From Lachnospiraceae bacterium (GTDB lineage: Bacteria > Bacillota_A > Clostridia > Lachnospirales > Lachnospiraceae), in the NCBI GenBank assembly GCA_016291475.1, contig JAEEXJ010000029.1, positions 1-32,404 on the forward strand: 32,404 nt of DNA, in the 5' to 3' direction. The notes below the pieces were generated by a model. The model saw only the letters and a list, made by a program, of their open reading frames with translations, was not told where the DNA came from and ran no database searches. Of this stretch, positions 1 to 32,404 are shown piece after piece. Both the position numbers and the translations under genes were made by a program. Numbering within the stretch: position 1 is the stretch's first letter; each line of letters begins with the position of its first letter.

Positions 1-195
1 GGCGTCGCATCGTGAGAAACGGTGTATGGTAAGCTTTGCCCATGCATACGTATTATGAAGCTACCCCGGAAGTGAGTTTGTCAGGAGCGCTCATTTCCGG
101 AGGAACGTGCCCGCAGAAGGTAAAAGAACTGACTATGACAGTAGAAGGACAGAGGGATGGTTCTTTGGACACGGGTTCGACTCCCGTCTACTCCA
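1..195 (+). ncRNA. ssrA: tmRNA, 3' portion (5' end outside window)
   Basis: This is the 3' part of transfer-messenger RNA, which rescues stalled ribosomes by adding a degradation tag. The T-arm is clear: stem ACGGG (171-175) and CCCGT (183-187) enclose a TTCGACT loop. It is followed by the acceptor strand CTACTCC and discriminator A at 195. CCA is not encoded, because the next bases are CTT. Upstream, a hairpin pairs 66-71 with 95-100 and 73-76 with 90-93, which fits one of the tmRNA pseudoknot stems. The tag-peptide reading frame and the 5' acceptor half lie before the window. The tRNA-like end could belong to an ordinary tRNA, but the long structured upstream region and the GGACACGGGTTCGACTCCCG block are typical of tmRNA. 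Confidence 0.88.
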
Positions 196-198
196 CTT

Positions 199-233
199 TT
201 AAGAGCAGGGGACATGATTCTCTGCTCTTTATT
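199..233 (+). terminator. Rho-independent terminator after tmRNA
   Basis: An 8 bp stem pairs AAGAGCAG (201-208) with CTGCTCTT (222-229), followed by a T-rich stretch. It lies four bases after the mature tmRNA end. Confidence 0.8.
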
Positions 234-265
234 TGTAGCCGATCTAAGATGAGGGAACGGATAAC

Positions 266-1582
266 ATGATGCAGACTTTTCCGATAATGTTTACGATATA
301 CACTGTACGAGGCGTGGCCGGACTTGTTAATTATTGGATGGCTTTTGAATATTTTTTTAGCTTCCGTAGCTATAAATGGAAAAATACAAAATGCATATGG
401 ATAGCGGTTTATTTTCTCATAAATTATCTGTATAGACCAATCGTAAATTTTGGCCCGAGACCGCTGTACTTTGTAATATGGACATTGTATCTTGTTCGTG
501 TTGTTCCTTTTTTATGGACGAAATACGGGCGCAAACTTACATTTATTGTAATAGCTTTGTTTTATGGAAATCTTATAGATTGTATTGCCCAAAATATACT
601 GATTTTATTTATGGGTAATAACGGTGTTGAAATATACCGTTCTTTTAAAGCGGATATTTCCGTTATGATAACTGAATTAATAGTATTCTTCGTTCTTGTG
701 TTGTTTATAATCCTGAAGAGGGTAAACGTTATAAAGTTATATTTTACTAAGCTGACTATTGCGGAGTATATTCTGCTTTTTTTGATGAATATGTCTTTTG
801 CGATATTGGAAGCCGGTTTGTTTAAATCTGATTCTGTTAGCAATCCTATAAAAAGACAATGTATTGTTTCATATTTACTTCTGACGATGCTAATCATACA
901 TGTGATAATGGTTCGTGAACAAAATACCTCCATGAACACTATGATAGGTAATCTGAAAGAACCTATGAAGCAGATAACCGATTCATATATTGAAATGAAC
1001 GAGAAGAGTACCGAACTCAGAAGATTCAGACACGATACCAAGAATCTTCTTTTGGTCCTGAAGTCCCTTGTTTTGGATGATAAAAAGAAACAGGCCGTTG
1101 AATATATAAATAAAATGCAAGGGACGCTTGATGCGTCAAATGTAAAAGCATTTGATACCGGTAATTTTATAGCGGATGCTTTGCTCGAATCCAAATCTAA
1201 GCTTGCTGCTCAAAATGATATTGTTATGACGGTTACCGGAAATATACCTGCAGATAAAATTGAGGATGTGAATCTCGTAATTCTGATCTCGAATCTGGTA
1301 GATAATGCGATAGAAGCAACCAGACAGGCAGAAGGCGAAAAGAAGATCGAGATTCAGTCGATCTTAAAGAAGAATATATGGATACTTTCAGTAAAGAATC
1401 CTTGTTCGAACGATGTAGTGATTAGAGAAAACCGTATAGAGACTACCAAGGATGACAGGGAATCTCACGGTTTCGGACTTTCAAATATTGAGCGTGTAAC
1501 CAAAAAGTATGACGGTGATCTGAAGCTTAAATGCGAAGATAAAGTTTTTACTGCGATTGCAACGTTAATGCTTGCGGCATAA
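266..1582 (+). CDS. AgrC-type sensor histidine kinase (GHKL ATPase), orphan
   Basis: This is a membrane sensor kinase of the AgrC/GHKL class, which typically senses peptide signals and phosphorylates a LytTR-type regulator. The first ~215 residues are hydrophobic, with about six membrane segments. A cytoplasmic dimerisation helix carries the probable phospho-acceptor His256 in RRFRHDTKN. The C-terminal ATPase has the N box LVDNAIEAT (about 343-351) and a G box GFGLSNI near 415. Length 438 aa is normal for the family. A GAGGG Shine-Dalgarno at 251-255 favours the first of two adjacent ATGs. No response regulator or peptide precursor gene is next to it, so the partner is unknown. The gene reads visibly more AT-rich than its neighbours, which could reflect transfer, but no mobility gene or duplicated tmRNA end is seen. 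Confidence 0.85.
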   Translation: MMQTFPIMFTIYTVRGVAGLVNYWMAFEYFFSFRSYKWKNTKCIWIAVYFLINYLYRPIVNFGPRPLYFVIWTLYLVRVVPFLWTKYGRKLTFIVIALFYGNLIDCIAQNILILFMGNNGVEIYRSFKADISVMITELIVFFVLVLFIILKRVNVIKLYFTKLTIAEYILLFLMNMSFAILEAGLFKSDSVSNPIKRQCIVSYLLLTMLIIHVIMVREQNTSMNTMIGNLKEPMKQITDSYIEMNEKSTELRRFRHDTKNLLLVLKSLVLDDKKKQAVEYINKMQGTLDASNVKAFDTGNFIADALLESKSKLAAQNDIVMTVTGNIPADKIEDVNLVILISNLVDNAIEATRQAEGEKKIEIQSILKKNIWILSVKNPCSNDVVIRENRIETTKDDRESHGFGLSNIERVTKKYDGDLKLKCEDKVFTAIATLMLAA

Positions 1583-1603
1583 AGCTTTGTGGCGTGTTTA
1601 CTA

Positions 1604-1637
1604 AAAAACATCGGAAGGATAACCTTCCGATGTTTTT
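1604..1637. terminator. Bidirectional terminator between convergent genes
   Basis: A perfect 15 bp stem pairs 1604-1618 with 1623-1637 around a 4-base loop. It has A and T tracts on either side, so it can stop transcription of both the kinase gene and the convergent esterase-GH43 gene. Confidence 0.9.
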
Positions 1638-1650
1638 GGTTGCAATATGT

Positions 1651-4431
1651 TTAATGCAGAAGTTCAATGGATTTAAGGCTGGCTCCTCCGCCTCCCTTAT
1701 AGGTGAGGTACAAAGGAAGAACTCCCGATACTTTTTTTGAGAAGATGCAGGTTCCTTCCTGCCACTCATTGGAGTTGTTTCCGTGGATCTTTCCGAGGAC
1801 TTCTCCGTCAATCGAAGTCTTTACTTCAAAATCTCCGTCAAAATAAGCTCTCGTCTTGATCTTAAGCCCGGTTACATCCTTCATGTCGAAATACTTAAAT
1901 CCGATGGTGGTGGAATCAACGATTGCCTTGATATAGCCGTCATACTTATCGTTGTCTTTGCCTTCCTGAACTACCCTTGGCGCATTGTCCTCTACGTATA
2001 CCTTGTGATCTTTGGTGAAGATGTTACAAGCAAGGTATGAAGGATATTCACCGAAATCGGAGAGCGGTCCTCCGTTAAGTCCGCAGGATGTCATCTCTGC
2101 CTGTATGATATGTCCGTCTTCAGTAAAGGAAAGCTTCTCTGCGCAGCCCTGTCTGGAGAACCAGGTTCCGTTGGTGTGACGGTGATAGAAGATGTACCAG
2201 TCATCACCGATCTGTACCATACTTCCGTGATTGTTTCCGCCATAAGCAGCAGGCTGATCCACAGGCTTATAAGTATCTATATGCATATCGTTATTGCTTA
2301 CGATGACACCGCCGTATACATAAGGCCCTTCGGGATCTTTGGAAGTAGCATAGCAGAGCTCGTGCATTACTTCGGAAGAGTAGATGAAATAATATATATC
2401 TCCGCGTTTTCTGATGGAGGATGCTTCGAAGAAAGCATGCCCTTCAAAACCTGTGCCTTCGGAATACTGGGCTCCGGGAACCACGATCCTGGGAGCCTTT
2501 ATGATGGTAAGCATGTCTTTATCAAGAAGGGTAAGCATGGAACCGTGTCTTGACTTATCACCGTGTCCGCAGAATCCCGTGAAGAGATATGTGGTATCGC
2601 CTTCGGTGAGAACACCGGGATCGAACTGAGGCTCATCGCCTTCTTTGTCACCGAGTTTTGTTCCGTCTTCATAATGGACATATCCGTAGAACTTGTAAGG
2701 ACCTGCGGGAGTATTGCTGACAGCAACGGAAACAACGTTTATTCTGTCCAGTACGTAATAGAGGTAATATCTTCCGTCGGGACCTACGGTAACGTCCGGA
2801 GCATAGAGCTCCATATTTCCTTCTTTATTGAGTTCATCCGTATCCTTGGGATATATTATTCCCTCGTATTTCCAGTTGCCGAGATCTTTTATACTTGCGG
2901 ACCAGCATACATAATCTCCGAGACAGAAGGTTTCTCCGCCGTAGATATCATGCGATCCGTATACATATACTCTGTCACCGAAGACATAAGGCTCTCCGTC
3001 GGGAACATATTCCCATGAAGGGAGATAAGGGTTTACCGCCTGTTTCTTACTGTGCTGTCTTATTCCGCCTTCCTTTTTCGGAAGTGCGCCGCTTCCGGTG
3101 AATTCCATTTCATTACGGTCATCTTCGGTATAAGGTTTCCACTCGGGAAGTTTTTTCTTGTCGAATCCGAGACCGTTTGGATTACCGGTTTTTACGAAGT
3201 TTACGATATAATCGCTCATCTGATGTGCGAGATCGTAATGCCTTCCGGTGTAGGGCCTGTGGCATTTCTCAAGAGTATCAAAAAAGAACCAAAGGTCAAC
3301 AGAATGGAAGGTTCCGGGATAGCTGTCGCCTTCATGTCCGTCACCGGGAATATCCGCATCAAAACGGTAGTAATAGAAATTCTGGTCGGGAGATTTCTTT
3401 GAAGCGGCACCTAAAGCAGCCTTGACCGAAAGCTCCACTGTATTGACGCCATCCGTGCTGAATTCATCGGCAGTGTTTCCCGCGATCACCGGCACATTGG
3501 GACAGAGTCTGTTTTCAAATCTTTCTACAGCATCTCCCAGATAATGTTTTCCGTCAGTGATAGGGAAGAGCATGCGGTATTTAGCACGGAATTTACGGTA
3601 TGCTTCGAATACATCCTTCGTGGAAAGCTTTCTTGCTTCTTCGAGATTATTAACCCCAAGAATCTCAAAGAACTTGTCACCGAAATCCTCGGCCTGTTCA
3701 AAAGAGATGGGAGTGAAGATATCCTCTGAGGGATTCTGAACTTTTATGATGCCGCTGAGTACAACGGCACCCTTGATGATATTTGAATTGTCGGGGCAGG
3801 TAAGCTGGTTCATTACGCTTGCTCCGCCTGCAGACTGCCCCATGATGGTGATCTTTTCCGGATCTCCGCCGAAGGCTGCTATATTGTCATATACCCAGTG
3901 AAGTCCGGCCTGCTGGTCTAAGAGTCCAAAGTTAGCGGGGGAATCGGGATTTTCGGCTGTGATCTCTTTATGAGCCAGGAATCCGAAAATATTGAGTCTG
4001 TATCCTACGGAAACTACGATGATACCTTTTCTGGCAAGAGCTTCTCCGTTGAATTCCATCTCAGCCGTATAGCCCCACTGGAAACCGCCGCCGAAATACC
4101 ATACGAGAACAGGAAGCTTCTCATCGGTCTTTTTGGCCGGAGTCCATACATTCAGATAAAGACAGTCTTCGTCCATGGGAATATCGGGATCCACATGCCA
4201 CTCTCTGCAATAAATATCCGTGCCGACAGCAGGCTGATCCTGATAGGAGATGGGACCGAATTCATGGGCAAGGAGTTCGCCCTCCCAATCCTCACAGGGC
4301 TGGGGAGCTCTCCATCTGTTTTCTCCGATGGGAGGAGCGGCAAAAGGTATTCCTTTGTATACCGTTATCCTCGGATCGTTTCCGGGCAAACCCGATACTT
4401 TTCCGTTTTTTACTTCCGTACTTCTAAGCAT
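1651..4431 (-). CDS. Type B carboxylesterase fused to GH43 glycosidase
   Basis: This 926-residue protein joins two enzymes that could act together on acylated xylan side chains. Residues 1-445 are a type B carboxylesterase: GGGF oxyanion region (114-117), nucleophile Ser200 in GQSAGG, probable acid Glu323 in ADEFST and His376 in FHSVDLW. Residues ~466-790 are a GH43 five-bladed propeller: base candidate Asp478 in VPDGEP, Asp604 in FDPGV and acid Glu669 in FFEASS, with a GGNNHGS motif at 731-737. Residues ~800-926 resemble a CBM6-like beta-sandwich. No signal peptide is visible, so it probably works in the cytoplasm on imported oligosaccharides. The reading frame is continuous with only a ~20-residue join. 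GH43 members are xylosidases or arabinofuranosidases; the exact substrate cannot be read here. Start ATG follows a GGGGG ribosome site. Confidence 0.9.
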   Translation of the reverse strand: MLRSTEVKNGKVSGLPGNDPRITVYKGIPFAAPPIGENRWRAPQPCEDWEGELLAHEFGPISYQDQPAVGTDIYCREWHVDPDIPMDEDCLYLNVWTPAKKTDEKLPVLVWYFGGGFQWGYTAEMEFNGEALARKGIIVVSVGYRLNIFGFLAHKEITAENPDSPANFGLLDQQAGLHWVYDNIAAFGGDPEKITIMGQSAGGASVMNQLTCPDNSNIIKGAVVLSGIIKVQNPSEDIFTPISFEQAEDFGDKFFEILGVNNLEEARKLSTKDVFEAYRKFRAKYRMLFPITDGKHYLGDAVERFENRLCPNVPVIAGNTADEFSTDGVNTVELSVKAALGAASKKSPDQNFYYYRFDADIPGDGHEGDSYPGTFHSVDLWFFFDTLEKCHRPYTGRHYDLAHQMSDYIVNFVKTGNPNGLGFDKKKLPEWKPYTEDDRNEMEFTGSGALPKKEGGIRQHSKKQAVNPYLPSWEYVPDGEPYVFGDRVYVYGSHDIYGGETFCLGDYVCWSASIKDLGNWKYEGIIYPKDTDELNKEGNMELYAPDVTVGPDGRYYLYYVLDRINVVSVAVSNTPAGPYKFYGYVHYEDGTKLGDKEGDEPQFDPGVLTEGDTTYLFTGFCGHGDKSRHGSMLTLLDKDMLTIIKAPRIVVPGAQYSEGTGFEGHAFFEASSIRKRGDIYYFIYSSEVMHELCYATSKDPEGPYVYGGVIVSNNDMHIDTYKPVDQPAAYGGNNHGSMVQIGDDWYIFYHRHTNGTWFSRQGCAEKLSFTEDGHIIQAEMTSCGLNGGPLSDFGEYPSYLACNIFTKDHKVYVEDNAPRVVQEGKDNDKYDGYIKAIVDSTTIGFKYFDMKDVTGLKIKTRAYFDGDFEVKTSIDGEVLGKIHGNNSNEWQEGTCIFSKKVSGVLPLYLTYKGGGGASLKSIELLH

Positions 4432-4470
4432 ATTAATACCCCCGTATCAGTGTTTTGGAATACATTTACC

Positions 4471-4476
4471 ATTATA
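4471..4476 (-). promoter_or_regulatory. -10 element for esterase-GH43 gene
   Basis: A perfect TATAAT on the minus strand lies 39 bases before the start codon. No good -35 hexamer is visible at 16-18 bases, so an activator may be needed. Confidence 0.45.
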
Positions 4477-4535
4477 AATAATTTGCACGATAATTCATAT
4501 CAGACTCTGCTGATTAATCATCAAATTTACAATTA

Positions 4536-4544
4536 TGTTATAAT
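4536..4544 (+). promoter_or_regulatory. Extended -10 promoter abutting the GH3 start codon
   Basis: TGTTATAAT is an extended -10 (TGnTATAAT). It ends only eight bases before the ATG at 4553, so the predicted transcript starts at or just before the start codon. The -35 region is weak. Confidence 0.5.
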
Positions 4545-4552
4545 ATTCGGGT

Positions 4553-5983
4553 ATGAAAAAAGGATTTGTATTATCAATTATTATATGTATTTTGCCCTTA
4601 TTACTCCTGGTTTCCGGGTGTGGGAAAGAGACTTGCGAAAGTCAGATTCCAATCCCCGAAACCACGGTCCCGGAAGAGACATCCGCAGGTGATTATTCGG
4701 TAGCCGGGATCGCAGAAACCCAGGATGAGATAATCGTGCCTTCCGGTGAAAACAATACGGATATCGAAGATGAGACTGCTTCCCCGGATCCTGTGGAACC
4801 TTCGGAAGAGGTCGCAGATGATCAAAAAAACGATACATCTGATGAAGGTGAGAATGCTGAAACTGATATCGATCTTTCTGAAGAAGCCTGTGAACCGCTT
4901 ACGGAAGATGTGGATGGAAATGATATTTCACTGCATGCTGAATTGCCTCATGAATTAAATTATTCCGATGACATAGATACGATCATCGCTTCAATGACTC
5001 TTCATGAGAAGATCTGCCAGATGATAATAGTGACTCCTTCGGTGCTTGCTTCCGCATCAAAGGTAACCTCGGCGGATTCCTGCTATCTTGCACTTCAGAA
5101 TTACCCTGTTGGAGGACTGATCCTGGATAAGAGCAATATTGTAAATGCGGATCAGCTTACGGGATTTATATCGGGTGTACAGTCGTATATGACGATTCCC
5201 ATGATCGTTACACTTGATGAGGAAGGCGGAAGAGTAACAAGACTTATGGGAACCGTGGGTACAACTCCCATCGGCCCTATGTATTCCTATCATGAGCTTG
5301 GCACTGAAGTTGCAGCATTTAATGCCATGACCATAGGTAATGATATACGGAGATTCGGATTTAATATGGATCTGGCACCCGTTGCGGATGTATGGTCCAA
5401 TCCGGATAATACCGTTATAGGGGACAGAGCATACAGTACCGATTTTGAAGAAGCATCAGCCCTTGTATCTGCTGCCGTATCAGGTTTTCATATGAGCGGT
5501 GTTGCCTGCTGTATCAAACATTTTCCGGGACACGGTGATACTTCTGCCGATTCACATTACGGTTCCGTATATGTGTATAAGACACTTGATGAAATGAGAG
5601 CGGCTGAATTCAAACCCTTTGTCTCGGGTATAAATGCAGGAGCTGATGCGGTTATGATAGGACATTTGATCGTAGCCGATCAGGGAAATATACCCGCATT
5701 GTTTTCATATCCCCTTCTTACCGGTGTTCTTAGGAATGAACTTGGATTTAACGGCGTTATCATATCCGATTCTCTTCAGATGAAAGCCATGACAGATCAT
5801 TACGGGGCGGGTGAAATACCGGTGATGGCCGTTGCCGCGGGATGTGACATTATACTGATGCCTACGGATCTTGAAGTAACTGTCAGCAGTTTGGAAGCCG
5901 CGGTGGAAAATGGTGTGATCTCCGAAGAGAGGATCAATGAAAGCGTCAGAAGGATTCTTATCCTTAAGAAGAAATATATCTGA
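4553..5983 (+). CDS. Beta-N-acetylhexosaminidase-like GH3 lipoprotein (NagZ family)
   Basis: This is a family 3 glycosidase of the NagZ type, which removes N-acetylglucosamine residues, for example in cell-wall turnover. A lipoprotein signal ends in LVSGC with the lipidated Cys23. It is followed by a ~110-residue acidic, low-complexity spacer that would hold the enzyme off the membrane. The catalytic domain spans ~140-476 and has LDEEGGRVTR (221-230), KHFPGHGDTSADSHYG (322-337) with the Asp-His dyad around His335, and the nucleophile Asp406 in ISDSLQM. All key residues are intact. Only the GH3 N-domain is present, as expected for NagZ rather than two-domain beta-glucosidases. The start is fixed by the signal peptide, although no clear Shine-Dalgarno precedes it. 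It is transcribed divergently from the esterase-GH43 gene. Confidence 0.9.
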   Translation: MKKGFVLSIIICILPLLLLVSGCGKETCESQIPIPETTVPEETSAGDYSVAGIAETQDEIIVPSGENNTDIEDETASPDPVEPSEEVADDQKNDTSDEGENAETDIDLSEEACEPLTEDVDGNDISLHAELPHELNYSDDIDTIIASMTLHEKICQMIIVTPSVLASASKVTSADSCYLALQNYPVGGLILDKSNIVNADQLTGFISGVQSYMTIPMIVTLDEEGGRVTRLMGTVGTTPIGPMYSYHELGTEVAAFNAMTIGNDIRRFGFNMDLAPVADVWSNPDNTVIGDRAYSTDFEEASALVSAAVSGFHMSGVACCIKHFPGHGDTSADSHYGSVYVYKTLDEMRAAEFKPFVSGINAGADAVMIGHLIVADQGNIPALFSYPLLTGVLRNELGFNGVIISDSLQMKAMTDHYGAGEIPVMAVAAGCDIILMPTDLEVTVSSLEAAVENGVISEERINESVRRILILKKKYI

Positions 5984-6036
5984 TACTCATTTAATTCATT
6001 AATTGCAATATGTGAAAGTTTTGTGTTTTTCGGGAT

Positions 6037-6064
6037 TTGTCAAAATTATCTGATAATATATACA
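6037..6064 (+). promoter_or_regulatory. Possible promoter of the two-component operon
   Basis: TTGTCA (6037-6042) is followed after 16 bases by TATACA (6059-6064). This gives a short leader to the ATG at 6091, which has a GGGGG ribosome site. The -10 is imperfect, and other TATA-like hexamers overlap it. Confidence 0.4.
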
Positions 6065-6090
6065 TGGTTTAATTCTTAACGGGGGCTAAT

Positions 6091-6639
6091 ATGGCTGAGG
6101 AAAGAGTAACTGCACTGGGTTATGAATTTGCTTGCCTTGATGATGCGATACTTGCACAGTCTGAGATCAAGAAGATCGATTATCTTAAGTCTCATTTGGA
6201 CAGGGGCGATGCCGATACGGTAAAGGCTTTGTATGATAAAGCAATAGATGAGAAGTTTTTCAAAACCCCGGTAGGTATAGGCTTTTTGACCGAAATGAGA
6301 GAATATCTGATCGATACTCTCGATTATTCGGAGGATGAAGTCAGGTCGATACCATTGTATATGTTCTATGACACGACCAAGAAAACTGCTCCCGCGAAAG
6401 AGGAGAAGAAGAAAGAGCATGTCGGTTTTCTTTTTACGTCGATAGTACTGAACATAGCTCTTATCGTAGCGGTGATACTTATGTTTTGGATAGCGACTCA
6501 TACCGATCACCCAAATATTTTGAATTACGAAACCGTACTGACCGACAAGTATGCGACCTGGGAACAGGAACTTACCGAAAGGGAAGCTGCAGTCAGAGAA
6601 GCTGAAAGAGAACTCAGCTATCAGACTACGGATGACTGA
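6091..6639 (+). CDS. Small single-pass membrane protein of unknown function
   Basis: I do not recognise this 182-residue protein. Residues 1-105 are soluble, charged and probably helical, ending in a lysine/glutamate-rich patch that fits a cytoplasmic side by the positive-inside rule. One membrane helix runs from about 111 to 136 (VGFLFTSIVLNIALIVAVIL). The last ~35 residues (YATWEQELTEREAAVREAER) look like a short coiled coil outside the cell. It is the first gene of a five-gene run, with six bases between its stop and the response regulator start. That position suggests an accessory or sensory role for the two-component pair; this is inference from context only. Confidence 0.8.
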   Translation: MAEERVTALGYEFACLDDAILAQSEIKKIDYLKSHLDRGDADTVKALYDKAIDEKFFKTPVGIGFLTEMREYLIDTLDYSEDEVRSIPLYMFYDTTKKTAPAKEEKKKEHVGFLFTSIVLNIALIVAVILMFWIATHTDHPNILNYETVLTDKYATWEQELTEREAAVREAERELSYQTTDD

Positions 6640-6645
6640 CAGATC

Positions 6646-7326
6646 ATGGATAATATAAAGATCCTGATGGCGGATGATGAAGCCCGCATGAGAAAACTTG
6701 TTAAGGATTTCCTGAACAAAGAAGGATTTCTTACGGTAGAATGTTCCAACGGACTTGAGGCGGTTGAGGCGGTCAGATTTGATCCTTCGATCTCTTTGAT
6801 CATTATGGATGTCATGATGCCGGTTCTGGACGGCTGGGAAGCTGTCAAACAGATAAGGGAGTTTTCAAAAGTTCCCATTATTATGCTGACGGCTAAAACC
6901 GAAGAGAAGGACGAACTGAAGAGTTTCGGACTCGGAGTTGATGAATTTATATCAAAGCCCTTCTCACCCAAGGTTCTGGTTGCAAGGGTTCAGGCGGTTC
7001 TGAGAAGGACGGGTTACAGTGATACGGATGGAGATATTATAACCGCGGGAAATATAAAAGTTGATAGGTCGGCACATCAGGTTTTTGTGGACGATGCGCC
7101 TGTGGATCTCAGTATTAAAGAATTCGAGCTGCTAACATTTTTTATTGAGAATAAGGGAATAGCACTATCCAGGGAAAAAATCCTGAACAGTGTTTGGGAT
7201 TACGATTATTTCGGAGAAGCAAGAACCATTGATACCCATGTCAAAAAGCTTCGAGCGAAACTCGGGCGCAAAGCGGGAGACATGATCAAAACAATCTGGG
7301 GAATGGGCTATAAGTTCGAGGAGTAG
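6646..7326 (+). CDS. OmpR/PhoB-family response regulator
   Basis: This is a DNA-binding response regulator. The receiver domain (1-120) has the acidic pair Asp10-Asp11, the phospho-acceptor Asp55 in IIMDVMMP, Thr82 in MLTAK and Lys104 in ISKPF. The C-terminal winged helix (~130-226) has the expected SIKEFELL and TIDTHVKKLRAKL segments. Length 226 aa is standard. It is followed immediately by its kinase gene, so the two form a cognate pair. Its target genes cannot be read from the sequence; autoregulation of this operon is likely for such systems. Confidence 0.95.
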   Translation: MDNIKILMADDEARMRKLVKDFLNKEGFLTVECSNGLEAVEAVRFDPSISLIIMDVMMPVLDGWEAVKQIREFSKVPIIMLTAKTEEKDELKSFGLGVDEFISKPFSPKVLVARVQAVLRRTGYSDTDGDIITAGNIKVDRSAHQVFVDDAPVDLSIKEFELLTFFIENKGIALSREKILNSVWDYDYFGEARTIDTHVKKLRAKLGRKAGDMIKTIWGMGYKFEE

Positions 7327-7328
7327 TA

Positions 7329-8816
7329 TTGATAATAAAAAGTTTAAAAGCCGGAAGCAGGTTGTCGCTGAGGTTACAATATACTTTTATTTTTGCGGGG
7401 CTTATGGCAGGTGTCATTTTCCTGACCATTATCTTAAGTTCCGCGCTGCTCCCCTGGTATTACAGGTATTCCAGACTTAAAGACATTCGCAAAGAATATG
7501 AGATGCTTCTTTCCGGCGATGAGAATTTGTATGAAGATCTGGATGAGATGTCTCTTCGCAATAATGTATCTGCCATTATCCTCGGTCAGGATTCATCCGT
7601 GATCTATTCTTCGATCAAAAGTGAACGGGATATAGAGCTTGTTCTTTTATCTATCATATTCAGAAATCCGAGCGGATTACAGGAAATAGAAATTGTTGAA
7701 GAAACCGAAGATTACAGTATTCGTATAAGCAAATTGCCGGAAGGTGATTATCTGGAAATGTTCGGACGGCTTCCTGACGGCTGCGCGTTTTTGTTCAGGA
7801 CTCCTCTGGAAAGCATAGATGAGGCATCTGCCTATGCGTCGTGGTTTTATTTTTACATAGGCTCGTTATGCATAGTTCCCGGCGCACTTCTTGTATATTT
7901 TGTTTCTAGGAGAATATCAAAACCTATCCTTAATCTGAGCGATATTTCCAAAAGGATGGTCAATCTGGATTTTGAGGCCAGATATGAAGGAGAGGACGCA
8001 GCGGAAATATCTCTTCTCGGTAAAAATATAAATACACTTTCCGAATCACTTGAAGAATCCATATCTGAACTTAAGACAGCAAACAACAGGCTTAAAAGGG
8101 ATATTGAGCAAAAAGAAAAAGCCGCAAAGGAGCATAGTGAATTCATCTCCAATGTTTCCCATGAACTTAAGACACCCATATCCCTGATACAGGGTTATGC
8201 CGAGGGACTTAAAGAAGGCGTCTCTGATGATGCCGAAAGCCGTGAATATTATCTTGATGTGATCATTGATGAAGCATCAAGGATGAATAAGCTTGTTAAA
8301 CAGCTTATCAGTCTTGAACAGATTGAAAGCGGTGATGATGTGATCGAGATGCAGAGGTTTGATATTTCCGAAGTGATATCTGCCTGTCTGAAGACTTCAT
8401 CCGTACTGTTTCGCGAAGCCGGTATAACCTGTGAATTTGAGGAAAACCCGGGCGCCTTTGTATGGGGGGATCCCTATATGGCGGAAACGGTATTTGGGAA
8501 TTACCTTTCCAATGCCATCCATTATTGTAAGGATGTGGGAGACGGTAAACAGATCAAAGTTAGTTTTATCAGGTTTGATAAGATTATAAAAGTATGTGTT
8601 TTTAACAGTGGAGATCATGTTCCGGAAGATCAAATGCCCAAACTCTGGGATAAGTTTTATAAGGTTGATAAGGCCAGGACCAGAGAGTACGGCGGAAGCG
8701 GAATCGGCTTATCCATTGTAAAAGCAATACAGACTTCGCTGGGACAGGGTTTTGGCGCCGAAAACGTTCAGGGCGGAGTAGTGTTCTGGTTTGAATCGGA
8801 AGGAGTTACCAAATGA
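7329..8816 (+). CDS. Membrane sensor histidine kinase (HAMP-HisKA-HATPase)
   Basis: This is the cognate kinase of the upstream regulator. Membrane helices lie at ~19-43 and ~174-193 and flank an extracellular sensor of about 130 residues. A HAMP segment follows (~194-245), then a coiled linker, the HisKA domain with His278 in NVSHELKTP, and an ATPase domain with an N box NYLSNAIHYC and a G box GSGIGLSIVK. The start is TTG, not ATG: GAGGAG at 7318-7323 sits five bases before it, and it lies two bases after the regulator stop codon. The 3' end overlaps the next gene by four bases (ATGA), so translation of the two is probably coupled. Confidence 0.94.
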   Translation: MIIKSLKAGSRLSLRLQYTFIFAGLMAGVIFLTIILSSALLPWYYRYSRLKDIRKEYEMLLSGDENLYEDLDEMSLRNNVSAIILGQDSSVIYSSIKSERDIELVLLSIIFRNPSGLQEIEIVEETEDYSIRISKLPEGDYLEMFGRLPDGCAFLFRTPLESIDEASAYASWFYFYIGSLCIVPGALLVYFVSRRISKPILNLSDISKRMVNLDFEARYEGEDAAEISLLGKNINTLSESLEESISELKTANNRLKRDIEQKEKAAKEHSEFISNVSHELKTPISLIQGYAEGLKEGVSDDAESREYYLDVIIDEASRMNKLVKQLISLEQIESGDDVIEMQRFDISEVISACLKTSSVLFREAGITCEFEENPGAFVWGDPYMAETVFGNYLSNAIHYCKDVGDGKQIKVSFIRFDKIIKVCVFNSGDHVPEDQMPKLWDKFYKVDKARTREYGGSGIGLSIVKAIQTSLGQGFGAENVQGGVVFWFESEGVTK

Positions 8817-11419
8817 AGATTTATTTTGAGAGTGTGGCGGAGCAGCTTGATCATGAATTAAATGTGCTGCTTTCCAATTCAAAGGATAAGAATTTTACTG
8901 TTTATCTGTATCAGCTCAAAGGTGAATTGTCTTTTGCTCCGCAGAATGCTGCAGAAATTCGAAAAAGAGCCATTTCCAATTATGACGTCTATGTTAGAAC
9001 TATGAGGACCAGAGGCGTTACTGTTTCTCCGTATTATTTTAAGGCAATCTATGGAGGTGCTCAGGTTGATATTGTGACCGGTAAATCAAAGGCTGAAAAG
9101 GAAGTGGCTGCTAAGGCGGAAGAGGTTAAATCAGAGCCTGTAAAAGAAGAGCCTGCTAAGGCAGAAGAAGTTAAATCAGAGCCTGCAAAAGAAGAGCCTG
9201 CTAAGGCGGAAGAAGTTAAACCGGAACCTGTTATAACAGAGTCCGTAAAAACCGAAGAAGTTAATTCTTCTTATAAGCCTCAAAATAACTATATCAGATC
9301 ATACTATGAGGGGCATCCGTCGAATTCCGCTCAGCCTTCGAATTCAGAGCCTGCCTCGAATCCTGCACAGCCTTCGTCTTCATCTTCATCGGTTGATCCC
9401 GAGTCACTCAGTAATTCCATATCCTTCCTTAGCGGCGTTGAACCTGTTACAGATCATCTGAATGTAGAGCCCGCACCTGCACCGGCTCCTGTTTATACTG
9501 CACCGACATTTAGCCCTCAGAATGTTTCCAAGAAGACAGAGTATGCCGTAGGTGCGGTTGTCATGTCCGTAATCGGTGCGGTATTCCTTCTTACCGGACT
9601 TGTATATTTTGCAGTTAATTTCCTTGATACTTTTACCCAGGGCATGCTGATGTATGTTGCCTGCGGTATTGTTCTTGCGGTTTCGGAGCTTATAGTCAGA
9701 AGATACGTTTTCAAGCTGTCGGCCGTTTTTACGGCCATAGGTATAAGCGGTCTTTTTCTGGCAACGGTAGTCAATTACAGGGCACTCGATAATATTTCAC
9801 TGCCCGTTGCCGGTGTTATTCTGGCTTTTTGTGCGATACTGGTATGTCTGTTCGGGTTCTACAGAAAAAGCAGACTGTATTCGGCCATCGGATTCTTCGC
9901 GGGATTTGCTTCATCCGTTGCCATCGGTTCGGATGTTTCACCTGTTCAGTACATGGTTATCACACTCGGTACACTTTTGATATCCTGTCTGTGGATGATC
10001 TTCCCTGTCGAAAAGCAGCATAAGATCGTTGATACCCTTATGATACTTGCAGAGCTTGCATACCTCTTCATCGGGCTCGGTTTTAAGATCATCTCGGATT
10101 CCTCCATGGTTGTTTCAATGGTTAAACTTATATTCGGTCTGGTGTCCTGGTTTGTATGCCAGTTTGTTTTCTATCATTCCGAAAGCGATGGCAATGAACG
10201 TCTTGATATCGGCGGTTTTGGCGTTGTTAACAGCATATTTATGATCATCGCGGGTGTCATTTATTCCGTAATGATCGCTGCATCCGGAAGTTCACTGCTT
10301 GCGGATACGGAAAGGATCTTTATCGGTATTGTAGCTTATTTCGGAATGATCATTCCTTCTGCAATCTTTGCATATATCTTAAATCGTAAAAATATCGCTT
10401 CCTGGAAAGTATTCTATGTTCTGTTCGTAGTATGCGGTATGCTGGTTGTATTCTTTACCGAAAATCCTTTTGCGGTATCCATCGCATTTGCGGTAAGTGT
10501 TATTACAAGCAAGATCCTGCTGAGGAAATATCATTATGCCGATGTTGACGGATTGAAGGTAATGGATGTACTGATACATGTCTTTGTGGCAGTCATCCTA
10601 ACCTTTGCCGAGCAGTTATTTATGCCTGATGCGGATGAGTCTTTGTTATATCTGATGATCCCTACCGCAATCCTTTGCATAGCTATGGTCGTATCCATGT
10701 TCATATCATCCGGCTATGTGGTAGTAACTCAGCTCCTTACGATCATATCGGTTACATCTGCGGTAAGTACTGTTTTCTGTGTTCGCAGGCTTGAACTTGT
10801 ATGTGCAATGGGGCTCATACTGTTGTTTACATTCCTCATTAATACTTTGGAACGTATGAAAACACATGAATATCAGGTGGTAAATTATTCCACACTTGCG
10901 GCTGAGGTATTTCTTCTTCATGTGCTTGCTGCAAGATACTATTCGGACGGATTATTCGGTGTTTATACTTCAGTTCCGGAAAGCCTTCTTATTTATTCGA
11001 TCGGAGCATTGTTCGGACTTACATATCTGATCATCACTCTGAGAGAAGAATACGGAATGTTTTATGCCGGGCAGTATATCCTTGTTCCCATATATCTGAC
11101 CTGGGCGACAATTCTTGCCCCTGTCAGCAAGAATTTCCTCTTAAGCATTATTCTCATGGCTATTGCGGTAGTAAGCGTGATCATCGGATTTGCTCTTAAG
11201 AGAAAAGGAATCAGAATATACGGATTGGTGCTTTCCATTTTAGTTTGTGCTAAAATAGCATTTATAGACTTCGTTACACTTGACGATGCCATGTCTAAGA
11301 CTATAATGTACATTCTGGTAGGTGCTTTTGCACTTCTCATCGGAACCATATATATGGTTCTTGAATCCAGAGAGAGCAAGGCTTTGGCTAAAAAGAACAC
11401 TGAACAAGGAGCTTCATGA
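8813..11419 (+). CDS. Large multi-pass membrane protein with repeat linker
   Basis: This is an 868-residue protein that I cannot assign with confidence. Residues 1-90 are a soluble domain. Residues ~93-150 contain three near-repeats of a 15-residue Lys/Glu/Pro unit (AEEVKSEPVKEEPAK type), followed by a Ser/Pro/Asn-rich linker to ~240. Residues ~245-850 are an almost unbroken series of membrane helices, roughly twenty. Overall the shape recalls the DUF2339/DUF2157-type polytopic proteins, but I see no diagnostic motif. No transporter ATPase or catalytic motif is evident. Start overlap with the kinase stop and a lipoprotein gene following within two bases place it firmly in the two-component operon. 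It may be a target, sensor partner or envelope component of that system. Confidence 0.85.
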   Translation: MKIYFESVAEQLDHELNVLLSNSKDKNFTVYLYQLKGELSFAPQNAAEIRKRAISNYDVYVRTMRTRGVTVSPYYFKAIYGGAQVDIVTGKSKAEKEVAAKAEEVKSEPVKEEPAKAEEVKSEPAKEEPAKAEEVKPEPVITESVKTEEVNSSYKPQNNYIRSYYEGHPSNSAQPSNSEPASNPAQPSSSSSSVDPESLSNSISFLSGVEPVTDHLNVEPAPAPAPVYTAPTFSPQNVSKKTEYAVGAVVMSVIGAVFLLTGLVYFAVNFLDTFTQGMLMYVACGIVLAVSELIVRRYVFKLSAVFTAIGISGLFLATVVNYRALDNISLPVAGVILAFCAILVCLFGFYRKSRLYSAIGFFAGFASSVAIGSDVSPVQYMVITLGTLLISCLWMIFPVEKQHKIVDTLMILAELAYLFIGLGFKIISDSSMVVSMVKLIFGLVSWFVCQFVFYHSESDGNERLDIGGFGVVNSIFMIIAGVIYSVMIAASGSSLLADTERIFIGIVAYFGMIIPSAIFAYILNRKNIASWKVFYVLFVVCGMLVVFFTENPFAVSIAFAVSVITSKILLRKYHYADVDGLKVMDVLIHVFVAVILTFAEQLFMPDADESLLYLMIPTAILCIAMVVSMFISSGYVVVTQLLTIISVTSAVSTVFCVRRLELVCAMGLILLFTFLINTLERMKTHEYQVVNYSTLAAEVFLLHVLAARYYSDGLFGVYTSVPESLLIYSIGALFGLTYLIITLREEYGMFYAGQYILVPIYLTWATILAPVSKNFLLSIILMAIAVVSVIIGFALKRKGIRIYGLVLSILVCAKIAFIDFVTLDDAMSKTIMYILVGAFALLIGTIYMVLESRESKALAKKNTEQGAS
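9116..9250 (+). repeat. Three tandem 45-base coding repeats
   Basis: Units 9116-9160 and 9161-9205 differ at only a few bases and encode AEEVKSEP(V/A)KEEPAK. The third unit, 9206-9250, is degenerate (AEEVKPEPVITESVK). The length is a multiple of three, so copy-number change would alter linker length without shifting frame. Confidence 0.85.
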
Positions 11420-11420
11420 A

Positions 11421-12203
11421 ATGAAGTTTGGTTTAATCCGTAAACTTATATCGCTTTCACTTATCTGTACCCTGTTTCTCGGAGGATGCGGTTCGGAAAT
11501 ACCCGAAATGACAGACGAACAACAGACTCAGGTGGGAGAATATGCAGCTTTTGCCATGCTCAGGTATGATGCGGAGCACAGAAGCCGTTTGGTTGATTAT
11601 TCTGAGGTGGTAGCTGCGGATGAGGCAAAGAGACTTGCCGAGGAAGCTGCTGCGGCTGCGGAAATTGCCAGGCAGACAGAAACAGGCGAAGAATCAAAGC
11701 CCGAAGGATCATACGATGCCAACGGAAATCCTGTTGATGTCATAGATAATACAAACGGTAATGCCGGATATGTCAGTGATACCATGGAGGATTTCCTGGA
11801 ACTTCCGAACGGAGTTCTTCTGACATACAGAGGATATTCGATCCAGTCATCATATCCGGAAGATGCGGACTATTCCGATTATTTTGTTGTCGATGCTACT
11901 GCGGGTAATAAGTTTCTGGTCCTTTGGTATTCGATTTATAACGGATCCGGTTCCGAGGCTTATGTTGATTTCCTCGCCGATAACATTGCTTTTAAATGCA
12001 GGGTTAACGACAGTAACACCTCAACCGCTCTTGTGACTATGCTGGATGATGATATGTCTACTCTTCAGACTGTTATGAGAGACAATGATGAAATGGATTG
12101 CGTACTTGTATTTGAAATCAATTCGGAACTAGCCAATAATATCAATTCCATAGTCGTCAGGCTTTCAAAGAACGGCGCCGACTGGGAGAGAAGACTTCAG
12201 TAA
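11421..12203 (+). CDS. Lipoprotein with DUF4352-like beta domain
   Basis: This is a 260-residue lipoprotein. The signal sequence ends in LFLGGC, giving lipidated Cys23. An alanine/glutamate-rich helix follows (~62-86), then a Gly/Asn-rich spacer, then a ~130-residue beta-type domain (about 125-260). The KFLVLWYSIYNGS and VLVFEINS strands of this domain resemble the immunoglobulin-like DUF4352 fold; that assignment is tentative. AAGGAG at 11406-11411 supports the ATG at 11421, and a longer in-frame version starting at 11322 would run inside the preceding gene and lose the signal peptide. It is the last gene of the two-component operon, and a strong terminator follows. Probably an extracytoplasmic partner of the large membrane protein. 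Confidence 0.85.
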   Translation: MKFGLIRKLISLSLICTLFLGGCGSEIPEMTDEQQTQVGEYAAFAMLRYDAEHRSRLVDYSEVVAADEAKRLAEEAAAAAEIARQTETGEESKPEGSYDANGNPVDVIDNTNGNAGYVSDTMEDFLELPNGVLLTYRGYSIQSSYPEDADYSDYFVVDATAGNKFLVLWYSIYNGSGSEAYVDFLADNIAFKCRVNDSNTSTALVTMLDDDMSTLQTVMRDNDEMDCVLVFEINSELANNINSIVVRLSKNGADWERRLQ

Positions 12204-12208
12204 ATACC

Positions 12209-12235
12209 AAAGCCCCTGCATTGCAGGGGCTTTTA
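12209..12235. terminator. Bidirectional terminator
   Basis: An 11 bp perfect stem (12209-12219 with 12223-12233) has a 3-base loop and T/A flanks. It ends the five-gene operon and also the convergent EamA gene, whose last codons adjoin it. Confidence 0.92.
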
Positions 12236-13126
12236 TTATTTCTTTCTTGCTATATTCCATTTTATGACCGCGGCTCCGATGATGACGATATATCCGATGA
12301 CGCTGTATATATCGGGGAATTCGCTTAAGAATATCATTCCGAGGATAGCCGCAAATATCACCTGAGTATAATCAAATACGGATATATCTTTGGCCGGTGC
12401 ATTCTGATATGCAGCGGTTATATTAAACTGTCCGCCGCTCGCTGCAACTCCGGCGCCGATAAGGCAAAGCCACTGGGCAGGTGTCATATGATGCCAGTCG
12501 AATATAAGGAATGGCCCCGTGACCAGACAGGAGAACAGCGAGAAATAAAAAACGATCGTTTTACCCGGCTGACCGGTTTTGCCCATTTTATGAACAAAGG
12601 CATATGCGGCACCAGCTCCGAATCCGCCGTACAGACCGACAAGCGCCGGTATGACCGCAAGTCCAGTAGAAGGTTTTATAATAAACAGTGAACCTGTAAA
12701 TGCCATGATAACGCAGGCCCAGTCGGTCTTTGATGGAATCTCCTTCATGATGAAGTAACTTACTATTATGGCAAAAAAAGGAGACAGCTTATTGAGCATG
12801 TTGGCATCGGCTATTCCCAGTCTGTCTATTGCCCAGAAATTGGCGATCATTCCGCTTGTCCCGAAAAGGCATCTCATAAGTACGGATATTCCGTTCCCTT
12901 TTCTGATAGAAAACCCGACTTTGTTTTTAAGTATGGATCCCGATGCAATGAGCAGAGCAAAGAAGTTCCTGAAGAATGCTTTTTGCATAGTGGGAAGTTC
13001 TCCGGAGATCCTTACGAAGAAGGTCATCAGGGAGAAAAAGAACGCTGCAAGCAGCAAATGTATTATTGCTTTGTGTATATTCGTACCCATTGGAGGTACT
13101 GTTTTTTCTTTGATATCCGTTTGCAT
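12236..13126 (-). CDS. EamA/DMT-superfamily transporter
   Basis: This 296-residue integral membrane protein has about ten helices, arranged as two EamA halves (~18-145 and ~165-293). Cues are the conserved FFRNFFALLIA segment in the first half and the FNITAAYQNAPAKDISVFDYTQVIFAAI stretch in the second, split here only for description. The family exports or imports small metabolites; the substrate is not predictable. The first 15 residues are hydrophilic. The chosen ATG has no Shine-Dalgarno and lies eight bases after a TATAAT box. An internal Met13 is an alternative start, but it too lacks a ribosome site. Confidence 0.88.
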   Translation of the reverse strand: MQTDIKEKTVPPMGTNIHKAIIHLLLAAFFFSLMTFFVRISGELPTMQKAFFRNFFALLIASGSILKNKVGFSIRKGNGISVLMRCLFGTSGMIANFWAIDRLGIADANMLNKLSPFFAIIVSYFIMKEIPSKTDWACVIMAFTGSLFIIKPSTGLAVIPALVGLYGGFGAGAAYAFVHKMGKTGQPGKTIVFYFSLFSCLVTGPFLIFDWHHMTPAQWLCLIGAGVAASGGQFNITAAYQNAPAKDISVFDYTQVIFAAILGMIFLSEFPDIYSVIGYIVIIGAAVIKWNIARKK

Positions 13127-13134
13127 AATACGCG

Positions 13135-13163
13135 ATTATACTCTTTTTGAAAAAGGATTTCCA
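13135..13163 (-). promoter_or_regulatory. Promoter of the EamA gene
   Basis: On the minus strand TGGAAA (13158-13163) is followed after 17 bases by a perfect TATAAT (13135-13140). The start codon at 13126 is only eight bases further, which predicts an mRNA with almost no leader. Confidence 0.55.
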
Positions 13164-13224
13164 TATTGTCTGTTGTGGTAACAGGAGTCTGATTTATTGA
13201 AATCGAAATTTTGTGAATGTAAAA

Positions 13225-13230
13225 TATAAT
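13225..13230 (+). promoter_or_regulatory. -10 element of the diguanylate cyclase gene
   Basis: Perfect TATAAT 26 bases before the GTG start. No convincing -35 at standard spacing. Confidence 0.4.
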
Positions 13231-13256
13231 ATATTTGTATTGCCGAGGGGAAAACA

Positions 13257-14588
13257 GTGAATAAACTTACGCGTTCAAGCAGATACATGATATTCATCAG
13301 CGTATTTCTGATCGTTATCAATGCGTTATTGGGATTTTTACTTACAAAACAGTCCGACAAAGCTATCCGTGACCTTATTCATCACCGTATGCTCGATATT
13401 TCCAATACCGCGGCATCGATGATCGACGGTGATGTTCTTGAAACCGCTGCTCTCGATAATCTTGATTCTCCCGAATGCAGGGAGATCTTTGAAACTCTTA
13501 CCTATTTTCAGGATAATATCGAACTTGAATATATATATTGTATAAAAGAGGTTGCCGAAAACAGCTTTGTTTTCTCGATTGATCCCACCGTTGAAGATCC
13601 CGGAGAATTCGGTGAACCAATTGTGTGTACGGAAGCTCTTATGCAGGCCAGTGACGGTGTGCCCTCCGTTGACGAGATCCCTTATGAGGATAAATGGGGC
13701 AGATTCTACAGTTCATATTCGCCCGTATTTGATTCGGACGGTAATGTTGCCGGTATAGTTGCGGTCGATTTCAGTGCCGACTGGTATGATGAACAGATAC
13801 GAAATCTTGTTATTATTACCATATGTGTAATAGTGATCGCATTTGCCATAAGTGTCGGTATCATAATTTTTATCGCTACCAAATACCGTAAGAGATTTAA
13901 ATCCATATCGAAAGATATGCGTAAGCTGTCCGATGAGATCGAAACTCTGGTAAAAGAAGTCTCCATAGATTCTTACTGGTACGAAGAACCGGTTACCGCG
14001 AAAAAGGAAAAGACCTCCAATGACGAGATTGAGATCATCTCGATGAAGATAAGATCCCTTCAGGACAGACTGGAAGAACAGATCGGATATGTAAGATCCC
14101 TTGCTTATATTGATGGTTTGACAGGTCTTGAAAACAGGACCTCGTATATGGAACAGGTCAAAGTGATAGAAGACAATATCACTTCCGGAAAAGCTTCTTT
14201 TACGGTAGTTGTCTGCGATATAAACCAGCTGAAGCTGATCAATGATGATTACGGACACGAAGAAGGCGATAAAGTCATCACTCTTGTATCAAGAACTATT
14301 CAGGAATTATTCTCCAATGAGAAGCTGTACAGGATCGGAGGCGATGAATTTGTGATCATCGGAAAGGATCCCGATTATTCCGGAAGGATCTCTGATCTGA
14401 AAGCAAAACTTAAATCCTCGAGGGCTGAGATAGGAGATCTTCCCGCATCCGTATCTGCCGGATTTTCGGTATATGACAGGAATACCGATAAGGAATACAG
14501 CGATGTCTTCAGCAGAGCAGATAAGCTTATGTACGAGGATAAAAAGAAGTTCTATCAGACTCACGAAGACAGAAGAAAAACAAGATAA
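13257..14588 (+). CDS. Membrane diguanylate cyclase (GGDEF)
   Basis: This protein makes the second messenger cyclic di-GMP from GTP. A membrane helix (~11-30) and a second (~183-207) flank an extracellular ~150-residue sensor that resembles a Cache/PAS-type domain (YSPVFDSDGNVAGIVAVDFS). A helical linker leads to the GGDEF domain (~282-443), which has an intact signature GGDEF at 361-365 and the metal-binding DINQLKLINDDYGH at 321-334. The usual inhibitory RxxD site five residues before the signature is absent (LFSN instead), so product feedback through that site is not expected. The start is GTG: GAGGGG at 13245-13250 is six bases upstream. No EAL domain or c-di-GMP receptor is adjacent. Confidence 0.93.
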   Translation: MNKLTRSSRYMIFISVFLIVINALLGFLLTKQSDKAIRDLIHHRMLDISNTAASMIDGDVLETAALDNLDSPECREIFETLTYFQDNIELEYIYCIKEVAENSFVFSIDPTVEDPGEFGEPIVCTEALMQASDGVPSVDEIPYEDKWGRFYSSYSPVFDSDGNVAGIVAVDFSADWYDEQIRNLVIITICVIVIAFAISVGIIIFIATKYRKRFKSISKDMRKLSDEIETLVKEVSIDSYWYEEPVTAKKEKTSNDEIEIISMKIRSLQDRLEEQIGYVRSLAYIDGLTGLENRTSYMEQVKVIEDNITSGKASFTVVVCDINQLKLINDDYGHEEGDKVITLVSRTIQELFSNEKLYRIGGDEFVIIGKDPDYSGRISDLKAKLKSSRAEIGDLPASVSAGFSVYDRNTDKEYSDVFSRADKLMYEDKKKFYQTHEDRRKTR

Positions 14589-14591
14589 AAT

Positions 14592-14623
14592 AAAGGGTGC
14601 AGGATCTTCCTGCACCCTTTTTG
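14592..14623. terminator. Bidirectional terminator
   Basis: A 13 bp stem (14592-14604 with 14608-14620) has a 3-base loop and flanking A and T tracts. It serves the cyclase gene and the convergent GH5 gene. Confidence 0.93.
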
Positions 14624-16762
14624 TTATTTGTGAGAATTGTCGTTTCCTCTGGGACCGTTATATTCTGTGTTTATTCTTTTTTCGAATTCATTGTCCAGCT
14701 TACGGATGTGGTATTTATTGACATTCAATATGATTACGATGATCAGCATTACCACAGAGAGAAGGAGAAGAGTGATCAGTATTCCCGAGTTTGCTGATCC
14801 TTCTTTTTCCGCCTGAGGCGTCTGGCCCGGAACAGCGGCTGCGGGAGTGCTTCCGTCCGAAGGGGCTGTCATTCCCGTATCTGCAGCACCGGTTTCGGAA
14901 CTGCCTGTCTGAACGCTGTCACCTGTGCCGGTACCTGATTCGGTGTCGGAACTTGTGGCTGCGGTCGCTTCATCCGTTCCAGAACCTTCATTTAACACAG
15001 GAGTGGGAGCATTTCCGGAATGATCGGATAAGGATATTCCGTTAGCTCCGAGAGCAACATCGTGATCGAGTCCGATGAATTTTCCTGTATCGTTTTTCCA
15101 AAGAACGGTTTCCACAAGAGCATATTTTTCATCGTCCCATGTTTTAAAGTCATCCTTAACGAGTCCGCCTGTATCACCTGAGTTTGCATTATAGCACCAG
15201 AAGGTGTGATTAAGGTTTTCTTTACCGATAAGGTCTCTTAAGTATTCCATCCACTTAAGATTGTCCCCTGACATGAAGCCGCCCCACTCACCTATAAGGA
15301 TCGGAGCGATGTTCTCTTCCTCGATGTAAAGCCAATAATCATGCCATACATCGTTGTAGAGTGATTCGTAAGTGAAATCTCCGCTGAACCAGGGCTGCTG
15401 ATATACGAGAGGACCGTAGTCGTGGGGGGAATAAACTATCTGTCTGTTTCTTGCTTCATCGCCGAAATCAATGGGGTAATCCCTGACGGCCATCAGGTTT
15501 CCGCCCCACCATGTATTGTAATAATCGGCTTCGCTTGTTGAAGTGAAATTGTTGGCAGCCGGATCGGTGGGATATATCTGGATTCCTTCGACTACGATGA
15601 GCATGTGAGGATTGATGTCGAGGATCGCATTTCCGGCACGCTCCGCAACTCTTTTCCAGTTGTTTGCGTCGTTTGAATCGTTCCAGATTGCATGCGGAGT
15701 TTCGTTCGGTTTGCCGTGAGGTTCGTTCTTAAGGTCGATGGCTACAATGGTGTCGAAATTCTTGTATCTGTCAGCAAGCCATTTAAGAGCCTCTATGTAT
15801 TGGTCTTCGGAAATCCTGTCGGTGTACCATACCGGATGATTGTGACCTGAAGCATCGGTATTTGCCGAGTGGATGTCTATCATGACTTTGATTCCGTTTT
15901 GCTCGCAAAGAGTAAGAACGTAGTCAAATATCTCAAGAGAATTCAAAGAATTCAGATTGGAGTTATATGCGTGATTGTAATTAGCGGTAGGATAATTTCC
16001 GCCTTTCCATTCAAGAAGAAGCTCCGCGGACATTGGAACTCTCATGAGATTAAATCCGTGGTCGGCAATGGAAACAATGGATGTCTCAAGCTCCGCATTC
16101 CACAATCCGTCGAAAAGATTGGTTCCGGTGTTGTATCCAAACCAGTTGAGGCCTGTGAGCCATACCTGGTTTCCGTTCATGTCAACTATCTTGGAACCGT
16201 CTGTTGTAAGCCAGTCATCTCCTGCCGTACCAAAGGTGGAAACAGCGGGAGATGAGAATTCGGGTCTGGCTTCCGAATTGTTGTTCTGAGCGTTCTGGTT
16301 ATTCTGATTGTTATTGTTGTTATTATTGTTGTTTGCGGGAGCGGTATATGTACCGGAACCGGTTACACTGACGACCTTTGCAGATGTTAAGCCGGACCCG
16401 TCAACCTGTATACCAACGTTTGAATCAAATCCCCAGGAGTTTGCTCCGTCAGCTTTTACGGTTGCGGTTACCTGATGTCCGTTTGCGGTGTAGGTATCAA
16501 ATCCCCATCCCGAAGGAGATTTAACATCTGCGTTGAATTCAACGACGACAGTGATCGTAAGATATCCGGAACAGCCTTTAAGGTCAAAAGAAATCTGTCC
16601 TCCGGAGCCCCACAGATTTGTTTTTACATTGTTTGCGGTCGGTGTTTCCGCTGCAAGGGCAGTTCCTGATAATGAATATTGAGACAATGAGATTATCATT
16701 ATGAATGATACAAGGAATGCCGATATGGCTTTTATTACAGATCTGCTAAAGAACTTTTTCAT
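14624..16762 (-). CDS. Membrane-anchored GH5 endoglucanase
   Basis: This is a secreted cellulase kept on the cell surface. Order: signal peptide (1-38, cleavage near ALAAE), a ~95-residue beta-rich module (45-138) with two WGFD motifs that is probably carbohydrate-binding but not assignable by eye, an Asn/Gln-rich linker (143-162), a GH5 domain (~182-562) with acid/base Glu347 in DLKNEPHG and nucleophile Glu492 in LIGEWGG, then a Ser/Thr/Gly linker (~592-658). A C-terminal membrane helix (660-682) and a charged ~30-residue tail follow. The tail is basic next to the helix, which fits a cytoplasmic end. The DLKNEPHG context is closest to GH5 endoglucanases of the subfamily 1 type. No LPXTG sortase motif is present. 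GAGGGGA precedes the ATG. Confidence 0.93.
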   Translation of the reverse strand: MKKFFSRSVIKAISAFLVSFIMIISLSQYSLSGTALAAETPTANNVKTNLWGSGGQISFDLKGCSGYLTITVVVEFNADVKSPSGWGFDTYTANGHQVTATVKADGANSWGFDSNVGIQVDGSGLTSAKVVSVTGSGTYTAPANNNNNNNNNQNNQNAQNNNSEARPEFSSPAVSTFGTAGDDWLTTDGSKIVDMNGNQVWLTGLNWFGYNTGTNLFDGLWNAELETSIVSIADHGFNLMRVPMSAELLLEWKGGNYPTANYNHAYNSNLNSLNSLEIFDYVLTLCEQNGIKVMIDIHSANTDASGHNHPVWYTDRISEDQYIEALKWLADRYKNFDTIVAIDLKNEPHGKPNETPHAIWNDSNDANNWKRVAERAGNAILDINPHMLIVVEGIQIYPTDPAANNFTSTSEADYYNTWWGGNLMAVRDYPIDFGDEARNRQIVYSPHDYGPLVYQQPWFSGDFTYESLYNDVWHDYWLYIEEENIAPILIGEWGGFMSGDNLKWMEYLRDLIGKENLNHTFWCYNANSGDTGGLVKDDFKTWDDEKYALVETVLWKNDTGKFIGLDHDVALGANGISLSDHSGNAPTPVLNEGSGTDEATAATSSDTESGTGTGDSVQTGSSETGAADTGMTAPSDGSTPAAAVPGQTPQAEKEGSANSGILITLLLLSVVMLIIVIILNVNKYHIRKLDNEFEKRINTEYNGPRGNDNSHK

Positions 16763-16805
16763 AATATTCCCCTCGACTTACATATTTTTAAGTTCAGCGT
16801 TATAT

Positions 16806-16835
16806 ATTTTACTCTTTATGCCGTTCTTTTTCCAA
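16806..16835 (-). promoter_or_regulatory. Promoter of the GH5 gene
   Basis: On the minus strand TTGGAA (16830-16835), 18 bases, then TAAAAT (16806-16811). This predicts a leader of about 37 bases. It lies directly after the helicase stop codon, so GH5 can be transcribed independently of the helicase. Confidence 0.5.
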
Positions 16836-16837
16836 TA

Positions 16838-18706
16838 TTATCCGTTTATCCCCGTTTCTTTTTTGTGCATATTCTTCTTTAAGAGCGTTGTCAGGAATCT
16901 GCTCGGTATGGTTTTTCCGTTTTCCGATCCTTTCCTGTAAAAGAGGTACAGGTTATCGCATGCTCTGGTCATGGCAACATAGAAAATGCGACGTTCTTCT
17001 TCGACGGAGCTTTCATCCGGCAATTTATCGTGTGGAAAAGTGCCTTCGTTTACATCCGGTATGATGACGGTTTTAAATTCAAGACCTTTGGCGGCATGAA
17101 CAGTCATAAGATCGGGAAGATCTTTTTCAACGTTTTTCATGGATCTTTTCAGACTTTTTTCGTATTTTTCTTTTATTATATCGATATCATCGAGGCTTTC
17201 GGCGTTTCCGAGAAGATTTGCGGCTTCGATAAGAATTTTGATGTATTCCTCTTTTCGGCTTTCGTTATCTGCTTTATTAAGCACATATTTCTCATATCCC
17301 GACTTTTTATAAAGATATGTCAGAGCGCTCTTCACAGACAGTGTCTTCATGAAATCCAGATCCTTTTTGAGCTCGTTTAAACATTTGATCACATTACCGG
17401 GACGTGATAATCCGCCCGTTTCGTAGATTTTTTTGATCACCTTATTGAGATTACCTTCGCATCCGATGAGATATTCATGATCTATGCCGCGGAATGGTTT
17501 GTTTATTATGGCTTTCAGGTTGATTTCAGAAGGCTGACCGTAAATTACATGAAGATATGAGTACAGGTCACGTAGTATGAAATGATCGAATATGCCTGTT
17601 GTTTTTTCGCGGATCCTGAAATCAGTGTTTTTGGAGGTGAGGAATGAGGCAAAAGTCTGCATCTCTATATTCGTCCGAAACAGCACGGCCATAGAACCTT
17701 TTTTTGATAAGATCAGTTTCAGCGTCTCTTCATACTCGGATAAATGATCCTCGAAACCTTTTATGCAAAGGATTGCATCATGACCTGTTCTGCTGCTTTC
17801 CGGAGTCTTTGGAATCCTGTTTTTGTTTTCGTCTATTACATAAACCGAGGCTTTGACTATAGGAGGTGCGGATCTGAAATTGGTATTAAGATGCATTAAT
17901 TCGGCTTTTCTTTCCTCCAGAAACTTTTTAAGTATGGAAGGCTCCGATCCTCTGAAACCATAAATTGACTGATCGTCGTCGCCTACCGCAAATATCTTTG
18001 ATCTCACCCCTGCCATCAGATTTACGGTTTCGTATTGTGCTTTGTTGATATCCTGGAATTCATCAATGAGTATATGGGAAAATCTGTTTTGCCATTTTCT
18101 TATAAAGGATCTGTCATGAAGAAGGAGATAACGACAGTCATATACCATATCATCAAAATCCATAAGCCTGCTTTTCCTGCGGATGTTTTCGTAGTATCCG
18201 AACATATCGAGGAAGAGTTTCTTTGCATTCCCCATATGCTCAGCCGCACGGTCTTCATCCAGAGTGTTTTTATACACGGATATAGCAGTGATGAAATCGG
18301 AAAGTGTCCCTTTGAAATCCATTGTCTGTCCGGACCCTGTATATTTCTTTACCACGTTTCCCGCGATTTCGGTCTTGTTTCTGTCGTAAAGTATCTGCGG
18401 GGGATTGCCCGTTCCCCGGGCCTTTATCATGTTGTAGAAGACTGAATGAAATGTCCCGAAAGCTACGGGAAGGGGATATTCCGAAGCTTTCACAAATCTT
18501 TTCTGCATGCTGCCTGCTGCATCTTTGGTAAAGGTTATTACCAGAATGGAAGCGGGATCGATCCCGCATTCTCCGGTAAGATACAGGATCCTTGCTGTCA
18601 TGGTATGGGTTTTGCCCGAGCCCGGACCCGCGGCGAGCAGAATATCGGATTTAGTGTAGGTCGCAGCCAGTAACTGTTCTTTACTGAGATTTTTTTGATC
18701 AAACAT
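16838..18706 (-). CDS. UvrD/Rep-family superfamily 1 DNA helicase
   Basis: This is an ATP-dependent 3'-5' DNA helicase of the UvrD/PcrA type, used in repair or in clearing proteins from DNA. Motifs in order: a Q-motif region LSKEQLLAAT (7-16), Walker A AAGPGSGKT (25-33), TFTKDAAGSM (58-67), DEFQD (215-219), GDDDQSIYGFRGSE (242-255), LNTNFRS, VHAAKGLEF and FYVAMTRA near the C-terminus. At 622 residues it is about 100 shorter than typical UvrD or PcrA and lacks their C-terminal extension, so it is better called UvrD-like. The ribosome site GGAGG lies inside a strong hairpin directly before the ATG. Confidence 0.92.
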   Translation of the reverse strand: MFDQKNLSKEQLLAATYTKSDILLAAGPGSGKTHTMTARILYLTGECGIDPASILVITFTKDAAGSMQKRFVKASEYPLPVAFGTFHSVFYNMIKARGTGNPPQILYDRNKTEIAGNVVKKYTGSGQTMDFKGTLSDFITAISVYKNTLDEDRAAEHMGNAKKLFLDMFGYYENIRRKSRLMDFDDMVYDCRYLLLHDRSFIRKWQNRFSHILIDEFQDINKAQYETVNLMAGVRSKIFAVGDDDQSIYGFRGSEPSILKKFLEERKAELMHLNTNFRSAPPIVKASVYVIDENKNRIPKTPESSRTGHDAILCIKGFEDHLSEYEETLKLILSKKGSMAVLFRTNIEMQTFASFLTSKNTDFRIREKTTGIFDHFILRDLYSYLHVIYGQPSEINLKAIINKPFRGIDHEYLIGCEGNLNKVIKKIYETGGLSRPGNVIKCLNELKKDLDFMKTLSVKSALTYLYKKSGYEKYVLNKADNESRKEEYIKILIEAANLLGNAESLDDIDIIKEKYEKSLKRSMKNVEKDLPDLMTVHAAKGLEFKTVIIPDVNEGTFPHDKLPDESSVEEERRIFYVAMTRACDNLYLFYRKGSENGKTIPSRFLTTLLKKNMHKKETGING

Positions 18707-18755
18707 AAAAAGCCTCCGGAGGGTATCTCAAAAACAGCCTTCTCCGGGGGCTTTT
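18707..18755. promoter_or_regulatory. Hairpin overlapping the helicase ribosome binding site
   Basis: A 14-base arm at 18708-18721 pairs with 18742-18755 (one G-T wobble) around a 20-base loop. In the helicase mRNA (minus strand) the 3' arm contains the GGAGG Shine-Dalgarno and is followed by a U run and then the ATG. It can be read as a terminator/attenuator or as a ribosome-site-sequestering structure. Confidence 0.6.
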
Positions 18756-18756
18756 A

Positions 18757-18779
18757 AATATAATAGCATTACTTGTCAA
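18757..18779 (-). promoter_or_regulatory. Promoter region of the helicase gene
   Basis: A perfect -35 TTGACA on the minus strand (18774-18779). At 17 bases the -10 candidate is TAAAAG, just entering the hairpin arm; AT-rich alternatives lie closer. The -35 overlaps that of a plus-strand promoter. Confidence 0.4.
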
Positions 18780-18801
18780 AAATGAAACACCCCAATATTA
18801 T
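18773..18801 (+). promoter_or_regulatory. Upstream promoter P1 of the GH13-like gene
   Basis: TTGTCA (18773-18778), 17 bases, TATTAT (18796-18801). Its -35 overlaps the minus-strand helicase -35 because TTGTCAA reads as TTGACAA on the other strand, giving back-to-back promoters. Confidence 0.45.
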
Positions 18802-18862
18802 TTTACGTTATTATGCAGGGATTATAAGGCGGGTTTAAAAGGCCCTAAATCCCTAAAAAACC

Positions 18863-18891
18863 TTGTAAATAAAGGATTTTCGCGGTATAAT
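18863..18891 (+). promoter_or_regulatory. Downstream promoter P2 of the GH13-like gene
   Basis: TTGTAA (18863-18868), exactly 17 bases, perfect TATAAT (18886-18891). Predicted transcription start near 18898, giving about 20 bases of leader. Confidence 0.65.
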
Positions 18892-18917
18892 TTATTGGAT
18901 TATGGAGTACCTTGCGC

Positions 18918-20765
18918 ATGAATAAGAACGGGACCAATTATATATTCCCACTCATCACACAGGAAACCGGGGACGGCATCAGATTCTGCCTGGAAAACAA
19001 TGGTTCGGACTGTGGGATTATCCTGTATGACAGGGCATCGGGCAGGGAACTTAAGAAGATAGCTTTTGATTCCGAAGATCGTATCGGTAATCTTTATTGT
19101 AAAACTGTTACGGGCTTTCAGGCATCCGAAATTTCATATCTGTATTATTCCGGATCAAAAACACTAAGTGACCCCAGAGCCACCGGTCTTGTTTCCGACA
19201 GAGAATACGCTTCGCCTGTGAAAGAACCACTGAAAGCAGTGATACGAGATTCCGAATATGACTGGGAAGGTGACAGACATCCCCGTTTGAAATATGAAGA
19301 CAGTTTCTTTTACCTGCTTCATGTAAGGGGATTTACCAATTCTCCTTCATCCGGAGTAAAGCACAAAGGATCTTTTGCGGGAATAACAGAAAAACTTGAT
19401 CATCTGGTCTCGCTTGGAGTTACAACCGTTGAATTACAGCCCGCATATGAATTTATAGAAACGGAATGCAAACCCGGCATTGAACCCGTATATGGATACA
19501 GAGCTTCAAAACCTCTTCAGGTTATTCCGGGGAAGTTAAATTACTGGGGGTATAAGCCCGGATATTATTACGCACCGAAGGAAAACTATTCTTCATCCGG
19601 CAATGCGTCCTTGGAATTTAAAGACCTTGTAAAGGAACTTCATAAGCGCGGGATGGAAATCTGCATGCAGTTTTATTTTGCACCGGATTTTCCCGAATCT
19701 GAAGTGCTTGAGGTTCTTCGATACTGGGTGATCAATTATCACGTGGACGGTTTCCATTTGATGGGAATGAATATACCCATGAGACTGGTTTCGTCCGATT
19801 CGCTTTTGGCCGGAACCAAACTCCTTAACGATCATCTTGATAATGTGGATTTTGAATCGCTTAAGGAATCGGGCTTCGGAAGATTTGTGGGCTTATATAC
19901 GGATGATTTCAGATATCCTCTGAGAAGACTTCTCAAAGGCGACGAAGGACAGGTTTCAGATACACTTTCTTATCTGAGACTAAATCCCGAAAACTACGGC
20001 CGGATCAATTTCTTTTCCGATTATCAGGGATTTACTCTTATGGATATGGTCAGTTATGACCGTAAGCATAATGAGGAAAACGGGGAAGAAGGAAGAGACG
20101 GAAGCGATTATAATTTCAGCTGGAACTGCGGGGAAGAAGGACCTACACGCAAAAAGAAGATCAAAGATCTCAGGATCAGGCAGATTAAGAATGCATACAG
20201 TCTTTTGATGCTGGGTACCGGTACTCCTTTGATATTTATGGGAGACGAATTCGGTAATTCACAAGGCGGAAACAACAATCCCTACTGCATAGATTCCGAA
20301 GTTACCTGGCTTGATTGGAAGGATCTTAAGAAAAACCGCGAACTGACGGAATATCTCAGAGAACTGGTAAAGCTCAGAAAAAGCCATAAGATTTTTGGAC
20401 TCGGCAGAGAGCTTTATATGATAGATACCGAAAACTGCGGATATCCCGAGATGAGTTATCATTCGGATACCGCTTACAGAGTCTCATGTGAGTATTATTC
20501 CAGATCCTTCGGTATCATGTTTTGTGAAGATAAGGGTGAATCGTTGCTCTATGCTGCAGTCAACATGGGCTGGGAGAGTAAGGTTCTTGCACTTCCGAGA
20601 CCACCCAAGGGTTTCGATTGGAGGCTTCGGTTTTCAACGGATCCGGAAACCGGAAACAATCCTTTATCTCAGGAACTTGAAAAAAATATTCCCGGCAGGA
20701 CCGTAACCATATTTGAAACGGTCAAAACCCCCGCGGGAAGTAAATCCGGGAAGGTAAAAAAATGA
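18918..20765 (+). CDS. GlgX/isoamylase-like GH13 protein, apparently catalytically dead
   Basis: Fold and order match debranching enzymes: an N-terminal CBM48-like domain (~15-100), then a GH13 barrel with family landmarks LLHVRGFT (133-140), LGVTTVELQP (166-175), YWGYKPGYYYAP (209-220), VSYDRKHNEENGEEGRDG (378-395) and FSWNCGEEGPT (400-410). The catalytic sites, however, are substituted: region I has QFYFAP where D-VVYNH is expected; region II VDGFHLM has His280 for Arg and Met282 for the nucleophile Asp; region III KLLNDHLD has Asp305 for Glu; region IV FSDYQG has Tyr369-Gln370 for His-Asp. The frame is open for 615 residues, so this looks like a maintained pseudoenzyme, perhaps a glycogen-binding or regulatory subunit, rather than decay. 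ATG at 18918 is preferred, with an in-frame TTG at 18912 possible (GGAG at 18904-18907). Confidence 0.85.
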   Translation: MNKNGTNYIFPLITQETGDGIRFCLENNGSDCGIILYDRASGRELKKIAFDSEDRIGNLYCKTVTGFQASEISYLYYSGSKTLSDPRATGLVSDREYASPVKEPLKAVIRDSEYDWEGDRHPRLKYEDSFFYLLHVRGFTNSPSSGVKHKGSFAGITEKLDHLVSLGVTTVELQPAYEFIETECKPGIEPVYGYRASKPLQVIPGKLNYWGYKPGYYYAPKENYSSSGNASLEFKDLVKELHKRGMEICMQFYFAPDFPESEVLEVLRYWVINYHVDGFHLMGMNIPMRLVSSDSLLAGTKLLNDHLDNVDFESLKESGFGRFVGLYTDDFRYPLRRLLKGDEGQVSDTLSYLRLNPENYGRINFFSDYQGFTLMDMVSYDRKHNEENGEEGRDGSDYNFSWNCGEEGPTRKKKIKDLRIRQIKNAYSLLMLGTGTPLIFMGDEFGNSQGGNNNPYCIDSEVTWLDWKDLKKNRELTEYLRELVKLRKSHKIFGLGRELYMIDTENCGYPEMSYHSDTAYRVSCEYYSRSFGIMFCEDKGESLLYAAVNMGWESKVLALPRPPKGFDWRLRFSTDPETGNNPLSQELEKNIPGRTVTIFETVKTPAGSKSGKVKK

Positions 20766-21358
20766 GCACTCCTTATTTGATCAGATTTATTCAGCATTTT
20801 GTTACGATAACAAAGCATCGCATGCTTGTCTGCAAAGGCTGTTTCAAGATCGGATTATATTACCAGGGTCTTACCCACGATCTGTCCAAGTATTCTCCCG
20901 ATGAATTTCTTGTGGGAGTCAAATACTACCAGGGTACCAGAAGCCCCAATAATGCGGAACGTGAGGATATCGGTTATTCATCTGCCTGGCTACATCATAA
21001 AGGCCGGAACAAGCATCATTACGAATACTGGATAGACTACAACACCAGAGGAGAGATGCCGGGCGAGGATGTAATGATACCGGTAGAGATGCCCGACAGA
21101 TATATTGCGGAAATGGTAATGGATCGCATAGCCGCATCCAAGGTGTATAAGGGAGCCGAATATAAGGATTCCGATTCTCTCGAGTATTTTCTGGGAGGCA
21201 TCGAATCGGCACCAATGCATCCGAACACCAGAAAAAAGCTGTACAGATATCTTAAGATCCTTTCGGTATACGGTGAAGACAAGCTTTGCAGGCTTATCAG
21301 ATATGAACTTAAACACGGACGCTATATTCCAAGATCTAAAAGGTCCGGAGCAAATTAA
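20762..21358 (+). CDS. DUF5662 family protein
   Basis: This 198-residue cytoplasmic protein matches the uncharacterised DUF5662 family by its THDLSKYSPDEF motif (39-50) and the histidine-rich WLHHKGRNKHHYEYW segment (76-90). The conserved His/Asp residues suggest a metal site, perhaps HD-domain-like; no activity is known to me. It starts inside the stop codon of the GH13-like gene (ATGA), so the two are translationally coupled. aroC follows after 17 bases. Confidence 0.82.
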   Translation: MSTPYLIRFIQHFVTITKHRMLVCKGCFKIGLYYQGLTHDLSKYSPDEFLVGVKYYQGTRSPNNAEREDIGYSSAWLHHKGRNKHHYEYWIDYNTRGEMPGEDVMIPVEMPDRYIAEMVMDRIAASKVYKGAEYKDSDSLEYFLGGIESAPMHPNTRKKLYRYLKILSVYGEDKLCRLIRYELKHGRYIPRSKRSGAN

Positions 21359-21375
21359 AAGGAAACAAAGAACAA

Positions 21376-22479
21376 ATGGCAGGTTCTTCTTTCGGCAGAA
21401 TATTCAGAATAACAACATGGGGTGAATCCCACGGACCGGCACTCGGATGCGTAATAGACGGATGCCCTGCCGGCGTGGAATTATCCGAAGCCGATATCCA
21501 GCCTTATCTTGACAGGAGAAAACCGGGAAATCCCGCTGTTGCAACCGCGAGAAAAGAATCGGATACATGTGAGATATTATCGGGAGTTTTTGAAGGCAAG
21601 ACCACCGGTACACCCATTTCGGTAATCATCAGAAATTCCGATCAGCATTCACGGGATTATGACAACATTAAAGATATCTACCGGCCGGGACATGCCGACT
21701 ATACCTTTGATGCCAAGTACGGTTTCAGGGACTACAGGGGAGGCGGAAGGTCTTCCGGCAGAGAAACTGCGGCAAGGGTTATTGCAGGTGCGGTGGCTGT
21801 CAAAGTATTGAGCTCTCTCGGAATAAAGGTGGAAGCTTATACAAGATCGATTGGCCCGGTGGAAGCAGATCTGTCCGAGTATTCCAGAAGCGCGGTTCTT
21901 GCAAACGCAACCGCAATGCCCGATATAGATGCCAATGCAAGGGCACTGGAATATATCGCCGATATGAAAAATAAATCGGATTCCTGCGGCGGCGTGATGG
22001 AATGTATCATCAGCGGTGTGCCGGCCGGCATCGGAGATCCGGTATTTGATAAACTCGATGCACTTCTTGCACAGGCGGTTATGAGTATCGGGGCTGTCAA
22101 GGCGGTTGAGATAGGAGACGGATGCAAAGTTGCAGGCTCCGTCGGAAGCAAAAACAACGATCAGTTTAAGGCTTCAAAAAGCGGTATTACCAAAAGGACC
22201 AATCACTCCGGAGGTATTCTGGGCGGCATAAGCGATTCGTCCGATATTATCGTAAGGGCGTCCGTAAAGCCCACGCCTTCCATCGCAAGAAGTCAGAAGA
22301 CTGTAGATACCAGCGGTAATAATACGGATATAGAGATTCTCGGAAGACATGATCCCGTTATTGTGCCGAGAGCGGTCGTGGTACTGGAGAGTATGTGTGC
22401 GGTTACCATACTTGATGCTCTTATGAACGGAATGACATCCAGGATAGATAATCTTGTCAGCATATATAAAGATCAGTGA
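21376..22479 (+). CDS. aroC: Chorismate synthase
   Basis: Catalyses the last shikimate step, 5-enolpyruvylshikimate-3-phosphate to chorismate, using reduced FMN. Family signatures are complete: GRIFRITTWGESHGPALG (7-24), the His19 region, RGGGRSSGRETAARV (121-135) and the C-terminal RHDPVIVPRAVVVLE segment. Length 367 aa is normal. No other shikimate genes are adjacent, so aroC sits outside an aro cluster here. It is probably co-transcribed with the genes before and after it. Confidence 0.97.
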   Translation: MAGSSFGRIFRITTWGESHGPALGCVIDGCPAGVELSEADIQPYLDRRKPGNPAVATARKESDTCEILSGVFEGKTTGTPISVIIRNSDQHSRDYDNIKDIYRPGHADYTFDAKYGFRDYRGGGRSSGRETAARVIAGAVAVKVLSSLGIKVEAYTRSIGPVEADLSEYSRSAVLANATAMPDIDANARALEYIADMKNKSDSCGGVMECIISGVPAGIGDPVFDKLDALLAQAVMSIGAVKAVEIGDGCKVAGSVGSKNNDQFKASKSGITKRTNHSGGILGGISDSSDIIVRASVKPTPSIARSQKTVDTSGNNTDIEILGRHDPVIVPRAVVVLESMCAVTILDALMNGMTSRIDNLVSIYKDQ

Positions 22480-22490
22480 GGGAAACTGAA

Positions 22491-23597
22491 ATGGCAGAAG
22501 AAAAGAAGAAAGCTAAAACTTCAAAAGAAAATCAGGATAAATATGTCGCATATATATCAACCTATACACGGGGCGATAATCACGGCATCAAGATTTATGA
22601 TGTGGATATGGAAACCGGCAGATTCAAGGAAAAAGATGAAGTCGATATTTCCAACTCTTCATATGTCACCGTATCCCATAACGGAAAGTATCTCTATTCA
22701 ATAACCGACCTGGGTGTGGAGTCATATAAGATTGCTCCCGACGGAACACTGGATCTTATCAACTTTGCTCCCATCAACGGCATGAGAGGATGTTATCTTG
22801 CCACCGACTACACAGACAGATATCTAATGGTTGCAGGTTATCATGACGGCAAACTTACCGTGCTTCATATCAAAGAAAACGGCGGAGTGGGTAAGATCAC
22901 CGATGAAGTATTCCATAAGGGCCTCGGCTCCATGGCTGACAGAAACTTCAGACCTCATATCGCCAGTGCAAGAATGACTCATGATAACAGATACATTCTT
23001 GTTGCCGATCAGGGAATGGATCATGTTAATGTCTATGAGCTTAATCAGGAGACCGGTAAGATCAAGCTCGTTGATATAATTAGATGTGAACTTGAATCAT
23101 CACCCCGTCAGATCAAACTTTCCAAAGACGGAAAATTCATCTATATCTGCCTTGAGGCTACCTGTAAGATCGACGTATATGAATATACATTTGACGGAAA
23201 GGCTCCTTCTTTTGAAAAGATCCAGACCGTTGATGTGATCAAGTTTGAAGACGGTGCACCTTCCGCACTCAGCGCGCTTTCTTTTTCGAGCGATTATAAA
23301 TATATCCTTACAACCGTTGCCGGTGATAATTCCGTAGCGATATTTGCTGCAGACGAGAAGACCGGACTGCTTACCAAGAAGCTTCTTCTTCCCGTATCCG
23401 GAGATTATCCCAAGGATGCTGAGATCCTTCCCGGCAATAAGTTCCTTGTATCACTTAATCATGAATCCAACGAGATGTCTTTCTTTAAGCTGGACATCGA
23501 AAACGGAACCATGATCATGAACGGAGATTTTGTTAAAGTAAATACCCCTAACTGCATTCTGATCCACAAGCTCAATAACCAGACCGACGAAAAATAA
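22491..23597 (+). CDS. Beta-propeller lactonase-family protein (6-phosphogluconolactonase-like)
   Basis: A 368-residue seven-bladed propeller of the lactonase/Pgl-like family. Repeated blade cues are YVTVSHNGKYLYS, RYILVADQGMDHVNVYELN, RQIKLSKDGKFIYICLE and YKYILTTVAGDNSVAIF. Members include cytoplasmic 6-phosphogluconolactonase, but many are of unknown substrate. No signal peptide; the N-terminus is lysine-rich. The ATG at 22491 is chosen over a GTG at 22476 because GAGGG at 22478-22482 precedes it at suitable spacing and the GTG overlaps the aroC stop codon. Confidence 0.85.
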   Translation: MAEEKKKAKTSKENQDKYVAYISTYTRGDNHGIKIYDVDMETGRFKEKDEVDISNSSYVTVSHNGKYLYSITDLGVESYKIAPDGTLDLINFAPINGMRGCYLATDYTDRYLMVAGYHDGKLTVLHIKENGGVGKITDEVFHKGLGSMADRNFRPHIASARMTHDNRYILVADQGMDHVNVYELNQETGKIKLVDIIRCELESSPRQIKLSKDGKFIYICLEATCKIDVYEYTFDGKAPSFEKIQTVDVIKFEDGAPSALSALSFSSDYKYILTTVAGDNSVAIFAADEKTGLLTKKLLLPVSGDYPKDAEILPGNKFLVSLNHESNEMSFFKLDIENGTMIMNGDFVKVNTPNCILIHKLNNQTDEK

Positions 23598-23621
23598 TTT
23601 TTTCCGAAAGGTTTATAGGCA

Positions 23622-24722
23622 ATGCTTAATCTTTCCCGTAAGGAAATGGTCTCGGAAGAGATCAGAAGACGCGGAAAAAAGAATAAGGCATTCAGATTTT
23701 TCTCACCTCTTATAAAAGGGGTCTTGTTTGCATGGATAGGTATATGCGAATTCTGCAGCGGTCATTTGATCAAGTTTGTGCTCCTTTGCACATCCGCTTT
23801 GTGCTTTATTGCATTCTGCAGTTTTTCGTTTCCTCTTTTTACGGGATCCGTAACAAATCTCGGTATCATCGATTTCAATGAACTTGATGAGTCTGTTTCA
23901 CTGGCAGATGAAGCTGAGGATTTCCTTACAGCCGATGAAGCAAGAAAGATCTTCTATAAGGATTTCAGAGGTGAGGACGGATCGCTTTATACCGGCTATG
24001 TGAGTGTTAATTCCGAAGGTCAGGAGGTCATTGCGATCGGAACCGATGACATTCTTGTTGATGTAAACAGCGGAGAGGATATTCCTGACCAAAATGATTA
24101 TGATAGTTCGCCGGATCTTTACGAGGAATACGATCTTGACAGTCTTGTTTTCGACAGAAACGATTGGAGGTTGATCCTTGTAAACAAGCAGCATTCCGTT
24201 CCGGCAGGATATGAATTTCCTTTGGGAGAGCTTGCTGCGAATGTGCAATGCGATGAGAGAGTTATAGATGATCTGGTCATGATGCTTCGCGATGCGAGAA
24301 ATGCCGGTATGAACATATGGATCGTATCGCCATACAGATCCGGTGAGAAGCAGGAGAATCTGTTTAACTATGATCTCAGCAAATACATTGATTCGGGTAT
24401 GAATTATTTTGATGCATATCAGCTTGCCGCAGAAGCCGTAACACTTCCCGGAACAAGTGAGCATCAGATCGGACTTGCTTTTGATATCGTAAATAATGAG
24501 TATGCTCATCTCGGTGAAGGATTCGGGGAAACGGCTGAAGGAATCTGGCTTGCCGAGAATTGCTATAAATACGGATTTATCCTCAGATACCCTGCGGATA
24601 AAGAATACATAACAACCATTGAGTATGAGCCCTGGCATTTCAGATATGTGGGAAGAGAAGCTGCCGCATATATGACACTTAAGGGACTGACACTTGAAGA
24701 ATTCTGGGAGACAGTATTTTGA
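23622..24722 (+). CDS. VanY-type D-alanyl-D-alanine carboxypeptidase (peptidase M15)
   Basis: A membrane-anchored zinc peptidase that trims the terminal D-alanine of peptidoglycan stems. Residues ~30-73 are hydrophobic and anchor it, with a basic cytoplasmic N-terminus (RRRGKKNK). An acidic spacer (~85-175) follows, then the M15B domain (~185-360). Zinc ligands are His281 and Asp288 in SEHQIGLAFD and His339 in EPWHFRYVG; Glu336 is the probable catalytic base. WIVSPYRS (233-240) is also typical. The N-terminal spacer makes it longer than most VanY proteins. No van resistance genes are nearby, so a housekeeping wall role is more likely. Its stop codon overlaps the tgt start. Confidence 0.92.
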   Translation: MLNLSRKEMVSEEIRRRGKKNKAFRFFSPLIKGVLFAWIGICEFCSGHLIKFVLLCTSALCFIAFCSFSFPLFTGSVTNLGIIDFNELDESVSLADEAEDFLTADEARKIFYKDFRGEDGSLYTGYVSVNSEGQEVIAIGTDDILVDVNSGEDIPDQNDYDSSPDLYEEYDLDSLVFDRNDWRLILVNKQHSVPAGYEFPLGELAANVQCDERVIDDLVMMLRDARNAGMNIWIVSPYRSGEKQENLFNYDLSKYIDSGMNYFDAYQLAAEAVTLPGTSEHQIGLAFDIVNNEYAHLGEGFGETAEGIWLAENCYKYGFILRYPADKEYITTIEYEPWHFRYVGREAAAYMTLKGLTLEEFWETVF

Positions 24723-25858
24723 GTTCATATTTTAAACTGATCAAAAAAAACGGTGAAGCCAGAAGGGGAGAGCTGATAACGGTACATGGTACGGTTCAGA
24801 CTCCTCTTTTTATGAATGTGGGAACCGTGGCAGCCATAAAAGGCGGAGTTTCGTCCGAGGATCTTGAGAACATCGGATGTCAGGTGGAGCTTTCCAATAC
24901 ATATCATCTTCATGTGAGAACGGGAGATGATCTTATTAAGAGATTCGGCGGGCTTCATAAATTTATGGATTGGCATAGACCGATCCTTACGGATTCCGGA
25001 GGCTTTCAGGTATTCTCTCTTGCTTCCATGAGAAAGATCAAGGAAGAAGGAGTTACCTTCCGAAGTCATATTGACGGTCATAAGATTTTTATGGGTCCCG
25101 AGGAGAGCATGCAGATACAGAGTAATCTCGGCTCTACCATAGCAATGGCGTTTGATGAATGTCCCCCCGCCAAAGCTGAAAGGGAATATGTTCTTCCTTC
25201 GGTTCAAAGGACGGAAAGATGGCTCGTAAGATGCAAAGCCGAAATGGAGAGACTCAACTCTCTTGAGGATACGATCAATAAGAATCAGCTTCTCTTTGGT
25301 ATCAATCAGGGTGCCGTTTATAACGATATCAGGATTGAGAATGCAAAGAGAATATCGGAACTTGATCTTCCCGGTTATGCGCTTGGCGGACTTGCGGTAG
25401 GCGAGACTCATGAAGAAATGTATGACGTAATAGAGCATACCGCACCTTTTCTTCCTGCAGATAAACCCAGATACCTGATGGGGGTTGGGACTCCTGCCAA
25501 TATTCTTGAGGCTGTGGATCGTGGAATCGATATGTTCGACTGTGTTTATCCTTCGCGTAACGGAAGACACGGACACCTTTATACCCACTTCGGCAAGATC
25601 AATATTAATAATGCCAAGTACGCCGAAGATGACAGACCTATAGAGGAAGGATGCGGTTGCCCCGCGTGCAGGAGATATTCAAGAGGCTATATTCGCCACC
25701 TTCATAAATCCGGCGAAATGCTGGGACTCAGACTTTGCGTGCTCCATAACCTGTATTTCTACAATCACCTTATGGAAGAGATCAGGCAGGCGATAGATGA
25801 AGACAGATATTCATCTTACAAAAAAGAGATGTTGGATAATCTTAAAGCAGAAAATTAA
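24719..25858 (+). CDS. tgt: tRNA-guanine transglycosylase
   Basis: Exchanges guanine 34 for the queuosine precursor in tRNAs with GUN anticodons. Active-site Asp92 in LTDSGGFQVFS, nucleophile Asp274 in FDCVYPSRNGRHG, GINQGAV and LGGLAVGE are all present. The zinc site is Cys312, Cys314, Cys317 and His343. Length 379 aa is normal. The start is TTG at 24719, overlapping the VanY stop (TTGA), with GGGAG at 24706-24710 eight bases upstream; the resulting N-terminus SSYFKLIKKNGEARRG fits the family. yajC lies downstream as in many bacteria, though here a CAP-domain gene is inserted between them. Confidence 0.97.
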   Translation: MSSYFKLIKKNGEARRGELITVHGTVQTPLFMNVGTVAAIKGGVSSEDLENIGCQVELSNTYHLHVRTGDDLIKRFGGLHKFMDWHRPILTDSGGFQVFSLASMRKIKEEGVTFRSHIDGHKIFMGPEESMQIQSNLGSTIAMAFDECPPAKAEREYVLPSVQRTERWLVRCKAEMERLNSLEDTINKNQLLFGINQGAVYNDIRIENAKRISELDLPGYALGGLAVGETHEEMYDVIEHTAPFLPADKPRYLMGVGTPANILEAVDRGIDMFDCVYPSRNGRHGHLYTHFGKININNAKYAEDDRPIEEGCGCPACRRYSRGYIRHLHKSGEMLGLRLCVLHNLYFYNHLMEEIRQAIDEDRYSSYKKEMLDNLKAEN

Positions 25859-25875
25859 AAGGGGGTTATATAAAT

Positions 25876-26733
25876 ATGAAAAAAACACTTATCAAAATTT
25901 CTGCGATCTTTATGGCAGTATTCTGCATTGCCTTTTTGAAATTTACGGTAAATGCGGCTCCGGTAAAGATGGCTGACGGTCAGCTTTTCGATGCTGCATA
26001 TTATGCAAGCTGCAATCCCGATGTGGTTGCCGTATTCGGAAACGATCAGAACATGCTTTATCTGCATTATGCCCTTTGCGGCAAGGCGGAAGGAAGACTT
26101 CCCTACGATCCCGCTTACGGAAACGGTGGTTCTTCCTCGTCAGGTTCTTTTGATGCGGCTTATTATGCGGCTAAATATCCCGATGTTGCTGCCGTATTCG
26201 GATACGACCCTACACTTTTAAAAATGCACTATGATCTTTGCGGTAAGACTGAGGGCAGATTTGCAAATGCTGCAGAAGAAGCAGCGGCCGCATCTGTTTC
26301 CGCACCCGCTTCTGCAACTGTACCGGCACCTGCACCGGCTCCTGCGGCAACGGTTAATGATTCTTCATTTGAGATGCAGGTATTGAATCTCTGCAATCAG
26401 CAGCGTGCGGCAAACGGACTAGCACCTCTTTCCTGGGATTCTTCAAACCTTGCACCCGGAGCCGCAGTAAGAGCTCAGGAGATCACTGCCCTTTTTTCAC
26501 ACACCAGACCAGACGGAAGCAGCTGTTTTACCGCAGTCAGAAATCCCGGAAGACTCGGTGAAAACATTGCAGCGGGACAGCGTACTCCCGCTGAAGTTGT
26601 TAATGACTGGATGAACAGCCCCGGACACAGAGCAAATATCCTTAACGCCGGATTTACCAAGCTCGGTGTCGGCTATGTCTATGTTCCCGGTGATATGTAC
26701 GGTCATTATTGGGTTCAGATGTTCTCATCATAA
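25876..26733 (+). CDS. Secreted CAP-domain protein with two N-terminal repeats
   Basis: A 285-residue exported protein. Signal peptide ~1-28 (cleavage near VNAAP). Two copies of a ~39-residue repeat follow, 38-76 and 92-130, each FDAAYYA..PDV.AVFG..........HY.LCGK.EGR. After an Ala/Pro-rich linker (~132-160) comes a CAP/SCP domain (~165-285) with FSHTRPDG (207-214), LGENIAAG (227-234), NSPGHRANIL (247-256) and the closing HYWVQMF strand. CAP domains of bacteria are widespread secreted modules with mostly unknown activity; the repeats probably bind the cell surface. It lies 17 bases after tgt with a GGGGG ribosome site, so it shares that transcript. Confidence 0.9.
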   Translation: MKKTLIKISAIFMAVFCIAFLKFTVNAAPVKMADGQLFDAAYYASCNPDVVAVFGNDQNMLYLHYALCGKAEGRLPYDPAYGNGGSSSSGSFDAAYYAAKYPDVAAVFGYDPTLLKMHYDLCGKTEGRFANAAEEAAAASVSAPASATVPAPAPAPAATVNDSSFEMQVLNLCNQQRAANGLAPLSWDSSNLAPGAAVRAQEITALFSHTRPDGSSCFTAVRNPGRLGENIAAGQRTPAEVVNDWMNSPGHRANILNAGFTKLGVGYVYVPGDMYGHYWVQMFSS

Positions 26734-26742
26734 ATTTTTTAT

Positions 26743-26771
26743 TTGATACTTTCACCGATATCGTGTATCAT
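26743..26771 (+). promoter_or_regulatory. Promoter of yajC
   Basis: TTGATA (26743-26748), 17 bases, TATCAT (26766-26771), then a GGAGG ribosome site at 26813-26817 before the yajC ATG. Confidence 0.5.
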
Positions 26772-26825
26772 CAAAAAATGTGTGATGACACAATCTAATT
26801 TCCAAAATGATCGGAGGATATAATA

Positions 26826-27191
26826 ATGAAATTTCTGCTCCTTACAGCTGAAGAAGCTGCTGCTGCAGAGGCAGCCGGACTTGGCGGCTTACTTCCTGTA
26901 GTTATCATGTACGGTATCATCATCTTTGCACTCTGGTTCTTCTTTATGAGACCTCAGAGCAAGGAGAGAAAGAAGACTCAGGAGATGCTTGCAACTCTTG
27001 AGGTAGGAGATGTAGTTGTTACCACCTCAGGCTTCTACGGAGTCCTCATTGATGTAACCGACGAAGACGTTATCGTAGAATTCGGAGGAAACCGTAACTG
27101 CCGTATTCCTATGGAGAAATCCGCAATCGCAAGAGTCGAAAAGCCCGGACAGTCTGCTCCCGCTGAGTCTGACAAGAAGAAAGACAAGTAA
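26826..27191 (+). CDS. yajC: Preprotein translocase accessory subunit YajC
   Basis: A small membrane protein that associates with the Sec translocon (SecDF-YajC). One membrane helix at ~21-40 precedes the hallmark MRPQSKERKK (39-48) and the cytoplasmic VGDVVVTTSGFYG beta domain. Length 121 aa is normal, with a lysine-rich tail. secD/secF are not next to it in the window. A terminator follows. Confidence 0.95.
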   Translation: MKFLLLTAEEAAAAEAAGLGGLLPVVIMYGIIIFALWFFFMRPQSKERKKTQEMLATLEVGDVVVTTSGFYGVLIDVTDEDVIVEFGGNRNCRIPMEKSAIARVEKPGQSAPAESDKKKDK

Positions 27192-27208
27192 TCTAACTAG
27201 ATTCATCC

Positions 27209-27240
27209 AAACCTCTCGAATATATTTCGGGAGGTTTTTT
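27209..27240 (+). terminator. Terminator of yajC
   Basis: A 12 bp stem with one T-G wobble (27209-27220 with 27226-27237) and a 5-base loop, running into T6 at 27235-27240. Confidence 0.93.
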
Positions 27241-27244
27241 ATTG

Positions 27245-27518
27245 TGAATAAATAGTTTCTTGTAAAAGGACTTTCAGCGTCATGTGTATATTTTTATGGA
27301 CTTTTTTACGAGCTTAGCTGTTCTTGGGAGCTCATCCGCCTAAGCACAATTTCACCTGGATGGTGAAATTAGCAGGCACTGAGACATGGATGTCGAATGC
27401 CTGCGGTGCGTAGTCCTTGGATTATATGAGTTCCCATAGAACAGCTTAGCGAGTAAAGCAGGGAATAAAAATATACACATGGGGTTGAAAGTCCGTTGGA
27501 AGAATGCATATTTATTCA
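27245..27518. repeat. 274-base element with long inverted arms and two inner hairpins
   Basis: Most of the gene-free stretch 27192-27622 is one large imperfect palindrome. Nested arm pairs are 27245-27254/27509-27518, 27268-27276/27486-27494, a perfect 17 bp pair 27281-27297/27465-27481, 27305-27309/27453-27457, 27312-27324/27438-27450 (one T-T mismatch) and 27326-27335/27426-27435. Arms are separated by size-matched internal loops, and one junction is a tandem GA/GA in a CGAG/CGAG context. The centre holds two hairpins: 27348-27356/27362-27370, and 27372-27378/27398-27404 with an inner GACA/TGTC. No ORF of note lies inside. It is either a structured noncoding RNA or a miniature inverted-repeat element; the strand is undetermined. 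Confidence 0.85.
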
Positions 27519-27558
27519 TAAATCGCAATAAATGAATAAAATTGGATACCTCAGAACC

Positions 27559-27587
27559 TTGAAAAATAGGATTCTTTCGAATATAGT
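27559..27587 (+). promoter_or_regulatory. Promoter of leuB-ilvD-ilvB
   Basis: TTGAAA (27559-27564), exactly 17 bases, TATAGT (27582-27587). Predicted start near 27594, leaving a leader of about 29 bases, too short for a T-box or other attenuator. Confidence 0.7.
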
Positions 27588-27622
27588 GGAAATGTCGCAC
27601 TTTTAGTAGAAGGAGATATGCC

Positions 27623-28708
27623 ATGAAGCTTAATATTGTATGCATTCCCGGTGACGGAATCGGTCCCGAGATCGTAACTCAGGCAAAAAAAGTGCTTGAG
27701 AAAGTTGCATCTGTTTACGGACATGAAATTATATTCAAAGATATTCTGATGGGCGGTGCATCCATCGATGCATGCGGAGAACCTCTTACTCAGGAAGCCA
27801 TCGATACCGCAAAGGCTGCTGATGCAGTTCTTATGGGATCCATCGGCGGCAATACCACAACAAGCCCCTGGTATAAACTCCCTCCCGAGAAGAGACCCGA
27901 AGCAGGTCTTCTTAAGATTAGAAAAGAGTTGGGGCTGTTTGCCAATCTTAGACCCGCATATCTTTTCCCCGAGCTTGCGGACGCATGTCCCCTTGCAAGC
28001 GAGACCTCGGATAAGGGCTTTGACCTTCTTATCATGAGAGAACTCACCGGCGGACTTTATTTCGGAGAAAGACACACAGAGGTTGTAAACGGATTAAGAA
28101 CTGCCGTTGATACCCTTACATATAATGAAGAAGAGATCAGAAGAATTGCCATTAAAGCTTTCGAGGCTGCAAGGATCCGCAGAGGTAAAGTTACTTCCGT
28201 AGATAAGGCAAACGTTCTTGATTCATCAAGACTTTGGAGAGCCGTAACCGCAGAGGTTGCCAAGGATTATCCCGATGTTGAACTCGAGAACATGCTTGTT
28301 GATAACTGCGCAATGCAGCTTGTTAAAGATCCCGGACAGTTTGATGTAGTCCTTACAGAGAATATGTTCGGAGACATCCTTTCGGATGAAGCCAGCATGA
28401 TCACCGGTTCCATAGGAATGCTTTCATCGGCATCTCTGAATGAGACCAAGTTCGGACTCTATGAGCCCAGCCACGGGTCTGCTCCCGATATTGCGGGAAT
28501 GGATATTGCAAATCCTATTGCAACCGTTCTTTCCGCCGCTATGATGCTTAAGTTTTCTTTTGACCTTAATAAGGAAGGCGAGGCCATCGAAGCAGCCGTA
28601 AAGCAGGTTCTTAAGGATGGCTTCAGGACCGGAGATATTTATTCCGAAGGATGTACCAAGGTCGGATGCACTCAGATGGGCAATCTCATCTGTGAAAGAA
28701 TCAAATAA
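27623..28708 (+). CDS. leuB: 3-isopropylmalate dehydrogenase
   Basis: Oxidises and decarboxylates 3-isopropylmalate with NAD in leucine synthesis. The N-terminal [10 protein letters not shown] (8-17), [26 protein letters not shown] and [13 protein letters not shown] motifs are intact, including the Asp residues that bind the metal. Length 361 aa is normal. AAGGAG at 27610-27615 precedes the ATG. First gene of a leuB-ilvD-ilvB operon; leuA, leuC and leuD are not in the window. Isocitrate dehydrogenase is excluded by the LeuB-type substrate loop and length. Confidence 0.96.
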
Positions 28709-28749
28709 TACAGTAATACTGATAAAATAGTGTAGGAGAGGTAATAACT

Positions 28750-30420
28750 ATGAGAAGTGATTCCGTAAAGGTTGGTGACGCACAGGCGCCCCACAGAAGT
28801 CTTTTCAATGCACTCGGATTTACCGAGGAAGAGAGAAAGCGCCCTCTCATCGGTATCGTTACATCTTATAACGAGATCGTTCCCGGCCACATGAATCTTG
28901 ATAAGATTGCCGAAGCAGTTAAGCTTGGCGTGGCAATGGCAGGCGGTACCCCCGTTCTTTTCCCCGCAATTGCTGTATGCGACGGTATCGCTATGGGACA
29001 TATCGGAATGAAATACAGTCTTGTTACCAGAGACCTTATTGCCGATTCTACCGAATGTATGGCAATGGCTCACGGTTTTGACGGACTTGTATGCATTCCC
29101 AACTGCGATAAGAACGTCCCCGGACTTCTCATGGCAGCCGCAAGAGTAAATATTCCTACCGTATTTGTATCAGGCGGACCTATGCTTGCCGGTCATGTTC
29201 ACGGATGCAAGAGAAGCCTTTCATCCATGTTCGAAGCTGTAGGAAGCTATGCAGCGGGTAATATCACAAAAGAAGAACTTACAGAGTTCGAAGAGAAGGT
29301 CTGCCCTACCTGCGGATCCTGTTCCGGTATGTATACCGCAAACTCCATGAACTGCCTTACCGAAGCCATCGGTATGGGACTTAAGGGAAACGGAACCATC
29401 CCCGCAGTTTATTCCGAGCGTATCAGACTTGCTAAACATGCAGGCATGAAGATAATGGAGCTCGTTGAGAAAAACATCCGTCCCAGAGATATCATGACCG
29501 ATAAAGCATTCAAGAATGCTCTTACCGTTGATATGGCTCTCGGATGTTCTACCAATACAATGCTTCATATTCCTGCTATCGCTAAAGAAGCAGGTGTAGA
29601 ACTTAATATGGAAATGGTCAACGATCTTTCTGCTAAGACTCCCAACCTTTGCCACCTTGCTCCCGCAGGTCCTACTTATATGGAAGACCTCAATGAGGCA
29701 GGCGGTGTTTATGCCGTTATGAACGAACTCTCAAAGAAGGGACTTATCGAAGAAGATTGCATGACTGTTAATGCAACCACCATCGGAGAGAATATCAAGA
29801 ATTGCATCAACAAAGATCCTGAGGTTATCAGAACTATCGATAATCCTTATCAGGCAACCGGCGGTATCGCAGTGCTTAAGGGCAACCTTGCTCCTGATAC
29901 CGGTGTTGTTAAGCAGTCTGCCGTTGCTCCCGAGATGCTTGTTCATGAAGGTCCCGCAAGAGTATTTGATTGTGAGGAAGATGCAATTGCAGCAATTAAG
30001 GGCGGCAAGATCGTAGCAGGTGATGTTGTTGTCATCAGATATGAAGGACCTAAGGGAGGTCCCGGAATGAGAGAAATGCTCAATCCCACATCCGCTATTG
30101 CCGGCATGGGACTTGGTTCTACCGTAGCTCTTATCACAGACGGTAGATTCTCCGGTGCATCCCGCGGAGCATCCATCGGACATGTATCACCCGAAGCTGC
30201 TGTTGGAGGACCCATTGCACTTGTTAAAGAAGGAGATATCATCTCCATAGATATTCCTAACAGAAAACTTAATGTTAAGGTATCGGATGAGGAGATGGAC
30301 GAGCGTCGTAAGGCTTGGACTCCCAGAGAGCCCAAGATCACTACCGGATATCTTGCCCGTTACAGAGAACTTGTAACCAGCGGAAACCGCGGAGCGGTAC
30401 TTGAGATTCCCAAGAATTGA
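28750..30420 (+). CDS. ilvD: Dihydroxy-acid dehydratase
   Basis: Dehydrates dihydroxy-isovalerate and dihydroxy-methylvalerate to the keto acids of valine and isoleucine. It is an iron-sulfur enzyme: Cys119 in [11 protein letters not shown] and the cluster CPTCGSCSG (185-193) provide the ligands. [12 protein letters not shown] and HVSPEAA near the C-terminus are family signatures. Length 556 aa is normal. A GGAGAGG ribosome site lies upstream, 41 bases after leuB. A small perfect palindrome, CAGTA-A-TACTG, occupies 28711-28721 in that gap. Confidence 0.97.
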
Positions 30421-30441
30421 TTATTAGGAGAATTACGGACT

Positions 30442-32124
30442 ATGGAAATGAACGGTTCTGAAATAGTAATAGCATGTCTCAAAGAACAGGGAGTAGATAC
30501 CGTATTCGGATATCCCGGAGGTACCATACTTAATATCTATGATGCGCTTTATAAGCATCAGGATGAGATCAGACATGTGCTTACCAGCCATGAACAGGGC
30601 GCAGCTCATGCTGCTGACGGTTATGCAAGGGCAACCGGTAAAGTCGGTGTCTGCATGGCTACTTCAGGCCCCGGTGCCACCAACCTTGTAACCGGTATTG
30701 CAACAGCATATATGGACTCTGTTCCTCTTGTTGCCATTACCGCAAATGTTAATCTTCCCGCTCTCGGAAAAGATTCATTCCAGGAGATCGATATCGTAGG
30801 TGTTACCATGCCTATTACCAAACATGGTTTCATAGTAAAGAATATCAATGATCTGGCACCTACTATCCGTAAGGCATTTAAGATAGCAAAGACCGGTCGT
30901 CCCGGCCCTGTTCTTGTAGATATTACCAAGGATGTAACCGCAGCCGTATGTGATTACGAACCTGTTAATCCCGCGGAACCCGATAAGGTTATTAAGTTCG
31001 AAGATAAGGATCTTACCGTTGTTGCCGAGATGCTTTGCAAAGCTAAAAAGCCTTTCATCTATGTCGGCGGCGGTGCAATCATTTCCGATGCTTCCGAGGA
31101 AGTTGCAGAGCTTGCTGAACTTCTTGATGCACCTGTTTGCGATACTCTTATGGGTAAGGGCGCGTTTGACGGACACTCAAAGCGTTATACCGGAATGATC
31201 GGAATGCACGGAACCAAGGCGTCAAACTTCGGCGTAAGCAAGTGTGATCTGCTGATCGCTCTGGGTGCAAGATTCTCTGACAGAGTAATAGGCGATCCTA
31301 AGACTTTTGCTTCGGAAGCCAAGCTCATCCATATTGATATAGACGCAGCTGAGATCCATAAGAATATACATGCGGATGCATTCATGGTTGGCGACTTAAA
31401 GACCATCCTTACATCACTCAATCCTAAGATCGATCAGGCAGACCATTCCGAGTGGCTTGCAGAGATCGCTGACCTTAAGGCAAAGCATCCTCTGGCTTAC
31501 GACAACAGCGTATTATCATGCCCCTACATCCTTCAGAAGCTTGATGAGATCACTGAAGGAAAAGCCATCATTACAACGGATGTCGGCCAGCATCAGATGT
31601 GGGCTGCACAGTACTATATCTATTCAGAGCCCCGTACCTTCATTTCTTCAGGCGGAGCCGGAACCATGGGCTATGGTTTGGGCGCGTGCATCGGAGCCAA
31701 GACCGGAAGACCTGATAAGATCTGCGTTAATATCGCAGGAGACGGCTGCTTTAGAATGAACATGCAGGAACTTGCGACTGCCAGCCGCTATAATATACCT
31801 ATAATAGAGATCGTGATCAATAACCATGTTCTGGGTATGGTGCGCCAGTGGCAGACTCTGTTCTACGATAAGAGATATTCCCAGACAGTATTAAATGACA
31901 AGGTGGATTTCTGCAAGGTTGCCGAAGGTCTCGGCTGTGAAGCCATTCTTGTGACGAAGAAGGAAGAAGTTGAGCCTGCGCTAAAGAAAGCGCTTGACTT
32001 ATATAAGCAGAATATACCGGTAGTGCTTAACTGCATTATTCCTGAAGATGATAAGGTATTCCCTATGTCATCACCGGGAGCACCGCTGACGAAGACTTTT
32101 GACGCTTCCGACCTTCAGGAATAA
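30442..32124 (+). CDS. ilvB: Acetolactate synthase, large subunit
   Basis: Thiamine-diphosphate enzyme that condenses pyruvate to acetolactate or with 2-ketobutyrate, the first common step of valine and isoleucine synthesis. Catalytic Glu51 in SHEQGAAHAADGYAR, SGPGATN and the ThDP motif GDG (433-435) to NN (460-461) are present; the C-terminal MVRQWQTLFYDKRYS segment is typical of the biosynthetic enzyme rather than the catabolic AlsS. Length 560 aa is normal. The small regulatory subunit gene ilvN does not follow. The start lies 21 bases after ilvD with an AGGAG site. Confidence 0.96.
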   Translation: MEMNGSEIVIACLKEQGVDTVFGYPGGTILNIYDALYKHQDEIRHVLTSHEQGAAHAADGYARATGKVGVCMATSGPGATNLVTGIATAYMDSVPLVAITANVNLPALGKDSFQEIDIVGVTMPITKHGFIVKNINDLAPTIRKAFKIAKTGRPGPVLVDITKDVTAAVCDYEPVNPAEPDKVIKFEDKDLTVVAEMLCKAKKPFIYVGGGAIISDASEEVAELAELLDAPVCDTLMGKGAFDGHSKRYTGMIGMHGTKASNFGVSKCDLLIALGARFSDRVIGDPKTFASEAKLIHIDIDAAEIHKNIHADAFMVGDLKTILTSLNPKIDQADHSEWLAEIADLKAKHPLAYDNSVLSCPYILQKLDEITEGKAIITTDVGQHQMWAAQYYIYSEPRTFISSGGAGTMGYGLGACIGAKTGRPDKICVNIAGDGCFRMNMQELATASRYNIPIIEIVINNHVLGMVRQWQTLFYDKRYSQTVLNDKVDFCKVAEGLGCEAILVTKKEEVEPALKKALDLYKQNIPVVLNCIIPEDDKVFPMSSPGAPLTKTFDASDLQE

Positions 32125-32197
32125 CGATGATATCGCTGATCTTTTAATGATCATGATATAGAGATTTTGGTTGGACATCTTAAGTATCAGTAATACT

Positions 32198-32404
32198 ATG
32201 AAGATCTCATTTTTTAAAACTCTGTTTATAATCGTTTTTTCTACGATCTTTATCCTGGGCCTGGTTTATCTGGGCCTGGGGTATTACTATCGGGATTCCT
32301 TCAGTTACGGTACAAATATTAACGGGATATACTGTACCGGAAGGACGCCGGTTGAGGTGAACCGGCTTCTTAATGAACAGTATGTATATAACGGACTTAC
32401 CATC
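32198..32404 (+). CDS. Membrane-anchored cell-wall protein, N-terminal part (runs off the window)
   Basis: The visible 69 residues show a short basic N-terminus, one membrane helix (~8-30) and then YYYRDSFSYGTNINGIYCTGRTPVEVNRLLNEQY. The GT.ING....G.TP.E....L pattern is typical of the domain that precedes L,D-transpeptidase (YkuD) or VanW catalytic domains in Firmicutes. The catalytic part lies beyond the end, so the activity is inferred. No Shine-Dalgarno is evident before the ATG; an in-frame TTG at 32171 is an alternative start. No clear terminator separates it from ilvB. Confidence 0.72.
   Translation, partial: MKISFFKTLFIIVFSTIFILGLVYLGLGYYYRDSFSYGTNINGIYCTGRTPVEVNRLLNEQYVYNGLTI

Follow-up and report, generated by a model that had tools for sequence, protein, structure and literature searches.

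A palindrome between yajC and leuB in a Lachnospiraceae bacterium is a copy of TwoAYGGAY, an RNA family that is mobile in part

What is the 274-base palindrome with a branched apex that lies in the gap between yajC and leuB on a contig of a Lachnospiraceae bacterium (positions 27245-27518; JAEEXJ010000029.1)? An earlier note on the whole stretch analysed, 32,404 nucleotides and hereafter the window, found in the element none of the T-box, 6S or group II intron features looked for and proposed a candidate new noncoding RNA or a MITE-like repeat, naming a match to a known Rfam family as what would remove the first reading. The comparison with Rfam gave exactly such a match. Positions 27302-27460 of the + strand match TwoAYGGAY (RF01731) over model positions 1-168 with 69.7 bits and an E-value of 6e-10 for a search of the whole window; the gathering score is 43. 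A new RNA family is thereby ruled out, and the element is a copy of a known one, with a long variable stem. Its parts are listed below, together with two sites of the context that lie outside the element.

27209..27237, + strand: terminator-like site after yajC (context; motif-like site)
27245..27301, + strand: left outer arm, outside the Rfam model, pairing with 27461-27518 (MFE fold; arm-swap test over 116 copies)
27302..27460, + strand: TwoAYGGAY core, full RF01731 model 1-168 (Rfam, 69.7 bits; our own model R1, 79.5 bits)
27309..27312, + strand: CGAG, 5' half of the tandem G-A junction, opposite 27450-27453 (sequence)
27348..27370, + strand: hairpin 1, loop UGGAU, GGA at 27358-27360 (MFE fold)
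27372..27404, + strand: hairpin 2, tip ACAUGGAUGU, GGA at 27388-27390 (MFE fold)
27450..27453, + strand: CGAG, 3' half of the tandem G-A junction (sequence)
27461..27518, + strand: right outer arm (MFE fold; arm-swap test)
27559..27587, + strand: promoter-like site before leuB (context; consensus match only)

The architecture described in the earlier note was borne out by the sequence and the MFE fold. The arms base-pair from their tips, 27245-27254 (TGAATAAATA) and 27509-27518 (TATTTATTCA), with a perfect 17-bp block (27281-27297 opposite 27465-27481), the CGAG/CGAG junction and two apical hairpins, and the element does lie after a terminator-like site that follows yajC and before a promoter-like site of leuB. 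The minimum free energy is -135.5 kcal/mol, compared with a mean of -65.8 for dinucleotide shuffles (z -14.3), and none of 200 shuffles equals it. The reverse strand folds nearly equally (z -14.2), as is expected of a palindrome; consequently, the fold alone assigns no strand, and the element is placed on the + strand because the family match is there. Immediately upstream, no promoter-like site was found on the + strand. A third AYGGAY-type string (AUGGAC) is present at 27296-27301, in the internal loop immediately outside the core. A search of the whole window with model R1 gave no second copy, and nothing in a plasmid collection matches 27200-27560. At the other end of the window, positions 1-198 are the 3' part of a tmRNA gene (RF00023, model 182-374), truncated by the window start.

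The window copy is like the published TwoAYGGAY (RF01731; Weinberg et al., 2010; PMC2864571) in its full-length match, in its two GGA hairpins atop one stem and in the tandem G-A, a TwoAYGGAY feature carried here by the long stem. The loop of hairpin 2, AUGGAU, is an exact AYGGAY, and that of hairpin 1 is CUGGAU, with C for A at the first position and GGA in both. Compared with the Rfam model, the paired stem is about 57 bases longer on each side, and loop 1 reads CUGGAU/UGGAU, a 5-base loop in the MFE fold. Rfam gives the family the type label Cis-reg and places it in clan CL00106 together with E. coli CsrB, while the discovery table of PMC2864571 has the entry 'RNA? y, cis-reg n, switch n; human gut, gamma-Proteobacteria, Clostridiales'. 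In PMC4333381, TwoAYGGAY is proposed, from motif matches, as a CsrA-binding sRNA of Clostridia, two tandem-GAs are named for it and the external stem of the Rfam model is described as poorly conserved. Elsewhere a helix of TwoAYGGAY is reported to be extended by extra covarying pairs (PMC7657543), Rfam 15 is said to add two covarying pairs (PMC11701678), and it is termed a relatively unexplored motif (PMC11661157). In searches of an open-licence library, judged by titles and abstract openings, we recognised no paper that treats TwoAYGGAY as mobile or ties it to csrA across genomes.

Does the family fold as RNA, as the earlier note had suspected of the window element? Across 44 copies, 23 of the 24 consensus pairs have changed on both sides at least once with the pairing intact, which upholds a structured RNA. 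Outside the model, the 60-base outer arms pair with their own partners at a mean of -57.8 kcal/mol, compared with -17.9 kcal/mol when the right arm is taken from another genome (2758 sampled swaps), and own-arm pairing beats every sampled cross-genome swap in 116/116 copies, one of the 117 copies being too short for this test and for the stem-end test below. Swaps within the same genome are intermediate (-34.2 kcal/mol, n=524). That is, the outer arms beyond the Rfam model vary in sequence between copies and are complementary within each, a result that is new here.

The same can be followed at a single locus, since P6A3, from a sister species of that of the window, has an orthologous copy between yajC and leuB. 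There, leuB is 87.8% identical and its upstream flank 88.5%, whereas the arms are only 67-76% identical, with many gaps. For 88 pairs that could be aligned on both sides, 60 are unchanged, 12 have changed without loss of pairing (in 8 cases through changes on both sides) and 16 are broken. The counterpart of the 17-bp block in P6A3 is a perfect 16-bp block of different sequence, and both the loops and the pairing of the arms are retained.

How, then, did the element come to lie between yajC and leuB? With R1 it was detected next to leuB in the window and P6A3, whereas all 79 other leuB loci gave no match (79/79); in 40 of these 79, a yajC match precedes leuB by under 700 bases. Most economically, the element was inserted into a conserved yajC-leuB pair in a single lineage, at a time when the window species and P6A3 had not yet split, and has been kept since; loss in all other lineages is formally still conceivable. 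Over 117 copies, the genes flanking the element are oriented relative to it as ++ in 30, -- in 33, +- in 32 and -+ in 15, with 7 undetermined, and the downstream gene runs in the same direction in 47 and is opposed in 68. Such mixed orientations therefore argue against a leader position and against a fixed host transcript.

In addition, of 17 close pairs, with cores separated by under 600 bp, 15 are head to head, 2 are tandem and none is convergent, as counted by eye among the listed matches (binomial p 7e-8; 14/16 without one pair that rests on a 38.9-bit match). Divergent promoters and a composite insertion unit are both possible reasons for this bias, and a promoter search between head-to-head pairs, run without a control, gave weak scattered matches. 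In one such pair, on contig C1 of P6A3 (~262900-263500), the outer arms overlap in one stretch able to pair with either side.

The number of copies per genome ranges from 1 to 50 among 19 genomes searched more fully, and P6A3 holds 5. In G144, a number of the 50 matches begin no more than a few hundred bases from a contig start, which looks as if assembly had been interrupted by the repeat. G177 and G123 have groups of copies that share about 90-95% identity across ~300-370 bp and have defined ends of the GATTCGGGTGTCAAAAGGT type. Terminal inverted repeats (TIRs) were found in 9/9 copies of G177 and 4/8 of G123, and similar ends in 3/8 copies of G061 and 2/6 of G043. Among the six copies of the window and P6A3, 0/6 have a TIR, and no 11-mer is common to the arms of at least three P6A3 copies.

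When anchored on the TIRs of G177 and G123, 7-bp direct repeats are perfect in 11/30 elements versus 23/870 cross pairs; the register was picked by scanning registers, and in 2000 permutations the mean identity was at most 0.562, compared with 0.724 observed. From the same inner edges, repeats of 6 bp are perfect in 1/30 and those of 8 bp in 0/30. The TIRs and the 7-bp target duplication (TSD) amount to transposition in G177 and G123, which is new here and accounts for the high copy numbers. Therefore, the MITE-like origin that the earlier note had left open holds for part of the family, in these two related genomes; for the window copy no TSD or TIR was found. The note had also treated covariation and insertion duplications as mutually exclusive, and TwoAYGGAY has both. 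It should be noted that a family-wide TSD search at the stem ends (n=116) gave no clear enrichment (at least 6/7 identical in 14.7% of own ends versus 9.8% of controls; 7/7 in 0.9% versus 0.7%), and that no TSD of the window copy was found by this method, which also gives 0/9 in G177, where the TIR-anchored test succeeds, because the stem ends overshoot there.

Thirteen of the 30 TIR-bounded elements are 59-189 bp long, too short for core and arms. Five loci of G177 (L231, L232, L237, L240 and L241) are short inverted repeats with the same TIRs and no core, as if the apex had been deleted. Nearly all exact TIR hits in G177 have a partner no more than 420 bp away, one hit close to a contig end being unpaired, and among them no long TIR-bounded element and no partner transposase was found, Y1_Tnp being the sole transposase family searched. 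The elements of G177 and G123 are like MITEs in that they are non-coding, ~300 bp long and present in many copies, with inverted ends, a 7-bp target duplication and internally deleted forms. They differ in that a single long hairpin, enclosing a conserved strand-specific RNA core, makes up the whole body of TwoAYGGAY, and in that no autonomous partner was found; the window copy differs further in having no recognisable TIR or TSD. REP/BIME palindromes, which go with RAYT transposases, are intergenic and often occur in head-to-head pairs, like TwoAYGGAY. However, Y1_Tnp (PF01797) was found in G123 and P6A3 and not in G177, G043 or G144 (2/5 genomes), and the elements of G177 and G123 have 7-bp TSDs, so that mobilisation of the RAYT/REP type was rejected.

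Which part of such an element is then most strictly kept? Loops were counted in the model alignment, a crude hairpin finder having misread many second hairpins (its counts were dropped; three clipped loci, L092, L093 and L097, had been left out of its survey). The alignment has 115 unique rows from 121 matches in 100 sources, a subset of the loci. GGA is present in hairpin 1 of 102/115 copies, in the hairpin 2 region of 105/115 and in both in 97/115, and 18/115 lack it in one loop or both. In each GGA, the second G and the A are 99-100% conserved, as is the C-G pair closing hairpin 1, and the first G is 89-90% conserved; conserved loops are favoured here, since the copies were found by models that score the loop columns. 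Of the seven columns with the highest conservation, six belong to a loop or to the closing pair of hairpin 1, and the remaining one falls in the linker that joins the two hairpins. A recurrent variant that has lost the first G, ACGAU, replaces AYGGAY in some copies (L094, L108, L109, L117 and others); since this G is absent from it, the variant is not expected to be a CsrA site. CsrA is a homodimer with two RNA pockets, and its consensus site is RUACARGGAUGU. The tip of hairpin 2 in the window copy resembles this consensus.

If the loops have to do with CsrA, are the genomes that carry them also those that carry csrA? In the P6A3-family sample of 299 genomes, RF01731 was found in 45, and csrA in 44 of these versus 110/254 of the others (Fisher p 1.7e-13). 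In the class sample of 391 genomes, RF01731 was found in 36 (27 above the cut-off), with csrA in 31/36 versus 94/355 (p 2.2e-12) and in 23 of the 27; both p-values are overstated, the genomes not being independent. Six positive genomes are common to the two samples, and 9 candidates were scored per genome in the family sample and 7 in the class sample. Genomes with TwoAYGGAY are thus enriched for csrA, which is new here. The positives in which csrA was not detected, of unstated completeness, are G169 in the family sample and G473, G514, G553, G571 and G613 in the class sample, and two of these six have at least seven TwoAYGGAY matches listed. Flagellin, searched in the positives only, was found in 45/45 of the family sample, and FliW in 42/45; consequently, csrA is inseparable from motility in these data. 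P6A3 has both csrA and fliW. G144, by comparison, gave a csrA match of lower strength than most genomes and no match to FliW.

Based on these results, the account that we favour, at about even chances, is that the window element is a resident member of a hairpin family which is mobile in part, occurs in flagellated Clostridia that mostly bear CsrA, and is able to present paired CsrA sites. TwoAYGGAY would have spread, at least partly, by transposition making 7-bp target duplications; the + strand RNA would form one long stem lifting two adjacent GGA hairpins, both of which, given the two RNA pockets of the homodimer, a single CsrA dimer could clamp; and several copies might jointly act as a CsrA decoy, by analogy with CsrB. 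CsrB/RsmB (RF00018, clan CL00106, the same clan) shares with TwoAYGGAY several GGA hairpins that are proposed to hold CsrA (PMC4333381). CsrB is one gene of 369 bases in E. coli K-12, whereas TwoAYGGAY has two GGAs per copy and up to 50 copies, and its CsrA binding is putative. CsrB carries many more GGA motifs than one TwoAYGGAY copy.

A purely selfish palindromic repeat of the MITE type, whose fold and GGA loops serve the element itself (transposase recognition, or stability of the hairpin as DNA or RNA) and whose link to csrA reflects circulation in flagellated Clostridia, is a real possibility, though a somewhat unlikely one. The copy numbers, the TIRs and TSDs, the many elements too short for core and arms, the free orientation towards flanking genes and the fact that flagellin is as good a partner as csrA all agree with it; the near-invariant, strand-specific loop letters do not, nor does the copy of the window and P6A3, which has not moved and has retained its fold despite the turnover of its arms. 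Decidedly unlikely is a CsrB-like sRNA gene of the ordinary, non-mobile sort that has a promoter of its own and became multiplied by duplication. It would suit the clan shared with CsrB and the close pairs, head to head as divergent genes might be, but the window has no + strand promoter-like site just upstream, the overlapping arms of the P6A3 pair leave little room for promoters, and TSDs in two genomes and copy numbers up to 50 also count against it. A cis-regulatory leader of leuB is very improbable, despite the position upstream of leuB on the same strand and the Cis-reg label, since the promoter-like site of leuB is downstream of the element, the other leuB loci lack it, the downstream gene is opposed in 68 copies and co-directional in 47, and the discovery table, as quoted, has 'n' for cis-reg.

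Could mutation by itself have made the arms complementary? Template switching, which corrects imperfect palindromes and is published as a mechanism for RNA hairpins (PMC8794818), can yield matching arms without selection; therefore, functional weight is placed here on the loops and not on the arms. The arms indeed evolve faster than the flanks and are still complementary. However, an element whose stem is shaped by mutation and unselected throughout is scarcely probable as the explanation, since it leaves the conserved loop letters and the association with csrA unexplained. For the arms alone, template switching may well hold, and it is compatible with the hairpin family presenting paired CsrA sites. 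A chance or decayed palindrome, for which nothing in favour was found, is for practical purposes ruled out by the fold z-score, the Rfam match, the covariation and the arm swaps.

Returning to the paired CsrA sites, we infer that the window copy is transcribed, that CsrA binds it and that the loops are retained through CsrA titration; a role as CsrA decoy is the best available idea for TwoAYGGAY. The genome-wide association with csrA and flagellin agrees with the published CsrA proposal and makes it directly testable. The wider proposal, in which TwoAYGGAY is a transposable CsrA decoy whose tens of copies in a genome set the amount of free CsrA and thereby flagellar and carbon control in Lachnospiraceae and other Clostridia, is tentative and rather unlikely as a whole. 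The window copy is ordinary by itself; of the results on TwoAYGGAY to which it led, the most useful are the mobility of part of the family and its link to csrA and flagella. The long arms further illustrate that covariation by itself cannot separate selection on RNA from palindrome-correcting mutation. If CsrA binds TwoAYGGAY RNAs, mobile elements would be a source of RNA sponges for regulation in gut Clostridia, and CsrA activity would be tuned by copy number.
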